Origin: Phycisphaerales bacterium Planc_01
Lineage (GTDB): Bacteria; Planctomycetota; Phycisphaerae; Sedimentisphaerales; Anaerobacaceae
DNA length: 64,000 nucleotides
Assembly (NCBI GenBank): GCA_001603075.1
Contig: LVBB01000016.1
Span: 224,926-288,925, forward strand
Direction: 5' to 3'
Shown here: one piece after another, positions 1-64,000 of the stretch
Numbering within the stretch: the stretch's first letter is position 1
Layout: each line of letters starts with the position of its first letter
Notes under the pieces: model-generated
What the model saw: the letters and a program-made list of their open reading frames with translations, nothing else
Told to the model about the DNA's origin: nothing
Databases searched by the model: none
Made by a program: the position numbers and the translations under genes

Positions 1-4
1 CGAG

Positions 5-829
5 GTGTTCCGGTCGTATATCGGGACGTGGTACGACTACGACCGGATCGAATTGCACGCGAGGGTCGAATCGGCCGACGATCCCGAGGGGCTTCGCGAG
101 CGATATGGCCGACGTGAGAAGATCACGTTCGACGCCGCATACCCGAACGAGCGCGTGACCGCCTATCTGCATTTTCCCGAGACGGCGAAGGTCCCCTGCC
201 AGGCGGTGGTATGGTATCCGGGGGACGGGGCCCGGTTCGCCCCGTGGGACGAAACCGCCTACACCCACGAGCTGACCTGCCTGCTCCAGAGCGGGCGGGC
301 CGTGGTGGTGCCCTTCTACAAAGGGACCTATGAGCGACGTCTCGAAAGGGACGCATACCCGCCGGACGGAATACAGAGCAGGACGCTGTACGTCCAGAGG
401 GCCCAGGACCTGAGGCGAACGATCGACTACCTCGAAACGCGCGAAGACATCGACAAGGATCGAATCGCCTACGTCGGCCTGGGCTGGGGAGCACAGGTCG
501 GCCCGGTGATGATCGCTACCGAGCCCCGCATCAAGACCGGCATTTTGCTGCTCGGCGGAATCGGCCCAAGCAGAAGACATCCGGCGTGCGATCCGATCAA
601 TTTCGCGCCGCGCGTGACGGTGCCCATGCTCATGCTCAACACCCGTGACGACTCGATCTTTCCCTACGAAACCGCCCAGAGACCTCTGTTCGCCCTGCTG
701 GGCACGCCGGCGGCGGACAAGAGGCATGTGCTCTTTCCCGGCGGGCACAGCGTCCCGCAGGAGTATCGAAGACAGTACCATCGAGAGATCGTCGAGTGGC
801 TCGACAGAACCTTGGGACCGGCGCAGTGA
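5..829 (+). CDS. C-terminal alpha/beta-hydrolase (S9-like) domain, 5' end outside the window
   Basis: The frame is open from the window edge, and the first in-frame start candidate is a GTG at 5, so this is most likely the 3' part of a longer gene. The 274 visible residues form an alpha/beta-hydrolase domain like those fused C-terminally to bacterial Ser/Thr protein kinases. I infer that parent from the FRSYIGTWYDYD lead-in and the EKITFDAAY strand. The nucleophile elbow reads GLGWG, with Gly160 (codon 482-484) where the family has Ser. The acid (TRDD near residues 213-216) and the base (GGHS, His248) are present. The domain is therefore probably catalytically dead. The stop lies one base before the sigma-factor start, so the two genes are almost certainly cotranscribed. 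Confidence 0.7.
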   Translation: MFRSYIGTWYDYDRIELHARVESADDPEGLRERYGRREKITFDAAYPNERVTAYLHFPETAKVPCQAVVWYPGDGARFAPWDETAYTHELTCLLQSGRAVVVPFYKGTYERRLERDAYPPDGIQSRTLYVQRAQDLRRTIDYLETREDIDKDRIAYVGLGWGAQVGPVMIATEPRIKTGILLLGGIGPSRRHPACDPINFAPRVTVPMLMLNTRDDSIFPYETAQRPLFALLGTPAADKRHVLFPGGHSVPQEYRRQYHREIVEWLDRTLGPAQ

Positions 830-830
830 T

Positions 831-1736
831 ATGAGCGATCCCAATCAGACAGATCAATGCATGCTGGAAGCCATCCGACGCGGTGATGGTCAGGCATGGG
901 CCCGGCTCATCGACGAGTACCAGGGCCGTCTGCTTCGCTTCGCTCTGACGCGCGTCTCGCAGCAGGCCGACGCCGAGGATGTCGTCCAGGATACCTTCAC
1001 CTCCTTTGTCCGCGCTATCGACAAGCTCCAGTTGAAGGTGAGCATCGAAACCTATCTGTTCGGCATCCTGCGCAATGAAATCGTCAATCGCTTTCGCACC
1101 CAGGCGGCCGGAACGATCTGCCTGATTCAGGACATCTATCATACACGCGCCGAACCCAATGCGGACAACCCGCTCGAACAGGTGGCCGCCGGAGATCCGG
1201 GCGTCAGTTGGTGCCTTCGGCACAGCGAACAGGAGCAGTTGCAGCGAGAAGTCCTCGAGCAGGCCCTGCGACAGTTCGTGGCGGATTGCAGGGAGACGAG
1301 CAAGCTCCGCGACCTGAAGATCGCCGAACTGCTGTTCTACTGCAAAGTGCCCAACCAGGACGTCGCCAATCTGCTCGCCCTCGACGACGGCCTCGTCAGG
1401 GTAATCAAACACCGCTGCCTCAAGCGAATTCGTGACTACTGTCTGAAGCTCTGCCCGCCGGGCGACGGGTCCGTCTGCTGCTCGCAGGATCTCCTGACCG
1501 AAACGTGGGAATCGCATCGACTCAGTTGCCCCAAACGCAGCACGCTCGGCGCGTTTCTCCTCGAAACGCTGGCGCCGGAATGGTTCGATTACGTCGATTT
1601 CCACCTGACCACCGTCGGTTGTCGCTTCTGCCGCGCCAGCTTCCGGGATCTCAAGGAGGAACAAGACGGCCGTCAGCAGGACGATTTCGGCCGGCGCATC
1701 ATGGCCAGCACCGTAGGCTTTCTTTCTCAGACGTGA
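831..1736 (+). CDS. ECF-type RNA polymerase sigma factor with C-terminal Cys motif
   Basis: A 301-residue sigma-70 family protein that recruits RNA polymerase to a specific promoter set. Region 2 is clear near residues 20-85 (YQGRLLRFALTR, then DAEDVVQDTFTSF). A region-4-like helix-turn-helix follows around residues 140-205. The last ~80 residues are an extension with paired cysteines after a histidine (FHLTTVGCRFC), resembling the zinc-binding motifs of anti-sigma factors; that could make the sigma self-sensing. The ATG at 831 is chosen because it follows the upstream stop by one base. Planctomycete ECF genes often sit beside protein-kinase genes, which fits the upstream neighbour. The inducing signal is unknown. 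Confidence 0.85.
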   Translation: MSDPNQTDQCMLEAIRRGDGQAWARLIDEYQGRLLRFALTRVSQQADAEDVVQDTFTSFVRAIDKLQLKVSIETYLFGILRNEIVNRFRTQAAGTICLIQDIYHTRAEPNADNPLEQVAAGDPGVSWCLRHSEQEQLQREVLEQALRQFVADCRETSKLRDLKIAELLFYCKVPNQDVANLLALDDGLVRVIKHRCLKRIRDYCLKLCPPGDGSVCCSQDLLTETWESHRLSCPKRSTLGAFLLETLAPEWFDYVDFHLTTVGCRFCRASFRDLKEEQDGRQQDDFGRRIMASTVGFLSQT

Positions 1737-1784
1737 ACGGCAATTCGGGCTGACGGGAAAGGTCCCGATTCGGAGCTGTCGGGC

Positions 1785-2924
1785 TCAGGGCTGGTCTTCG
1801 GCCGCCGGCACGGCACGTTGTGGCGGATCGGGCAGGGTCGGCGGAGCCGTGCGGTTCTCGCCCGGCGCGCCATAGCTGAAATTGAACCTCGTCGGAATGG
1901 CGCCGGCGCTGCCCTCGGCGCCCAGGAGCCTGGCGTATTCGGCCTGCAATGCGGCGAGGTCCCCCGCTTCGATGGCCCTTCGGATCGTCGTCTGCGGCGC
2001 GCCCAACAATCTGCCAAGGCACTTGTCTTCCGTGTCGATCAGCACGCTGATCAGATAGTTACGGGACAAATCCCTGAGCCGACCCAGACTCTGGCCCTTC
2101 GTGAAACGCTGGATGATGAAGGAGTAGAGCCGGGCGAACTGCCTGGCCAACTGGTCGCTGCCGCCGCTGCCCCCGGCCAGGATCTTGTCCGTCAGGAGTC
2201 TCAGGACAGCGCCGTCCATCAGCTCATAGCCGACCGACCAGTCGGCGTAGCTGCGCATGCGGGCCTCGACGATGCGCACGAGCAGCTCGGTGGCCTGAGC
2301 CGTGTTGAATCGCCCGGCAAACTCGGCCATTGGCAGCAGGACTTCCGGGCTGCTGTCATCGACGATCTGATCGCACGCCGTCATGACCCGCGTCGCCAAC
2401 TGGGCCGCCGTGCTCTGGCTCTGTCCGATCTTCGTCCACAACGTCGCATCGGTCGATGCGCGAACCGCCCAGTAGCGAACCGCGTTGTTGCCGTGCGGGA
2501 TCTCCTGGATCGCCAGATCGATCAGACGTGGGTCCTTGAGGCTGTCGACCAGGATCAGCAGATTCGTGATGACTTTGAACAGGGTGGTTTCGTCTCGAAT
2601 GTCGCTGCGGGCATGCTCCATGCCCTCGGCGATCCGCCGGTAGGCCGATTCGGAATACTGCTGGGCGTACTGGGTTTTCGGACTCTGGTGGCTTACGATG
2701 ATGGCGCGGATCTTGGAAACCTCGGTGAAGTCAATGGTTCGGACCAGGGTCGCTACCGCATCGTTGATGAACTCGTCGATGACCTGAAGGTCCTGCTGGC
2801 TGAGGATGTCCTTCTTCATGACCTCCTCAATGCGGCGAGTTTCCATGACCGCCTTGGAAACCCCCAGGACGGCCAGAACCAAGCCACAGACGAGCAAGAC
2901 AAAGACCGCGCTTTTCAACTTCAT
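1785..2924 (-). CDS. Membrane-anchored protein of unknown function
   Basis: 379 residues on the minus strand, convergent with the sigma-factor gene. An N-terminal hydrophobic stretch (KSAVFVLLVCGLVLAVLG, residues 4-21) follows a short basic start and is a signal anchor. The rest is predicted soluble and alpha-helical. It resembles stacked helical (HEAT/TPR-like) repeats without a recognisable signature, and ends in a Pro-rich tail. No catalytic motif or family was recognised. It would sit at the inner membrane with the body facing the periplasm. It has no obvious operon partner; the upstream intergenic region is about 250 bp. Confidence 0.7.
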   Translation of the reverse strand: MKLKSAVFVLLVCGLVLAVLGVSKAVMETRRIEEVMKKDILSQQDLQVIDEFINDAVATLVRTIDFTEVSKIRAIIVSHQSPKTQYAQQYSESAYRRIAEGMEHARSDIRDETTLFKVITNLLILVDSLKDPRLIDLAIQEIPHGNNAVRYWAVRASTDATLWTKIGQSQSTAAQLATRVMTACDQIVDDSSPEVLLPMAEFAGRFNTAQATELLVRIVEARMRSYADWSVGYELMDGAVLRLLTDKILAGGSGGSDQLARQFARLYSFIIQRFTKGQSLGRLRDLSRNYLISVLIDTEDKCLGRLLGAPQTTIRRAIEAGDLAALQAEYARLLGAEGSAGAIPTRFNFSYGAPGENRTAPPTLPDPPQRAVPAAEDQP

Positions 2925-3171
2925 CTCGTTGGAATCCCTTTCAGTAGACCGTCGATATTTTATCCAGCTTAACGCCTGACAGGCTCCTTGTCAAGGGAAA
3001 TCGCCTTTCGCCGCCGCAGGGGGACCCAGGCGCTCCATCGCGGCTCGGAGCCAGTGGCGGGCGTTCCTTATCGGACGGTTGTGTCGCCGGCGCAGGTCAG
3101 AACCGTCGTCTGCCGAGCGACAGCCGAACAAAACCTTGCCTTTGTCGTCCTATCCTCTATGTTAAGGGCCT

Positions 3172-4371
3172 ATGATGGATGATTCTCAGAGGTTCTTCCC
3201 CAGGTCTCGCACGGCGGCAATGCGATGGGTGATGTGTCTGTCCGCGATCCTACCGCTGCTGCTCAGTGGCTGCGCCGGGACGCCCGTGACGGACCGCTCC
3301 ACCGAACCAGAGGTTGTGTCGTCCGCCCCGGAGGTCACGCCGCGACCGCTACCGGCGAGCGAGCCGGCGACCCCGCCCGATAAGCCCGTCGCCGAGCCGC
3401 CTGAACCCTCACCTGCGGAGACTCCGGTCGAACCGGCCGAAGCTGGGATCGCCGAATCGATGCCCGTCGATCCGGAGGAGGAAGTCGTTGCGGCCCATCC
3501 GCCTGCAACGCAGCCGCCTGTCGCCGAGCCAAACGAGGCGCCCCCTGCCGAGATGGAATGGCAGAGGCCCCAAGAGCAGGAAGACCCGCAAGACGCTCTC
3601 GCCTGCTTCTACCAGCAGTACAGCGAGCTGCTGCACCAGTATGTGCGTGAGGACGGGCGTGTGGATTACGGCGGTCTTCGACGTAAACGTCTATGGCTAA
3701 AGGACTTACTACGAATTCCACACGAACTTGACCCGAACGACTACCGCAACTGGACCGAGGACGAGAAGCTCGCCTTCTGGATCAATACTTACAATCTGAA
3801 GATGCTCGACGTGATCGCACGGAATTACCCGATCCAGTCCTCAAGGTGGCTGCGGCTGACCTGGCCACCGAGCGACATCCGGCACATCGAGGGGATCTGG
3901 AGCAACTACAGGTTCATCGTGATGGACGAGGAGTTCACGCTGGGCGAGGTGGAGCGGCGTTTCTTCCACAGGAGTCTGGCCGACCCCCGGGCGTTTCTGG
4001 CCATCACCTATGCCAGCCTGTCCAGCCCACGGCTGCGGCGCCGGCCGTACCGTGGCGCAGATCTCGACCAACGGCTGGACGAGCAGGTCAAGGCGCTTCT
4101 GTCCGAAGGGAATGGGTTCCGAATCGACCACGAGAAGGGCATCGTCCATCTCTCGGCCCTGTTCAAGCCGACATGGCGAGGCCAGGAGTTCGTCCCCCGG
4201 TACGGAACGGACAAGAAATTCAAGGATCGCCCGGCCCAGACGCGAGCGGTCCTGAACTTCCTGACAAGGTACATCTCGCCAGACGAGGTCGATTTCCTGG
4301 AGGTGGAGAACTACTCTATCGAGTACAGCAGCTTCGACTGGCGGCTCAACGACACGTCGAGAAGCTACTGA
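3172..4371 (+). CDS. Lipoprotein with DUF547 domain
   Basis: The protein has an N-terminal hydrophobic segment and a lipobox (LLSGC, Cys34 from this start), so it should be exported and lipidated. Residues ~40-140 are a Pro/Glu-rich linker that would space the domain from the membrane. Residues ~150-395 match DUF547: EDEKLAFWINTYNLKMLDVI, the central W-P-P region, and a C-terminal SIEYSSFDWRLND. DUF547 has no settled biochemical role. Start choice is open: ATG 3172 and 3175 follow an AAGGG, while ATG 3220 would give a more typical 18-residue lipoprotein signal. A strong terminator follows, so this is a separate unit from metK. Confidence 0.85.
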   Translation: MMDDSQRFFPRSRTAAMRWVMCLSAILPLLLSGCAGTPVTDRSTEPEVVSSAPEVTPRPLPASEPATPPDKPVAEPPEPSPAETPVEPAEAGIAESMPVDPEEEVVAAHPPATQPPVAEPNEAPPAEMEWQRPQEQEDPQDALACFYQQYSELLHQYVREDGRVDYGGLRRKRLWLKDLLRIPHELDPNDYRNWTEDEKLAFWINTYNLKMLDVIARNYPIQSSRWLRLTWPPSDIRHIEGIWSNYRFIVMDEEFTLGEVERRFFHRSLADPRAFLAITYASLSSPRLRRRPYRGADLDQRLDEQVKALLSEGNGFRIDHEKGIVHLSALFKPTWRGQEFVPRYGTDKKFKDRPAQTRAVLNFLTRYISPDEVDFLEVENYSIEYSSFDWRLNDTSRSY

Positions 4372-4377
4372 CCCGCC

Positions 4378-4400
4378 GGGGGCCTTCGGGAGCCCCCTTT
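4378..4400 (+). terminator. Intrinsic terminator after the DUF547 lipoprotein gene
   Basis: Six-pair GC stem GGGGGC / GCCCCC with an 8-base loop, starting 7 bases after the stop and followed by TTT and, slightly further on, a run of five T. It separates the lipoprotein gene from metK. Confidence 0.6.
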
Positions 4401-4570
4401 GACGCACTTTTTGGTTGACGAGAGGATCGGCAGGTCTATCATGGGGACGCATTTCCGTTTGAGATGTGGTGCACCGGGCGACTTGCGCCCCGGCTTAATC
4501 GTGGCCAGTAGAGGGTGACCTCTTCGATTTCGGTTCTTTCAACGGGCAACGGATATAAGGTGCTAAGGAT
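4401..4570 (+). promoter_or_regulatory. metK leader with two hairpins
   Basis: A 170-base leader in front of metK. It contains a CCGGG...CCCGG hairpin (around 4475-4494) and a compact AGAGG-GTGA-CCTCT hairpin with a GNRA-type loop. SAM-responsive leaders are common before metK, but none of the conserved SAM-I, SAM-II or SAM-IV core sequences is visible. It is reported only as a structured leader of unknown class. Confidence 0.3.
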
Positions 4571-5773
4571 ATGGCGAAACGATTGAATGTGAGTAATCCC
4601 AACTGTGACATGCGGAACTATCTGTTCACCAGCGAATCGGTGACGATGGGCCACCCGGACAAGGTCGCCGATTGCATCTCCGATGCGATCCTCGACGCCA
4701 TGCTGGCCCAGGACCCGCAGAGCCGCGTTGCCTGCGAGACGCTGGTGAAGGCGGACCTGGTCGTGGTGGCCGGGGAGATCACCTCGAAGGCCACTGTCGA
4801 TATCCCGCAGGTTGTCCGCAACACGATCAAGGAGATCGGCTACGACGATCCCGAGGTGGGCTTCCATTATGACAACTGCGCCGTCATGGTGGCTGTGGGT
4901 CAGCAAAGCCCGGATATCTCTCAGGGTGTCACCGAGGGAGCAGGTCTGCACAAGGAGCAGGGCGCCGGCGATCAGGGCCTGATGTTCGGTTATGCCCGCC
5001 GGGAGACGCCCACCCTGATGCCTATGCCGATTCAACTGGCCCACAAGCTGACGATCCAGCTCGAGAAGATGCGCCGCACCCGGAAGCTGCCGTGGCTGCG
5101 TCCGGACGGCAAGAGCCAGGTGACGATCGAATACGAGGACGGCAAACCCAAGCGAATCCACACGGTGGTCGTCTCGACACAGCACACCGCCGACATCAGC
5201 CACCGCGAACTGCGGAACGAGATCATCGACAAGGTCATCAAGCCGGTGTTGCCCGTACGGCTGATCGACAAGAAGACCAAGTTCCACGTCAATCCCACGG
5301 GCAAGTTCGTCGTCGGCGGCCCGAAGGCCGACTGCGGGTTGACCGGACGCAAGATCATCGTGGACACCTACGGCGGCTGGGGTCGCCACGGGGGCGGCGC
5401 CTTCAGCGGCAAAGACCCGACCAAGGTGGACCGCACCGCCAGTTACATGGCCCGGTATGTCGCCAAGAACATCGTCGCGGCCGGCCTGGCCGACGCATGT
5501 GAAGTCCAACTGTCGTACGCCATCGGCGTGGCCGACCCGATCTCGGTCCTGATCAACACGGAAGGCACGGCCAAGATCAGCGAGACGAAGATCAGCCGGA
5601 TCGTCAAAGACCTCTTCCCACTGACGCCCAAGGGAATGGTCAATCACCTGAAGCTGGCCCGCCCGATCTTCGCGGCCACCGCCCATGGCGGGCATTTCGG
5701 TCGCGAGTTGCCTGAGTTCACCTGGGAGAAGACCGATATGGTCGAGGCCCTTCAGAAGGCCGCCCGGAAGTAG
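4571..5773 (+). CDS. metK: S-adenosylmethionine synthetase
   Basis: Cytosolic MetK makes S-adenosylmethionine from ATP and methionine, releasing phosphate and pyrophosphate. At 400 residues it is normal length. Signatures in order are GHPDK (residues 27-31, ATP/Mg site), the GAGDQG hexapeptide (~residue 137), and the glycine-rich [15 protein letters not shown] loop (~residue 277). SAM from this enzyme is the methyl donor for ArsM encoded 17 kb away, although metK is housekeeping and not part of that island. It is a single-gene unit: a structured leader precedes it and a strong terminator follows. Confidence 0.98.
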
Positions 5774-5801
5774 AAGAACACCCCCTCTGTCACGTATCAC
5801 G

Positions 5802-5826
5802 AGCCCGGCCATGTGCCGGGCTTTTT
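5802..5826 (+). terminator. Intrinsic terminator of metK
   Basis: Perfect 8-pair stem AGCCCGGC / GCCGGGCT with a CATGT loop, followed by T5; a textbook Rho-independent terminator 28 bases after the metK stop. Confidence 0.9.
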
Positions 5827-5849
5827 CGTGCGCCCCACCGTTCGAAGTG

Positions 5850-5890
5850 CAAAGAGCGTGGGCCCGTGCCACATGGCCGCGGGCCCACGC
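5850..5890 (-). terminator. Intrinsic terminator of the first giant surface protein
   Basis: On the minus strand an 11-pair perfect stem GCGTGGGCCCG / CGGGCCCACGC is followed by TCTTTG. It lies just downstream of the stop of the surface-protein gene at 5927. Confidence 0.8.
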
Positions 5891-5926
5891 CTACTGCCTT
5901 CTTCGTTGCCGTCGATGGCGACTGTT

Positions 5927-8794
5927 CTACTGACCGGCCAGATACCGGATCTCAAACGGCGACAACACGCGATCGTAGATACGAATCTCATCGAGCGCGC
6001 CGTTGAACGGATTGCCCCCGTCGCGAACGGAGGCGCCAAGCACCATGGCCGCTGTCGGGTCCGACCCGAACGAGAAGGCGGCCTCGGCGCCCAACTGGCC
6101 GGCCATGTAGACCTTCCCAACGGCCCCGTCGAACGTCACCGCCACGTGGTACCATTCCCCGACCGGCAGTGCCGCCGTCGGAATGTCGGCGATGCCTTCC
6201 CTCTGGAGGCGGACGATGCCCGTATCGATGTTGGCCTCAATCTGCCACATCATCTCGGCGGCCGCCCAGGAGTCCCTCTTGCCGATCAGACCCTGGTATT
6301 GCCCGCTGAGACCGTCCCAGTTTGCCCACAGCGAAACCGAGAGCTGACCCGTCGCGGCCGAGGGATTCAGCGTGCCCAAATCGACATACTGAGCACCGGT
6401 TCCATCGAAGTGCAGACCCGAGCCGACCTGTCCGGGCACATAAACGGGGTCCCCGACGGCGGTGCCGTGGTGCCCGTTGCCGGAGCTGTCCTCGACATTG
6501 TCTTCCAGCGGGTAATATGCCACCAGCCCACTGGTGCCCGGATCGACGATGCCGGGACGCCCCACGCCGATCTCATCGACATAGACCCGTCCGGCGCCCC
6601 CGGCCGCCGGATTGTTCCGACTCCCCACGCCGATGTACATCACCTCGACGTTGTTCATCGCCACACCGCCGAACGCGCTGAACGGAATCTCCCACGTCTG
6701 CCATTGCGTGAGCACCGTCGCCTGCGGATCGGGATGGGTTACGACGGCCGTCCGGCCGGCGCGGTCCTCGACCGCCACGTACAGCGGGGCCGGATCGTTG
6801 CCCGGCGCCGTGTCTGTGGTCGCGGCGTTGCCTCGGAAATGCACCACCAGGGTATCGGCCCCGTTGACGGTCCAGTTGGCCCCACCGAAGTCCCGCGAGG
6901 TCTCCGAGTAGTACGGAGCGTTCGTGTTGTCGTATTCCAGCGGCATGGCCTGCGAGCCGGCGAAAACGATCCGTCTCTCGGCGAACGGTGTCTCCAGATA
7001 GCCGACGGTCGAGCCGGTGTTGTTCTCCCAGCCGTCGATCCAGGTCTGGAAAATAGCCGTGCCCGCGTCCATGTCGTCGTCGTAACCCTCGAAGCTCTCG
7101 ATCGTGACATACTCTCTCGTCGAGAAGCTCCAGATCGGTCCGGCCCAGAGGCTTGGTGCGGCCGCATCGTTGACCTCATCGACCTTCCAGTAGTAAATCT
7201 GCCCGAGGTCCAGTCCACCGACGGCATGCCGTGTTTCGATCGCCGTTGCGACAAGGGCCGCACCCGATTCCACGGCCGCCCGGTCGGCGCTGAAGTACAC
7301 CTCGTGCGAGGCGGCCTCCCGACCGCCGCGCCAGTCAAGAACAACGTCCAGGTCCACATCGCTCTGACCGTCGGCAGGCTTGGGCTCGCGCGCCATCACA
7401 GGCTTGTAGAGGAACCGAACCTCGCTGAGACCGAATTGCGGCATCCTCCCGCCCCAATTGCTGTTGGCCGTCAGTCGGATGTACTTGGCCGCCACGCCGT
7501 CGAAGCCGATGGTGGTATTGTGAGCGTAGGCGGAGGTTGCCGTTGCGCGAGCGAATTCATAGTCGCCCAGGACCGTCCATTCGGCGCCGTCGAGCGAGTA
7601 CTCGATGGTGACGTCTTTGAGGCCGAAGCCCAGAATCACCTCGAACTGCACGTTGTAGTTCCAGACCCACATCTCGTGAAGCTTGTAGACTTCGGGGAAC
7701 TCGTACTGAATCCAGGCCGGTTGCGGACCGCTCGTGTCGCTCAGCCACATGTCGTCCGATTCGATCGAGTGTCGATCGGAAGCGTTGAGACCGGAGCCGT
7801 TGATCGTGTTTTGTGGCCCGGCCCCCGCTTCGGCGCTGGAGGCGGTGGCGATGATGTTCCGGACCGGATACACGTACGGCTCGACGGTGAAACTCCAGAC
7901 GATGCCGGTGAAGATGGCGAAATCGGGAGCGCCGTTGACTTCATCGACCCGCCAGTAGTACGTCTGCTCGTAATCCAGAAGACCGGCCGGATCGAATGTC
8001 GTCCCGGTCTGGCCCTGGCTGGCCAGCACGCCCATCGGGTTGGCCCGGGTGGCGTTTTCGACGTCCGCCAGGACCGTTCCGAAATACACATCGTGCGTGG
8101 CAGCGCTTTCGCCCGCTGTCCAACTCAGCAGAACGTCGCGAGGCACGTCGGTGGCGCCGTTGGCCGGACTCGGATCGGTGGCGATTCCAACGACGACATC
8201 CCCGATCAGCACGTTGTCGATGTGAAGGCTTCCCGTGGTGCCGGCGGCGGCATCACTGGCTATGAGCACGCTCTCGATGCGGGTGAAGCCGGCATTGGGA
8301 AACGTGCCGATCACGGCCCCATTGAGGGTCACGATGATCTCATTGTCTACCAGTTCCAGGGCGATGCTGTTGTATTCCCCGCCAACGATGGCCGAGCCGG
8401 TGATGTCTACCCACCCCGGCCAGCTACCATCGGGAGAATTGGCGTAACTGATCGGCCCGCCCCAGGTATAGGCCTCGAAGAAGGCGCTGCTGTCTGCCGA
8501 GTCGATGCGGATGTGGAAATTGAAACTCTCGCCGGCCTTGAAGTCACAGGAGACCTTCGATTCATCCGCAATCGGTCGGGAGATCCCGCATCGCACCCAG
8601 TCCGTGGCCTGCGTGCCCGCAATGAGAACCTCCTGATCCACAATCAGGACCTCAATCGTCCCGTCCGTCTGGGTCGCCCAGCCATTGCCCACGAGGCCGT
8701 CGGGCCGGTTGAAGTCATCCTTGAAAGGCGCCCCCCAGGCGTTGGCCGCCAGGACCAGACAGACGAGCACCGTGAAACCTCGAATCTTACTCAT
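5927..8794 (-). CDS. Giant secreted LamG / discoidin (F5/8C) / FnIII-like protein
   Basis: 955 residues with a Sec signal peptide (cleavage near AWGA, ~residue 22). Modules in order: a concanavalin-A-like domain opening with DDFNRPDG (~23-190); a fibronectin-III-like domain ending in YYWRVDEVN (~195-300); an F5/8 type C (discoidin) domain with MWVWNYN and LSEVRFLY (~305-455); a second FnIII-like domain (~470-560); a jelly-roll region (~565-725); and a C-terminal LamG (~735-955) ending DEIRIYDR. Such modules bind carbohydrate or surfaces, and no catalytic domain was recognised. A good ribosome site (GGAAGGAG) precedes the ATG. It is a close architectural paralogue of the genes at 9019 and 58383, and differs mainly in its N-terminal module. 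Confidence 0.85.
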   Translation of the reverse strand: MSKIRGFTVLVCLVLAANAWGAPFKDDFNRPDGLVGNGWATQTDGTIEVLIVDQEVLIAGTQATDWVRCGISRPIADESKVSCDFKAGESFNFHIRIDSADSSAFFEAYTWGGPISYANSPDGSWPGWVDITGSAIVGGEYNSIALELVDNEIIVTLNGAVIGTFPNAGFTRIESVLIASDAAAGTTGSLHIDNVLIGDVVVGIATDPSPANGATDVPRDVLLSWTAGESAATHDVYFGTVLADVENATRANPMGVLASQGQTGTTFDPAGLLDYEQTYYWRVDEVNGAPDFAIFTGIVWSFTVEPYVYPVRNIIATASSAEAGAGPQNTINGSGLNASDRHSIESDDMWLSDTSGPQPAWIQYEFPEVYKLHEMWVWNYNVQFEVILGFGLKDVTIEYSLDGAEWTVLGDYEFARATATSAYAHNTTIGFDGVAAKYIRLTANSNWGGRMPQFGLSEVRFLYKPVMAREPKPADGQSDVDLDVVLDWRGGREAASHEVYFSADRAAVESGAALVATAIETRHAVGGLDLGQIYYWKVDEVNDAAAPSLWAGPIWSFSTREYVTIESFEGYDDDMDAGTAIFQTWIDGWENNTGSTVGYLETPFAERRIVFAGSQAMPLEYDNTNAPYYSETSRDFGGANWTVNGADTLVVHFRGNAATTDTAPGNDPAPLYVAVEDRAGRTAVVTHPDPQATVLTQWQTWEIPFSAFGGVAMNNVEVMYIGVGSRNNPAAGGAGRVYVDEIGVGRPGIVDPGTSGLVAYYPLEDNVEDSSGNGHHGTAVGDPVYVPGQVGSGLHFDGTGAQYVDLGTLNPSAATGQLSVSLWANWDGLSGQYQGLIGKRDSWAAAEMMWQIEANIDTGIVRLQREGIADIPTAALPVGEWYHVAVTFDGAVGKVYMAGQLGAEAAFSFGSDPTAAMVLGASVRDGGNPFNGALDEIRIYDRVLSPFEIRYLAGQ

Positions 8795-8927
8795 CGCATT
8801 TCTCCTTCCAGAAAGTAAACCTTGACCTCAACAACACAAAAGCCAGTACCCAGACACACGCTCTCTACTGACACGTCGATCGACCACGCCAAGGACCCCT
8901 TCGCGCGGCGCAATCCCCGCATTCTTC

Positions 8928-8964
8928 ATAAACAAGAGGCAGGGCAACACCCCGTCACCCTGCC
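8928..8964 (-). terminator. Intrinsic terminator of the second giant surface protein
   Basis: Minus-strand stem GGCAGGG / CCCTGCC with a 13-base loop, followed by TCTTGTTT, downstream of the stop at 9019. Confidence 0.65.
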
Positions 8965-9018
8965 CCCCATCAATTCACAGCACTCCCCACAAGACACACG
9001 CATGTGGTCCCGCCAGGA

Positions 9019-11844
9019 CTACAGCGGCTTGTGCGTCGGCACCCTCTTGCCGGCCAGCCAGGCGATCTCTCCATCGGACAGCGCGCGATCGTACACCCGG
9101 ACTTCATCCACAGACCCGGGGAAGAAGTTGTCGTTGTCCTGGCGCTTGCCCATGCGAATCTCTCCAGGCGTATTGACGTTGCTGACGGCGGCGCTGCCGA
9201 TGGGCCGACCGTCGCCGTACCAGCTCACCGTCGCGCCATCGAAGGTGGCAGCCAGGTGGTGCCACTCCAGATCGATCGGCAGGATGTCCTGCTCCCAGCC
9301 ATGCCGGTGCAGGCCGTAATAGCCCAGTGTCGTGGTGCCCGTATCACCCACCGCCTGGATGTCGAAATGCTGCCCGTCCACACTCGCTCCGGTGAAGCCG
9401 AAGACATTGGTCCACGCGGTGATCGACGTCGTATCGGCCTTGGCCCAACCGGCAATCGTCCGGGACGCCGCTCCGGCCACCCCGACGCCGGCGACCGTCA
9501 CATAGGCGTCAGTGCCGTTGAGCTGGAGGGCCTGTCCTTCGACGCCGGTCCCATAGGCCACCTGGCCGACGGCCGTACCGTTGAATCCCTTCCCGGAACC
9601 ATCGCTGAGATTGCCGTCGAACGCATAGTGGGCCACGAGGTTCGTGGTATCGGGCTCGACGGGCGTCACGTACTCGACTGCTTTGGGGGACAGCCGGATA
9701 TCGTCGATATACAACATGCCCGTTGCGCCGGCGCCATCGACGCCGATGGTCAGGCTGCTGACGCTTCGCAGGTTGGCGCCGACGGCCGATAGATCGATGT
9801 TCCACGGCTGCCAGACCGCTTGCGCGATATCCGACGCAGCTCCATCATAGGAAACCTTGGTGTTGTTGATCTTCAGATACAGTTGTCCGGTGTTGCCGGA
9901 AGCACCGCGGAAATACAGCGAAAGGGTCCTGACACCGTTGGCCGTCCAGTCCTGGGGCATGTCAAACGTCCGCACGGCCTCGGATATCGTCACGGTGGTG
10001 TTGTCGTATTCCAGAGGCATGGACTGCCGCCCGCCGTGAACGAGAATCCGCTCGGCAAACGGCGCTTGCAGGTAGCCGACCGTCGAGCCGGTGTTGTTCT
10101 CCCAGCCGTCGATCCAGGTCTGGAAGATCGTCGTGCCGGCGTCGATGTCGTCGTTGTAGCTCTCGAAATCCTCGACCATGACGTATTCCAGTGTCGAGAA
10201 GCTCCAGACGGGCCCCTCCCAGACGCTGGGTGTGGCGGCTTCGTTGACCTCGTTGACCTTCCAGTAATAGGTCGTGCCAAGGTTCAGATCACTGACCTCG
10301 TGGCGGCTTTCTGTGACGATCGCAACCGGAGCCGCGCCGTCGATGACGGCCTGCTCGTCGGCGCTGAAGTAGACCTCGTGGACCGCCGCCTCGCGACCGC
10401 CGCGCCAATCCAGGGCGACGGTCAGATCCAGGGCCGTCCGGCCATCGGCAGGCGCGGGTTCTCTGGCGATCACCGGCTTGTGGTAGAATCGGACCTCGCT
10501 GAGACCGAACTGAGGCATGACGTCGCCCCAGTTGCTGTGGGCCGTCACGCGGACATACCGGGCAACCACTCCCTCCAGATCGATGACCGTGTTGTGCGCG
10601 TAGGTGCTCCGGGCGGTGGCTCGGGCAAATTCGAAATCGCCCAGAGCGGTCCATTCGACGCCGTCCACGGAGTATTCCACCGTGGCCTCCCTGACACCGA
10701 AGCCAAGGACCATCTCGAACTGCTCGTTGTAGTTCCAGACCCACATCTCATGGAGTTTGTAGGTCTGGGGGAACTCGTACTGGATCCAGGTCGGCTGCTC
10801 TCCACCGAGCGCGCTGAGCCACATGGCCGTGGCCGCAATCGAGTGCTGGTCGGAGGCGTTGAGTCCCGAGCCGTTGATCGTATTTTCCGGGCCCGATCCG
10901 CCTTCGGCGCTGGAGGCGGTGGCAATGATGTTCTCGACCGGATAGACGAACGGCTCAACCGTGAAGCTCCAGACCACGCCTCTGAAGATCGTGCTGTCGG
11001 GGGCCGCATTGACTTCATCGACGCGCCAGTAGTACGTCTGCTCGAAGTCGAGCAATCCGGGCGGATCGAACGTGGCGGACGATTGGCCCTGGCTGATCAG
11101 GACGCCCATCGGATTGGCCCGGCTGGCGTTGTTGACGTCGTCGAAGCTGGTGTCGAAGTATACATCGTGGGCAACCGCATATACACCCGGCGACCAGGCG
11201 AGAACCACGTCGTTCGGAACATCCGCGGCGCCGCTGGCGGGATTGGGGTCGGCGGCGGCGGTCCTGGGCTTGAAGACCGTCGGGACATACTCGCCCACAT
11301 AGAACTGCACATAGTCCATCCAGAACTCGCCGGGCTGGTTCTGGACGTGAATCGAGATCTGAGCCGGGTTCACCGCGGCGGTGAGAACCGGAGTCGTGAC
11401 GTGATACTCCGTCCATTCCTCGGTGATCGTAACCATCTCGGCGCCGTAGCCGGTCCACGGATCCTGTGCCAACTCGGGCTTGAGATTGAGTTGCAGTTCG
11501 CCCTCTTTGCTTTTGAACCAGGCGGAGAACGTGTACTGCTTGCCCGATTCGAATGCCCCGCTGTAGAAGGTCTGAATGCCCGCGTCCCAGAAATTGGCGC
11601 CCGCCGTGGGGACGACCACGTGCATGCAGTAACTCCCCTCCACCACATCCTCCGGAATGTTGGCGCCCACGAGTTCGGTCACGATGCTGCGCGTGTGGCC
11701 GCCATACCCGCCCCAGCCCGTCTCCGTGCCATCCTCGAAACCGGCGTTCACCAACAGATTCTCGATCTCCTGGGCGTGGCTGGTGCCGAAGCCCGTAAGA
11801 CCGACCAACAACACTACCATCAGCCAAAGTGCTCGTAATCTCAT
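9019..11844 (-). CDS. Giant secreted CBM / discoidin / FnIII / LamG protein
   Basis: The start was moved to the ATG at 11844 (MRLRALW) because an AGGAGG box precedes it, giving 941 residues with a Sec signal ending near SHAQ (~25). An N-terminal CBM4/9-like jelly roll (NLLVNAGFEDG, ~28-190) is followed by an FnIII-like domain, a discoidin domain (~310-460), a second FnIII-like domain, a jelly-roll segment (YLKINNTKVSY) and a LamG domain (~700-935). From the first FnIII domain onward it is strongly similar to the neighbour at 5927. The pair probably arose by duplication and swapping of the N-terminal binding module. The likely role is cell-surface or extracellular glycan binding; no enzyme active site was seen. 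Confidence 0.85.
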   Translation of the reverse strand: MRLRALWLMVVLLVGLTGFGTSHAQEIENLLVNAGFEDGTETGWGGYGGHTRSIVTELVGANIPEDVVEGSYCMHVVVPTAGANFWDAGIQTFYSGAFESGKQYTFSAWFKSKEGELQLNLKPELAQDPWTGYGAEMVTITEEWTEYHVTTPVLTAAVNPAQISIHVQNQPGEFWMDYVQFYVGEYVPTVFKPRTAAADPNPASGAADVPNDVVLAWSPGVYAVAHDVYFDTSFDDVNNASRANPMGVLISQGQSSATFDPPGLLDFEQTYYWRVDEVNAAPDSTIFRGVVWSFTVEPFVYPVENIIATASSAEGGSGPENTINGSGLNASDQHSIAATAMWLSALGGEQPTWIQYEFPQTYKLHEMWVWNYNEQFEMVLGFGVREATVEYSVDGVEWTALGDFEFARATARSTYAHNTVIDLEGVVARYVRVTAHSNWGDVMPQFGLSEVRFYHKPVIAREPAPADGRTALDLTVALDWRGGREAAVHEVYFSADEQAVIDGAAPVAIVTESRHEVSDLNLGTTYYWKVNEVNEAATPSVWEGPVWSFSTLEYVMVEDFESYNDDIDAGTTIFQTWIDGWENNTGSTVGYLQAPFAERILVHGGRQSMPLEYDNTTVTISEAVRTFDMPQDWTANGVRTLSLYFRGASGNTGQLYLKINNTKVSYDGAASDIAQAVWQPWNIDLSAVGANLRSVSSLTIGVDGAGATGMLYIDDIRLSPKAVEYVTPVEPDTTNLVAHYAFDGNLSDGSGKGFNGTAVGQVAYGTGVEGQALQLNGTDAYVTVAGVGVAGAASRTIAGWAKADTTSITAWTNVFGFTGASVDGQHFDIQAVGDTGTTTLGYYGLHRHGWEQDILPIDLEWHHLAATFDGATVSWYGDGRPIGSAAVSNVNTPGEIRMGKRQDNDNFFPGSVDEVRVYDRALSDGEIAWLAGKRVPTHKPL

Positions 11845-12115
11845 GACACATCCTCCTACTTGTTCTGAGGTCGCCCGGCGACCCAAAGCGGTAGACGGTT
11901 ACCGGGTCTGTCCCGGCTCCTGGAATCGCTCGCCCCAGACCGGTGGCAAGCGAAGGGAAATCAAAAGGCAGGTTCGCCCCACGGGGCGGCATCTCTTCAT
12001 ATCACACTCTCCAGACCCTTCCCGACAAGATCGGTTCGCCCATCCATGTACGGGTTGCTGCATCACCAGACAAGGCGATTATACTATGATCGGCCCGTGA
12101 CGGTCAACCACCGAA

Positions 12116-13072
12116 TCATCGATCCGCAGCGGGGGGTCTTCGGGGAGCGGCCCTCAGGTCCCCCTGGGCCCACACCGACAGACCCGCCCCGATCAGCAGC
12201 AGAACGCCGAAGACCAGTTGCAGCAGGGTCAGACGCTCATGAAAGACCACGCGGGAAATGCTGAAGACCATGAACGGTTGCGCCAGGATCACCAGGGATG
12301 GAATGGTCGCCCCGATCCGTTTGATGGCGGTGTAGAAGAAGACATGCCCCAGCGCAATGGCGGTGATTGCCGAGACAACCACCGCCGTCCAGGCCGAGAC
12401 GCCCAGGGAGGCCGCCTGATCGGGACGCCCAAACAGGATCGCGGCGATCCAGAGTGCTATCGTCGTATAAAGGCTGATCACGGCGAAGCCACAGCGGGAA
12501 TCCACATCCTTGAGCCGGATCTTCACCGCAACGGCGTATGCGCCCCACACGACCGCACACGCCAGCGCAATCACAATGCCCCGCAAGGTGTGCACGGCAG
12601 TGAAATCCGGCTTGAAATACAGCACGCCGCAAAGCCCCATCACCGAAAGGGCCAGTCCCGCCCAGAAGAGCCGACTCCCCGCCAGCGGCCTTTCGTCCAC
12701 GAAGAACACGAGGCTGAACGCGGTAATCCACAACACCGACGTCTTCGTCAGCAGTGTGGCGAAGGCCGGACTGATATAGTAGAAGGTCATCGCCCACAGA
12801 CTCTGCATCCCGATGTTGACCGCGAAAGGCAAAAGGGCCAGACGCCATGTGCGGCGGTCGAACTTCCCGGCACACATGAAATACAACAGCGCAGGCAACC
12901 AGAACAGACAGGCTACAGTGTAGCGAAGCGCGTTCTGCGTCCAGGAATCGACGCAGCCGGTCAGTTGCTTGATGAAGATCGGGCCGATCGACCAGCAGCA
13001 CAAGGCCCCGAGGGATGCGGCCGTGGCGGCCATGTCGATCCGGCCTCTTTTCTTTGCCTTCGATGCATTCAA
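12116..13072 (-). CDS. DMT-superfamily (EamA/RhaT-like) permease
   Basis: 318 residues with about ten hydrophobic segments arranged as two EamA-type repeats, each roughly five helices (for example SLGALCCWSIGPIFI near the start and IPSLVILAQPFMVFSI near the end). The drug/metabolite transporter superfamily exports amino acids, nucleotides or other metabolites across the inner membrane. The substrate cannot be told from sequence. Its start is 54 bases downstream of lpxB on the same strand, so the two are probably cotranscribed. The C-terminal tail is basic and Pro-rich. The family is clear; the substrate is unknown. Confidence 0.9.
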   Translation of the reverse strand: MNASKAKKRGRIDMAATAASLGALCCWSIGPIFIKQLTGCVDSWTQNALRYTVACLFWLPALLYFMCAGKFDRRTWRLALLPFAVNIGMQSLWAMTFYYISPAFATLLTKTSVLWITAFSLVFFVDERPLAGSRLFWAGLALSVMGLCGVLYFKPDFTAVHTLRGIVIALACAVVWGAYAVAVKIRLKDVDSRCGFAVISLYTTIALWIAAILFGRPDQAASLGVSAWTAVVVSAITAIALGHVFFYTAIKRIGATIPSLVILAQPFMVFSISRVVFHERLTLLQLVFGVLLLIGAGLSVWAQGDLRAAPRRPPAADR

Positions 13073-13126
13073 CAGGGTGGCTCCGGCCTCGGCCGATAGC
13101 GACCTTGCAGAGACAATGCGGCAGGT

Positions 13127-14269
13127 TCAGTCGAGCATGTCGAGGACAATGCGAGCCACCTCCTGGCCGGCCTTCTTCTCCGTCAACGGCTCAACCATAT
13201 CGATCAGGTCGTTGCTGAGGCGATTCAGCGCCTCGGGATTCTTCAAGAACGTGGCTACCTTCTCGACGATCGGGTCGATAGACGTGAAGTACGGCATGAA
13301 TTCGGGCACCAGGGCACGATCCGCCAGCAGGTTGACCAGCGTAAAGAACTTCGCATGCACCAGCCACCGGCCGACGAGATGCCACAGGATTCGGTTGGTC
13401 TGGTACATCACCACCATCGGACAGCCCGCCGAGGCGACCTCCAGCGTCGCGCTGCCGCTGGCGACCAGCGCGAAGTCCACATCGCTCGCTGTGTCGGTCA
13501 CCGAATCAATGGAATACTCGCAGGAGAAGCCGGCGATCTGCATCTGTTTGAGCAGTGCGCGCCGCTCTTCGTTGGGCGCGACAGCGACAAACTGAGCCGA
13601 CGCGAATTGCTGCCTCAGACGGGCCGCCACTTCCTGCATGGGCCGCCACAGCGATTCGATCTCCGCCAGCCTCGAACCGGGCATCAACGCGATCCGAGCG
13701 CACCGCGGATCGAAATCCGAGTAGTCCTTGCGGAAGCCCGTCAGATCGGCTGGCAGCTTATCGAGCAGGGGATTGCCGACGAAGGTCGCATCGACGCCCC
13801 GCTGGGTGAACCACGCCTCCTCGAAGGGCAGCAGACAACAGAGCTTGTCGCAGCAGCGGCGCAGCTTGCCGATCCGCCAGCCGCCCCACGCCCAGAGCTG
13901 GGGGGCGACGTAAAACAGCGTCCGGACGCCAGCCCGCTTGGCCGCCCTGGCGACATGGAAGTTGAACGAGGGAGAATCGCAGACGATCACGAGATCGAAC
14001 GGCCGCTCGCGCAGGCAGCCCTTAATGCGCCGCAGGAGCTTATAATAGTACCCCGCGTGGGCCACCGCCTTGTAGGTCATCACCGCCCCGCCGACCGTGT
14101 TCTCGATCAACTCGCAGCCGGCCTCGGCCATCTTGGGCCCGCCGATGCCGACGAACTCGATGTCCCGTCCGCCGGCCTTCAGCGCGCGAATCAGTCCGGC
14201 ACAGTGCACGTCGGCACTGGGGTCATTGGCACTGATGAACAGCCGAGATTTCTTCTTCGCATTTGCCAT
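13127..14269 (-). CDS. lpxB: Lipid-A-disaccharide synthase
   Basis: LpxB condenses UDP-2,3-diacylglucosamine with lipid X to form the lipid A disaccharide at the cytoplasmic face of the inner membrane. At 380 residues it is the usual length. Visible family features are the N-terminal ISANDPSADVH (an S-G-E-x-S-G-D equivalent), IGGPKM, PQLWAWG, FVGNPLLD, LMPGSR and the acceptor-site run VASGSATLEVA. ATG 14269 was preferred; a GTG two codons upstream at 14275 is also possible, and neither has a clear ribosome site. Its presence is direct evidence that this organism makes lipid A and has an outer membrane. Confidence 0.95.
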   Translation of the reverse strand: MANAKKKSRLFISANDPSADVHCAGLIRALKAGGRDIEFVGIGGPKMAEAGCELIENTVGGAVMTYKAVAHAGYYYKLLRRIKGCLRERPFDLVIVCDSPSFNFHVARAAKRAGVRTLFYVAPQLWAWGGWRIGKLRRCCDKLCCLLPFEEAWFTQRGVDATFVGNPLLDKLPADLTGFRKDYSDFDPRCARIALMPGSRLAEIESLWRPMQEVAARLRQQFASAQFVAVAPNEERRALLKQMQIAGFSCEYSIDSVTDTASDVDFALVASGSATLEVASAGCPMVVMYQTNRILWHLVGRWLVHAKFFTLVNLLADRALVPEFMPYFTSIDPIVEKVATFLKNPEALNRLSNDLIDMVEPLTEKKAGQEVARIVLDMLD

Positions 14270-14327
14270 AGTCACGAGTCGTTACGTCATACCACCCGAA
14301 CCCCCAAACATCAATCCCCAACTTCCC

Positions 14328-14575
14328 GGCAGGTTTCTCGCGTACCTTCTGCCCGAGGGCCCTTGCCGCGGCCCCACATTTCGACCAGAATGAGCAGCCG
14401 GACCGAATGCATCGAGCCGGGACTCGGGATCGACTTCAAGCGGGACGGAAAGCCGATCGGGATCGAAATCCTCGCGCCGGCCAAGCTTACGTTGGCGGCC
14501 TTCAACCGCGTCCTCCGCGGGCTTGGTTTGCCCCCGCTCAAACGAGCCGATCTGGCCCCCCTCAGGGCCGCGTAG
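14328..14575 (+). pseudogene. DUF2283-like small protein, probably frameshifted
   Basis: The second half is clear from ATG 14391: EPGLGIDFKRDG then PIGIEILAPAKLTLAAFN, a DUF2283-type beta protein with a C-terminal helix. The first strand-turn expected in this family (GRFLAYLLPEGP) sits just upstream at 14328-14363 but in another frame, which ends in a TGA at 14388-14390. No convincing start codon lies in that upstream frame. The simplest reading is a degraded gene with a frameshift near 14365-14390. A 61-residue truncated product from ATG 14391 cannot be excluded. It lies immediately upstream of the first arsR promoter. Confidence 0.5.
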
Positions 14576-14628
14576 CCCTCGAAAAGCAAAAGAAATCTGA
14601 CATCAAGCTTGAATACTGGGAGACTATG

Positions 14629-14654
14629 TGAGTATATTGCCATATAGTTACTCA
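14629..14654. promoter_or_regulatory. Operator-like palindrome of the first arsR operon
   Basis: Inverted repeat with TGAGTA / TACTCA outer arms around an AT-rich centre, TATATGGCAATATA on the minus strand. It lies 50 bases before arsR, where an autoregulating ArsR would bind. The same TATATGGC-AATATA core recurs before the second arsR at 21047. Confidence 0.55.
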
Positions 14655-14703
14655 TTCGGGCCGTCGTGGGGCGGCCCGGGGAACAGGCCGGAGCTATACG
14701 ACT

Positions 14704-15030
14704 ATGAGCACCAGTAAGAACTTGTTGTACGAGAAACAGGCCGAGATCGCCAAGGCCATCGCCCACCCGCTGCGCATCGCGGTGATCGACTTCCTCAAGG
14801 ACGGCGAGAGATGCGTTTGCGACATCGCCGAGCACGTGGGGTCCGAGCGGTCCAACGTCTCGCGGCACCTGGCCGTGATGGTCAATGCCGGCGTATTGAG
14901 CTGCCGCAAGGAGGGCCTGAAGGTCTTCTACTGGCTGCGGACGCCGTGCGTCGTCGATTTCCTCGGCTGCACGACCCGCGTCCTGAAGTGCCAGGCCCAG
15001 GAACACGAACAGATCCTGTCCGCTCTGTAG
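14704..15030 (+). CDS. arsR: ArsR-family metalloregulator (operon 1)
   Basis: A 108-residue winged-helix repressor. The alpha-3 region carries the Cys pair of classic ArsR proteins (ERCVCDIAEHVG, Cys37 and Cys39), followed by the recognition helix SERSNVSRHLAVM and the wing GLKVFYW. ArsR-type repressors leave DNA when As(III) or a related thiophilic ligand binds these cysteines. A C-terminal cysteine pair (Cys84 in LGCTTR and Cys92 in LKCQA) may supply extra ligands. It heads a run of seven plus-strand genes with tight spacing. It is only distantly similar to the second ArsR at 21074, so it is not a recent duplicate. Confidence 0.92.
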   Translation: MSTSKNLLYEKQAEIAKAIAHPLRIAVIDFLKDGERCVCDIAEHVGSERSNVSRHLAVMVNAGVLSCRKEGLKVFYWLRTPCVVDFLGCTTRVLKCQAQEHEQILSAL

Positions 15031-15048
15031 CTCGGGGGAACCGATTCA

Positions 15049-16377
15049 ATGGACTTCAAACGCGAGTGGAAGAAGCTCGTTCTCATTGCAGGTGTCTTCC
15101 TGGCCTGCTTCTATCTGCCCGTCGGCGTCAGACGCTTCGACGGCGCGCTCATCGAGTCGCTGCACCTGGTCCGGTGGTACGCCCGCGAGCATGTGCTGCT
15201 GTGCCTGATCCCGGCCTTTTTCATCGCCGGGGCGATTTCCGTTTTCGTCAGTCAGGCGTCGGTGATGAAGTACCTCGGCGCCAAGGCCAACAAGGTCCTC
15301 GCCTACGGCGTCGCCTCGGTCTCCGGCTCCATTCTGGCGGTCTGCTCGTGTACGGTGCTGCCGCTGTTTGCCGGCATCTACAAGATGGGCGCCGGCCTCG
15401 GCCCGGCCACCACGTTTCTCTATTCCGGCCCGGCGATCAATGTCCTGGCCATCATTCTGACCGCCCGCGTCCTGGGTCTGGAACTCGGCATTGCCCGCGC
15501 CGTCGGCGCGATCCTGTTCAGCGTCGTCATCGGTCTGCTGATGCACCTGATCTACCGCAAGGAAGAGACCGCCAAGGCCAACGTGCAGATGGCCATGCCC
15601 GATCCCGATGTCAAGCGTCCACTCTGGAAGAACGCCGTCTATTTCGCCTCGATGGTGGGCATTCTGGTCTTCGCCAACTGGGCCCGCAGCGGCGACGTTC
15701 GGGCGGTGTTCCTCTGCTGTCCCGGCGGTCTGACGACGTATCAGGTCGAGGGGACGCTTGTGGACCAGACCGACGAGACGGTGACCATCGTCGATACCGC
15801 CGGCAAGAAGCAGGAACTGCCCGCCGAACTGCTCCGTGGCGTCGAAGAGGTCCGAAAGAACAACCTCTATGAGACGATCCATCGCATCCGCTGGGTCCTG
15901 GTGGCCGGCCTTCTTGTGGCATTCCTGTTCATGGTCGGCGCCTGGTTTGGCCGAGGTGAGATTGGCGAGTGGGTCGAAGCCACATGGGGCTTTGCCAGGC
16001 AAATCCTTCCCCTGTTGCTGTTGGGCGTCCTGGTTGCAGGCTTTCTGCTGGGCCGGCCCGGGCATGAAGGCATCATTCCGACCGAATGGGTCAATACAGC
16101 GGTCGGGAGCAACTCGGTCTGGGCCAATCTCTTCGCGGCGGTCGCCGGAGCCTTCATGTACTTCGCCACACTGACCGAGATCCCCATTCTCCAGGGTTTG
16201 ATGGGCGCGGGTATGGCCAAAGGTCCGGCGCTGGCGTTGCTGTTGGCCGGCCCGGCTTTGAGCCTGCCCAACATGCTCGTCATTCGCTCCGTCATGGGCA
16301 CGCAGAAGACCATCGTGTTTGTGGCTCTGGTGATCGTCATGGCCACGATCTCCGGCATCCTATTTGGAGCTATGTGA
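15049..16377 (+). CDS. ArsP/DUF318-type permease with a soluble insert
   Basis: 442 residues with two hydrophobic blocks of about four helices each. The first block has the CSC motif (residues 99-101, LAVCSCTVLPL) and the FLYSGPAINVLA loop typical of PF03773 permeases. Characterised ArsP members export trivalent organoarsenicals, while others are linked to metal efflux. Between the blocks is a ~60-residue soluble insert (about 214-272) with adjacent cysteines (FLCCPGG, 223-224) and a small beta-rich stretch (TIVDTAGKKQELPAE). This makes the protein longer than a minimal ArsP. It starts 18 bases after arsR and ends 4 bases before the thioredoxin gene, so it is in the operon. Confidence 0.88.
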   Translation: MDFKREWKKLVLIAGVFLACFYLPVGVRRFDGALIESLHLVRWYAREHVLLCLIPAFFIAGAISVFVSQASVMKYLGAKANKVLAYGVASVSGSILAVCSCTVLPLFAGIYKMGAGLGPATTFLYSGPAINVLAIILTARVLGLELGIARAVGAILFSVVIGLLMHLIYRKEETAKANVQMAMPDPDVKRPLWKNAVYFASMVGILVFANWARSGDVRAVFLCCPGGLTTYQVEGTLVDQTDETVTIVDTAGKKQELPAELLRGVEEVRKNNLYETIHRIRWVLVAGLLVAFLFMVGAWFGRGEIGEWVEATWGFARQILPLLLLGVLVAGFLLGRPGHEGIIPTEWVNTAVGSNSVWANLFAAVAGAFMYFATLTEIPILQGLMGAGMAKGPALALLLAGPALSLPNMLVIRSVMGTQKTIVFVALVIVMATISGILFGAM

Positions 16378-16381
16378 AGGT

Positions 16382-16615
16382 ATGAAGAAGATACAGATTC
16401 TGGGGACCGGGTGTCCCAAGTGCAAGAAGCTGGCGGAGAACGCCGAGGCCGCCGCGAAGGCGCTGGGCCTTGAGTTCGACATCGAGAAGGTCACGGACAT
16501 CGGCGAGATCATGACGTTCGGCGTGATGGTCACGCCGGCTCTGGCCGTCGATGGCCAGGTGAAGGTCGTCGGCAAAGTGCCCTCGCCGGAAGAGATCCAA
16601 CGGTTGCTGGCATAG
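16382..16615 (+). CDS. Small cytosolic thioredoxin-fold protein (MTH895 type)
   Basis: A 77-residue protein with no signal or membrane segment. The N-terminal motif is GTGCPKCKK (Cys11, Cys14), followed by a Thr-Pro cis-proline loop (VMVTPALAVDG). This is the minimal 'redox-active disulfide' thioredoxin often encoded beside DUF318 permeases. It could reduce the permease's own cysteines or carry a bound metalloid; that role is inferred. The ATG at 16382 sits 4 bases after the permease stop. Confidence 0.9.
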   Translation: MKKIQILGTGCPKCKKLAENAEAAAKALGLEFDIEKVTDIGEIMTFGVMVTPALAVDGQVKVVGKVPSPEEIQRLLA

Positions 16616-16629
16616 ACGAGGAGTCGCCG

Positions 16630-17061
16630 ATGCGTTCCTGGTGGAAGGCGTTGCTCGCTGTGGTTCTGACAGGCACTGTCGCCGCCGTCGTCGTCTTGCG
16701 GCGCGCGACGCCGGCGACGGAAGACGGCCCCGCCGGCCCCGGCGTCGCGGAGGGTTCGACGCAGGCATACAAGCCGCTGCCGTGCCTCGTGGAATTCTCG
16801 GCCGGGGATTGCGGGCCCTGCAAGTTGATGGAGCCGATCCTCGAGGAACTCGCCCGAGACTATGAAGGGCGTCTGCGAATCGAGACCGTCGATCTCTGGA
16901 AGAGGCCGACCGTCGCCGAAGAGAACAACATCCGGATGTATCCCACGCAGATCTTCTACGATGCGATGGGCAACGAGCTGTTCCGCCACGAGGGCTTCTT
17001 TGCCAGGGAGGACATCCTTGAACAATGGAAGAGACTGGGCCATGACTTCGAGCAGCCATAG
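16630..17061 (+). CDS. Membrane-anchored thioredoxin, CGPC type
   Basis: 143 residues. Residues 6-23 form an uncleaved signal anchor, residues 25-47 are a Pro/Gly linker, and the rest is a thioredoxin domain with the classical CGPC active site (Cys61, Cys64) and the cis-Pro loop MYPTQIFYD. Topology puts the domain in the periplasm, where it would receive electrons from the CcdA homologue encoded downstream. It is 14 bases from the preceding thioredoxin gene and directly abuts the next one. Its thioredoxin fold closely resembles that of the following gene, indicating a tandem duplication. Confidence 0.88.
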   Translation: MRSWWKALLAVVLTGTVAAVVVLRRATPATEDGPAGPGVAEGSTQAYKPLPCLVEFSAGDCGPCKLMEPILEELARDYEGRLRIETVDLWKRPTVAEENNIRMYPTQIFYDAMGNELFRHEGFFAREDILEQWKRLGHDFEQP

Positions 17062-17649
17062 ATGATGGACAGACTTCTCATCCAGATCGAATGCCCATGC
17101 AGTGGGGGCAGGAGCGACCCGCTGCTGTTGCTGGCGGTGCTCGTCGGCACGTGGCTGCTGATCCACGGGTTGAGATTGGCCTTCAGAAAGGCAGGTGCAG
17201 GTGCAATGAACAAATCGAAGAAGATCGCGATCGTCGCTGTTCTGGCCGTCGCCGTGGTCGCGGTGCTCGCGGCAAGGCAGAACAGGTCGAGGCCGGCGGC
17301 GGAGACCGGGCCCGTCGAACAGCCGGTAGCTGTCCACCCGGAGGAACTGACGGGCAAGGGCCGGCCGGTGCTGATCGACCTCGGGGCCGGCACGTGCATC
17401 CCCTGTAAGATGATGGCCCCGATCCTCGCGGACCTCAAGGCCGAGTATGCCGGGGCCATGGATGTCCACTTCCTCGACGTCCACGAGAATCCCGATCTGA
17501 TCACCCTGTATGGAATTCGAGTCATCCCCACGCAGATCTTCTACGACGCGTTGGGCAAGGAGATGTTTCGACACGAAGGCTTTCTCTCCAAGGGCGACAT
17601 TCTGACCAAGTGGAAGGAGTTGGGAGTCGATCTGGTGTCACAACCATGA
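17062..17649 (+). CDS. Membrane-anchored thioredoxin, CIPC type
   Basis: 195 residues, starting on the base after the previous stop. The thioredoxin domain (residues ~88-195) has CIPC (Cys112, Cys115) and the cis-Pro loop VIPTQIFYD. It shares ...IFYDA.G.E.FRHEGF with the upstream CGPC protein. Two hydrophobic stretches precede the domain: residues 20-40, after a CPC motif (11-13), and 56-71. A start at ATG 17206 (residue 49, MNKSKKIAIV) would leave only the second anchor. The longer form is reported because it abuts its neighbour and the reading is uninterrupted. The domain should be periplasmic. Confidence 0.82.
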   Translation: MMDRLLIQIECPCSGGRSDPLLLLAVLVGTWLLIHGLRLAFRKAGAGAMNKSKKIAIVAVLAVAVVAVLAARQNRSRPAAETGPVEQPVAVHPEELTGKGRPVLIDLGAGTCIPCKMMAPILADLKAEYAGAMDVHFLDVHENPDLITLYGIRVIPTQIFYDALGKEMFRHEGFLSKGDILTKWKELGVDLVSQP

Positions 17650-18347
17650 TGCAGGAGTTGTTCACATCCTTGACGCGTGCCGTGGAAGCCGGTCCGACCG
17701 TCGCGATCGGGGCGGCGTTGATCTGGGGCATTCTGAGCGTGGTGCTGAGCCCGTGCCACCTGTCGAGCATCCCGTTGATCGTCGGCTTTATCGACCAGCA
17801 GGGTCGCATGTCCACGAGACGCGCGTTGTTCATCTCGACGCTGTTCGCAGGGGGCATCCTGGTGACGATTGGGGCCATTGGAGCCATCACGGCCGCCGCG
17901 GGGCGAATGCTCGGTGACGTCGGCCGCTATGGCAACTATTTCGTGGCTCTGATCTTCTTTCTCGTGGGCCTGTGCCTATTGGACGTCATCCCAATGCCCT
18001 TCTCCGGACCGGGCCAGGTCGGCATGAAGCGGAAAGGCCCGCTGGCGGCCCTGGTCCTCGGCCTGGTCTTCGGCATCGCCCTGGGCCCGTGCACCTTTGC
18101 CTATATGGCGCCGATGCTCGGCGTGACGTTTCGGGTAGCCTCGACCCGATTGTTGTATGGCGTCCTATTGCTCGTTGCTTATGGCATCGGCCACTGTTCG
18201 GTCATCATCCTGGCCGGCACGAGCACCGGATGGGTCCAGCGTTATCTCAACTGGAACGAGAAATCCCACGGCGCCGTTGTGGTCAAACGAGTGTGCGGCG
18301 TCCTGGTGATCCTGGGCGGACTGTACCTGATCTACACCGCACCCTGA
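17646..18347 (+). CDS. CcdA/DsbD-like thiol-electron transporter
   Basis: 233 residues with six predicted membrane helices. The paired cysteines of the family are present: SPCHLSSIPLI (Cys37) in helix 1 and GPCTFAYMAP (Cys149) in helix 4. CcdA passes electrons from cytosolic thioredoxin to periplasmic thiol proteins. The ATG at 17646 overlaps the upstream TGA (ATGA), showing translational coupling with the membrane-anchored thioredoxins that are its likely acceptors. No cytochrome c maturation genes are nearby, so the relay serves this operon rather than haem attachment. Confidence 0.9.
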   Translation: MMQELFTSLTRAVEAGPTVAIGAALIWGILSVVLSPCHLSSIPLIVGFIDQQGRMSTRRALFISTLFAGGILVTIGAIGAITAAAGRMLGDVGRYGNYFVALIFFLVGLCLLDVIPMPFSGPGQVGMKRKGPLAALVLGLVFGIALGPCTFAYMAPMLGVTFRVASTRLLYGVLLLVAYGIGHCSVIILAGTSTGWVQRYLNWNEKSHGAVVVKRVCGVLVILGGLYLIYTAP

Positions 18348-18398
18348 TTGCGGCGATTTCGACCTATGCATGGGATTATTGACAAGGGAGGAAAGAAC

Positions 18399-19085
18399 AT
18401 GGATCGAAGGAAGTTTCTGGCAACGACCCTGGCGGCAGGTGCAACGGCATCGGTGGCTTCCACGGCAGCGGCCGCTCAGGCAGACAAGACGATTCGCATC
18501 GTCGGTGTCTCGTGCAGCCCGCGAAAGGGCAAGACGACCGCCACGGCCATCCAGGTCGCGCTCGACGCCGCCAGGACGGTGAGCCCTCGGATCAAGGCGG
18601 AGTTGATCGACCTGGGCGGGCTTCAGATCGCCGGCTCGCTGGGCGGCGCGACCTCGGCCGAGGCGGCACAGCCTGAGGACGACTTCGATCTCGAAGTGCT
18701 GCCGGTACTCAAGGCGCCCCAGGTGCCGGACGGCATGATCATCGGTTCGCCAAGCTACTTCCGCAGCATGAGCGCGCTGTGTAAGGCCTTCCTCGAACGC
18801 TTGCAGGTCTTCCGCGAGCCCAGGCTGCAACTGGCGGACATGCCGCTCGGCGCGCTGGCCACCGGCGCTTATCGCAACGGGGGCCAGGAACTGGTCATCC
18901 AGGAGATTCAGACGGCCATGCTGGTCCATGAGGTGATGGTCGTCGGCGGCAAGCCACGGGCCCACCAGGGCGCGACCCTGTGGAACGCCTATAAAGACGA
19001 CATCATGAAGGACGAGTTCGGCATCGAGACCGCCAGACAGCTCGGCATCCGCGTCGCCGAGGCGGCCCTGCGCCTGAGAGCGTAA
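18399..19085 (+). CDS. Exported flavodoxin-fold FMN reductase (Tat-type signal)
   Basis: The strong GGGAGG box fixes the ATG at 18399 (228 residues). The N-terminus MDRRKFLATTLAAG is a twin-arginine-type signal, so the folded, cofactor-loaded protein should be exported. The mature part is an NADPH-dependent FMN reductase / iron-sulfur flavoprotein fold: the phosphate loop VSCSPRKGKTT is near residue 40 and GSPSYFRSMSALCK near residue 120. It is the last gene of the arsR-permease-thioredoxin-CcdA run. A periplasmic flavoprotein fits an oxidoreductase at the end of the thiol relay. It is not classic ArsH, which is cytosolic. Confidence 0.8.
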   Translation: MDRRKFLATTLAAGATASVASTAAAAQADKTIRIVGVSCSPRKGKTTATAIQVALDAARTVSPRIKAELIDLGGLQIAGSLGGATSAEAAQPEDDFDLEVLPVLKAPQVPDGMIIGSPSYFRSMSALCKAFLERLQVFREPRLQLADMPLGALATGAYRNGGQELVIQEIQTAMLVHEVMVVGGKPRAHQGATLWNAYKDDIMKDEFGIETARQLGIRVAEAALRLRA

Positions 19086-19163
19086 CGACGGACGCAGCCA
19101 TAGCCATATCGAGAGACGAGATTCGTCCTTGACGAAAGATCGAGGAACCGGATAATGCGGCCC

Positions 19164-19212
19164 ATTGGGGATGGGGTTCCCCACAACCGCCTTGTGGCTG
19201 ATGACTCCTACC
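19164..19212 (+). promoter_or_regulatory. Fluoride riboswitch (crcB motif)
   Basis: The conserved crcB aptamer is readable: a GGGGATGGGGTTCCCC 5' part, the ACAACCGCC segment, and the 3' hallmark GGCTGATGACTCCTACC. It lies about 90 bases before crcB and after the end of the arsenic operon. A GC hairpin (GGCG...CGCC, about 19224-19239) downstream could be the expression platform. Fluoride binding would switch on the exporter gene. Confidence 0.93.
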
Positions 19213-19303
19213 GAATCCGTGTTGGCGGGAGCTTGCGCCCTTATGTCGAGTGCCTCCCTCCATGTATGGGCAACAAGGACTCGTTCCACCGGGAATTGGA
19301 TGC

Positions 19304-19681
19304 ATGGGATATAAGCTGATCGGTCTGGCGCTTGCGGGGGCATGCGGGGCACTGGCCCGTTACGGACTGGCCGGCCTGTTTCAACGGGCTCAGCAGATGG
19401 GCTTCCCCTGGGGCACATTGACGGTGAACATGCTGGGCTGCTTCCTGTTCGGCCTGATCTGGACACTGACGCAGCAGCGACTGGCAATCAGCCCGGAGAC
19501 CCGAACGATCGTCCTGGTCGGCTTCCTGGGCTCGTTCACGACGTTCAGCACGTTCCTGTTCGAGACGGATCAGATGCTCGAACACGCCGAGTGGGTCATG
19601 GCCGGACTGAACCTGACGGGTCAACTCGGGCTGGGTTTGGCCGCGTACCTGCTGGGCGTCTTCTTAGGCCGGGTGGTTTGA
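19304..19681 (+). CDS. crcB: Fluoride channel/exporter CrcB (Fluc)
   Basis: 125 residues with four hydrophobic helices, the size of a Fluc subunit, which works as a dimer to let fluoride leave the cytoplasm. Diagnostic motifs are GALARYG near residue 15, GTLTVNMLGCF (39-47), and GFLGSFTTFSTF (~73-84) with the phenylalanines that line the pore. The start was moved to ATG 19304 because this gives the standard N-terminus. The upstream fluoride riboswitch confirms the function. Followed closely by a DUF190 gene. Confidence 0.96.
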   Translation: MGYKLIGLALAGACGALARYGLAGLFQRAQQMGFPWGTLTVNMLGCFLFGLIWTLTQQRLAISPETRTIVLVGFLGSFTTFSTFLFETDQMLEHAEWVMAGLNLTGQLGLGLAAYLLGVFLGRVV

Positions 19682-19699
19682 TGGGAAAGGAGTCATGCT

Positions 19700-20089
19700 G
19701 TGATCCTGCCTTCTGAAGCGCAATTACTGCGGATCTTCATCGGGGAAAACGACAAGCACGGACATCGCCCGCTTTATGAGGCGATCGTCGAGGAAGCCCG
19801 CAGGCGAGGCATGGCCGGCGCAACGGTCCTGCGGGGCGTGATGGGGTTCGGCAAGGCCAGCCGCATCCACACGTTCAAGATCCTCCGCCTCTCGGAAGAC
19901 CTGCCCATCGTGATCGAGATCGTGGACAAGCCGGAGCGGATTGCCGCGTTTCTCCCTGATCTGGACAAAATGATCGGCGAGGGATTGGTCACGCTGGAGA
20001 AAGTCCGTGTCGTCGCATACCGCCGCAATGCAGACGCGGGCCCCGGCGGCTGCTCGCCGGACGATGCTGCCGATCCGCAGTCACCCTGA
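19700..20089 (+). CDS. DUF190 family protein
   Basis: 129 residues from a GTG start preceded by GGGAAAGGAG. The sequence LLRIFIGENDKHGHRPLYEA followed by GMAGATVLRGVMGFG is characteristic of DUF190, a PII-like ferredoxin-fold family. Members commonly sit beside crcB, and an accessory or signalling role in fluoride resistance is inferred from that linkage only. Starts 18 bases after crcB and is presumably under the same riboswitch. The C-terminal 15 residues are Asp/Pro/Gly-rich and probably disordered. Confidence 0.9.
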   Translation: MILPSEAQLLRIFIGENDKHGHRPLYEAIVEEARRRGMAGATVLRGVMGFGKASRIHTFKILRLSEDLPIVIEIVDKPERIAAFLPDLDKMIGEGLVTLEKVRVVAYRRNADAGPGGCSPDDAADPQSP

Positions 20090-20183
20090 GAAGCCTGAAG
20101 AACCCGCTCGGTTAGGCGATATCCGCTAATTCGGAATTCGCGCGGTTGAAACGGCCCTGTGCCTCACGTCATCAAGCGTGCCG

Positions 20184-20831
20184 CTACCAATAGGGGCACC
20201 ACAGGCGATTGGCCCGGCCGAACCCCTGGCCTCGCCCGGCCCCGCCCCGGAACCGCATGCGCTGCGGCTGGAACTGCTGCTGACCGGCGGCCCCCCAGCG
20301 GCGTGCTGTATCAGGCGGTGCGGCCAAGCCGATTTCGCAGCGGTTTCCCACGAGACCGCGCCGCTGCTGCGACCAAGCCGGTCGGAGCCCGGCGTCGCGC
20401 AGCTCGACCGCCTCGCCCTCGTGCGTCAGCGTCGTGACCGCGTAGTGGTTGTCCGGCATCCTGGCCGTCCGAAACGCCACCACGTCGATCCGGGCGCCCG
20501 GCTCCAAACGCTCGGCGAGCGCGGCAACCGCGTCGGCCGGGCCCAGGTGCAGGTTGTACTCCTGCCCGTCGCTGCCCTGGAATATGATGTGTGTTCCCGC
20601 GACGGCACGGCCTGTCGTTTTCTCACAGGGGTGCGTCTCAACCGACTGCACGACGCCGGACAGCGACGTCAGTACCGGTTCCAGACCCTGGCGCACCACG
20701 CCGACAGGATCGCCCATCCCCTTCTGTGCATGCGCCATCGAGCCCGCAAGAACCACACACGCCACCATCGCAAATACCCCCCACCCACGGGGAAATCTCT
20801 CCTGCCTCGTTCTGCGGCTTGTCTTCTTCAT
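20184..20831 (-). CDS. Secreted hypothetical protein with Gly/Arg-rich tail
   Basis: An AAAGGAG box fixes the start at ATG 20831 (215 residues). A basic N-terminus and a hydrophobic stretch ending AHAQ (~37) form a signal peptide. The middle contains repeated beta-rich text (TGRAVAGTHIIFQ, YNLHLGPADAVAALAERL, GARIDVVAFRTAR). The C-terminus is rich in Gln, Arg and Gly (RFRGGAGRGQGFGRA). No known family was recognised. It is convergent with DUF190 and divergent from the second ars operon, with which it shares a 240-bp promoter region. Confidence 0.65.
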   Translation of the reverse strand: MKKTSRRTRQERFPRGWGVFAMVACVVLAGSMAHAQKGMGDPVGVVRQGLEPVLTSLSGVVQSVETHPCEKTTGRAVAGTHIIFQGSDGQEYNLHLGPADAVAALAERLEPGARIDVVAFRTARMPDNHYAVTTLTHEGEAVELRDAGLRPAWSQQRRGLVGNRCEIGLAAPPDTARRWGAAGQQQFQPQRMRFRGGAGRGQGFGRANRLWCPYW

Positions 20832-21046
20832 CGCATCTGCTCCTTTCCGTGCATCTCGACCGATCCCGGCCGGTTCACATCTCACTGCACCACCCCGGAA
20901 GGAGTAGTGGCGACGACGCCGTCTCAGGTTACACCCTTACGAAGGAAGCCGTCAGGCCTCACAGGTAGCCCAAACCGATCGGGCAGAATATTTGAGAAAC
21001 GAACAGGCTTTTTCTGGACACGTAGAACCAAGCATGATATACTTCG

Positions 21047-21064
21047 TTATATGGCGAAATATAA
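21047..21064. promoter_or_regulatory. Operator-like palindrome of the second arsR operon
   Basis: Perfect inverted repeat TTATAT-GGCGAA-ATATAA, ending 9 bases before the arsR start and overlapping the region where the ribosome site AAAGGA begins. Its core matches the palindrome before the first arsR, differing mainly by one base of spacer. Confidence 0.6.
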
Positions 21065-21073
21065 AGGACATTT

Positions 21074-21414
21074 ATGCGTGATGTACTGGATATCACCAAG
21101 GCGCTGGCCGATGGGAACCGGCTGCGGGCGCTGATGGCGCTGGCGGGCGGGGAGTTGTGCGTCTGTCAGATCATCGAGATGCTGGGTCTGGCACCGTCGA
21201 CCGTTTCGAAGCACATGTCGATCCTGCGTCAGGCGGGCCTGGTCGAGGCCCGCAAGGAGGGGCGATGGATGTACTATCGCCTCGTGAGCCGGGATGGCTC
21301 GAAGGCGGCCAGGGAGGCGATCGCCTGGCTACGGCGGAACCTCGCCGCAAGTCCGCAGGTCGTCGAGGACGCCAAGACACTCAAGAAGATCCTGTGCACC
21401 GATCGGGAGGAACT

Positions 21415-21439
<25 letters not shown>
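21074..21439 (+). CDS. arsR: ArsR-family metalloregulator (operon 2)
   Basis: A 121-residue winged-helix repressor with the canonical ELCVCQIIEMLG metalloid-binding helix (Cys29, Cys31), the recognition helix APSTVSKHMSILRQAGL, and the wing KEGRWMYYRLV. Two further cysteines lie in the C-terminal tail (KKILC, EELC) and may complete a three-thiol As(III) site. It heads arsR-arsC-arsM-acr3 and overlaps arsC by 25 bases, so translation is coupled. A perfect palindrome at 21047 is the likely autoregulatory operator. Confidence 0.95.
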
Positions 21440-21867
<428 letters not shown>

Positions 21868-21884
21868 CACTCTGGAGGTTGTTC

Positions 21885-22715
21885 ATGCTTGAAGACACGC
21901 AAGACAAAGAGAACCTTCGCGAATCGGTTCGGACCGGATATGCGCAGATCGCCCAGGAAAGCGGGCGCTGCTGTTGCGGCTGCGGCGACGCGACCCAGCT
22001 CGCTCAGACCATCGGCTACACGGCGCAGGAGTTGGAGGCCCTGCCGGAAGGGGCCAATATGGGTCTGTCCTGCGGCAATCCGACGGCCCTGGCGGGCCTG
22101 AAGACCGGCCAAGCAGTGCTGGACTTGGGCAGCGGTGGTGGATTCGACGTCTTCATCGCGGCCGCCAAGGTCGGTCCCGCCGGACGCGTGATCGGCGTGG
22201 ACATGACGCCCGAGATGCTCGTCAAGGCCCGCAAGAGCATCCCCGCCTTCACCCGCAAGACAGGCCTGAACAACGTCGAGTTTCGCCTGGGCGAGATCGA
22301 GCACCTGCCCGTAGCCGATGCCTGCATCGACGTGGTCATCTCGAACTGCGTCATCAACCTCTCGCCGGAGAAAGACCAGGTCTGGCAGGAGATCGCCCGC
22401 GTCCTGAAGCCCGGCGGGATCGCATGCGTCTCCGATCTGGCCCTGAAGGCCCCTCTGCCCGATGCCGTCAAAGCGGCGGCCGAGGCGCTGATCGGATGCA
22501 TTTCCGGTGCCGTGCCGATCGCCGAAACACTTGGCATGATCGAGGCCGCCGGTCTGAACGTCACGCAGACGGAAGACAAACCCTACAACGTCGACGTGAT
22601 GGACGGCTGCAACGACTCGTTGTACAAGGCCGTCCGAGACAGCCTGGCGCCCGGCGCGAGACTCGGGGACTACGTTGTCAGCGTCAATTTCGTTGCGAAG
22701 AAACGGACGAATTGA
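21885..22715 (+). CDS. arsM: Arsenite S-adenosylmethionine methyltransferase
   Basis: 276 residues from ATG 21885 (GGAGG box). ArsM methylates As(III) with SAM to mono-, di- and trimethyl species. The SAM site is [11 protein letters not shown] (78-88). The three conserved substrate cysteines are visible at Cys63 (LSCGNP), Cys155 (SNCVINL) and Cys205 (IGCISG). An extra N-terminal cluster CCCGCG (29-34) is typical of the bacterial form. Methylated trivalent products are more toxic, which suits having an ArsP-type organoarsenical permease in the first operon. Confidence 0.96.
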
Positions 22716-22767
22716 TCGCCGAAGTCGTGGGACAAAGCCCCGCATAGGATCTACAGGAGCCGAAGCC

Positions 22768-23919
22768 ATGGCAAATGAAACATCTCTCAAGACCGAGAAG
22801 CAACTGAACGTCTTCGAGAAGTATCTGACGATCTGGGTGGCGTTGTGCATCGTCGGCGGGATCGTGCTGGGCAAGGTCGCGCCGGGCGTGGCCCAGTCGC
22901 TCGATGGCCAGGCCATTTACGTCGGCGGGGCGCCGGTGGTGTCGATCCCCATCGCGATCTGCCTGTTCTTCATGATGTACCCGATCATGGTGAAGATCGA
23001 CTTCGCCGAGGTTGTCAAGGCGGGCAAGAGTCCCAGGCCGGTCCTGCTGACGCTGATCGTCAACTGGGCCGTCAAACCCTTCACCATGTTCGCCATCGCG
23101 ACGTTCTTTCTGGGCTACGTCTTTCGGGGATTGATCCCCGGCACGGAGATCGTCAAGGACGGCACCGAGGTCGAGTTGTGGCGTTCGTACATCTCCGGGG
23201 CGATTCTGCTCGGGATCGCGCCGTGTACGGCGATGGTGCTGATGTGGGGCTATCTGGCGCGGGGCAACCAGGGCCACACGCTGGTGATGGTCGCGATCAA
23301 CTCGCTGACGATGCTGGTGCTCTACGGCCTGCTGGGGGGCTGGCTGCTGGGCGTCAACCAGATGCCCGTGCCGTGGCAGGCGCTGCTGCTGTCCATCGCG
23401 ATCTACGTGGCCCTGCCGCTGGTGGCCGGGTACTTCTCGCGCAAGTGGATCATCCAGGCCAAGGGCCAGGCGTGGTTCCAGGCGAAGTTCCTGCACGTGC
23501 TGACGCCGGTGTCGATCATCGCTCTGCTGGCGACGCTGGTTCTGCTGTTCAGCTTCAAGGGCGAGACGATCGTCGCCAACCCGCTGACGATCCTGTGGAT
23601 CGCGATCCCGCTGTTCATCCAGACGGTGCTGATCTTCGCCATCACCTATGCCCTGGCCCGAATGCTCAAGTTCAGCTATGAAGACGCCGCCCCTTCGGCG
23701 ATGATCGGCGCGTCGAACCATTTCGAGGTCGCCATCGCCACGGCGACCATGCTCTACGGCCTGTCCAGCGGCGCAGCCCTGGCCACCGTCGTCGGCGTCC
23801 TCATCGAGGTCCCCGTCATGCTCATGCTGGTCAAGGTCTGCCTGCGGACGAAGGGATGGTTCGCTTCCGAGGTGCTCGGCAACAATGGATGCGCCCCATC
23901 CATTGCCGCATCCCACTGA
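22768..23919 (+). CDS. acr3: Arsenite efflux permease, ACR3 family
   Basis: 383 residues with about ten membrane helices from ATG 22768 (AGGAG box). ACR3 (also named arsB in some genomes) expels As(III) using the proton gradient. The conserved catalytic cysteine is in [12 protein letters not shown] (Cys153). The second conserved region [14 protein letters not shown] carries the essential Glu. It starts 52 bases after arsM and is the last gene of the operon. It meets the cupin regulator tail-to-tail with a 35-bp gap. Confidence 0.95.
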
Positions 23920-23954
23920 GCCTGCAGGATCGACGTGATTGCCGATCGGTGGCC

Positions 23955-24551
23955 CTACGATTCCGATTCGTCTTCCGGTTTGGTTTCGAGAAGCCTTTCG
24001 AGAACGCGAAGGTCCTTGGGGATGTGCACGGTGACGTACTCCCCGGATTCGATCTGCGTGTACGAGTGGTCGAGAAGGCCGTCGAAGAGGATGGTGTCAT
24101 CCGGACCGAGTCGATAGGTTTTGTCCTCGATCCGCAGCTCGACGCGTCCGCTGAGCACGTAACAGAACTCCTGAACGTCCTCGTGCAGGCCCATCACGTG
24201 AACGTGGTCGCCCTTTTCCGCTATCACGCGAATGAGCTTGCCCTTGTCGTAGCGGGCAACCCGACACTTCTCGAGGCCCTTGTCCTTGTCCGACAGCGGT
24301 CCCCGAGGTTCTTCCTTGGCCTTCCTTCGCTGAACGAAGCGGCGTTCGGCCAGCCCGATCAGCGCGCTGGTGGAGATCTGCAGGGCCCCGGCCAGCGCAT
24401 CCAGGGTCTTGAGCGAGGGCAGCGTCTTGTTCGTTTCGACCGATTCCACGGTCGGATAGGTCAGTCCCGACCGGCCGGCCAGCGCCTGCAAGGTCAGATT
24501 CAACCGACGACGCAGGACCCGAATGATGCGAAAATCGTAGGCGCTGTTCAC
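23955..24551 (-). CDS. XRE-family regulator with C-terminal cupin domain
   Basis: 198 residues. An AAGGAG box fixes the start at GTG 24551. N-terminal helix-turn-helix (LTLQALAGRSGLTYPTVESV, ~residues 15-34) and a C-terminal cupin_2 barrel (~100-185: GDHVHVMGLHEDV, LSGRVELRIEDKTY, DGLLDHSY). HTH-cupin regulators bind small ligands in the barrel to control one or a few operons. The target here is unknown. It is convergent with acr3, so it is not part of that operon. TTATCGGAC lies ~85 bases upstream. Confidence 0.88.
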   Translation of the reverse strand: MNSAYDFRIIRVLRRRLNLTLQALAGRSGLTYPTVESVETNKTLPSLKTLDALAGALQISTSALIGLAERRFVQRRKAKEEPRGPLSDKDKGLEKCRVARYDKGKLIRVIAEKGDHVHVMGLHEDVQEFCYVLSGRVELRIEDKTYRLGPDDTILFDGLLDHSYTQIESGEYVTVHIPKDLRVLERLLETKPEDESES

Positions 24552-25036
24552 ATCGTGCTCCTTCTCTGCTCGACAGCAGAATTTGCGGCTGCTCCGGAAT
24601 GGGCGCGTGTCCGCCCCCGCCCGGCTGCGCCGACTTATCGGACGACCACCGAATGCGCCTCTAATAAACACCGGCGGGGCGACTTAGTAAAGAGGTTTCT
24701 GCCCTACCCCTTGAACGCGTCCCAGCGGCCATTTGGCAACATCCCTTATCAAACCTGTTTTACATCTGCCGTGACGACACACCACGCAATTGACAGATGC
24801 CGGGTGCAACAAACCGCGCGCAAAGCACGATAAGAGGATCGCCTTACCTGTATGGGGGTTCGGTCAGAACCAAGTCAGACCTCGGAAGGCAGGAGATGCC
24901 GCATCTTGGGGGGCATCGCCTCAGTTGAATGACACAGGAATGCTGTCCGTCCGGCTCCATCCGGCTCTGCACTCGTGCCGGACCGATGCACCGGGAGACG
25001 GAAGCCACACAGGTTCTTAAGTGAAAGGCAACACGC
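24552..25036. other. 485-bp intergenic region between the cupin regulator and cheW
   Basis: Holds the divergent promoters of the cupin regulator (minus) and the chemotaxis cluster (plus). It contains TTATCGGAC at 24635-24643, found in three other intergenic regions of the window. Several short GC inverted repeats lie at 24850-24930. A c-di-GMP riboswitch was considered and not supported. No gene is visible. Confidence 0.4.
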
Positions 25037-25528
25037 ATGGGCACCGCTATCGAGACACGGGCCAAGCCGGGCAAGTACCTTACCTTCGCCCTTGGACCGG
25101 AGGAATTCGGACTGGAGATCCTCAAGGTCCGCGAGATCATCGGCTACATGGACATCACGGCCGTCCCGCAGACCCCTGAATACATCCGAGGGGTCATCAA
25201 CCTGCGGGGCCAGGTCATCCCGGTGGTCGACCTGCGCGCCAAGTTCGCCATGCAGAGCGAGGAGAAAACGCCGCAGACGTGCATCATCGTCGTCGAGACC
25301 CGCCACGGCGAACAGAAATTCAACACCGGTATCGTCGTCGATCGTGTGCGGGACGTGCTGGATATCACCGCCGGTCAGATCGAGGATGCGCCCAGCTTCG
25401 GCGCCAGTGTGGAAACGGATTTCATTCTGAGCATGGCCAAGATCGCCGAATCCGTCAAGATCCTGCTCGACATCGACCGGGTCCTCGGCTCGACGGATCT
25501 GACGGCCCTGCGCAAGACGGCGGCGTGA
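25037..25528 (+). CDS. cheW: Chemotaxis adaptor CheW (first copy)
   Basis: 163 residues, a single CheW domain that bridges chemoreceptors and the CheA kinase. Conserved features are YLTFALGPEEFGLEILKVREI, the NLRGQVIPVVDLR hallmark (residues ~56-68), and VVDRVRDVLDI. It is closely related to the second CheW at 28144 over the whole domain, differing in the N-terminal ~15 residues. It starts a cassette with the receptor gene at 25643. No cheA, cheR, cheB or cheY lies in the window. Confidence 0.96.
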   Translation: MGTAIETRAKPGKYLTFALGPEEFGLEILKVREIIGYMDITAVPQTPEYIRGVINLRGQVIPVVDLRAKFAMQSEEKTPQTCIIVVETRHGEQKFNTGIVVDRVRDVLDITAGQIEDAPSFGASVETDFILSMAKIAESVKILLDIDRVLGSTDLTALRKTAA

Positions 25529-25642
25529 CATGCATGGCAGACCGATCTCACACAGGGAGGTCTGAGCGAATTCACATAGGGAAACGTGGCGCCGGGGGTT
25601 TGCGGCGCAGCCGAGCAAAATCGTGTGTAGTGCTTCAGGAGA

Positions 25643-27616
25643 ATGAAAATGTTCAAGAACATGAAACTGGCAACGAAGATGGGGGCGGGCTTCGGCTTTC
25701 TGGTCGTGATCTCGGGGATTCTCGGATACGTCGGCTGGAACGGCCTGAGCAACGTGGCAAGGAATGCGGAACTGAACCGCGGGGGCAATGAATGTATCGA
25801 AAGGCTCAATAGCTGTGCCTCGCTCCGCAGGGACTTTGCGCTCCACGGCTTCGACAAGTTCGGCAACAACGAGAAGAATGCGGCCGACATGTGGCACGAG
25901 GCGTACAACGCGCTGATGGCCCGAATGAAGCAGATGGAAGGCGAACAAGGTCTTTCGGCGGCCGACAAGGCTCGCGTCACCGAGGCGATCAACGGGATGC
26001 CCGCCTACCTGACCTCGTTCGAACATCAGAAGGACTCGCGACAGACGAAGGACTCGGCTTTCGCGGTGTGGGCCAAGGTCGGCTGGGATATCACCCAGGA
26101 GGTCGCCAATGTGATCCGGGATGTCATCCAGCCGGCCCGCACGGCCGCGGAGCAGTCCAAGGACGTGGAAGAGATGGCCAAGTGGGCTCGCATCGCGATT
26201 CAGCTCGACGAGACCGTCTTCCAGGAGTTTCTGGTTCTTCGGATCAACGGCGTCTTCCTGGTCGCCACCAACAAGGACGAGCAATGGAATGCCCTGCAAC
26301 AACAGCTTCCCAAGGTCCGAGCGAATGTTGAGGCGTGGGCCAATCTGGTCAAGGGCAACGCACAGCTCGAGGCCGTGGCGAGGAATATCGCCGGCTACGT
26401 GGAGAGCTATGCGCAGGCCGCCCAGCAGTTCTACAGCGGCGTCCTGGCCGGTCGGCAGGCCGATACGGACATGGCGAGCGCCGCCAAGGCCATCGTCGAT
26501 ACGATCGTAGGCTTGCAGACCTCTCTGAAAGACGGCATGGAGACGACGACGGCCCGCACGAACATGCTCATGACCGTCATGGCGGTCTCGGGCATCGTCC
26601 TGGGCATCGTCCTGGCCGTTGTGATCACGATGAGCATCATCAAGCCGATCAAACGGATCATCGACGCACTGACGGCCGGTTCGGAGCAGGTGGCCGCGGC
26701 GTCGGGGCAGGTTTCCGCCGCGTCGCAGTCGCTGGCCGAAGGCGCGACCGAGCAGGCCGCCGGACTCGAAGAAACGTCCTCCAGCCTCGAAGAGATGGCC
26801 TCGATGACCAAGCAGAACGCCGACAACGCCCAACAGGCCAACACGCTGGCCAGCGAGGCCCGCAAGGCGGCCGACACCGGCGCCGAGTCGATGGGACGAA
26901 TGAACGCCGCCATTCGCGAGATTCAGAAGAGTTCCGACGAGACCAGCAAGATCATCAAGGTCATCGATGAGATCGCGTTCCAGACCAACCTGCTGGCGCT
27001 GAACGCCGCCGTCGAGGCCGCTCGGGCCGGTGAGGCCGGCAAAGGCTTCGCCGTGGTCGCCGAAGAGGTCCGCAATCTGGCCATGCGGTCGGCCGAGGCG
27101 GCCAAGAACACCGCCAACATGATCGAGGAGTCCGTCAAGAACGCCAACAACGGCGTGGACATCGCCACGGAAGTCGGCAAGGTCCTCGACGAGATCGTCC
27201 AGAGCGTCGGCAAGACCACGGATCTGGTCAGCGAAATCGCGGCGGCCAGCCAGGAACAGGCCCAGGGCATCGATCAGGTCAACACCGCGATCGCCCAGAT
27301 GGACAAGGTCACCCAGCAGAACGCCGCCAACGCCGAGGAGAGCGCCAGTGCTTCGGAGGAACTCAGCTCGCAGGCCGAATCGATGAACGACATCGTCGGC
27401 GAACTGATCGCCCTGGTCGGGGGCGCCGCCGGAACCCAGACCCCGTCGGCGCAACAGCGCAACACCGGCAACCGCAAACTGTCCCGCACCGATCAGATGT
27501 ACCACAAGATCGCCGGGGCCAAACCCAACAAGACCCATACGCCGTCGGCCAAATCGGTCCGGGAGAAAGCGATTCCTCTTGGCGATGACGACGGATTGGA
27601 CAACTTCAACTCCTGA
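25643..27616 (+). CDS. Methyl-accepting chemotaxis protein with helical sensor domain
   Basis: 657 residues. TM1 at ~12-30, a ~270-residue all-helical extracytoplasmic region (~38-305, consistent with a bimodular helical sensor) and TM2 at ~308-332 with a very short HAMP-like connector. The cytoplasmic methyl-accepting domain has the hairpin tip [20 protein letters not shown] and Glu/Gln-rich methylation helices. The last residues ([13 protein letters not shown]) resemble the tail of the second receptor, possibly a docking tail for a methylation enzyme. ATG 25649 has better ribosome-site spacing than 25643. Its signalling half is almost identical to that of the receptor at 30056. Confidence 0.95.
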
Positions 27617-27635
27617 TGGTATCGCTCGTCCACGA

Positions 27636-27670
27636 GGCGCTTCCGGATGGCCTGTCCGTCCGGAAGCGCC
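27636..27670 (+). terminator. Long GC hairpin after the first receptor gene
   Basis: Perfect 12-pair stem GGCGCTTCCGGA / TCCGGAAGCGCC with an 11-base loop, starting 19 bases after the receptor stop. There is no T tract, so it may stabilise the 3' end or act with Rho rather than terminate alone. Confidence 0.5.
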
Positions 27671-28143
27671 GAATGGGCGACATCCTCATGAACCCTTCGC
27701 ACCGCCAACCCACCTTCGGCGTCAGGCACGATAGAGCGTGCCGAATCGAACGCTCCCCGAAACAGGCCCAGGCTCGCGCGAGCCGTTTATGGGACCTGAA
27801 TCAGACCCGTGTCGGAAAAATTTCGAGCCCACCTGCCCGGGGTCGCGCCCCGCACACCCGCCATCACGACCAGCGGGCCTGCTGCGAGAACAGTACTTAT
27901 CGGACCGCCGATGCCGCCATTGTGGATCGCGCCGTTCGCACCCGGACAATAGGCTCAACTTCGGCGTCATGTACTGCCGAAAACCTGGGACGTCCTGCCG
28001 GCGTGCCTGGGGACATGGGACAGTGGGTTGGCTTAGGCGCCCCGAATCCACAGTTGGCACGTTTGCATTGCATCGTACGTGCAGGAACAGCATAATACCC
28101 GCCTGAGGGACCGGCCCGCAGGCACGTTAAAAGGAGTCCTGTC
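27671..28143. other. Intergenic region between the two chemotaxis cassettes
   Basis: About 470 bp without a supported gene. It holds two tight hairpins (GGCACG-ATAGAG-CGTGCC near 27724-27741 and the palindrome GGCTCGCGCGAGCC near 27771) and TTATCGGAC at 27897-27905. An AAAAGGAG ribosome site for the second cheW lies at its end. Its length suggests that the second cassette has its own promoter. Confidence 0.4.
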
Positions 28144-28659
28144 ATGGCAGCAACTGCGTCGAAAGCTCAGAGTCCCAGTGCCACGGCCCAGCACAAGGAA
28201 GGCAAGTATCTGACCTTCGCGCTGGCCCACGAGGAGTACGGACTGGAGATCCTCAAGGTCCGTGAGATCATCGGCTACATCGACGTGACCGCCGTCCCGC
28301 AGACGCCGCACTACGTCAAGGGCGTGATCAATCTGCGCGGGCAGGTGATCCCGGTCGTCGATCTGCGTGCCAAGTTCGGCATGGAGACCACCGATGTGAC
28401 GGAGGAGACCTGTATTATCGTCGTCGAAATCGCCCATGCCGACCGCAAGTTCAGCACGGGCATCGTCGTGGACCGCGTCCAGGAAGTGCTCGACATCCCC
28501 GGCCAGAGCATCGAAGAGGCCCCGCAATTCGACTCGTCGGTCGACACCAGCTTTATCCTCGGGATGGGCAAGGTCGGCGACGCCGTCAAGATCCTCCTCG
28601 ATATCGACAAGGTGCTCGCCGGGGAAAGCCTGGACGGCTTCCGGTCCGAAGGTCTTTAA
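28144..28659 (+). CDS. cheW: Chemotaxis adaptor CheW (second copy)
   Basis: 171 residues with a single CheW domain, containing NLRGQVIPVVDLR and VVDRVQEVLDIPG. It matches the first CheW across the domain, with a longer Ala/Ser/Gln-rich N-terminus. A strong AAGGAG box precedes the ATG. It is followed after 50 bases by a porin gene, then by the second receptor, so adaptor, porin and receptor form one cassette. Confidence 0.96.
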   Translation: MAATASKAQSPSATAQHKEGKYLTFALAHEEYGLEILKVREIIGYIDVTAVPQTPHYVKGVINLRGQVIPVVDLRAKFGMETTDVTEETCIIVVEIAHADRKFSTGIVVDRVQEVLDIPGQSIEEAPQFDSSVDTSFILGMGKVGDAVKILLDIDKVLAGESLDGFRSEGL

Positions 28660-28709
28660 CAGCCGCCCGCAGAGGCGTCTACTCCATGAACGATGTGAAA
28701 GGATGTGCA

Positions 28710-29981
28710 ATGAGAACAGGGAAATGGATTTGGGTCTGTTTGACCGTGCTGACGCTGGGACAGGTCTGCGGCGCCGCCGAGGACGGCTCGTCTGTCGATG
28801 ACCGCCTCGCCCAACTGGAGAAGGAAATCGCCGAGCTCAAGCAGGCCTCGGCCCCAGCCTCCGGGCCGACCGCGTCGAGCGACAGCAAGAAGAAGGGACT
28901 CTTTTCGAGCGTGGACGTGCAGTTGTACGGCTACATCAAGGCCGACGCGTCGCGTGACTCGTCCCGCACGACAACCGGAAACTACGTGCTGTACGTGGAC
29001 TCCGAGGCCACTCGGCGAAACGACGCCGAGTTCAATCTGACGGCCGGCGAGTCTCGCCTGGGCTTGAACTTCAGCGGCCCGTCCAGCGAGACGCTGAAGA
29101 CCTCCGGCAAGGTGGAGTTCGACTTCTTCGGCAAGAACGCCGACGAGAACAAGGCCAAGATTCAGATGCGTCACGCCTACATGAATCTCGAATGGCCCGA
29201 GGCGCAGTTCAGCCTTCTGGCCGGCCAGACCTGGGACGTCATCTCGCCGTTGAACCCGAGCACCCTGAACTACAGCGTTCTCTGGGTCGGCGGCAACATC
29301 GGTTATCGTCGTCCTCAGGTGCGTCTGACCAAGGACCTGTCGGTGACGGACAAGGCGAAGGTCAAACTGGAGGGCGCGCTGACCCGGACGATCGGCAGGC
29401 TCGACCTGACGAACTCCGAGACCGGCGAGGATGCCGGCGTGCCCACCCTTCAGGGACGCGTCAGCACCACATTCCCGTTCTTCGGTCCCAAGCCGACCAC
29501 AATCGGCCTGTCCGGACACACCGGCAAAGAAGAGTACGACGTCGACGCCACCGGGCGGAACGTGACTCTCAAGAGCCAGTCGATCAACCTGGACGTGACC
29601 CAACCTGTCTGCAAGTGGATGACGCTCAAGGCAGAGCTGTTCAGCGGCAAGAACCTCGACAGCTATCTCGGCGGGATCAACCAGGGGGTCAACACGACCA
29701 CGCTGCGATCGATCGACAGCGAGGGTGGCTGGATCGCCGCCAGTCTGGGACCGTGGTCCAAGTGGAGCTACAACGTCGGCCTCGGCGTCGACAACGTGGA
29801 CCGCGACGACGTCAACGCCGGGGGTCGCACGCGCAACTCCTGCCTGTTTGGCAACGTCCGCTACGACGTGAACGCCCACGCGCAGATCGGCCTGGAACTG
29901 TCGCGCTGGGACACGAACTACAAGGGGCCGGGGGACGCCAAAGACATGCGCGTCCAGGCGTCGTTCATCTACAAATTCTAA
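28710..29981 (+). CDS. Outer-membrane porin, DcaP-like trimeric type
   Basis: 423 residues. The start was moved to ATG 28710 (AAAGGA box), giving a signal peptide ending near CGAAE. A short N-terminal coiled coil ([16 protein letters not shown], ~30-45) is typical of DcaP-like porins and would sit in the periplasm. The rest is amphipathic beta strands ([38 protein letters not shown]-type strand) ending in Phe (FIYKF), the barrel signature. The porin would admit small, probably anionic, solutes. Encoding it between cheW and a receptor is unusual and suggests that it supplies the ligand. Confidence 0.85.
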
Positions 29982-30055
29982 CGGTCTCCAGGGCGGGAGA
30001 CACGATCCTGACGGAGCGCGGTTCGTTTCACTGCCATCAAGTGAAGGGGTGTACC

Positions 30056-32209
30056 ATGCTGAAGAATGTCAAGCTGCAAACGAAGTTGCTGACGCTCGGC
30101 ATCACCATGACCGTCATTCCGCTGCTGGTCGTCTCGACGGTGGTCTTCATCCAGAACAAGCGGATGGTCAAGGTGGCCGAACAGGGAAACACCGATCTGG
30201 CATATGCCGATCTGGACCACATCGCCATGAACATCTATGGGATGTGCAAGGCCCAGCAGGAGATGTTGCAGAGCAACATCGACTCCTCGTTGAACGTGGC
30301 GCGCGAGGTCCTGCGGAACACGGGCGACGTCCGCCTGGCCGAGGAAACCGTCACATGGGACGCGGTCAATCAGTACACCAGCGCCAGCCAGCGCGTGACA
30401 TTGCCTAAGGTGATGGTCGGCGAGACATGGCTGGGCAAGATCAGCGACATGGCGACAACCGCCCCAGTGGTCGACCAGACCCAGAATCTCGTCCGGGCCA
30501 CGTGCACGGTCTTTCAACGGATGAACGAGGCCGGGGACATGCTGCGCGTCAGCACGAACGTCCAGAAGCTGGACGGCACCCGCGCGATCGGCACTTACAT
30601 TCCGAAGACCCGGCCGGACGGCACGGCCGACCCGGTGGTCGCCAGCGTGCTTCAGGGCCAGACGTATCAAGGCCGTGCGTTCGTGGTCAACAGATGGTAT
30701 ATCACCGCCTATGAACCGATCCGTGACGCCAGTCAGAACATCGTCGGCATGCTGTACGTCGGCGTGCCGCAGGAGAGCGTCGCCTCGCTGCGACAGTCCA
30801 TCATGGCCGTGACCGTCGGCAAGACCGGATACGTCTACGTGCTCGATTCCAAAGGACACTACGTCGTCTCCGAGAAGGGCAAGCGCGACGGCGAGAATAT
30901 CAACGAGGCCAAGGATGCCAATGGGGACCTCTTCATCCAGGAGATCTGCAAGAAGGCGACCGTTCTGAAAGAAGGAGAGGTCGCCGAGCAGCGGTATCCG
31001 TGGAAGAACGCCGGCGACGCCGTGGCCCGGGAGAAGATCGCACGTCTCGTCTACTTCGCGCCGTGGGACTGGGTCATCGGCGTCGGCTCGTATACCGACG
31101 AGTTCTATGAGGCCCGCGATCAGGTCACTGCCATCGGCAATGCGGGAAACCGTATTCTGGCCTCGGTCCTCGCGGCGGCGTTGCTGGCCACGGCGGCGAT
31201 CTGGTATCTGATGGCTCGCGGCCTGGCAGGACGCATCTCCCGCGTGGTCTCCCAGCTTTCCGAGGGCGCTGATCAGGTGGCCTCGGCCTCCGGGCAAGTC
31301 TCCTCGGCCTCCCAATCACTGGCCGAAGGCGCAACCGAGCAGGCGGCCGGACTCCAGGAAACGTCGTCGAGTCTCGAAGAGATGGCCTCGATGACCAAGC
31401 AGAACGCCGCCAATGCGCAGCAGGCCAACTTGCTGTCTTCCGAGGCCCGCAAGTCCGCCGACACCGGCGCCGAATCGATGGCCCGCATGAACGGCGCGAT
31501 CCGCGAGATACAGAAGAGCTCCGACGAGACCAGCAAGATCATCAAGGTCATCGACGAAATCGCCTTCCAGACGAACCTGCTGGCGCTGAACGCCGCCGTC
31601 GAAGCGGCCCGAGCCGGCGAGGCGGGCAAGGGCTTCGCGGTCGTGGCCGAAGAGGTGCGTAACCTTGCGATGCGGTCGGCTGAAGCCGCCAAGAACACCG
31701 CCAACATGATTCAGGAATCCGTCAAGAACGCCAACAACGGCGTGGACATCGCCACGGAAGTCGGCAAGGTCCTTGACGAAATCGTCCAGGGCATCGGCAA
31801 GACCACGGATCTGGTCAGTGAGATCGCCGCCGCCTCGCAGGAGCAGGCCCAGGGCATCGACCAGGTCAACACCGCGATCGCTCAGATGGACAAGGTGACG
31901 CAACAGAACGCTGCAAACGCCGAGGAAAGCGCCAGTGCCTCTGAGCAACTCAGTGCCCAGGCGGAGACGATGAACGATATGGTCAATGAGCTGGCCGCGT
32001 TGGTTGGGGGTGCGGCTCGAGCCACGACCGAACGGGCACGCACGGCCAAGCACGGGCGGGCCCTTCGTCCTTCGGACCAGGTGTATCACCACATCGCCGG
32101 GTCCACCAAACCCAAGAAGGCTCCGGCCCACACAACCAAGCCGAGCCGAACGTCCGCCGAGCGGAGCATCCCGCTCGACGACGATGGGTTCAATCGCTTC
32201 AACGAATAG
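30056..32209 (+). CDS. Methyl-accepting chemotaxis protein with Cache sensor
   Basis: 717 residues from ATG 30056. TM1 at ~12-33, a ~300-residue periplasmic Cache-type region and TM2 at ~370-390. The Cache region has an outer helical part with [12 protein letters not shown]-like text and a second PAS-like part: [16 protein letters not shown], then [13 protein letters not shown]. It resembles fused Cache3-Cache2 receptors that bind small organic ligands. The signalling domain, tip [20 protein letters not shown], is nearly identical to that of the receptor at 25643, and the tail [12 protein letters not shown] is similar. Terminated by a perfect 13-pair hairpin. Confidence 0.95.
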
Positions 32210-32229
32210 CAGAACGGAACGCTGGGTAT

Positions 32230-32258
32230 CCCAAGTGGGCTCGTCGAGCCCACTTGGG
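32230..32258 (+). terminator. Perfect hairpin after the second receptor gene
   Basis: 13-pair perfect stem CCCAAGTGGGCTC / GAGCCCACTTGGG with a 3-base loop, 20 bases after the stop. No T tract follows. Confidence 0.55.
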
Positions 32259-32357
32259 GCCGGCGATCCAAACCTCCCTCCACACCGTCCCCATCGAAGC
32301 AACAGCGTCCCCCATCGGCCTTGCCATCCGGCCGGCTCACCACGAGACTCCATCCCA

Positions 32358-32399
32358 CCCGACGGCAGTCCGGGAGTGTGTGTGAAGACATCCTCGCAT
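32358..32399 (-). repeat. Copy 1 of an intergenic repeat
   Basis: Shares GTGTGTGTGAAGACATCCT and flanking ACGGCAGT...CGGG with a second intergenic copy at 40897-40946. The orientation is the same in both. Function unknown; it could be a remnant of a small mobile or structured element. Confidence 0.45.
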
Positions 32400-32647
32400 C
32401 TCATCCATGCCGCACGGAGCCGGCTGGACTCGGCCGTCAGCTCTTCGCTTGTCATTCTTGCCTCGCCTATCTCCATGCACGCACGACTCGATTGAACTCT
32501 TCGCCCAAGCATCCCGTGAAACACAGTTGCGCCGGCCCGACTGGGAACGGCGACAATTTTGTCCTGATGAGCTTTTCCGTATTGACAGGATGGGCGGGAC
32601 GGGGTATGGATGATGGCACGCTCTTTGTGAAAGTGCAAAGCTCGGCT

Positions 32648-32830
32648 GCAGGTCCCAGGACGTCGGTCCTGGGATAGTCAAACGGGAACGCGGTGAAAAT
32701 CCGCGACGGTCGCGCCGCTGTGAGCGCCCGCTCCGATGGGAGCATCGGAAATCCATGAGGCCGGTATCCACTGTCCGCTGCATGCGGATGGGAAGGAGCC
32801 TCGCGGTAGGACGCAAGTCAGAAGACCTGC
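32648..32830 (+). promoter_or_regulatory. Cobalamin (B12) riboswitch
   Basis: Closing stem GCAGGTC (32648-32654) pairs with GACCTGC (32824-32830). Inside are the conserved segments ACGGGAACGCGGTGAAAATCC, GTCGCGCCGCTGTGAGCGC, CCACTGTCC and GGGAAGGAG...GACGCAAGTCAGAAGACC, the B12-box core. A long intrinsic terminator follows at 32936, so regulation is probably by transcription attenuation when adenosyl- or related cobalamin binds. The first gene downstream is the secreted protein at 33113. Confidence 0.95.
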
Positions 32831-32935
32831 CTGGAGTCGATCGCACATTGTGGGTGTTCTCGCGATATGGAACGCACGTGTGAAGGCGCAGTCCGGGTCT
32901 GTGGTGTCGATCCGGGACCGTACGCAGTCATCGAA

Positions 32936-32971
32936 CCGTCGTTCCGCTTTGCGGGAACGGCGGTTTTTTTT
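32936..32971 (+). terminator. Intrinsic terminator, expression platform of the B12 riboswitch
   Basis: GC-rich stem of about 12 pairs, CCGTCGTTCCGC against GCGGGAACGGCGG with one bulge, followed by T8. It lies 105 bases after the aptamer and 140 bases before the downstream start codon, as expected for riboswitch-controlled attenuation. Confidence 0.88.
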
Positions 32972-33045
32972 ATGCGCCCTCGCGACAAGGGCCGGCGAAT
33001 GCGAAAGGAGGTTGGGGTGCACCAGAGGTCACCAGTCAACACATG

Positions 33046-33067
33046 TAGGATGGGCTTCAGCCCATGC
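33046..33067. repeat. REP-like palindromic repeat
   Basis: Contains ATGGGCTTCAGCCCAT, a short hairpin preceded by TAGG. Matches two copies at 61675 and 61714. Lies in the untranslated leader between the riboswitch terminator and the ribosome site of the secreted-protein gene. Confidence 0.65.
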
Positions 33068-33112
33068 GGGTTTGCAAGGCCAAAGCAACAGAACGCAAAC
33101 CGGAGGAAACAG

Positions 33113-34675
33113 ATGAAACGTATACAGTTCTTGGGATTGGGCCTGCTGCTGGCGGTCGTCACAGCAGCGGCGGCAGCAGCGCCCGTGGAGGTCGGTACGG
33201 GTGTGAATGAGGCCCGCGTGTATATTGAATGGGCCGATGGTTTCCGCATCGAGTATCTGGTGCGCTTCGGCCTGAGCGAGTCCGAGACGACCACCGGTCT
33301 CGGCCTGCTGGACATCATCGAGTCCGAGACGGACCTCGTTACCATACAAGTCGATTACGGCTGGGGCGTCGCCGTCGACGGGATCGCCTACCAGGACCAC
33401 AACGACGTCGGTTACGGCGGAGGCGACCTGTGGTGGCACTACTGGACCGACGAGGCCCGCAGCCGCGAGGGCTGGATCTCGCCCTGGACCGGGGCCGCCG
33501 ACCGGATCGTCCGGCACGGCGACGCCGACGGCTGGATCTACGGTCACGGCAACGCGCCGAAGCCGATGTGGGAAGCCCCCTTCCTGGCCGGATATCGAGG
33601 GTACGTCTACGATCCCAACGACTTCGCCACGGTCGTGATCGACTACCGGCCCGCCGGCATGATGAGCGACTGGCTCAGCGGCATCGCCTTCGACGACCCG
33701 AACGCGGCCCTCGGGCGGCCCACCGTGGACACGACCGGCGACGACTGGTCGATCCCGCTGGACACCCCCGCTCCGGTCGTGCCGGTCTACCCGGCCTTCC
33801 GACATTTCGAGGTGGCCTTCCTCGGTGAGGGCGGGTCCATCACGCTGGCCTTCAACCACCCCGTCCGCGACGACGAGCACAACCCGTACGGCATCGACTT
33901 CATCGTCTTCGGCAACGCACCGCAGGCGCTGGCCGCCGGACAAAGCTGGAACAACGGCGACCCGACCGAAGTGTTCGTCGGCCCCTCCGGCGGCAGCGAG
34001 CCCGGCATCGTCTCGGTCAGCCAGGACGGCGTGACATGGTACAGCTTCACCAGCGATCCGAACTTCATGGCCGACAACCCCAACTTCATCAAACTGTCGC
34101 CCGACGCTGAAGATGGTCCGTTCTGCGACGGCTTCGCCCCGACGCTGGGCCGCGTATACGATCCGGAAAATGCCGACACGTTCATCGGCGAGGGGAACCG
34201 CTGGTGGGCCGAGCCGACCAATCCCACGCTGCCGCTCGACCCGAGCCTGTCCTTCGAGGCGCTGGCCGGCCGCTCGGTCGCCCGCGTGGCGCAGATCTAC
34301 GGCGATTCGGCCGGCGGGACCGGCTACGACATCGCCCGGCTCGATCTGCCCGTCGATCCCGATACGCAGCGTAAGTGGTTTCGGTACGTGCGCATCGACG
34401 ACGCCCCCGGCAGTGGAGCGCCCGAGATCGACGCCGTCGCCGACGTGAGCTGTCCGGGCGACTATAAGAACCCGGCGCCTCTCGGTGACGTCAACGGCGA
34501 TTGGCGCGTGGACGAAAGCGATGCGGCAATCGTGACCGAGCACCTGGGCGCCGAGATCACAGGTCCGGATGACCCGGCAGCAGCAGCCGACCTCAACGGC
34601 GACGGGATCGTCGACGAGGTCGACCTTGAGATCGTCGTTGAGAACATGGGCACAATCGGCTGGAGACAACGCTGA
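33113..34675 (+). CDS. Secreted dockerin-tailed protein under B12 riboswitch control
   Basis: 520 residues from ATG 33113 (CGGAGGAAAC box) with a signal peptide (~1-22). The N-terminal ~220 residues form a domain rich in Trp, Tyr and Asp (WGVAVDGIAYQDHNDVGYGG). The middle (~225-445) resembles surface-protein domains with GGSITLAFNHPVRDDEHNPY followed by DFIVFGNA and VSQDGVTWY; similar proteins in other phyla lie beside cobalamin uptake genes. The C-terminus has two calcium-loop repeats, DVNGDWRVDESD and DLNGDGIVDEVD, as in type I dockerins. No enzymatic motif was found. The riboswitch argues for a role in capturing corrinoids at the surface or in a B12-saved process; this is inference. Confidence 0.8.
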   Translation: MKRIQFLGLGLLLAVVTAAAAAAPVEVGTGVNEARVYIEWADGFRIEYLVRFGLSESETTTGLGLLDIIESETDLVTIQVDYGWGVAVDGIAYQDHNDVGYGGGDLWWHYWTDEARSREGWISPWTGAADRIVRHGDADGWIYGHGNAPKPMWEAPFLAGYRGYVYDPNDFATVVIDYRPAGMMSDWLSGIAFDDPNAALGRPTVDTTGDDWSIPLDTPAPVVPVYPAFRHFEVAFLGEGGSITLAFNHPVRDDEHNPYGIDFIVFGNAPQALAAGQSWNNGDPTEVFVGPSGGSEPGIVSVSQDGVTWYSFTSDPNFMADNPNFIKLSPDAEDGPFCDGFAPTLGRVYDPENADTFIGEGNRWWAEPTNPTLPLDPSLSFEALAGRSVARVAQIYGDSAGGTGYDIARLDLPVDPDTQRKWFRYVRIDDAPGSGAPEIDAVADVSCPGDYKNPAPLGDVNGDWRVDESDAAIVTEHLGAEITGPDDPAAAADLNGDGIVDEVDLEIVVENMGTIGWRQR

Positions 34676-34780
34676 GATCCTCAGCACAAAACCGAAATGA
34701 AGGCGGAGGCCATGGACCGCAGGCGGGCAGAATTCCTTCCGCCTGCGGCCTCCAGCCTCCGGCCTGTATCGGGTGGGCGT

Positions 34781-35575
34781 ATGCACAGAGACCGACATCG
34801 TGACGCCTTCAGTCTCGTGGAGACGCTGGTGGTCGTCTCCACGACGGCGCTACTGGTCGGTCTCGTGCTGCCCTCGCTCCAGACGGCGCGGCAGCAAGCG
34901 CAGGGGACGGTGTGCCTGAGCCAGCTCCGGCAGATGGCGATCGCCGCCCAGAGCTACAGCAACGTTTACGACGGGCACTACCCGATCGCCTACTACAATC
35001 GCCGTGAGGGCACGGTCCCGTACTTCTACGCGTGGGACTTCACGACCTGGAAGGACTGGTCCGACGCGACGAACCCCAATCGCGTTCAGCCGGGCCTGCT
35101 CTGGATGGGCCAGACCATCGAGAAGATCCAACAGTGTCCGGCCTTCCGCGGCCCCGACAACTCGCTGGCCGATCCCCACACCGGCTACAACTACAACACC
35201 AGCTATATCGGACTCAACGACATCCTGTCTCCGCTGAATTCCGCGCGGACGGACGAGGTACGCCGCCCGTCGCAAACCGTCCTGTTCGGCGACGGCCAAT
35301 GCACCGACGGCGGCGCCAACAAGTACATGCGAGCCCCGTTCTCCCATCCGGGCGACACCCTGCTCCCTGATTCGGCGCGACACGCCGGCGCTCAGGGCTA
35401 CCGCCATCTGGGCCGAACCAACGTCGCCTTCTGCGACGGTCACGCCCGGTCCTGGCGAGCCATTCACACCGAGACCGATCCGGCGGCCAGGCAGATCCTG
35501 GACAGCCACAACGCCACAAGCGACGTTCAGATCGGTTTCCTGTCCGCGAGCAACGACATCTATGATTTGAAATGA
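34781..35575 (+). CDS. Type II pseudopilin-like protein with H-X9-DG motif (DUF1559-like)
   Basis: 264 residues from ATG 34781; ATG 34712 is an alternative with a better ribosome site. The N-terminus DAFSLVETLVVVSTTALLVG is a prepilin-type methylation helix, with Ala in place of the usual Gly before Phe. Near the C-terminus, HLGRTNVAFCDG fits the H-X9-DG signature exactly. This signature is expanded in Planctomycetota and is a good taxonomic pointer. The body has a short processing-type fold with paired aromatic residues. It would be a minor, secreted or membrane-attached pseudopilin. Function unknown. Confidence 0.88.
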   Translation: MHRDRHRDAFSLVETLVVVSTTALLVGLVLPSLQTARQQAQGTVCLSQLRQMAIAAQSYSNVYDGHYPIAYYNRREGTVPYFYAWDFTTWKDWSDATNPNRVQPGLLWMGQTIEKIQQCPAFRGPDNSLADPHTGYNYNTSYIGLNDILSPLNSARTDEVRRPSQTVLFGDGQCTDGGANKYMRAPFSHPGDTLLPDSARHAGAQGYRHLGRTNVAFCDGHARSWRAIHTETDPAARQILDSHNATSDVQIGFLSASNDIYDLK

Positions 35576-35594
35576 CCGGCCCCGCCGGCCTATA

Positions 35595-36380
35595 ATGGCG
35601 GTCATGCAGTCGGCGAAGATCCATCTCGCTCTCGGTCGAACCAGACGAGCCTCCCTTCTGGCCTGGCAAGGAGTCAATCAGATCCTCTGGCCGCCGGTCT
35701 GCCTGTGCTGTGGCCGCGAGGCCGGGCCCGACAACAGCGGGCTGTGCTCGGCCTGCTGGGACCAACTCCTGGCCTGCACCGCCGGGGAGTACTGCCCGCG
35801 ATGCGGACGGGACGCGAGCCGATACGGGCTCGTAGAGGGGGCCTGTCCGGCCTGTCAGGCGACGGACGTACAATTTGATGGAATCGCCCGCGCGGGGATC
35901 TACACCGAGACACTCCGGCAGATCATCCTGGCGTTCAAGCACGACCGAACCGAACTCGAAGCCCTGCTCGGCTCGCTGGCGGATTCCGCATTCCAGGGCA
36001 GCAGCTTCTATGAGATGATCGACCTGCTCGTCCCGGTCCCACTGCACTGGACCCGCCGACTGGTCCGGGGCTACAATCAGTCACGCCGAATCGCCAAGCG
36101 GTTGAACCATCCGACCGCGCGCATCGATACAGACCTCGTTCGCATTCGCCGCACTCAGGCCCAGCCCGTGGCGGCGACTCCCGCCGCCAGGGAACGAAAC
36201 GTCAAAGGCGCCTTCGCCGTCCGGCCCGACCATCGCTACGCGGGCAGGACCGTCTGCCTCATCGACGACATCAAGACTACCGGCGCGACCCTCAACGAGT
36301 GTGCCGGAACACTCAAGCACGCCGGCGCCGCCAAAGTCTATGCTCTGGTCCTGGCCGTCGCCGGACAGGAGACCGGCTGA
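35595..36380 (+). CDS. comF: ComF-family phosphoribosyltransferase-like protein
   Basis: 261 residues. An N-terminal zinc ribbon is built from CLCCGR, CSACW, CPRCGR and CPACQ (residues ~36-87). A C-terminal type I phosphoribosyltransferase fold carries the PRPP loop VCLIDDIKTTGATLNECA (split across ~222-239) and the flexible region GYNQSRRIAKRL. ComF is needed for natural transformation in many bacteria, acting in the cytosol on incoming single-stranded DNA; the exact reaction is unsettled. It starts 19 bases after the pseudopilin stop. That neighbour is type-II/IV-pilus-like, but the pairing may be chance. Confidence 0.92.
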   Translation: MAVMQSAKIHLALGRTRRASLLAWQGVNQILWPPVCLCCGREAGPDNSGLCSACWDQLLACTAGEYCPRCGRDASRYGLVEGACPACQATDVQFDGIARAGIYTETLRQIILAFKHDRTELEALLGSLADSAFQGSSFYEMIDLLVPVPLHWTRRLVRGYNQSRRIAKRLNHPTARIDTDLVRIRRTQAQPVAATPAARERNVKGAFAVRPDHRYAGRTVCLIDDIKTTGATLNECAGTLKHAGAAKVYALVLAVAGQETG

Positions 36381-36426
36381 ACGAGGCAATCGCTCGACCA
36401 TCGAAGAATGCTCTGAAAGGAATGAC

Positions 36427-38592
36427 ATGCTGAACACCGCCGTACTGACCGCAATGACGATGCTCCTCGCCGCACCACCTCACTACGCCGGGACCCTCGA
36501 CAGCGACTGGCTCGTGACACCCGTGACGAAGCCGGCGACCGTCCGAATGAGCGACGACGGCCAGGAGCTGGTTCTCTCCAACGGGCTCATCGCCCGGCGG
36601 TTTCGGCTGCGTCCCAATGCGGCTACCGTGGTGTTCGACAACCTGATGACGGGCGAGTCGATGCTGCGGGGCGTCAAGCCGGAGGCCCGAGTGACGATTG
36701 ACGGCCATTCTTTCGACGTCGGCGGCCTGAAAGGACAGCCCAATTACGCCTACCTGCTCGATGAGTGGAAGGACGATCTGACGGCCGACCCGAACGCGTT
36801 TGTCTTCGTCGGCTACGAAGTGGGCAAGACGCAGCCCCGCTTCGCCTGGAAGCGGGTACGACACTGTGCCGATCTGCCGTGGCCGCCGCGCGGTGTCTCG
36901 CTGATCATGAACTACAGACCGCCCGAACGTGGCAATCCGCCTCGACCAGACGATCTGACGGTGACGATCCGCTACGAGATGTATGAAGGCATCCCCCTGC
37001 TGTGCAAATGGCTGACGGTGCGCAACGGATCGGAGAAGACCGTCCGGCTGAACCGCTTCACGAGCGAGATCCTGGCGATGGTCGAGTACGAGTCGGAAGT
37101 GGACAACTACCAGTTGTGGCGTGTCCCGAACCTCCATGTCGAGAGCGACTACGCCTTCGGCGGCATGAACGCCTCGGTGGCCAATCATACGACCCACTGG
37201 GTGCCCGACCCGGAGTACCTCACGCAGGTGAACTACCTGCGAGAGAACCCGTGCCTGCTGGAATCGCGACCGCCGGTCGGGCCCGACGTAGACATCGCGC
37301 CGGGTGAGACGTTCGAGTCGTTCCGCACGTTCGAGCTCGCCTTCGACAGCACCGAGCGCGAGCGCAACGGTCTGGCGGTTCGCCGCATGTACCGCACCAT
37401 CGCGCCGTGGGTGACGGAGAACCCGATCATGATGCACGTCCGCCGGGCCGACCCGAACTCGGTGCGGCTGGCCATCGATCAGTGCGCCGAAGTCGGATTC
37501 GAGATGGTCATCATGACCTTCGGCAGCGGGTTCAACATCGAGAGCGAAGACCCGGCGTATCTGGCCCAATTGAAGGAACTGGCCGACTACGCCCACAGCA
37601 AGGGCATCGAGATCGGCGGCTACTCGCTGCTGTCGAGCCGGCGGATCAGCGACGAGCACGACGTGATCGACGTCACGACGGGCAAGCCCGGCGGCGCCAC
37701 CTTCGGCAACGCCCCCTGCGTCGGCAGCCGATGGGGACAGGACTACTTCCGCAAGCTGTATGCATTCTATGAGAAGACCGGATTCGACCTGCTCGAACAC
37801 GACGGCTCCTATCCGGGCGACACCTGCGCCTCGCAGAGCCATCCGGGCCATCGCGGTTACGAGGATTCGCAGTGGACCCAGTGGAAGACGATCGGCGACT
37901 TCTACAAATGGTGTCGGGGCCGCGGCGTGTATCTGAACGTCCCGGACTTCTACTACCTGACCGGATCGACGAAGTGCGGCATGGGCTATCGCGAGACGAA
38001 CTGGTCGCTGCCGCGCGCCCAGCAGATCCTCCACGGCCGGCAGAACATCTACGACGGGACCTGGACCAAAACGCCGAGCATGGGCTGGATGTTCGTGCCG
38101 CTGACGGAATACCACGGGGGCGGCCCGGCGGCGACGATCGAGCCGCTCCGCGACCACCTCGACGCCTATGAGGCGCACCTGGCCAACAACTTCGGCGCCG
38201 GCGTCCAGGCGTGCTATCGGGGCCCGCGCCTGTACGACTCCGACGAGACGAAGGCCGTAGTCAAGAAGTGGGTGGATTTCTACAAGCGATACCGTGACAT
38301 CCTCGAATCCGACGTGATTCATCTGCGCCGGGCGGACGGTCGTGACATCGACGGCCTGCTGCACGTGAACCCGCAAGGGAAGATCAAGGGCCTGGCGATG
38401 ATCTACAATCCGCTCGACCGCCCCGTCGAACGAGAGTTGAAACTGCCGCTCTACTACACGGGTCTGACCGATACCGCCCGTATCCGTGAGAAAGAAGGCG
38501 AATCCAAACCCTACAAGCTCGATCGGCACTACAAGGTCACGGTCCCCGTCCGGATCGATGCCGGCGGCGTCACGTGGCTCGTCATCGAATAG
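36427..38592 (+). CDS. GH36-like glycoside hydrolase (alpha-galactosidase clan)
   Basis: 721 residues from ATG 36427 (GAAAGGA box) with a weak signal-like N-terminus. An N-terminal beta-supersandwich (~40-330: LSNGLIARRFRLRPNAATV, then WLTVRNGSEKTVRLNRF) precedes a TIM barrel. Barrel strands seen are VIMTFGSGFN, IEIGGYSLLSSRR and FDLLEHDGSYPGD; the Asp in LLEHDG is placed like the GH36 nucleophile. A small C-terminal beta domain follows (LAMIYNPLDRPVERELKL). Clan GH-D activity on alpha-galactosides or alpha-GalNAc is likely, but the exact substrate is open. It follows comF by 47 bases. Confidence 0.75.
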   Translation: MLNTAVLTAMTMLLAAPPHYAGTLDSDWLVTPVTKPATVRMSDDGQELVLSNGLIARRFRLRPNAATVVFDNLMTGESMLRGVKPEARVTIDGHSFDVGGLKGQPNYAYLLDEWKDDLTADPNAFVFVGYEVGKTQPRFAWKRVRHCADLPWPPRGVSLIMNYRPPERGNPPRPDDLTVTIRYEMYEGIPLLCKWLTVRNGSEKTVRLNRFTSEILAMVEYESEVDNYQLWRVPNLHVESDYAFGGMNASVANHTTHWVPDPEYLTQVNYLRENPCLLESRPPVGPDVDIAPGETFESFRTFELAFDSTERERNGLAVRRMYRTIAPWVTENPIMMHVRRADPNSVRLAIDQCAEVGFEMVIMTFGSGFNIESEDPAYLAQLKELADYAHSKGIEIGGYSLLSSRRISDEHDVIDVTTGKPGGATFGNAPCVGSRWGQDYFRKLYAFYEKTGFDLLEHDGSYPGDTCASQSHPGHRGYEDSQWTQWKTIGDFYKWCRGRGVYLNVPDFYYLTGSTKCGMGYRETNWSLPRAQQILHGRQNIYDGTWTKTPSMGWMFVPLTEYHGGGPAATIEPLRDHLDAYEAHLANNFGAGVQACYRGPRLYDSDETKAVVKKWVDFYKRYRDILESDVIHLRRADGRDIDGLLHVNPQGKIKGLAMIYNPLDRPVERELKLPLYYTGLTDTARIREKEGESKPYKLDRHYKVTVPVRIDAGGVTWLVIE

Positions 38593-38616
38593 GGGGCGGC
38601 GGAGCGTCGTCGCCCC
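38593..38616. terminator. Bidirectional hairpin between convergent genes
   Basis: Stem GGGGCGGCG / CGTCGCCCC with one G-T pair and a 6-base loop, right at the end of the glycoside hydrolase gene and 12 bases from the stop of the LexA-like repressor. No T tract. Confidence 0.45.
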
Positions 38617-38628
38617 TGGGGCGCCCCG

Positions 38629-39405
38629 TCAGAGCCGCTGGTACTTGACGATGGCGCGATAGACGCCGTTGATCCGCTTGCCCTCGACGACGGTCGGCGA
38701 GTACTTCTCATTGCGGGGCTGCAGGCGGATCTGGTCGCCGGCCTCGAAGAAGACCCGCTTGAACGTCGTCTCGTGCGGCAGTGTGAAACGGACGAAGCAG
38801 TCATCGCCGTTGTGAACCTCGGCGGCAGGCGAGAAGATCACGATGTCGCCTTCGACGAACTTCGGCTCCATCGAGTCGCCCACGACACGCACGGCGAAGG
38901 CGTTCGGATCGTGCAGGTCGGGACAGCGGACGTAATCGTCCGCCACGCCAACAGGATAATCAAGATCGTTAAACTCGGCAGGATAGCCGGCCGTGACCTT
39001 GTTGATGATCGGGACGAGCCGCCCGGCGGCCAGCGTCCGCTTGCCTTCCTCCACGTTCAGGCGGTTGCGGGTCAGAAGCGCCTTGACCTCCCGGCCGCCC
39101 TGCTTCTTGGCGGCCAGCTTCTTGAGGAACTGCCGGAGCTTCTGGTTCTCGGCCTCTCGCGATTCGTATTCCTCGCGGACGTCCGACGGCATGCGTTCCA
39201 GGTGGGCGATGTGCAACAGCAGGCCCGACTCGAACTTGAGCGTGCGTTCGAGCTTGGTCAGCAATTCATCGCTCGGCGGGTTCTTGACCTTACCCGTCTC
39301 GATCGTGGACAGGTAGGGCTTGGAGAACCCCACGCGGTTGCTCACCTCGTCGAGGGTCAGGTTCAACTGCTCACGCTTCTGTCGGATGATTTGTCCGAGA
39401 GACAT
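38629..39405 (-). CDS. LexA/CI-like repressor: XRE HTH plus S24 peptidase
   Basis: 258 residues. An N-terminal XRE helix-turn-helix (LTLDEVSNRVGFSKPYLSTI, ~15-34), then a helical linker, and a C-terminal S24 self-cleaving domain (~135-250). The catalytic Ser lies in VVGDSMEPKFVEGD and the Lys in TTFKRVF. A likely autocleavage site is VTAGYP (Ala-Gly) near residue 138. Such repressors are inactivated by RecA-stimulated self-cleavage after DNA damage or by ligand. This is not canonical LexA, which has a different DNA-binding domain. Target genes are unknown; it lies next to the DUF362 gene on the same strand. Confidence 0.9.
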   Translation of the reverse strand: MSLGQIIRQKREQLNLTLDEVSNRVGFSKPYLSTIETGKVKNPPSDELLTKLERTLKFESGLLLHIAHLERMPSDVREEYESREAENQKLRQFLKKLAAKKQGGREVKALLTRNRLNVEEGKRTLAAGRLVPIINKVTAGYPAEFNDLDYPVGVADDYVRCPDLHDPNAFAVRVVGDSMEPKFVEGDIVIFSPAAEVHNGDDCFVRFTLPHETTFKRVFFEAGDQIRLQPRNEKYSPTVVEGKRINGVYRAIVKYQRL

Positions 39406-39432
39406 AGCCGCTCCCCAATCCGGCCCGAAGGC

Positions 39433-40512
39433 CTACTTCACTTCCACCAGTTCGTATTCCGCACTGCCCAGCCCAATCCGCACGGCATGCTCGATCTGGT
39501 GACGCCAGTCGAGCTTGGCATTGCCGATCAGCCTGGATACGCCGCGCCCGCCCCGGCTCTCCACCAGATCGATGGACGCCTGGTCCACCGCCACCGGATC
39601 GGTCGAGGCCAGGATGCCGATGTCCTCAACCATCTTAGGCATGTTCGCCTGGGCGAAGCAATCGCAATCTTTAGTTACCGACATCACAAAATTGAAGAAC
39701 ACCGCCCGCCCGTGCTTGTCCCGGAGCGCGCCGAGGGCATGTTCGGCAACGCTCTTTTGCAGGATTTCATTTTCCTGCTGCCAGTCGTAGACGACGGCGT
39801 CGAACCGACAGACCGCGACGCACTCGGCGCAGCCGATGCACTTGTCCTGATCGATGTGCGCCTGGACATCGTCGAGGGTGATGGCGTCGGCGGGGCAGTG
39901 CTGCCGGCATTCGCCGCAGCGGGTGCATTTGCCCTTCTTGACGTGGGGCTTGAGCGACGCGTGCTGGCGCATTTTGCCCTTGCGGCTGGAACAGCCCATG
40001 CCCAGCGTCTTGATCGTCGCGCCGACGCACGTGGCGCAGTGGCCGGTGAAGTGCGCGATGGAAAGGATCGACTGGCATCGGACGATGTCGGCGGCGATCA
40101 TCACCTCCTTGTCCAGCTCGCCTTCGATGGCTACCGCCGTCTCGGCCGTCCCGAACAGGCCATCGGGGGCGATGAACGGCACGCCCAGCCCCTCGACGCC
40201 GAAACCCCGCTCCGTCGCCAGGACCGTGTGGTCGATGGCGTTGTGCCGCCGGCCCGTGTACAGCGTGCTGGTGTCGGTGATGAACGGCTTGGTCTTCAGG
40301 GCCAGAAGCTCCTCGACGAGCCCTTTGAGGCACGGGGCCTTGATGTACGTGTTGTTGGTCTGCTCGCCGACGTGGACCTTCACGGCGGTGAAGTCGTTCC
40401 TCTTGAAGCAGCCCCCGAAACTCCCTGCCCGGAACAGGGCCCGGGCCTTCTGCGAGACCGTGGCCTCGCCTTCGGCCATTGATGCCCTGATGAAATACAC
40501 CTTCGAACTCAA
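39433..40512 (-). CDS. DUF362 protein with two [4Fe-4S] ferredoxin motifs
   Basis: 359 residues from a TTG start with a GGGAAGGG upstream. The DUF362 fold covers the N-terminal ~180 residues and the C-terminal ~120 (VKVHVGEQTNNTYI, then DIGILASTDPVAVDQASIDLV). Between them are two ferredoxin motifs, CTRCGECRQHCP and CIGCAECVAVC, near residues 195-235. The extra CATC and GCSSRKGK may bind further metal. Cytosolic electron-transfer protein of unknown partner, common in anaerobes. The gene lies upstream of the LexA-like repressor on the same strand with a 27-bp gap, so the two may be cotranscribed. Confidence 0.9.
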   Translation of the reverse strand: MSSKVYFIRASMAEGEATVSQKARALFRAGSFGGCFKRNDFTAVKVHVGEQTNNTYIKAPCLKGLVEELLALKTKPFITDTSTLYTGRRHNAIDHTVLATERGFGVEGLGVPFIAPDGLFGTAETAVAIEGELDKEVMIAADIVRCQSILSIAHFTGHCATCVGATIKTLGMGCSSRKGKMRQHASLKPHVKKGKCTRCGECRQHCPADAITLDDVQAHIDQDKCIGCAECVAVCRFDAVVYDWQQENEILQKSVAEHALGALRDKHGRAVFFNFVMSVTKDCDCFAQANMPKMVEDIGILASTDPVAVDQASIDLVESRGGRGVSRLIGNAKLDWRHQIEHAVRIGLGSAEYELVEVK

Positions 40513-41108
40513 TTGTTGCCCTTCCCAGAATCAGGCGAGCTTCGCCCGCCGGTCCCGACCATTGTATACGCACCCCGCCGTCTGGACACAACAGATTGGG
40601 TTTGATCGGCTTGGTTCTTCACGACCGGCCCCGCCACCATTTCCGCGATAACCACCTGCTATGACTGATCTTACCAGCATTCCATGGTTACCTGAATTGG
40701 CTTTGTTTCACACGACAGCCACCCCTGGCGGCCACGGTCCACCACCCCGAAATTGCCTATCAACCATCTGCAATTGTCAATTCAGTTGCGTAGCTATCAT
40801 ATTCTCACTCCGCCTCGTTCGTCAAGCCTCCTTCCCGCCAATTCCACCATTTTCTTGTCTTTCCTCTCCGCCCGACACAGGTAGGTTCAGGCCAGCCCAC
40901 GGCAGTTGTCGGCACTCGGGCCGTGTGTGTGAAGACATCCTGGCATGGGTGTGGCTCTGTTCGCGCGCAGTAGACCTCGCCCCAAAATCCGCACGGATAC
41001 CTCTGGCCCTCGGCGGCGCGTCGCAATTAACCGGGGTCGATTCGATCCTTAGAATGCAGCATCCGAATTCGTCTCCGAGCAGATGGCGGCAATTAGAGAG
41101 ATTCTGGC
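40513..41108. other. 596-bp intergenic region, partly AT-rich, with a repeat copy
   Basis: The first half (about 40660-40860) is poorer in GC than its surroundings and contains no supported gene; a plus-strand open frame here has no ribosome site and no recognisable features. The second half carries the repeat at 40897-40946. The promoter of the DUF362 gene should be at its left end. Confidence 0.4.
40897..40946 (-). repeat. Copy 2 of an intergenic repeat
   Basis: Shares GTGTGTGTGAAGACATCCT and the flanking CACGGCAGT...CGGG with the copy at 32358. Similarity falls off quickly outside this core. In the minus-strand direction both copies would encode DVFTHT, but neither lies in a credible gene. 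Confidence 0.45.
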
Positions 41109-41423
41109 ATGGCTGAAATCGCAGCGGACGTGAGAGCGAGTGTGGATCGGTTTCTGGTCGTCGTCGGCCAGCGGCTTCGGATCGATGCGGCGTATGTGTA
41201 CGGGTCGCAGGTGCGAGGCTCGGCGCAGCCGTGGAGCGATATCGACGTGGCCGTCGTTTCAGCGGACTTCTCGGACGATCTGTTTCAGGAGCGTCTTGCC
41301 TTGATGCAGTGGGCGGCGGCGATCGACGACCGCATCGAGCCACAGCCTTTCACACCGGAGCGATTCGGTCCCAACGATCCGCTGGCCAGCGAGATCTCAC
41401 AGAGTGGGGTACGCCTCATGTAG
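41109..41423 (+). CDS. Minimal nucleotidyltransferase (MNT) domain protein
   Basis: 104 residues. The polymerase-beta-like signature is intact: YVYGSQVRGSA, then WSDIDVAVVS, giving the GS and DxD metal-binding residues. Such MNT proteins usually pair with a HEPN toxin, which they neutralise by adenylylation. No HEPN gene lies on either side here, so it is an orphan antitoxin or a free-standing nucleotidyltransferase. It sits alone between a 600-bp intergenic region and the convergent autotransporter gene. Confidence 0.85.
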   Translation: MAEIAADVRASVDRFLVVVGQRLRIDAAYVYGSQVRGSAQPWSDIDVAVVSADFSDDLFQERLALMQWAAAIDDRIEPQPFTPERFGPNDPLASEISQSGVRLM

Positions 41424-41434
41424 ACGCGAGTTTC

Positions 41435-41477
41435 GGCCGGACGCGCCGACCGGGGGGACCGGTCGGCGCATCGGCCT
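41435..41477 (-). terminator. Hairpin terminator of the autotransporter gene
   Basis: 11-pair stem GCGCCGACCGG / CCGGTCGGCGC (41443-41469) flanked by further pairing CGGCCGG / TCGGCC, followed on the minus strand by GAAACT. It lies between the convergent nucleotidyltransferase and autotransporter genes and may serve both. Confidence 0.6.
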
Positions 41478-41489
41478 TCTGTCGTGTGG

Positions 41490-44400
41490 TTACCAGCGGT
41501 ACTGGAGACCGCCGCTGATCAGATGCGCGGTGTCGTCGGCATTCAGCCGGGTGTCGTAGTCCACATAGAGCCGCGTGCTGCGATTCAGTTCGGCGCCGAG
41601 ACCGAGACCGAGAACGGCGCTGTCCCTGTCGATGCTCTCGTTGCGGATGTTGAAAACCACGGTCGGATCGCTGGCGAAGTACGTATTCACGTCGGACCGC
41701 GTATCGCCGAACTCGTGCAGCCAGCGGGCCCGGAACTGCACGGCCAGACGGCTGGTGGCGCTGTCGCGAAGCAGTTCCTTGCTCACCTTGGCGCCGAGCG
41801 AGCCGATATAGGACTCGAAGCTCTGGCGTTTGAAGCCCAGTGCGGCGTCGCCGCCGGACTCGCGGTAGTTGTCCAGACCGAGATAGGAGAACTGGAAGGA
41901 CGCCAACGGCTGGACCAGCCAGCCGCCGACATGCCGCCAGTCGAAACCGGTCTCGAAGTAGCCGCTGACGGCATAGCCGCCGAACTCGCCTTCGAGCCGC
42001 TCGTCAGTCAGATCGACGTAGCGCTGTGTGTCGTAGTCGAGGTCGCTGTAGGTCAGGAGCGAATCGAGGTAGCCGCGACCGGTGTTGAGGCTGCCGTAGA
42101 ACCCGAAGTGCATTGCCCGCAGATCGCTGTCGTCCCGTGAGCGGTCGTAATTGACATGGGTATCGGCGTAGCCGCCGGTCAGACCGATCAGCAGCGTCTC
42201 GGTGAACTGGTAGTCGAGCCCGACGCTAAGGCCGTAGGTCCTGTAGTCGTAGCCGGGGGCCTCGAGGCTGTGGTCCCGGTTGCCGAACAGGCCATACCCC
42301 TTGGCCCAGAATCCCCACGGGCTGTCGCTCAGATAGGGGCTGCCGTTGCCGACGGCGAAGCCATAGCCGCCCATGTCAATATCATACGACATCCGGCTGC
42401 CCGCCGTCCCGTCGGGACCGGCCGAGCCGGACAACTGCGAACCGTTCCAACTGCCCGAGGCCACCACAGCGCTGGGGTTCCGCAACCGGCTGGAGACGCT
42501 GCCGAGGAACCGACTCGTTCCGGCGACCGCGATCGGCGCCAGCGACGGTCGGGTCCGCCCGGCGAGCTGGTCGTAGTTGTCCAGCAGCTCTTCGTTCGTC
42601 TCGACCATCTGAAGCGCGGCGGTGATCGTGTTGCCGCCTTCGTCGGCGATCTCCTGCAATCCGCCGGCAACCTGGCGCTGGTTGTACGTCCGCAGGAGGG
42701 TCGGGTCGTCGAACCGCATGGCGTCGATGTGCAGCCACACGACGTTGGGCTCATAGTCCAGCCCGATTTCATTGAAGTAGAGGGTCAAGAGGGCCGTATC
42801 AAGAACGTCGAATTCGCCGGTCACCGAATTGGCGTCGATGATCGCGTACTCCTGCGTCCCGACAACCGTGCCCACCGAAAGGACCCGCACGGTGGAACCT
42901 TCGTCGATCGTCACATCTCCGGTGACGGCCAACTGATCGGCCGCGGTGCCGCCGATCTGGACCTCGAAGACCGAGTTGGGCTCGAAGACCACGTTGCCCT
43001 GGACGGTCAAGGTCCCGATGCCGTCGTCTCCGGGGGCGATCGTGCCGTAGTTGTGGAGCGTTGTCGGCACCGCGACTGTGACCGTGCCGTCACCGGTCAA
43101 CGTACCGGTTTCCCAGACGATCACCTCGTCGGCGATCACCCGGCCGCCATCGTTGACGGCCAGCACACCCGTGCCCACCGCCTGCGTATCGTTTCCGCCT
43201 ACGAACAGGTTTCCATCGACGAGCCACAGCGAATCTTCGCCGGTCACCGTCACGGTGCCAACGGACACCGCTTCGTTGTCGGCGATGTAGCCGTGTCCAG
43301 ACTGCACCTGTCCGCCGTCGGCGATAGTCAACTCGCCTTCCCCCCGGAAGCCGACCCAGAGAGAGTTATCGATGTCCCACAGCGAATCGGCCCCTGTGAC
43401 GAGCACGGTGCCGGACGAATCGACATTCTGGCCGACAATCGCAGAATCGGCGTTTACCGTACCCCCGTCGCTGATCGTCAGAGTGCCCGTTCCCGATCGG
43501 CCGATGGACAGGTCGGACGCGTTCCATTGCGAGCCTGCCCCATCAACCGTCACTTCGCCGATGCTGCCTGTCTCGTGGCCGACAGTCACCTCTCCCGACT
43601 CCACACGGCCGCCGTCGAGGATCTCAAGCGAGCCTTCCCCATCGTTGCCCACTCGGGTTTCGCCACCGATCTGCCACAAGGAGTCTTCACCGCTGACGCG
43701 GACGTAGCCGAAACTGTCTTCGCTGGTCCCCAGATACGCCGCTCCATCCGTCGTCACCTGGCCACCTTCAAAGATACGGAGCTCGCCGTGGCCGGCCACA
43801 CCCACGTACAGATCCGTGTCATTCGCCCAAGTCCCGTTCGCCACGTTCACCACACCGATGCTCCCGGCTTGGTACCCGATGTGACTGGTGATGCTGGTCA
43901 CGGCACCGCCGTCGAGGACGTTCAGCGTCCCGTCTCCGCCATAACCGACACGGAGCCCTTGTGTCACGGTCCACAGAGAATTTGGATCGGAGACGTTCAC
44001 GGTTCCTATGCTGCCTTCCTCATACCCGATGTAGCTGTTCTGGCTGATCACATAGCCGCCATCGAGGACGTCCAGCGTGCCGTCGCCGGTGTAGCCCACA
44101 TAGAGGGTGTCGTCTTCCCACACATCCAGAAGGGAGTCTTCGCCGGTAACCGTCACCAGGCCGACTCCCTGGGGAATGCCCTCGATCTCTTCGTCCAGGA
44201 TGTCCGTGTCGAAGCCGCCGATATAGACATCCGAGGCCGTGACATGGCCGCCGGCCGAGATCATCAGATCGCCCCGGCCGAACGCACCAACAACCAAGGC
44301 TTCTGACACCCGCCACTCGGAACCGTTGTCTGTAACTGTAACGGTGCCGGTACTGCCCGGATCGGCGCCGATGGCGCCATAGTCGCTCGTGACGATACCG

Positions 44401-46604
44401 CCGTCATTGACGTCCAGCGTGCCGGTGCCCGTATAGCCCACGTAGAGGAAGCCATCGACGTCCAGCCGGGAGCCTGCCCCGGTGACGGTCATCGTGCCGG
44501 TCCCCATTGGATCGCCGAAATCGGCGAGCATATCGGGATCCATATCATCAGGCATCTCGCCACCACCGAGGAGAACCTCGCCGGCCGTTATCTGGCCGCC
44601 GGCGGCGACCGTCACGTCGCCCTGGCCCCAGAAGCCGACGAGCAGCTCCTCGGCGGAAAGCAACGAACCGGCGTCTTCGACCCGTACGGTGCCGACGGCA
44701 TCCGGTCCGGCGCCGACAACGACCGTCGCGCTTTCGACCTGTCCGCCATCGTTGACGTCGAGGGTGCCGTCGCCGAAGTAGCCGACGTAGAGGCTATCCT
44801 CGCCGGTCACCATCAGACGCGAATCGGCCCCGGTCACGGTTACCGTGCCGGTGCCGTTGGGCAGCAGGTCGGGATCGTAGCCGTCATCGGTCATCAACTC
44901 CAGGGGCGCCCCGCCGACGTACACATCATAGGCCGAAACCTGGCCGCCTGCGGCGATGGTCAGATCGCCCTGGCCATAGACACCCACGGTCAATTCGTCG
45001 TCGATCGTCCATGTCGAGGTCGCGCCTCGCACGGTGGCGGTACCTACCGCGTTGGGCCCGACGCCGAGTTCAGCCCAGCCGCTGGTCACCTGGCCGCCGT
45101 CGTTGACGTCCAGCGTACCGTCGCCCCAGAAGCCGACGGACAGACCGTCCGACTCCAGAAGCGCCTCGGTGATCACCGTGACGGTCCCTGTCCCTTCCGG
45201 CAATACGGCGTCGGGGTCCAGGAAATCGGCGAGGGTCTCGAAGCCCTCTTCGGGGATGTAGCCACCGATCTGCACATCTCCGGCGGTCACCAGGCCGCGG
45301 TCGGACACCACCAGCGTGCCCTCACCGGAGCCGCCGACGGTAAGCACATCATTCACGTCCCATTCCGAGCCGTCGCCGGTGACCGTAGCGGTCCCGATGC
45401 TATCGGCACTGAAACCGAGCATACCCGATTCGCTGGTCACCACGCCGGTGTCGCTGATGTCCAGCGTGCCGGTGCCCGTGTAGCCGACATACAGGTCGCC
45501 GGAGAGGTCCCAGCGGGAATCGGCCCCGGTCACTTCCACCGTGCCGGTCCCGTCGAGCGGGTCATCGCCCAGGAAGGGGCTCACATCGACGTGGGGCGCC
45601 TCGGGGTCCATGCCGCCGAGGTAGGCATCGGTGGTCGTGACCTGCCCACCACCGGTTATGGTCAGGGTCCCGTCGCCCATGATGCCAATGGCCATCGCAT
45701 CGGTATTGTTCCAGGCGCCTCCGTTGCTGACCTCGACGGTGGCCACACTATCGGGCCCGACCGCAATGCCGCTCTCCAGGGTGTTCAGGGTCCCGCCGTC
45801 GGTGATGAACAGGTCGGCATTGCCGAAGACGCCGGCACCGAAACTCCCGGCGTTGTCCCACACGGAATCAGCATCGCTGACGGTGCCCAGGCCATAGCTG
45901 CCCACGTCGTAGCCAAGCGCGCCAAAGAAGCTGGTGACCTGGCCACCGTTGGTGACCTGGATCTCGGCTTGCCCGTCATAACCAAGGAAGAGCGACTCGG
46001 TTACGCTCAGATGCGAGTCCGAATCCCTCACGAAGACACCGCCCATGCCGGTTGCTCCGTCACCGACGTAGACATTCGACACCTCGACGAGACCGCCGTC
46101 CTCGATGGTCAGCAGGCCGGTGCCCTCATAGCCGACCTCCAGATGCTCGTCGATCGTCCAAGCCGAACCGGCGCCGGTCACCGTCGCCGCTCCGGTGCTG
46201 CCTGCCTCGTTGCCCAGGACACCATCGACGCTGCTGACCTGGCCGCCGGAGTTGATCGTCAGGGTGCCGAATCCCTCAAACCCGACGACGAGCCATTCGG
46301 AATTGACCCAGGAAGAATCAGGTCCGGTAATCGTCACGCTGCCTGTAACGCCTGCATAGTAGGCGATCACACCGTCAACGTCAGAGACCAAGCTTCCGCC
46401 GTCAACGGTCAATGCACCGTTTTCGTCATTTCCCACATAGAGATTGCCTTCGAGAGTCCACGGGTCCGAGGCGTCGTAGGCCGGAAGCACCTGCCCGGCG
46501 GGAGTGATGGCGGCTCGGGCCTGATTCGCACCGAGCAGGCCGATGCCTGCCAGCAGGAAGACACATGCAATAACCTGAATGCATCCCTTCGCTCGTTTGG
46601 TCAT
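41490..46604 (-). CDS. Autotransporter with T5SS/PEP-CTERM-type repeat passenger
   Basis: 1704 residues from ATG 46604 (AAAGGA box) with a signal peptide ending near ARA. The passenger (~30-1200) is built from roughly two dozen imperfect units of 45-50 residues. Each follows the pattern VTGxDSxWxxxxxLyVGxxGxGtLxVxDGGxVxSxxxxxG, which would stack as a beta-solenoid. The last ~290 residues are an autotransporter barrel starting near WGFWAKGYGLFGNRD and ending in YRW, with an aromatic C-terminus. It inserts in the outer membrane and displays the solenoid outside. The repeats contain no catalytic motif, so adhesion is likely. It is the longest gene in the window and a single-gene unit. Confidence 0.92.
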   Translation of the reverse strand: MTKRAKGCIQVIACVFLLAGIGLLGANQARAAITPAGQVLPAYDASDPWTLEGNLYVGNDENGALTVDGGSLVSDVDGVIAYYAGVTGSVTITGPDSSWVNSEWLVVGFEGFGTLTINSGGQVSSVDGVLGNEAGSTGAATVTGAGSAWTIDEHLEVGYEGTGLLTIEDGGLVEVSNVYVGDGATGMGGVFVRDSDSHLSVTESLFLGYDGQAEIQVTNGGQVTSFFGALGYDVGSYGLGTVSDADSVWDNAGSFGAGVFGNADLFITDGGTLNTLESGIAVGPDSVATVEVSNGGAWNNTDAMAIGIMGDGTLTITGGGQVTTTDAYLGGMDPEAPHVDVSPFLGDDPLDGTGTVEVTGADSRWDLSGDLYVGYTGTGTLDISDTGVVTSESGMLGFSADSIGTATVTGDGSEWDVNDVLTVGGSGEGTLVVSDRGLVTAGDVQIGGYIPEEGFETLADFLDPDAVLPEGTGTVTVITEALLESDGLSVGFWGDGTLDVNDGGQVTSGWAELGVGPNAVGTATVRGATSTWTIDDELTVGVYGQGDLTIAAGGQVSAYDVYVGGAPLELMTDDGYDPDLLPNGTGTVTVTGADSRLMVTGEDSLYVGYFGDGTLDVNDGGQVESATVVVGAGPDAVGTVRVEDAGSLLSAEELLVGFWGQGDVTVAAGGQITAGEVLLGGGEMPDDMDPDMLADFGDPMGTGTMTVTGAGSRLDVDGFLYVGYTGTGTLDVNDGGIVTSDYGAIGADPGSTGTVTVTDNGSEWRVSEALVVGAFGRGDLMISAGGHVTASDVYIGGFDTDILDEEIEGIPQGVGLVTVTGEDSLLDVWEDDTLYVGYTGDGTLDVLDGGYVISQNSYIGYEEGSIGTVNVSDPNSLWTVTQGLRVGYGGDGTLNVLDGGAVTSITSHIGYQAGSIGVVNVANGTWANDTDLYVGVAGHGELRIFEGGQVTTDGAAYLGTSEDSFGYVRVSGEDSLWQIGGETRVGNDGEGSLEILDGGRVESGEVTVGHETGSIGEVTVDGAGSQWNASDLSIGRSGTGTLTISDGGTVNADSAIVGQNVDSSGTVLVTGADSLWDIDNSLWVGFRGEGELTIADGGQVQSGHGYIADNEAVSVGTVTVTGEDSLWLVDGNLFVGGNDTQAVGTGVLAVNDGGRVIADEVIVWETGTLTGDGTVTVAVPTTLHNYGTIAPGDDGIGTLTVQGNVVFEPNSVFEVQIGGTAADQLAVTGDVTIDEGSTVRVLSVGTVVGTQEYAIIDANSVTGEFDVLDTALLTLYFNEIGLDYEPNVVWLHIDAMRFDDPTLLRTYNQRQVAGGLQEIADEGGNTITAALQMVETNEELLDNYDQLAGRTRPSLAPIAVAGTSRFLGSVSSRLRNPSAVVASGSWNGSQLSGSAGPDGTAGSRMSYDIDMGGYGFAVGNGSPYLSDSPWGFWAKGYGLFGNRDHSLEAPGYDYRTYGLSVGLDYQFTETLLIGLTGGYADTHVNYDRSRDDSDLRAMHFGFYGSLNTGRGYLDSLLTYSDLDYDTQRYVDLTDERLEGEFGGYAVSGYFETGFDWRHVGGWLVQPLASFQFSYLGLDNYRESGGDAALGFKRQSFESYIGSLGAKVSKELLRDSATSRLAVQFRARWLHEFGDTRSDVNTYFASDPTVVFNIRNESIDRDSAVLGLGLGAELNRSTRLYVDYDTRLNADDTAHLISGGLQYRW

Positions 46605-47010
46605 GACTGAATCCTTTCTCATGAACTCCGACCGCTCGTCATACAACAGACAGTCCTGCAGGACACAGCGATCCTCAAAACCCGATGGCCGATCTGACGA
46701 CGGTGATTCCGCCGCACGGTTGTGGACTGTCACGATTGCACCTCGAAACAACACCGATTCCCTCTGCTGGAGCCGAGGAGAGAGCATCTCCCGGCGACCG
46801 TCAAACTCTTGGACTCATCACTTCTACTTCGGCGCGTCGTCCGGTTTTTCTCCAGTATATTCCATGGGAAATCGCAACGCATAACCATAGAAACAGCAAA
46901 GTGTTGCGCTTTTCATGGCGATCCGTTCGGTGTCGAAAAAGAGCCACCCGCCAGCGTCCGATAAAACCCCGCGAGCCATCACAGGCGTCCCCGACATCAA
47001 TCCACTGTCG
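46605..47010. other. Promoter region of the autotransporter gene
   Basis: 406 bp between the autotransporter start and the end of the aldo/keto reductase gene. It is relatively AT-rich at 46840-46930, a plausible promoter for the autotransporter. TTATCGGAC occurs on the minus strand at 46956-46964. No gene or strong hairpin is seen. Confidence 0.4.
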
Positions 47011-47919
47011 CTATGGCACGTCGCGCCCGGTCGAGGCGCACCAGATCTCGAACCACTCCTCGCGCGGCAGGGTCAGTTCGAGGGCCTCGACCGCCTTGTG
47101 AATGCGGGAGAGCCGCCCGGTGCCGAGGACGGGAACCAGCCGAGCCGGGTGCGCGAGCAACCAGGCCAGGGCCACCTGATCCATCGAGGCCCCACCGAGC
47201 CGACGGCCGATCCGGCCCAGAATGTCGCGAAGACGTCGGGCCCGATCGGAGTCCTCGTGGAACAGCCGGCCGCCCCCCATCGGCGACCAAGCCATCGGCC
47301 GAAGGGCCAGCCGCTGACAAAGATCGAGGCTGCCGTCGCTGTGGGCGTCGAGGTGCATCACGGAGTACTCGATCTGGTTGGTCACGAGTGGCACGTCGAG
47401 CTTCGAGGCCAGCATCTCGAATTGAAACGGCAGGAAGTTCGAGACCCCGAAGTGACGCACCTTGCCGGCGTCCTTCAATTGCACGAAGGCTTCGTTGACC
47501 TGCGCCGGGTCCATCAGAGGATCGGGGCGGTGAATCAGAAGCAGGTCGATGTAATCGACGCGAAGGTTCTTCAGCGAATTCTCCGCCGAGGCAACGATGT
47601 GGGCGGCGGTGGTATCGTAGCACTTGATGGCGTGGCCCGGGCGATTGCGCGAGACCAGCTTGATGCCGCACTTGGTCACGACCTGGATCTGCGATCGGTC
47701 GGTCCCGCTGTCGACCAGCGCCCTGCCGAAGAGGGATTCGCAGGTGTAATCGCCGTAGATGTCGGCGTGATCGAACGTCGTGATGCCCCGTTCGAGGCAG
47801 CCGAGGATCAGCTCTTGAACCTCTGCCTCGCTCTTGTTCCAGTCCGCCAGCCGCCAGAGGCCGTGAACGATTCGAGAACAGCGAGGCCCATCCTTGCACA
47901 AATCGATCTGAGGAACCAT
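47011..47919 (-). CDS. Aldo/keto reductase (YdhF-like)
   Basis: 302 residues, the usual length for an NADPH-dependent aldehyde/ketone reductase with a TIM-barrel fold. The catalytic tetrad can be read: Asp and Tyr in FDHADIYGDY, Lys in VVTKCGIK, His in DLLLIHRPDP. The NADPH-binding C-terminal part has VPVLGTGRLSRI. It resembles the YdhF subgroup of oxidoreductases. The physiological substrate is not predictable. Lies downstream of the ParA gene on the same strand with a 143-bp gap, so cotranscription is uncertain. Confidence 0.93.
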   Translation of the reverse strand: MVPQIDLCKDGPRCSRIVHGLWRLADWNKSEAEVQELILGCLERGITTFDHADIYGDYTCESLFGRALVDSGTDRSQIQVVTKCGIKLVSRNRPGHAIKCYDTTAAHIVASAENSLKNLRVDYIDLLLIHRPDPLMDPAQVNEAFVQLKDAGKVRHFGVSNFLPFQFEMLASKLDVPLVTNQIEYSVMHLDAHSDGSLDLCQRLALRPMAWSPMGGGRLFHEDSDRARRLRDILGRIGRRLGGASMDQVALAWLLAHPARLVPVLGTGRLSRIHKAVEALELTLPREEWFEIWCASTGRDVP

Positions 47920-48062
47920 GGTATGAGACTCCGAATGATGGGAAAGGACCTGTCTTTGGGAGCATCATACAGAAGGATCGGCCGACGCACAACCACGCCG
48001 CTCACGTGGTGCCGGTCCCGCCGACGGGGAGAAAGGGCACGCTCGGATCGCGTCCCGGCGCG

Positions 48063-48857
48063 CTACGTCCCGGCAAAGCTGGGAGCGCTCGTGCGCAGAC
48101 GGGCCTCGATCTCATCAACCAGCGTGGCGTACTCGCGCGCCGCCTTGCTGTCAGGGGCAAAGGTGAAGATTGATTTGCCCGCGTCCGGCGCCTCGACCAG
48201 CCGAATCGTCTTATGAATGACCGTGTCGAACACCAGATCGCCGAACAGCTCACGCAACTGCAGTTGGATCCTGCGGGTGTAGGTCGGCCGGTCCTCGACA
48301 AACGTCAACAGCAGCCCGAGCGTTCGCGCCGAACAGGGGTGAAACCGCTTCTTGAGCAGCCGAATGGTCTCGAGCAGGCGTTTGAGGCCTTCGAAGGCGT
48401 AGAAGTGCACCTGCACCGGAATGATCACGTCGGAACTGGCGACGAGGGCATTGAGCATGAGCAGCCCCAACGATGGGGGACAATCGATCAGGCACATGTC
48501 GTAGTGGTCGGCGACGCCGTGCAGCCATTCGCCGAGCACCAGTTCCTTGCCGAGGGCGTTGACCAGCTCCAATTCGGCCCTGGCCAGCCCCACGTTGCTC
48601 GGGGCCAGATCGAGCCACTCGATATCGGTGCTCACAGCCACACGAGAAATCGGCAGGTGCTCACCGGCGAGCCCATCGTAGACCGTCCGTTGAAACGAAT
48701 CGGGGTCGAATCCCATGCCCATCGTCGCATGGCCCTGGGGGTCCAGGTCCACCAGCAGAACCCGGCGGCCCGCCTTGGCGAACGCCACGGACAGATTGAC
48801 TGCGGTGGTCGTCTTGCCACAGCCGCCCTTCTGGTTGACAACAGCGATGATCCTCAT
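48063..48857 (-). CDS. ParA/Soj-family ATPase, without ParB neighbour
   Basis: 264 residues. Deviant Walker A (KGGCGKTTT, residues ~10-18), Walker A' (LLVDLDPQGHAT), and Walker B (MCLIDCPPSLG). These are the marks of ParA ATPases that position DNA or protein cargo by ATP-dependent gradients on the nucleoid. No parB, parS-like repeat or replication gene is in the window, so this is either an orphan cargo-positioning ATPase or a partition gene with ParB elsewhere. The two surrounding genes do not hint at the cargo. Confidence 0.93.
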   Translation of the reverse strand: MRIIAVVNQKGGCGKTTTAVNLSVAFAKAGRRVLLVDLDPQGHATMGMGFDPDSFQRTVYDGLAGEHLPISRVAVSTDIEWLDLAPSNVGLARAELELVNALGKELVLGEWLHGVADHYDMCLIDCPPSLGLLMLNALVASSDVIIPVQVHFYAFEGLKRLLETIRLLKKRFHPCSARTLGLLLTFVEDRPTYTRRIQLQLRELFGDLVFDTVIHKTIRLVEAPDAGKSIFTFAPDSKAAREYATLVDEIEARLRTSAPSFAGT

Positions 48858-49201
48858 GGTCCGATCCCTATCTACCCTGCGTCTGGCGCCGCAGCAGAGT
48901 CTGCTCTCTCATCGGCCGGATCCGCGTCGCACTGAACCGAAACACCAGGAGGAATCCGCGATCAGGCTTTCCGGCGAGATCACGCCCGATAACAGAGAGC
49001 CTCGGGCCGGAACACCACTGGACAGCCGGACCCCGGCATGCACAACATTACAGGCACAACAAGACAAGACAGAAGAGAAAGGGGAGAAGGCGAAGATCGC
49101 TGCAACAGCGTATGAACAGAAAGACAACTTCAATATCCCGCAAATCCTATCCGACCCATAACTCCGAAGAAGAATCTATTCAGATTAACATGCCGGGCCG
49201 T
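48858..49201. other. Intergenic region upstream of parA-like gene
   Basis: About 340 bp. It holds the promoter region of the ParA gene (minus strand) and the far side of the small-ORF terminator. The sequence becomes AT-richer beyond 49060. No gene is visible. Confidence 0.35.
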
Positions 49202-49236
49202 CAAAAAGCCAGATCCCAAATTAACAGAATCTGGCT
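49202..49236 (-). terminator. Intrinsic terminator of the small minus-strand ORF
   Basis: Minus-strand perfect 8-pair stem AGCCAGAT / ATCTGGCT with a 14-base loop, followed directly by TTTTTGA. It sits 22 bases beyond the stop of the 62-residue ORF and argues that this ORF is transcribed. Confidence 0.8.
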
Positions 49237-49257
49237 TCGGAGGAGGGTGATGAAAAG

Positions 49258-49446
49258 CTAAGTACATGCCTTCGAAAAGGCCTTGTTTGCTCTCAACTGC
49301 ATCCCTGTCTTTATCATCGTAGCAACACGCGCAAATTCTTTAGCGAAAAACAAGGATACCCAGAAAATACTCGCTCCCGCCCACAAATCAAGGACTAAAT
49401 CGGAAAACGGGCATTTTTTTTGCCGTTGCCGATTCAAACGCCTCAT
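49258..49446 (-). CDS. Small hypothetical membrane protein
   Basis: 62 residues from ATG 49446, with GAGGG six bases upstream as a plausible ribosome site. The N-terminus is strongly basic (RRLNRQRQKK). The middle (LWAGASIFWVSLFFA, ~22-36) could be one membrane helix, and the C-terminus is basic again. Base composition is clearly more AT-rich than neighbouring genes. The perfect terminator 22 bases after the stop supports a real transcript. It is divergent from panB, with 95 bp between the starts. No family recognised; a small regulatory RNA at the same place is an alternative. Confidence 0.45.
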   Translation of the reverse strand: MRRLNRQRQKKCPFSDLVLDLWAGASIFWVSLFFAKEFARVATMIKTGMQLRANKAFSKACT

Positions 49447-49541
49447 TTGCGACCCTCAATCATTTCATTTTACCCTTGCCGACGAGCGCGGGTTCTGCTA
49501 TTTTCACGAAAACTCTGTTACTTGTCTTGGATTCCTGTCGC

Positions 49542-50396
49542 ATGAACGGCCGCATCACGATTTCCGATCTGCTTGAAGCCAAACGCAACGGTCGCACCAT
49601 CGCCGCGGTAAGCTGCTACGACTACACCACCGCTCGTCAAGTCAGCCAGGCCGGCGCCGACATGATTATCGTTGGAGACTCTGCCGCCCAACTGGTGTTC
49701 GGCTTCGATTCGACGCTGCCCGCCACGATGGAGATCATGGTCGCGTTGACGGCGGCAGTCCGTCGAGGCGCCCCGAACGTCTATCTCGTCGCGGACATGC
49801 CTTTCCTATCTTACCAGATCGGCGTCGGCGAGGCGATTCGCAACGCCGGTCGGTTCCTGGTGGAGGCCGGCGCACAGATGGTCAAGATTGAGGCCACAGG
49901 CGCTCATCTGGACACGATCCGGGCCGTCAGTGACGCCGGAATCGCCGTGATGGCCCACATCGGCATCCGGCCACAGCGGATCAGCGCCGTCGGGCGGCTT
50001 CGCGCCGAGGCCACGACGGCCGAGGTCGCCATGCAGTTGATCGACCTGGCCGGCCAGATGGGCGACGCGGGCGCCGGCGCACTTCTCATTGAGGGAGCAG
50101 CGGCCGAAGTCGCCCAGGTTATCACCAAGCGAACCGATCTGCCGGTGATCAGTTGCGGGTCGGGGCCAGCCTGTGACGGGCAGGTCCTCGTCGCCCCTGA
50201 CATCCTCGGCCTGACCGAGGGCAAGCTGCCGAAGTTCTCCAAGGCGTATGGCGATCTTGGACCGCGTTCGGTCGAGTCCTTCCGCGCCTATACCGACGAG
50301 GTGAAGGCACGCCGGTTCCCCGACGACGAGCATAGCTACCACATGAAACCGGGGGAATTGCAGCGTTTGACGGAATTGCTCGGCCGCCAGAGCTGA
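49542..50396 (+). CDS. panB: 3-methyl-2-oxobutanoate hydroxymethyltransferase
   Basis: 284 residues from ATG 49542. PanB transfers a one-carbon unit from 5,10-methylene-tetrahydrofolate to 2-oxoisovalerate, the first step to pantothenate and CoA. Family motifs are SCYDYTTARQ, IIVGDSAAQLVFGFDSTLP (metal and substrate), VADMPFLSYQ, AGAQMVKIEATG and MAHIGIRPQ. The usual glycine-rich GGY loop after HIG-P is changed to SAVGRLRAE, so this is a divergent member. Cytosolic decamer expected. It is a single-gene unit; no panC or panD nearby. Confidence 0.88.
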   Translation: MNGRITISDLLEAKRNGRTIAAVSCYDYTTARQVSQAGADMIIVGDSAAQLVFGFDSTLPATMEIMVALTAAVRRGAPNVYLVADMPFLSYQIGVGEAIRNAGRFLVEAGAQMVKIEATGAHLDTIRAVSDAGIAVMAHIGIRPQRISAVGRLRAEATTAEVAMQLIDLAGQMGDAGAGALLIEGAAAEVAQVITKRTDLPVISCGSGPACDGQVLVAPDILGLTEGKLPKFSKAYGDLGPRSVESFRAYTDEVKARRFPDDEHSYHMKPGELQRLTELLGRQS

Positions 50397-50415
50397 CCGC
50401 CCCTACAGTCTCAAG

Positions 50416-50445
50416 GCGGTGGGCCTGACCCGACGAGCCCACCGC
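50416..50445. terminator. Bidirectional terminator hairpin between panB and the beta-helix gene
   Basis: 9-pair stem GCGGTGGGC / GCCCACCGC with a 12-base loop between two convergent genes, 20 bases after the panB stop. Tails are CTTGAG on the minus strand and GTCATCC on the plus strand, so T tracts are weak. Confidence 0.5.
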
Positions 50446-50486
50446 GTCATCCTCACGTTGTCTCCGCAGATGTGCTTCTGGGCCGC

Positions 50487-53400
50487 TCAGTCTCCCGCGG
50501 GAGCGACGCTGGCCTGCGTCGTTCCGCCATAGGCGCCCATGTTGATTCGCGTGTTTTCGACAGTAGAGCCATCGATCGCCACAGGTTCGTCCACAATAGA
50601 GGCGGCCGGGTCCCCTGCGTCAACGCACGGGCTGGTCTGCGCATCCGACCGCCAGAGGCCGGCAACGTCATCCCAGCGGGCCCCCTGGCTCTGGAGATGG
50701 TAGTCACCAGCCGTCCACACAGAGTCCGACCGCTGCCCGGAAGAGACGAAGAGCGGGTCGGCGTCGATATTGCCCTCGCCGGGCCAGCCGCCCTGCACGT
50801 TGGAGTAGGTCACCTCCGCGCGATTGTCACCGATCTGAACGCCGTCGCTATCGTTGAAGTAGATGATCGAGTTCGTTACCATCGCCCCGAGCGTGTTCAA
50901 TCCGGCCGCGAGGTTCTCCACAACCGTGCAATTGGTGAGCGAAGGCCGTCCGCCGACGACGCCCACACCGCGATTGCCCGCCACGAGACAATTCAGGAAC
51001 GTCGGCATGCTGTGGCGAACCGTGCGCGATCCCGTGGGAATCCACATCTCCACCCCGGTTCCGAGGTTGCCCATGATGCGCGACCCGATGACACTGGGTC
51101 GGCTCTGGTTGATAATGAGCATGCCCATCTGATTGCCCGCGATGGTGCATCGCCTGATGGTAGGCATGGAGCCGGAGACGAGAACGCCGGCCATGCCTCC
51201 GGAGACGGTCACGCCATCCAGAACGCTCTCGGCCTGTTCGCCCTCCGCGAACGTGACGACATTGGCGTGCCCCTCGATAACGGTAGCGGCCACCACGGCC
51301 GGATCGTCCGGGTTCGCAGAGCGGACCGTCACCGCCTTGCCTGCGAAGTGGATCGACTCACGATAGACGCCTTCGGGCAGCACGATCTCGTCGCCCGCAT
51401 CGGCAGTGGCGATCGCATGCTGCACATAATCGAAACGCTCGCCGGTCGTGGCGTTCCGTACGGCTCCATCGAAGATCGCATAGCCGAAGGCCAGCCTCAG
51501 GCCCTGGATCGGCCCATAGGCGCCGCCCAGCCACACAAGCGAGGCGCCCTGCAATGAGGGCGACAGGCCATACGGCACGGCTGGCAGGTCGAGGTTCATC
51601 ACGCCGTAGTTGGCCGTGATGCAGGCGAGTCGGATCTGGCCGCCGGATTCTTCTCCATCGAGGTACGCGACGAGACCTCCGTCCACCACCGGCTGCCGTT
51701 GTCCCTTTCTGGCCTTGGCGATCGCGAACACCTTGACGTCCTCCGGATCGGAGACGTCCGCGCCGTAGATGTCGCCGGCATCGTCGCGTTCATCGGTCCA
51801 GACGACGTATCCATTGGAAACCGACGGATCGCGCTGTCGCCCGGGGGCGTCGCAGACCGTGAACACCCGGATGTCGGCCAGGTCCGACAGATCAGCGGCG
51901 TAGATATCGCCGTCCCCTTCCCAGACCACGAGATCGTCGCAGATGTCGACAACGTCATCGTAGTCGTTGGCCGGATTCTGAATCGGCAGCGGGTCTCTGC
52001 GACCGACATTGGTGGCCACGGTGAAATAGACGGGATTCTGCGGGTCACTGATGTCGGCGCCGCAGATATCGTAGGGCATGTTGTTCCATTGGCCGGCGAT
52101 GTTCCTGTCGATCCCCGCGTGCCGAACCCAGACGACCTTGCGGCCTGAGATGGCCGGGTGGCTGTAAGACTCGTAATCCGTGTGCGTTCGCAGAGCGAAT
52201 TGCTCTTGCGTGGCAAGGTGGCGTACGAAGATGCTCGTACACATCCGCGTCAGAGCACCGCTGACACGGTCGCCGCCGGCCCATACGACCAGGTTGCCGT
52301 CCACCTTCGGCTGCGTGCTGAATCCGCCGCCAGAGAACGTCTCGGTCAGTCCCGTGGCGAAATCCGTATACGCAATCTGCCAGGTGAGATTCCCTGGGTC
52401 CGAGACCGCCACAACCTTCGTCCCGGAGACATCGGTATACCGCGGGGTCTGGTTACCGATCGGCTCGATTGTCAGCGCCCGCAGGTTGGTCGTCGTCCTG
52501 ACCGCCACGATGCGCACCTGACTCGGCGCGCTGTTGCCGAACCCGTCGCTTACGACCAGCTCGAAGGTGTAGATCTCGCCCGGCTCGGCATCGAAGGCCG
52601 GCGTGGCCGTTTCCGGGTTCCGCAGGACGACGCTCGGTCCGCTCAGTTGGGTCCACTGGTAGCCCAGCCGCCCGACCGGATCGGGATCGTGGGAGCCGCC
52701 GCCGTCCAGCGTGATCTGGCCGGGGGCCTGCCAGACGCGGTCCTGGCCGGCATCGGCCGTGGGAAGGTGGTTGGGCCCGACGTAGACCAGTACCTCGTCC
52801 GGCCCGCTGGCGTATCGACCGTCGGCGACCACCAACTGGAACACGTAACTGCCCTCGGCCGGCGCGACGAACGAGGGATACGCCGAATCAGCGTTCTCGA
52901 TGACAACATCCTGCCCGGAGACCTGTGTCCACTGGTACGTCTGCATATCGAAGGGGTCGTAGAAGAAGCTGTCGGTGCCGTCGAGCGTGACCGTCTGGCC
53001 CGCTTCGAGCACGTGCACGTCCCAGCCCGCCGAGGCCACCGGCTTGACATAGCCGACGTACTCATCGGCGCCGATGTCGATCCGGCTGGCGTAGACGCGC
53101 TGCTCACCGTCGATGTCGGTCTGACCGGCCGAAGGAACGAAGTCCGGATCGCCGGCATTGATGCAGGGCGAGTCCAGCGTCAGATGGAAGTTCCTGCTCG
53201 TAGGGGCCAGGAACAGTGGATTCTCGCTGACATTGCCGTTAACGCCCGTCTGGTCTCCGTCGCCGTCGTAGACAACCGAGTAGGTCTGCGGGTCCAGATA
53301 CCCGTAGTTGCCGGGCACGTTTCCCCAGACGTTGTTGAACGCGACCGAGGCATATTCGAGATCGCCCTCCCAGAACATACCTCCCCCCGATCCGGCCTCG

Positions 53401-54224
53401 CAGAGGATGTTGTTGAAGATCCGGGCGTACCCGTACTCCGGCGCGGCGACGAGGTACAGGTTGCCACCCATGCCCTCGCCGATTCCTATGCCCAGTGTCG
53501 ATCCGAAATCGCAGTTGTTCCGCACGAAGGTGTTGTTGTAGACGTCCCCGGCGAACGTTACCAGACCGCCGCCGAGGTAGGCGGAATTCTCGAAGATCAT
53601 GTTGTTGTGAATCGTGGGCTCACCGAAGTAACCGATGATCCCGGCCCCGATATAGGCGCTGTTGTTGCGGATGGTGTTGTATGTGATCACGGGACTGCAC
53701 TGCCAGCAGCCGATGCCTCCGCCGAAGCAGAGATCGACCTGCATCTGGGTCTCGGAGATGCGGAAGAGGCCCTCGTTGCGGACGATCACGTTCTTCGTGA
53801 TGGTGGGCGAGCTGCGGTTGCAGTAGACTCCGCCCCCCATGTAAAGCCTCTCGGTATCGTTGCCGCCGAGCTCAGGGTGGAGCGTGCCGCTGCCGCCGGT
53901 GATCGTGAAGCCGGCCAGCACCGCCTGGGAGGTCTGCCCCCCTGCAAACGTGACCACCGAGCCGTTGGCATCGCCTTTGAGAACGGTGTAGCTGACAATC
54001 CTGGGATCGTCGGGGTCCGTGCTGGTCACTGTGATATTCTTGCGTCGGAAATCGATGGTCTGGAAGTAGACCCCCGGCGCTACAAGCACGGTATCGCCGT
54101 CGTCGGCCGCATCGATTCCCGCCTGAATGGTCGGATAGTCGCTCGGAACCCTTCGCACCTCCGCCCAGCCGGCCCCTGCACAGACAACCGCCACAAGGAC
54201 CGCCAGTACGCTCGTTCTTTTCAT
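50487..54224 (-). CDS. Secreted protein with two beta-helices, PKD domains and a TolB-like region
   Basis: 1245 residues; start ATG 54224 chosen for its AAAGGTGAGG box and signal peptide (~1-22). Order: an N-terminal right-handed parallel beta-helix, pectate-lyase-like (PSDYPTIQAGIDAADDGDTV, then INNNMIF-type coils, ~22-385); two PKD-like beta-sandwiches (GPNHLPTADAGQDR between them, ~395-580); a propeller-like region with GDIYAADLSDLADI repeats similar to TolB (~590-860); and a second beta-helix (~900-1230) opening with AIATADAGDEIVLPEGVYRES. No catalytic residues could be assigned. Probably binds or processes polysaccharide outside the cell. Confidence 0.85.
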   Translation of the reverse strand: MKRTSVLAVLVAVVCAGAGWAEVRRVPSDYPTIQAGIDAADDGDTVLVAPGVYFQTIDFRRKNITVTSTDPDDPRIVSYTVLKGDANGSVVTFAGGQTSQAVLAGFTITGGSGTLHPELGGNDTERLYMGGGVYCNRSSPTITKNVIVRNEGLFRISETQMQVDLCFGGGIGCWQCSPVITYNTIRNNSAYIGAGIIGYFGEPTIHNNMIFENSAYLGGGLVTFAGDVYNNTFVRNNCDFGSTLGIGIGEGMGGNLYLVAAPEYGYARIFNNILCEAGSGGGMFWEGDLEYASVAFNNVWGNVPGNYGYLDPQTYSVVYDGDGDQTGVNGNVSENPLFLAPTSRNFHLTLDSPCINAGDPDFVPSAGQTDIDGEQRVYASRIDIGADEYVGYVKPVASAGWDVHVLEAGQTVTLDGTDSFFYDPFDMQTYQWTQVSGQDVVIENADSAYPSFVAPAEGSYVFQLVVADGRYASGPDEVLVYVGPNHLPTADAGQDRVWQAPGQITLDGGGSHDPDPVGRLGYQWTQLSGPSVVLRNPETATPAFDAEPGEIYTFELVVSDGFGNSAPSQVRIVAVRTTTNLRALTIEPIGNQTPRYTDVSGTKVVAVSDPGNLTWQIAYTDFATGLTETFSGGGFSTQPKVDGNLVVWAGGDRVSGALTRMCTSIFVRHLATQEQFALRTHTDYESYSHPAISGRKVVWVRHAGIDRNIAGQWNNMPYDICGADISDPQNPVYFTVATNVGRRDPLPIQNPANDYDDVVDICDDLVVWEGDGDIYAADLSDLADIRVFTVCDAPGRQRDPSVSNGYVVWTDERDDAGDIYGADVSDPEDVKVFAIAKARKGQRQPVVDGGLVAYLDGEESGGQIRLACITANYGVMNLDLPAVPYGLSPSLQGASLVWLGGAYGPIQGLRLAFGYAIFDGAVRNATTGERFDYVQHAIATADAGDEIVLPEGVYRESIHFAGKAVTVRSANPDDPAVVAATVIEGHANVVTFAEGEQAESVLDGVTVSGGMAGVLVSGSMPTIRRCTIAGNQMGMLIINQSRPSVIGSRIMGNLGTGVEMWIPTGSRTVRHSMPTFLNCLVAGNRGVGVVGGRPSLTNCTVVENLAAGLNTLGAMVTNSIIYFNDSDGVQIGDNRAEVTYSNVQGGWPGEGNIDADPLFVSSGQRSDSVWTAGDYHLQSQGARWDDVAGLWRSDAQTSPCVDAGDPAASIVDEPVAIDGSTVENTRINMGAYGGTTQASVAPAGD

Positions 54225-54609
54225 GTCCTCACCTTTCCCATGGACCCGCACGTTGTGAGCAGGAGTGTCTGGAGATCAACCTGCCTCCGGTAACAGGCTG
54301 AACATATATTTCTACCCGAATTCGGTCGGTTTTTCAAGACAATTCAGAGCCTTCGCGTCGTCGCCGAGACGAAACACGTGGCTTTTCCCATTTTCCTATA
54401 TAGACGCGCCCGGCAGGTCTGCATTGCGCAGAAAATGGAATTCCGTCGATGCGGAGATCGCCCCGACGTACCGAACGGGAGCCACCGCCCATCGGATGCC
54501 GTGGACCTGTCTGCGGAGGAGTCTATCGCGGGACTGTTACCGCTGGGTTACGGAATCGCCGCTTTCGTGTGATTTTCGAGGGCGTTACAGCCTCGCCGAT
54601 GCCCGCGAA
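54225..54609. other. Intergenic region between the UDG and beta-helix genes
   Basis: 385 bp, with the promoter of the beta-helix protein (minus strand) near an AT-rich patch at 54299-54345. No supported gene; short plus-strand frames here lack ribosome sites. Confidence 0.35.
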
Positions 54610-55371
54610 TCACCCCTTCCCTCGCTCCGGGACGGGTAGACCGAGTTCAACGAGGACCTTCTTCATGTCCTCCCAGACCCTGCGTCGCGTATCGGGGGTG
54701 TAGTTGCGAAGGAGGTAGGCGGGATGATACGTGGCCATGACCTTGATGGGGGGCCGACCGACACCCGGTGAGTATTCCTGGAAATGACCCCGAAGCTGGC
54801 CAATCGGTTTCTCGGTGTCCAGGAGGGTCCTGGCCGCATGGGCGCCGAGAGCGACGATGATCTCCGGCCCAATCGCCTCGATCTGCCTCTGCAGGTATGG
54901 AAGGCAACTGAAGATCTCCTCCTCTCGCGGATCGCGGTTGCCCGGCGGTCGACACTTGAGGATGTTGCCAATGAAAACGTCCTCGCGTTTCAGGCCGCAG
55001 GCCCCGATGATCTTGTCCAGGAGTTGTCCTGCACGCCCGACGAAAGGACGGCCCTGGGCGTCTTCATCGGCCCCTGGCGCCTCGCCGACGAACATGATGC
55101 GGGCAGTCGAACTGCCCTCGCCCGGCACCGCGTGGGTCCGGGTCGAGCCCAAGCCGCACTTGCAGCACTGGCGGACCTCCGCAGCGATGGCTTCCAGTTC
55201 GCCAACCGCATCGGAGGTGCCTGCCTTGACGGCAGGCCTTTCGTCGGGTTCCTGTCGCCGCGGCTCGACCGGCTCGCGCGACTTGGCACCGCGAATCACG
55301 TATCCGGTGAAGAACCCTTCCATATCAAGGTGCTGGCGAACGACCTTGTCCGTGTCGACTTCCTTAGCCAT
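54610..55371 (-). CDS. Uracil-DNA glycosylase, family 4, [4Fe-4S]
   Basis: 253 residues. Removes uracil from DNA in base excision repair. Motif A is [17 protein letters not shown] (~95-111), motif B is ATYHPAYLL near the C-terminus. The four iron-sulfur cysteines are CKCGL (two), [12 protein letters not shown] and FSCLPYL. The N-terminal ~55 residues are a charged, likely disordered extension common in the family-4 clade. Clear family assignment. It stands alone: the next gene upstream ends 124 bases away behind a terminator. Confidence 0.95.
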
Positions 55372-55407
55372 CTCGGTATTCTATTGAAGCAGCCGGACGA
55401 GCACAAT

Positions 55408-55445
55408 CAAAAACGGGGCCCACGCCGCTTGGACATGGGCCCCGT
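55408..55445 (-). terminator. Intrinsic terminator of the LamG gene at 55496
   Basis: Minus-strand perfect 10-pair stem ACGGGGCCCA / TGGGCCCCGT, 13-base loop, followed by TTTTTG. It isolates the LamG gene from the glycosylase gene. Confidence 0.88.
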
Positions 55446-55495
55446 CGTGTGACATAGGACCACCCACCTGCGTTCCGCAGGCTGCTGTGACGAGG

Positions 55496-57679
55496 TTACA
55501 GGCCGGCCAGTTCGACGATCTCTGCCGCCGACAGCGCCCTGTCATAGATGCGGACCTCGTCCATCAGACCGGGCATCTCGCGCTGAATGTCCCCGCCGTT
55601 GTTCCAGGCGCCCAGCGCCGCACCACCGAGAATCAGACCGGCCAGCGGCGCGTCGAGGACACGGATGTCCTCCAGTTGGCCGTTCAGATACAGGGCCGCT
55701 TCGGTCTCCGAGACGGTCAGAACCATGTGGCTCCACACCGCCGGCATGACCGGCGTGACACCCTGGAGATCGCCGCCGTCCAGGCCGTTGATCCCCGCGT
55801 TGAGCATCCCGTAGCTGAGCTTGAAGTGTACCGCGCCGTCGGTCCAGCCGTTGGTGTTGATGCCGCCGGCGAACTGCATTCCGCTCAGATCGGCGGTCGG
55901 GAAGACCCACATCGAGATGCTGCACGCGCTGAAGACCGCGTCGTCGCCGCCCAGCCGGGGGATATCGACCGCATCATCGGCGCCGTCGAGGACCAGGACA
56001 CCGTCCAGGATGAAGGCGTCGCCCAGGAGCGTCCCATCGTTGCCGTTGCCCGACGCGTCGCTGGCATCGGTATCGAAGGGATAGTAGGCCACGAGACCCT
56101 CGGCCAGCGGATCGGCCGGCTCTTCGGGCTCGATGAGCATGTAGGCGACCGCGTTGAGGAACATCTGCGCGCCGTCCTCGTACAGGTCATACATGCCCGC
56201 CGTCTCCGAACTGATGCCGTCTGCCTCGCGTGCGCCGGTGAGGAACACCAGCCGGCGACCGGCCAGCACGTCCGTGCCGGCCCCGCCGTCATGCCTCAAC
56301 GTCGCCCCGGCCGGCCATTCGGCGATCATCATCGCGCCGACGGGCCCGGCGCCCTCGGATGCAGCGGAAACCGTGGCCAGAACCACGGCCTCGTCATCCG
56401 GCGCGTCGGTCACAACCGAGATGCCCCGCGCCAGCCTTCCATCGGCATAGCTGGCGATACCGGCAAACAGATTGTCCATCGTGCCGTCCGTCAGCGCGAT
56501 TCCCGCGAAGATCGGGTGTTCCGGATCGGTGACCGTCAGCGTGATGTCCCCGGTGGTGTCCGGAATGGTGTTGCCGGTGGCAAAGCCCATGCGGTTGGCC
56601 CGAATGACATAGCCACCCAGAATGATCATCGGGGTGGACACGTTATTCCACCTCGTCGCGGCGTCATTCTGAAAACTGCCGCTGGCGACCGAGCGACTGA
56701 TGATCACCAGATCGGCCACCTCGACGACGTCCGGATCGGGCGTACCCGTCTGCACGTAGCGGATCACTTCATATCCGGCCGCTTTGAGCAGATCGGTGTA
56801 TTCCTTGTCCGCCGCCGCGGTGAATCCGGCGCCGGCGGCGCCGCCCGACGGCGCATCATCCGCCTCATGGAAGGAAACCCACACGACCAGCGACTTGCCG
56901 AGCATGTAGGAGATGGCGTTGCGCAGCAGTTGCTCGCCGTCGGCCGTCAGGTTGAACGCACCCTGCGGGGTCGCGTCGACTTCCTGCGTCCCGGCCGAGA
57001 ACATCATGCGCTTGCCGCCGGCGATCTGACCGGCGCCGTCGTAGAACTCCACGCCGGCGTCCCACACGGCGATCCAGGCCGCATCGAGATCGGCCCCTTT
57101 GGCGATCAACTGACCGTTGCCCATATCGAGGGTGCCGATCAGCGAAGTCTGACCGGTGCCCGTGGTCCCATCCACCGCCTGCACGAGCACGGCCGGCGAA
57201 TTCGGATCGTTCGGATCGGCGGAAACGAGCGGGACGAACCGGAACACAGAGCTGCCGGTGTCCACAGCCTCCATTGCAGCCCCGACCGGGTTGACGACGG
57301 TTGTGCTGTTGACCCATTGCCACCGGCTGCTCCGGACCAGATAGGCGCTCATCTGAATCAGAGGCGTCGTAACCGAATTCCATTGAGTCACCTTCTCGCC
57401 GCCGGCGTAGTCGCCGCTATTCGTTGCCCGGCTCATGATGATCAGATCGGCGGCGTTCAGGGCCTCGATCTTGTTCGGATCCAGATCGACCCAGTTGCCG
57501 CGCTGCACATCGACGGTGTGCCCCTCGGCCACGAGCCAGTCTTCCAGGGCCTGATCGTCCTGGACGCCATCTCCGTCGGTATCGTACACCTGGGAGACGA
57601 GAATGATGTCCGCCGCCTGTACGGCGGGGACCAGACAGAAGCCAAGTACCGCTAACATAAGAACGATTCTTCGTGACAT
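55496..57679 (-). CDS. Secreted protein with two GATase-like repeats and a LamG domain
   Basis: 727 residues with an AGGAGG box and signal peptide (~1-22). Two related repeats (~22-265 and ~266-510) share the pattern LLKAAGYEVIRYVQTG and VADLVIISRSVASG, then WNNVSTPMIILGGYVIR; they resemble class I glutamine-amidotransferase-like (ThuA-type) folds. A C-terminal LamG domain (~520-727) starts at GLVAYYPFDTDASDASG and ends with DEVRIYDRALS. The repeat folds lack an obvious catalytic Cys. Likely extracellular; function unknown. A long upstream gap of 700 bp could hold its regulation. Confidence 0.82.
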   Translation of the reverse strand: MSRRIVLMLAVLGFCLVPAVQAADIILVSQVYDTDGDGVQDDQALEDWLVAEGHTVDVQRGNWVDLDPNKIEALNAADLIIMSRATNSGDYAGGEKVTQWNSVTTPLIQMSAYLVRSSRWQWVNSTTVVNPVGAAMEAVDTGSSVFRFVPLVSADPNDPNSPAVLVQAVDGTTGTGQTSLIGTLDMGNGQLIAKGADLDAAWIAVWDAGVEFYDGAGQIAGGKRMMFSAGTQEVDATPQGAFNLTADGEQLLRNAISYMLGKSLVVWVSFHEADDAPSGGAAGAGFTAAADKEYTDLLKAAGYEVIRYVQTGTPDPDVVEVADLVIISRSVASGSFQNDAATRWNNVSTPMIILGGYVIRANRMGFATGNTIPDTTGDITLTVTDPEHPIFAGIALTDGTMDNLFAGIASYADGRLARGISVVTDAPDDEAVVLATVSAASEGAGPVGAMMIAEWPAGATLRHDGGAGTDVLAGRRLVFLTGAREADGISSETAGMYDLYEDGAQMFLNAVAYMLIEPEEPADPLAEGLVAYYPFDTDASDASGNGNDGTLLGDAFILDGVLVLDGADDAVDIPRLGGDDAVFSACSISMWVFPTADLSGMQFAGGINTNGWTDGAVHFKLSYGMLNAGINGLDGGDLQGVTPVMPAVWSHMVLTVSETEAALYLNGQLEDIRVLDAPLAGLILGGAALGAWNNGGDIQREMPGLMDEVRIYDRALSAAEIVELAGL

Positions 57680-58284
57680 GCGATAGTCCTCCTTCTAACT
57701 CGACATCAGTAACGACATGGTCGCCGAACTCTTCGGTCGCCAGTCTGACGCGACGCATATGCAGTTCGACGATACGATTCCACGCGGCCACGATCCGGAC
57801 GATGCACTTCAGACCGCAGCCCAAAGCACTCGGCAACGGCTCACCGTGATCCGCTCGAAGCCGGTCACCTCCACACAGATCCTGCATGTGCGTACGCGGC
57901 CTCCGTAAGAACACGGATTGCTGCTGCCCGGAATAGAAGTGACCTCCTTCTTTGAACGACGCACTGCGATGATGGGAATGACCGTGAGGCACGCGACCTC
58001 AACACGCATAGACTGTCACCCACCTCAGAACCAGACTTTCAAGCCTTTCCGCCGCATCGGCCGTTCACACCCTACTCCCGGCCCCTGAGAATGAGAATCG
58101 CAGGATACTCTGAGTTCCTTATACTCGATTTGCCGCCGGGACGTCAAGGAGAACCGGGTGCATCACAGAAGTTCTTCCGGCGGACCGGAAACGGTCCGTG
58201 CGAATGGGAGCCATCCAGCGGATATGCCGCCGGGTGCGGTGTGCCACGACGAATCTCCCGTCACGTCGGGCGGCAAGTCAGCCC
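57680..58284. other. 605-bp leader region of the LamG gene
   Basis: Minus-strand leader of the LamG gene. Overlapping minus-strand open frames exist here (57809-58009, 57720-57992) but no start codon has a good ribosome site and no family is recognisable. Several GGAGGT-rich hairpins near 57870-57950 could be structured RNA, but no known class fits. Confidence 0.35.
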
Positions 58285-58325
58285 CAAAGAAAACGGGGCC
58301 TGCCCCGTGTGGGTGCAGGCCCCGT
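58285..58325 (-). terminator. Intrinsic terminator of the LamG gene at 58383
   Basis: Minus-strand 11-pair stem ACGGGGCCTGC / GCAGGCCCCGT, 11-base loop, followed by TTTTCTTT. The stem is very similar to the one at 55408, suggesting shared ancestry of the 3' ends. Confidence 0.88.
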
Positions 58326-58382
58326 GGTTGTGCCTATCACTGCGCCCGGCTGGCCGGGACGCGTTATGTCACTGGATACCCG

Positions 58383-61355
58383 TCAGCGGTCTCCGGCCAG
58401 GTAGCGGACCTCGCCGGCCGACAGCGCACGGTTGTAGATACGGAACTCATCGAGCGAGCCGGCAAAATACGGATCGGCCGTGTATTGCGACCGGGCCAGC
58501 CAGTTCTGCGTCGTCTGGCCCAGATCCGCCGGAAGCGTCCCCGTCTCGGTGCTGTCGACGGCCTGGCCATCGACGTACAGCGTCAGCATCATGCTGTCGG
58601 CGTCGATCACCACCGCGATGTGGTGCCATTGTCCCGGCGTCAGACCCGCCGGCGCCGTCACGATCGACTCGCCGCCACCGGCGCTGGTCGTAATGGCGAA
58701 CCGCGGGCTGTTCGTCGCCCCGTTGTTCGGGCTCAGGAACATGTAGGCGGTCGCGCCGGTCCCGAAGTCAAAGGCTCGCTGCCAAGTACTGCCCGTCCCG
58801 TCGAACAGGATTCGCGTCGAGAACGTCGCGCTGCGCAGCGAGGCCATCAGCGAGCCGATCGGCAGCTCGACATAGTCGGCGAAGCCGTCGAATTGGATCG
58901 CCTGGCCGAAGCCGGCCGGGGCCTGGGCGAAGGGCGGATCGTTGAACGGCGTGCCGTTATAACCGTTACCCGAGCTGTCCTGGACGTTGCCGTCCATCAT
59001 GTAGTAGGCCGCCAGACCCGCCGTGCCCGGATCGACCGGAGCGATCGGCTCCGGCGCCTCGCGATACAAACGAATGTCGTCGATCCGCAGCAGACCCGAG
59101 CCGCTGCCGTCGACACCCACGCTGAATGTCCGAACGTTCGCCAGGTTCGTCCCGATCGACGCCAGATCGATGTTCCACTGCTTCCACACCGGGCTGGTCA
59201 GCGCGCCCGGGTACGTCACCTTCGTGCCGTTAACCGTCACATAGAGCTGGCCGGCCCCGTTGTCGGTGGCGCCGCGGAAGAACAGCACCAGCGTCGTCGC
59301 GCCGCCGGCCGCCCAGTTCTGGGCATCCATCGCCAAGTCGGCCCGCGAATTGCCCTCGTAGAACAGGGGCATCGCCTGACGCCCGCTGTTGACCACCGTC
59401 TGCTCGGCGAACGGCGAGTTCATGTAGCCGACCGTCGAGCCGGTCCCGTTGACCCAGCCGTCGAGCCACGTATCGAAGATGGCCTCGCCGGCGGCGATGT
59501 CGTCGGTATAGCTCTCGAAGTTATCGATGACGACGAATTCCTGTGTCGAGAAGCTCCAGACGGATCCCGTCCAGAGGCTCACGGCCTCGACGTCGTTGAC
59601 CTCATCGACCTTCCAGTAGTAGGTCGCATCGAGCGTCAGGCCGGCGGGATTATAGCGGCTCTCGCTGACCGTGGCGACAGGGGCTGCGCCATCGGCCACC
59701 GCCGCTTCATCCGTGCCGAGATACACCTGGTGCGAGCCTGCTTCGCGGCCGGCGCGCCAGTTCAGCACGGCCCCGATCTCCACATCCGTCGCGCCGTCCG
59801 CCGGCTTGGGCTGGCGGGCCTGAACGGGGATGTGCAGGAAGCGGACCTCGCTGAGGCCGTACTGGCCCAGCGAACCGTAGCCGCTGTTGACCGTCAGGCG
59901 AACGCCCTTGGCGGCCACGCCCTGGAAATCGATCGTCGTATTGGCGGCGTAGCCGGTCTTGGCCGTGCCGCGGGCGAACTGGAAGTCGCCCAGCGTCGCC
60001 CATTCGAGGCCGTCGGCGGAGTATTCCACCGTCACGTCCTTGAGTCCGAATCCGAGCATCAGCTCGAACATGACGTTGTAGTTCCACACGTGCATCTCGT
60101 GGACCTTGTAAACGCCGTCGAACTCGAACTGAATCCAGACCGGACCGTCGGTATCGACCAACTCGCCGAGCCACATGTCCGCCGCGTTGATCGAGTGCTT
60201 GCCGGCGGCGTCGAGGCCGGAGCCGTTGACGGTGTTCTCCGGTCCGGTTCCGGGTTCGACGTTGGTGGCGTTCGTCGTGGCCACGACATTGCCGATCGGA
60301 TAGACGAACGGCTCGGTGGTGAAGCTCCAGACCTCGCCCCGGAAGATCGTGTTGTCCGACGCGATTTCATCGATGCGCCAGTAGCAGGTCTGCTCGAAGT
60401 CCAGACGAGCCGGCGGGGTGTACGTCGTTCCCGTCTGCGCCTGGCTGGCCAGCACGCCCATCGGATTGCCCCGTTCGGCCGCCCCGACCGCGTCGGCCGA
60501 GCCGCCGAAATACACATCGTGGGTCACTGCCGATTCGCCCGCGCTCCATCCGACCGTCACATCGCGCGGCACGTCGATCGCCTTGTCCGCCGGCGAAGGA
60601 TCGTAGGCGACGTTGGGATTGAATCCGTCCGGGCCCATGCGATGAAGCTTGTCGATCTCCGCGCGTGTCAGCGCGCCCTTCCAGAGCCGGACTTCGTTGA
60701 AGCTGGCGTTGGCGGTGTTGTCTTCCCATTGTGAGCGGCCCAGCCAGACGTTGGTGTCGGCCAGGGTCGACAGACGGTTGGCCGATTGGAACGACCCCTT
60801 GGCATCGCCGATGCTGTCGCTGTCGGCCGGCGCGGTGTACCACGTGACCAGCCCCTCGTCGAACACGCAGACGATGTGGTATTGCACACCCAGCGTATAC
60901 GGGGCGTTCGTGTTGTCCAGCGTGTTGCTGCCGTTCGGGCCGAGCCACTCGACGCGATCAGCGGTCAACGTCGTCCCGCTGGTCCAGCTCATGAACACGT
61001 TGTGCGCCGTGCTCGTGCCGAAATCGAAGATGCGCGACCAGTTCTGCACCGAAATCTGGGTGGCCCACGCCTCGAACGTGACGAAATCACCCAGGCTGCT
61101 GACGATGCCGTCGGGCAGGTCGATGTAATCGCTGCTGCCCTTGGCGCCGCCGGTCAGAGTGACCTCGGTGTCGGACAGGATGGCGTTGTTGGCGCCCAGA
61201 TCCACAATGGTGGCGTCCCGCCCTCCGATCGAGTCACTCAGGTCCCCGTTGAAGCTCCAGCGATGCGCCAGTTCAGCCGCCCAGCCCTCGGTCGCCACGC
61301 CCAGTCCGCCTATGGCGGACAGGGCCAGAATCAAGACCACCGGTTTTCTACACAT
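58383..61355 (-). CDS. Giant secreted LamG / discoidin / FnIII / LamG protein
   Basis: 990 residues; strong AAGGAGG box and signal peptide (~1-27). Modules: LamG (~27-245, AHRWSFNGDLSDSIGG), FnIII-like (~250-340), discoidin (~350-500, MHVWNYNVMFELMLGFG), FnIII-like (~500-600), jelly-roll with VTVNGTKVTY (~600-740), and a second LamG (~755-988, YYMMDGNVQDSSGN). The FnIII-discoidin-FnIII-jelly-roll core matches the proteins at 5927 and 9019 closely; only the N-terminal module differs. It is a third paralogue about 50 kb away. Presumed extracellular glycan-binding function. Confidence 0.87.
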   Translation of the reverse strand: MCRKPVVLILALSAIGGLGVATEGWAAELAHRWSFNGDLSDSIGGRDATIVDLGANNAILSDTEVTLTGGAKGSSDYIDLPDGIVSSLGDFVTFEAWATQISVQNWSRIFDFGTSTAHNVFMSWTSGTTLTADRVEWLGPNGSNTLDNTNAPYTLGVQYHIVCVFDEGLVTWYTAPADSDSIGDAKGSFQSANRLSTLADTNVWLGRSQWEDNTANASFNEVRLWKGALTRAEIDKLHRMGPDGFNPNVAYDPSPADKAIDVPRDVTVGWSAGESAVTHDVYFGGSADAVGAAERGNPMGVLASQAQTGTTYTPPARLDFEQTCYWRIDEIASDNTIFRGEVWSFTTEPFVYPIGNVVATTNATNVEPGTGPENTVNGSGLDAAGKHSINAADMWLGELVDTDGPVWIQFEFDGVYKVHEMHVWNYNVMFELMLGFGLKDVTVEYSADGLEWATLGDFQFARGTAKTGYAANTTIDFQGVAAKGVRLTVNSGYGSLGQYGLSEVRFLHIPVQARQPKPADGATDVEIGAVLNWRAGREAGSHQVYLGTDEAAVADGAAPVATVSESRYNPAGLTLDATYYWKVDEVNDVEAVSLWTGSVWSFSTQEFVVIDNFESYTDDIAAGEAIFDTWLDGWVNGTGSTVGYMNSPFAEQTVVNSGRQAMPLFYEGNSRADLAMDAQNWAAGGATTLVLFFRGATDNGAGQLYVTVNGTKVTYPGALTSPVWKQWNIDLASIGTNLANVRTFSVGVDGSGSGLLRIDDIRLYREAPEPIAPVDPGTAGLAAYYMMDGNVQDSSGNGYNGTPFNDPPFAQAPAGFGQAIQFDGFADYVELPIGSLMASLRSATFSTRILFDGTGSTWQRAFDFGTGATAYMFLSPNNGATNSPRFAITTSAGGGESIVTAPAGLTPGQWHHIAVVIDADSMMLTLYVDGQAVDSTETGTLPADLGQTTQNWLARSQYTADPYFAGSLDEFRIYNRALSAGEVRYLAGDR

Positions 61356-61399
61356 GCCTGTCCTCCTTCAAAAGAACCATAGCAAAGATCAAACATCAA

Positions 61400-61435
61400 T
61401 CCGCCTGTGGCGGAGCGGAATCCGCCTGCGGCGGA
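61400..61435. repeat. Two tandem short palindromes
   Basis: TCCGCCTGTGGCGGA (61400-61414) and TCCGCCTGCGGCGGA (61421-61435), each able to form a 6-pair hairpin. A third copy lies at 61636-61650. They lie in the 555-bp gap upstream of the LamG gene. Confidence 0.65.
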
Positions 61436-61635
61436 TGCCTTCCTCGATTTTGCATTTTGCATTTTGCTCTTTGATCTTCTATCGGCCCGAATTACCGGCT
61501 CCACAAGCGGCAGGCTCGCGCCGGACATATTTACAGAGAGATACTCTCGAAATGAAACGTCTCTGGCGGACCCCGATGGCCCTTGGGACGAATTGAGGCG
61601 TTACTGCTTGCACCCTTGTATCCTCCCTGTTTCGA

Positions 61636-61735
61636 TCCGCCTGCGGCGGACCAAGCCGCAGCGATGTAGTGATGTAGGATGGGCTTTAGCCCATGCGGCC
61701 GATTGAAGATGCAGCATGGGCTCAAGCCCATCCTA
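61636..61735. repeat. REP-like repeat cluster
   Basis: Contains the palindrome TCCGCCTGCGGCGGA (61636-61650), a copy of the ATGGGCTTTAGCCCAT repeat (61675-61696) and a second copy in inverted orientation (61714-61735), giving a paired BIME-like arrangement. The same element occurs singly at 33046. Confidence 0.7.
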
Positions 61736-61910
61736 CCAGGTTATTATGTCTTCCCGGACCCTGCCGCAACAACCCATAATTGCGTTTTCTTCTAACCATT
61801 TCGCGAACAGCAGCCATTATCAGACCCAGGTACGGGCGAATCATCATTCGCCCCTACTCACCACACCGGGGCGGGAATTCTGTAAGGATCGATACCGGAG
61901 CGGGTCTAAT

Positions 61911-62483
61911 ATGGCAGCCATGGCGAAGATGATTGCGGAGCAGGCCCTGGTGGAGCGTTTCCGCCGGGGAGACGATTCCGCGTTTGACGGGATCGTGCAG
62001 AGGCATGCGGCCGACGTTGCCGCGCTGGCCAATCGTCTGCTCGGATGGCCCCAGGACGTCGACGATGTCGTACAGGACGTCTTCCTGGCGGCCTTCACGG
62101 GCCTGCGGAAGTTCCGAGGCGATTGCGGGCTGGGGACGTGGCTCTTTACCATCACGGTCAACATGTGCCGGCGGAGGCAGCGCCGACGGGTCTTCCGCAT
62201 CCGCGCGATCGCGGTCGACGAGGATTGCCTTGATCTACGTGTCGAGGAGAATGCGGAGCGAGCGGCGATGGACACCGAGACCTTCGCGCGAGTCCGCCGG
62301 GCGGTGCGGGCCTTGCCGCCGAAGTACCGCGAGGTCGTGGTCTTGCGGTACCTCCAGGGCCTCGAAACCTCCGAGATGTGCGAGCTTCTGGGGATCACCG
62401 TCAATGCCATGCAGGTGCGACTGACCCGGGCCAGAGAACAATTGAGACAGAGCCTGGGCGAGTTGATCGAGGAGAAGACGTGA
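61911..62483 (+). CDS. ECF-type RNA polymerase sigma factor
   Basis: 190 residues from ATG 61911; ATGs at 61920 and 61929 are alternatives. Region 2 (~20-85: FDGIVQRHAADVAALANRL, DVDDVVQDVFLAAF) and region 4 (~125-180: RALPPKYREVVVLRYLQGLE, then ELLGITVNAMQVRLTRARE) are complete. Its stop overlaps the GTG of the next gene (GTGA), showing coupling to the membrane protein that is probably its anti-sigma factor. Stimulus unknown. Confidence 0.92.
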   Translation: MAAMAKMIAEQALVERFRRGDDSAFDGIVQRHAADVAALANRLLGWPQDVDDVVQDVFLAAFTGLRKFRGDCGLGTWLFTITVNMCRRRQRRRVFRIRAIAVDEDCLDLRVEENAERAAMDTETFARVRRAVRALPPKYREVVVLRYLQGLETSEMCELLGITVNAMQVRLTRAREQLRQSLGELIEEKT

Positions 62484-63103
62484 ACGACGAACGAATCAAG
62501 AACCTGCTGGAGGACGCCGACCAGGCAGCCGGTCCGCCGCGATACAAGGCGGTTCGTACTTGCGACATCCGAGCGCAACTGCGTCGTCGACGTTCCATTG
62601 CCGTCGCAGCGTCCACTGCCGCAGCGGTGGTCCTGCTGTGCGGCGTCGCCCTCTGGAACGCGCGGTCTGAGCCGGAGAAACGTGCCCTCGAGCCGCAGGA
62701 GCGAATCGCCTCACTCGAAGAGCAGGTGCGACAGTTGCAGGAGCAAAGCGAGACCACCATGCGGCTCGTCCAGGAAGTCCTGGCCAAAGAGCGACAGGAA
62801 CGGCGACTCGCGGCCCTCCATGCCGAGCTGGCGAGCATTCCCGATCCGGCGCAGGAGTTTCAACGACAGGCGGAGAAGACCGCCTTTGCACTGGTGTACC
62901 AGGCGGACCGGATGATTGGCGAGATGAACCAGGTCGAGTCGGCTGTCGAGACCTACGAGCAGGTCATCCGTCTGTTCCCCGAGAACCGCTGGGCCGACGT
63001 CGCCAGAGAAAGACTGGCCCGAATCCGGAATCAACGTTTCAACAAGTCCCCGATGGAAGGAGAATCCCCATGCGAACTGCTCAAATCACAATCGTCTGTC
63101 TGA
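62480..63103 (+). CDS. Membrane protein, probable anti-sigma factor
   Basis: 207 residues from GTG 62480, overlapping the sigma-factor stop by four bases. Cytosolic N-terminus (~1-40), a membrane helix (AVAASTAAAVVLLCGVALW, ~42-60), then a periplasmic coiled coil (EERIASLEEQVRQLQEQ) and a TPR-like helical pair (VETYEQVIRLFPENRWADVARERL) at ~155-180. It has no zinc-binding anti-sigma motif in the N-terminus. The role as an anti-sigma factor is inferred from position and topology. Its last 34 bases overlap the next gene. Confidence 0.75.
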   Translation: MNDERIKNLLEDADQAAGPPRYKAVRTCDIRAQLRRRRSIAVAASTAAAVVLLCGVALWNARSEPEKRALEPQERIASLEEQVRQLQEQSETTMRLVQEVLAKERQERRLAALHAELASIPDPAQEFQRQAEKTAFALVYQADRMIGEMNQVESAVETYEQVIRLFPENRWADVARERLARIRNQRFNKSPMEGESPCELLKSQSSV

Positions 63104-64000
63104 CCCTGAGCCTGGTCCTGGCTGCGGCACCGACTTTCGGCGAGGCCGAGGCGCCCTCGAACTCGCGATTCGCCAGTTGTCTGATAAGGGTCGCGATCGA
63201 CGCGGACATCTTGCCCTTGGACCCGACTACGGTCGAGCAACTGATCCGCAGTTCGGCCGTGGCCGGAAAGGCCACCAAGGACGTGTTTGGGCTGGAGGCA
63301 GAAGCCGCCGGCAACATCCTCCAGGAGATCCGAATCGAGTGGCTCGCCCAAACCGCCCAGACGACCGGCATGCCCGAACCAGCGCAACGGAACACCGCTG
63401 AAGATAGCGACATAATCCGACAACTGGCACCAATCTACGGAGATGATTACGCCAGAATGCTCGGCGTCCAAGACGGTGACAGGCCCGAAAGGCAGGAGCC
63501 GGCCGTCGTCACCCCGCCAACCGACGACAATCGCGCAGGGGTGAACGATCGTTCGCCCCAACAGGGAATGGGTGGTGGTATGGGCGGCTATGGCGGAATG
63601 GGTGGTGCCATGATGGGTGGCGGCAGACGGGGGATGACCCGCGGCATGGCGATGGGCGGCATGGGAATGGATCCCTATGGCGGTGGTCCCTACGGCGGCA
63701 TGGGTGGTTACGGCGGTGGCCTCTACGGCGGCTGGGGCTCGCAGGCACGGGATGCCAGAGATGCCGGCCGGCAGCAGACCGCAATGGTCCGGCTGTTCGT
63801 CGAACTGCCCAACGATGTCAAACCTGCGGCCGGCCAGTTCGTCAAAGCCCTCGTGGACAACCTGAGACGAGCGTTGGAAGATTCCTACAGCCGGTATGAG
63901 AGACTCCTGAGCGAACAGATCCAGTTCGCTGAATTCCGGCGCGAAGAGATCGAGCAGCAGCTTGGGCGAAGCGCCGCTTCTTCCTCACCCGGGAGCAGGA
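63070..64000 (+). CDS. Secreted protein with Gly/Met/Tyr-rich segment, cut by the window edge
   Basis: Open to the end of the window; 310 residues are visible from ATG 63070 (GGAAGGAGAATCCCC before it). Signal peptide ~1-24. A helical domain (~30-135) precedes a low-complexity Gly-Met-Tyr segment of about 60 residues (165-222, MGGYGGMGGAMMGGG pattern), then a coiled-coil-like helical region (~235-300). The Met-rich stretch is reminiscent of copper- or metal-binding linkers, but that is not shown. It is the third gene of an overlapping sigma / membrane protein / secreted protein operon, so it may be the periplasmic sensor or the regulon's product. Confidence 0.8.
   Translation, partial: MRTAQITIVCLTLSLVLAAAPTFGEAEAPSNSRFASCLIRVAIDADILPLDPTTVEQLIRSSAVAGKATKDVFGLEAEAAGNILQEIRIEWLAQTAQTTGMPEPAQRNTAEDSDIIRQLAPIYGDDYARMLGVQDGDRPERQEPAVVTPPTDDNRAGVNDRSPQQGMGGGMGGYGGMGGAMMGGGRRGMTRGMAMGGMGMDPYGGGPYGGMGGYGGGLYGGWGSQARDARDAGRQQTAMVRLFVELPNDVKPAAGQFVKALVDNLRRALEDSYSRYERLLSEQIQFAEFRREEIEQQLGRSAASSSPGSR

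Follow-up and report, generated by a model that had tools for sequence, protein, structure and literature searches.

The locus consists of seven close-set genes on the plus strand of the window, a 64,000-nucleotide stretch of contig LVBB01000016.1 from Phycisphaerales bacterium Planc_01 (Table 1). The sequence-only reading had described this run of genes and its tight spacing. In concordance with that description, all seven genes were found with their families matched by profiles, and the intergenic gaps calculated from the coordinates, from arsR1 to the flavoprotein gene, are 18, 4, 14, 0, -4 and 51 bases, with an ATGA overlap and an abutting pair. The crcB and DUF190 genes were considered as extra members of the operon and rejected; they stand under a fluoride riboswitch of their own, so the unit, known here as gene order and families, would stop near 19085. 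Among the 140 CcdA loci analyzed below, crcB is close by in seven and DUF190 in five. A search 5' of arsR1 at seed 6 and length 8 gave no palindromic ArsR operator, and promoter-like and terminator-like sites fell within about 1.5 sd of shuffled sequence. Past the riboswitch, crcB and DUF190 lies the next ars operon, which holds the arsC of the window; in many relatives, arsC/arsM/ACR3-type genes adjoin the thioredoxin and CcdA genes (the relay genes).

Table 1. Features of the arsenic-related region of the window (positions counted from its first nucleotide).
Feature	Position	Strand	Profile match
arsR1	14704..15030	+	NF033788 80.7 bits, cut-off 55
PF03773 (ArsP-type) permease	15049..16377	+	PF03773 254.5 bits, cut-off 32.3
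ArsE/MTH895-type small thioredoxin, CPKC	16382..16615	+	TIGR00412 111.3 bits, cut-off 62; PF13192
Membrane-anchored thioredoxin 1, CGPC	16630..17061	+	PF00085 54.8 bits
Membrane-anchored thioredoxin 2, CIPC	17062..17649 (short start 17206)	+	PF00085 47.9 bits
CcdA (DsbD_TM) membrane electron carrier (putative)	17646..18347	+	PF02683 41.5 bits, cut-off 27.1
Tat-signal FMN_red flavoprotein	18399..19085	+	PF03358 72.4 bits
Fluoride riboswitch of crcB, downstream boundary	19158..19217	+	RF01734 57.9 bits
Second, canonical ars operon (arsR2, arsC, arsM, ACR3)	21074..23919	+	NCBIfam profiles
arsR2 (second ars operon)	21074-21439	+	
arsC	21415-21867	+	TIGR02691 151 bits, below cut-off 174.3
arsM	21879-22715	+	NF008823 (arsenite methyltransferase) 293 bits, cut-off 263
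ACR3	end 23919	+	TIGR00832 (acr3) 388.8 bits, cut-off 282.8

The first gene encodes an ArsR/SmtB repressor with Cys37, Cys39, Cys82 and Cys89, which are kept in 96, 90, 97 and 98 percent, respectively, of 99 aligned distinct sequences. The permease, a PF03773 member on its profile score with a putative role in trivalent methylarsenical efflux, is of the long type, in which a hydrophilic stretch is inserted, and has a conserved AVCSC(T/S)VLP motif (alignment A3, 16 sequences). The CPKC thioredoxin has no transmembrane segment and scores above the cut-off of the 'MTH895/ArsE family' model, while the CGPC thioredoxin has one predicted N-terminal transmembrane segment. The two anchored thioredoxins are 44 percent identical and are probably a tandem copy. 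For the CIPC gene, the start at 17062 gives an N-terminal CPC motif (residues 11 and 13) and a second transmembrane segment, two in all, compared to the alternative at 17206; a similar leader was found in 18 of 159 thioredoxin ORFs of relatives, identical copies counted, with a single search pattern that variants may escape.

CcdA shows seven hydrophobic windows, the first two of which overlap. Like the CcdA/DsbD thiol relays it belongs to the DsbD_TM family and carries both membrane cysteines, Cys37 and Cys149, whose positions we take to be those of the CcdA/DsbD redox cysteines. Unlike those relays, it lies in ars clusters, has no fused thioredoxin domain and carries a third conserved cysteine, Cys184. 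The pair is present in 139/139 aligned sequences and Cys184 in 137/139. The flavoprotein, read from the ATG at 18399, begins with the Tat motif MDRRKFL, and a twin-arginine motif is present in 35 of the 40 distinct homologues that are at least 200 aa long; it was rejected as ArsH, since the NCBIfam ArsH model gave no match at E 0.001.

We then examined 140 non-identical CcdA loci, comprising the best-scoring relatives and sampled Planctomycetota (a partial CcdA match in genome G057 was left outside the sampling). A thioredoxin of the relay kind occurs in 135 of them and an ArsE-type thioredoxin in 113; in 122, CcdA is preceded within 150 bases by a thioredoxin, either on its own or joined to MerB-like or PpiC-like parts. 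At least one of permease, ACR3, arsC and arsM stands on the same strand in 128 loci (PF03773-type permease in 114, ACR3 in 61, arsC in 48, arsM in 36), and an RND pump was found in ten. Carriers of the relay include the cultured Sulfuricella denitrificans skB26, on its plasmid pSCD, and Pontiellaceae bacterium B1224, whose record bears no MAG label. The control set comprised 25 loci around other CcdA/DsbD-family genes in genomes from the CcdA search, namely a first 20, of which 14 came from relay-carrying genomes, and, with fragments set aside, five better-scoring CcdA-family paralogues; the paralogues of G037 and G059, less than 5 kb from the relay itself, were excluded. None of the 25 control loci had the permease, ACR3, arsC or the ArsE-type thioredoxin, and one gave a weak 25-bit match to the arsM query. 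Because the gene set recurs in relatives and the control loci lack permease, ACR3 and arsC, a one-off assembly of neighboring genes was ruled out, and the proposal that components able to pass thiol electrons from the cytosol to the outside are tied to arsenic genes is supported. One control locus, L254, is a 42-bit match to the ArsG query and has no arsenic genes. The Tat flavoprotein, present in 42/140 loci, is an optional partner. All three extra exported partners are absent from 59/140, so the acceptor does not appear to be fixed.

The sequence-only reading had named loci lacking the permease or arsR as evidence against its proposal. Such evidence was found in part, in that the relay is not tied to this permease. 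In 55 of 113 loci the ArsE-type thioredoxin gene follows a permease gene at a distance of at most 150 bases; in 12 the gene ahead of it at this distance is ACR3, and in five it is an RND gene. Distances between permeases hardly follow those between CcdA proteins (Mantel r 0.13), in contrast with ArsE-type thioredoxins (0.63), anchored thioredoxins (0.51) and arsC (0.59, n=42). Permease, ACR3, arsC and arsM are all absent from 12/140 loci, most of them on short or cut contigs. Four have both flanks present: L060 and L063 consist of thioredoxin and CcdA only, L092 has arsR-type genes nearby, and L139 has an RND pump. G003, a genome of the same genus that is 75 percent complete and gave no CcdA match, carries arsR, permease and TrmO without the relay.

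The closest known system is ArsEFG, for which Chen, Zhang and Rosen reportedly described nitroarsenical reduction and efflux by ArsG in 2019. Current annotation treats it as a reductase paired with an efflux permease. NCBIfam names ArsG (NF040495) an efflux permease next to models for ArsF (NF040494) and ArsE (TIGR00412), and the introduction of PMC9144182 counts ArsG among the efflux transporters shown on ars operons. ArsEFG shares with the window an ArsE-type thioredoxin, an anchored CxxC protein and a membrane protein of the CcdA superfamily with a cysteine pair. In this class, the ArsG loci further include a permease of the PF03773 type and arsR, and their gene order is mostly that of the window; among 20 fetched loci, ArsF was present in 20, permease in 18, arsR in 17 and an ArsE-type thioredoxin in 17. 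The same three redox parts were, moreover, already described in ars operons (eight instances in seven organisms); seven of the eight instances hold arsC, and the parts were interpreted as a putative system for arsenate reduction. The suggestion that the design was undescribed was thus not borne out. Compared with those operons, the window adds a second anchored thioredoxin and the Tat flavoprotein and has arsC in the next operon, and the interchange with ArsG described below goes beyond them.

In the ArsEFG comparison, the window differs in having true thioredoxins in place of ArsF. None of its unit proteins matched the ArsF model, the two anchored ones being PF00085 thioredoxins, and its CcdA reached 49.6 bits with the ArsG equivalog, far under the cut-off of 200. 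It is therefore not an ArsG-family member but appears to work like ArsG, an equivalence that rests on position and mutual exclusion. The same-genus genome G005 has the order arsR-permease-TRX3-Trx/MerB-PpiC/Trx-ArsF-ArsG-FMN_red-arsC-arsM-ACR3, where ArsF (79 bits, cut-off 60) and ArsG (267 bits) fill the CcdA slot. The class was surveyed in 298 genomes: 72 have CcdA (at E 1e-20), 57 of these with at least 48 percent identity, and 33 have an ArsG that passes its cut-off. The two occur together in 0/298 genomes, with 8.0 expected (6.3 for the 57), a figure that is not a true probability as the genomes are kin. A sub-cut-off ArsG match in G307 (75 bits) does co-occur with CcdA. Three genera have both types, in different species. 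ArsG and CcdA are homologous (hhalign probability 98.2 percent over 212 columns), and the cysteine pair is kept in 21/21 ArsG sequences. The CxxC of ArsF is kept in 24/24 and lines up with that of thioredoxin (86 percent); ArsF homologues also occur in 16/158 CcdA loci. With ArsG a CcdA homologue bearing a conserved cysteine pair and ArsF an anchored CxxC protein, ArsEFG itself looks, at the level of sequence, like an outward thiol relay. Set against the open-access literature, the interchange of ArsG and CcdA in one slot, their mutual exclusion and the thioredoxin-MerB-like fusion described below are new here.

Gene order, families, recurrence, arsenic linkage, ArsG-CcdA homology, the resemblance of ArsF to the anchored thioredoxins and the exclusion were all computed directly; on these we consider it probable, though well short of certain, that the unit is a CcdA-type variant of ArsEFG that sends reductant outward for arsenical detoxification. 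The ArsR with its four cysteines would turn the unit on, and the cytosolic ArsE-type thioredoxin would be the likely electron donor. The Cys37/Cys149 membrane pair of CcdA would take dithiol electrons outward to the anchored CGPC and CIPC thioredoxins at the outer side of the inner membrane. These may spend the electrons on an extracytoplasmic partner that handles arsenicals, or deliver them to it; in the window this partner would be the Tat flavoprotein, and in many relatives a thiol domain of the MerB-like kind. The arsenical would be moved by the ArsP-type permease and, in relatives, by ACR3 or an RND pump. We infer the direction of electron flow, the arsenical substrate and the reaction, in which organic or pentavalent arsenicals may be reduced, or captured by thiols, outside the membrane.

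A thioredoxin fused to a MerB-like domain occurs in 41/140 CcdA loci; the window has none. PF03243 matched all 33 aligned fusions, and comparison with the MerB structure 3f0o gave Z 14.8 and rmsd 3.3 over 126 residues, the VIA list containing thioredoxins apart from one MerB row. The domain combines the MerB fold and thiol pair with a third cysteine: two invariant cysteine columns match MerB2 cysteines, and the third matches a MerB2 serine. The L051 protein stayed under the cut-offs of the curated MerB models (NF009710, 26.5 bits versus 193; NF033555, 25.6 versus 200), and the rest of the window's genome gave no MerB-like domain in a search whose empty result is weak without a positive control. 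The introduction of PMC10579292 calls the mechanism of dimethylarsenate demethylation unclear; that paper reports DMAs(III)-demethylating methanogens and credits methylarsenite to the ArsI dioxygenase C-As lyase, including in denitrifiers of anoxic paddy soil. The fusion is a candidate for oxygen-free capture or cleavage of organoarsenicals. A bolder and rather doubtful extension holds that ArsG and the window CcdA are interchangeable outward electron carriers and ArsEFG an extracytoplasmic reductase, not an exporter system. In many relatives the relay would then power an anchored thioredoxin-NosL/MerB-like fusion, whose three-thiol site would capture or anaerobically cleave organoarsenicals outside the membrane, and the window would be a form with a second thioredoxin and the Tat flavoprotein at this outer work.

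The Sec-assisted organometallic (SAO) system, reviewed in PMC13188914, similarly counts a PF03773-related permease (SaoE), thioredoxin-like SaoT and MerB-like SaoL among its named parts. Unlike it, the window unit has no ABC transporter gene, and its permease reached 104.8 bits with the SaoE model, under the cut-off of 325; SaoL gave a weak match in a relative. The Tso system was rejected (TsoB 22.7 bits versus a cut-off of 805).

The annotation of ArsG, a CcdA homologue sharing the CcdA slot, suggests another role for CcdA, that of an arsenical efflux permease, with the thioredoxins loading, reducing or chaperoning the arsenical. The extra Cys184 would suit this role, whereas the invariant cysteine pair of both proteins lies at the CcdA/DsbD redox positions, CcdA directly follows a thioredoxin gene in most loci, and a PF03773-type permease is already at hand in 18/20 ArsG and 114/140 CcdA loci. 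We regard efflux by CcdA as unlikely, if a credible contender. It is improbable, in our estimate, that the thioredoxins feed cytosolic ArsC with CcdA ancillary (Castillo and Saier 2010), even though the arsC distances follow those of CcdA. An arsC call is absent from 92/140 loci (some truncated), and the thioredoxin copies adjoining CcdA have membrane-anchor N-termini while ArsC is cytosolic. Castillo and Saier (2010) judged transmembrane flow less likely, ArsC being cytoplasmic, a premise that the anchored copies put in doubt.

The MerB-like domain and weak SaoL match in relatives, the RND pumps and the loci L060 and L063 without arsenic genes would fit a module that acts on a different soft metal(loid) or on an organometal (mercury, antimony or selenium), or that serves general envelope thiol repair, with borrowed arsenic-like parts. 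Against this stand the established arsenic genes ACR3, arsC and arsM at the relay and control loci without such linkage, which leave this reading very improbable. As ArsG shares the slot, fold family and cysteine pair of CcdA and excludes it across the 298 genomes, the pump-or-carrier question becomes directly testable, and the working of ArsEFG may need rethinking. The relay loci, from many environmental bacteria, carry the labels Planctomycetota, Verrucomicrobia, Hydrogenedentota and others, and with several phyla represented, the handling of arsenic may commonly include a path that sends reductant outward.

The seven genes of the unit lie close-set on one strand (gaps of 18, 4, 14, 0, -4 and 51 bases from the coordinates), and coordinates and family searches agreed with the anatomy described for them in the sequence-only reading.

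Features of the unit and its downstream neighbourhood in the window
Feature	Coordinates	Family or model	Remark
arsR1		ArsR family, NF033788	
Permease		PF03773	
ArsE-type thioredoxin		TIGR00412	over cut-off
Two anchored thioredoxins		PF00085	N-terminal TM segments
N-terminal extension of thioredoxin 2	17062-17205		CPC motif and extra TM segment
CcdA		PF02683	
Flavoprotein		PF03358	twin-arginine leader
Fluoride riboswitch	19158-19217		downstream; lies between the unit and crcB/DUF190
Riboswitch, then crcB and DUF190	19158-20089		adjoining the relay

The anchored thioredoxins share 44 percent identity, which points to a probable tandem duplication; at least two anchored-type ORFs occur in 9 of the 140 relatives' loci compared here. 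Among 159 ORFs of relatives, with identical copies counted, 18 had a CPC leader like that of thioredoxin 2. Four ArsR1 cysteines (37, 39, 82 and 89) are near-invariant, and of 40 distinct flavoproteins, 35 retain the twin-arginine motif.

CcdA matches were found at E 1e-3 in 46 of 61 genomes (the window's own and its nearest), with 40 genomes below E 1e-40, 38 of them at 65 percent identity or more. At E 1e-20, 72 of 298 Phycisphaerae and 35 of 392 Planctomycetota genomes matched. At least 569 relatives were confirmed among named genomes, the best 80 being labelled Planctomycetota, Verrucomicrobia, Lentisphaerae, Kiritimatiellales, Hydrogenedentota, Sumerlaeota, Armatimonadota, Eisenbacteria and Poribacteria, although labels of MAGs may be wrong. 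One locus labelled Candidatus Kuenenia (L138), perhaps wrongly, has the same CcdA as contig C39 of genome G041, which is placed in the window's taxonomic order.

We read 158 loci (38 + 40 + 80) and retained 140 after removing 16 with identical CcdA and two (L110, L156) with no surviving CcdA call. These are best-scoring relatives and sampled genomes, not a random draw, some ending at contig ends, and the counts cover genes on the CcdA strand. An anchored-family thioredoxin was present in 135 (131 outside PpiC-like fusions), the permease in 114, the ArsE-type thioredoxin in 113, arsR1 in 98, ACR3 in 61, arsC in 48, arsM in 36 and an RND pump in 10. Permease, ACR3, arsC or arsM occurred in 128; the other 12 include four loci flanked on both sides (L060, L063, L092, L139). 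As a control we used 25 loci around other genes of the CcdA/DsbD family, taken from the 61 genomes; two paralogues (G037, G059) situated no more than 5 kb from the relay were excluded. Permease, ACR3, arsC and the ArsE-type thioredoxin were absent from all 25 on either strand, and one gave a weak 25-bit match to the arsM query. The module is thus real and widespread. Flavoprotein, MerB-like domain and PpiC-like protein with thioredoxin were found in 42, 41 and 38 of the 140 loci; with 59 having none of the three, the module is not tied to any one exported acceptor. One ars cluster holds, besides CcdA, a distantly related CcdA-like gene that matches no NCBIfam model (L049, 4358-5053).

No CcdA match was found in G005, a genome of the window's genus. 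Its operon runs arsR1, permease, ArsE-type thioredoxin, thioredoxin/MerB, PpiC/thioredoxin, ArsF (79 bits, cut-off 60), ArsG (267 bits, cut-off 200), flavoprotein, arsC, arsM and ACR3. ArsF-ArsG there occupy CcdA's place in the same kind of operon (L212, 4645-5843). Among the 298 class genomes, apparently the same draw for both counts, the 72 with CcdA and the 33 with over-cut-off ArsG did not overlap (expected 8.0, hypergeometric 5.9e-5), nor did the 57 with CcdA at 48 percent identity or more (expected 6.3, 5.7e-4); since these genomes are mutually related, the figures cannot be read as true probabilities. A single ArsG match below the cut-off (75 bits, G307) coincided with CcdA. In three genera the two types occur in separate species: g1 (CcdA-type G000 and G002 versus ArsG-type G005), g6 (G010 and G307 versus G269) and g42 (G050, G054 and G137 versus G254).

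The 20 ArsG loci fetched from the 33 genomes over cut-off contained ArsF (20), permease (18), arsR1 (17), ArsE-type thioredoxin (17) and a MerB-like fusion (5). The ArsG-CcdA alignment spans 212 columns (probability 98.2 percent), and ArsG keeps its two cysteines in 21 of 21 sequences; ArsF has its CxxC in 24 of 24, and this motif aligns with the CxxC of thioredoxin (86 percent). ArsF homologues were present in 16 of 158 CcdA loci. Read most simply, Trx-CcdA and ArsF-ArsG would be alternative forms of a single outward relay. The relay would then be a variant of the known ArsEFG system. The novelty claimed for its design was too strong, and the proposed mechanism of an outward thiol relay is plausible.

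Pairwise CcdA distances, with shared organism history left in, correlated with those of ArsE-type thioredoxin (r = 0.63, n = 105), arsC (0.59, n = 42), anchored thioredoxin (0.51, n = 118), arsR1 (0.31, n = 91), ACR3 (0.29, n = 55) and flavoprotein (0.26, n = 37). The correlation was slight for the permease, a set mixing subtypes (0.13, n = 104; reached in 24 of 500 permutations), and for arsM (0.08, n = 34; 119 of 500). The relay therefore seems to move as Trx3-Trx-CcdA, paired with different exporters. Of 113 ArsE-type thioredoxin (Trx3) genes, 55 follow the permease, 12 follow ACR3 and 5 an RND gene, each at a distance of no more than 150 bases. Plasmid pSCD of Sulfuricella denitrificans, a cultured betaproteobacterium and the sole plasmid record matched (CcdA identity 58.5 percent), carries arsM, a small thioredoxin, arsC, a TolC-adaptor-RND set, a thioredoxin and CcdA; the TolC-adaptor-RND genes immediately precede Trx-CcdA within an arsenic island (L211, 3068-9702). 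A TrmO-domain gene, called in 6 of 140 loci, adjoins the permease or ArsE-type thioredoxin (L051, 4133-4774; L213, 9567-10082).

The MerB-like domain of relatives, absent from the window and not detected in the genome it comes from, is nearly always fused to an anchored thioredoxin, as in one ars operon (L051, 6450-7769). Aligned fusions contained PF03243 in 33 of 33 and NosL in 15 of 33. The L051 protein fell far below the cut-off of curated MerB models. Modelled with AlphaFold (mean pLDDT 84.9, pTM 0.64), it had MerB 5c17 as its top Foldseek match (E 7.3e-9) and matched MerB 3f0o in VIA (Z 14.8, rmsd 3.3, 126 aligned). The fusion profile aligned to MerB2 (E 7.7e-12), with two invariant cysteine columns on MerB2 cysteines and a third on a serine; we take these Cys/Cys/Ser to be MerB catalytic positions 96, 159 and 99. 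Three such thiols would suit As(III). In the open-access literature, judged by titles, abstract openings and term counts, we found no paper on these fusions or on CcdA/ArsG interchange.

About 2 kb past the unit, the window carries a canonical arsR-arsC-arsM-ACR3 operon, with ArsM and ACR3 over their curated cut-offs and ArsC below its own (151 versus 174.3 bits). A crcB gene lies close to the relay also in 7 of the 140 relatives' loci.
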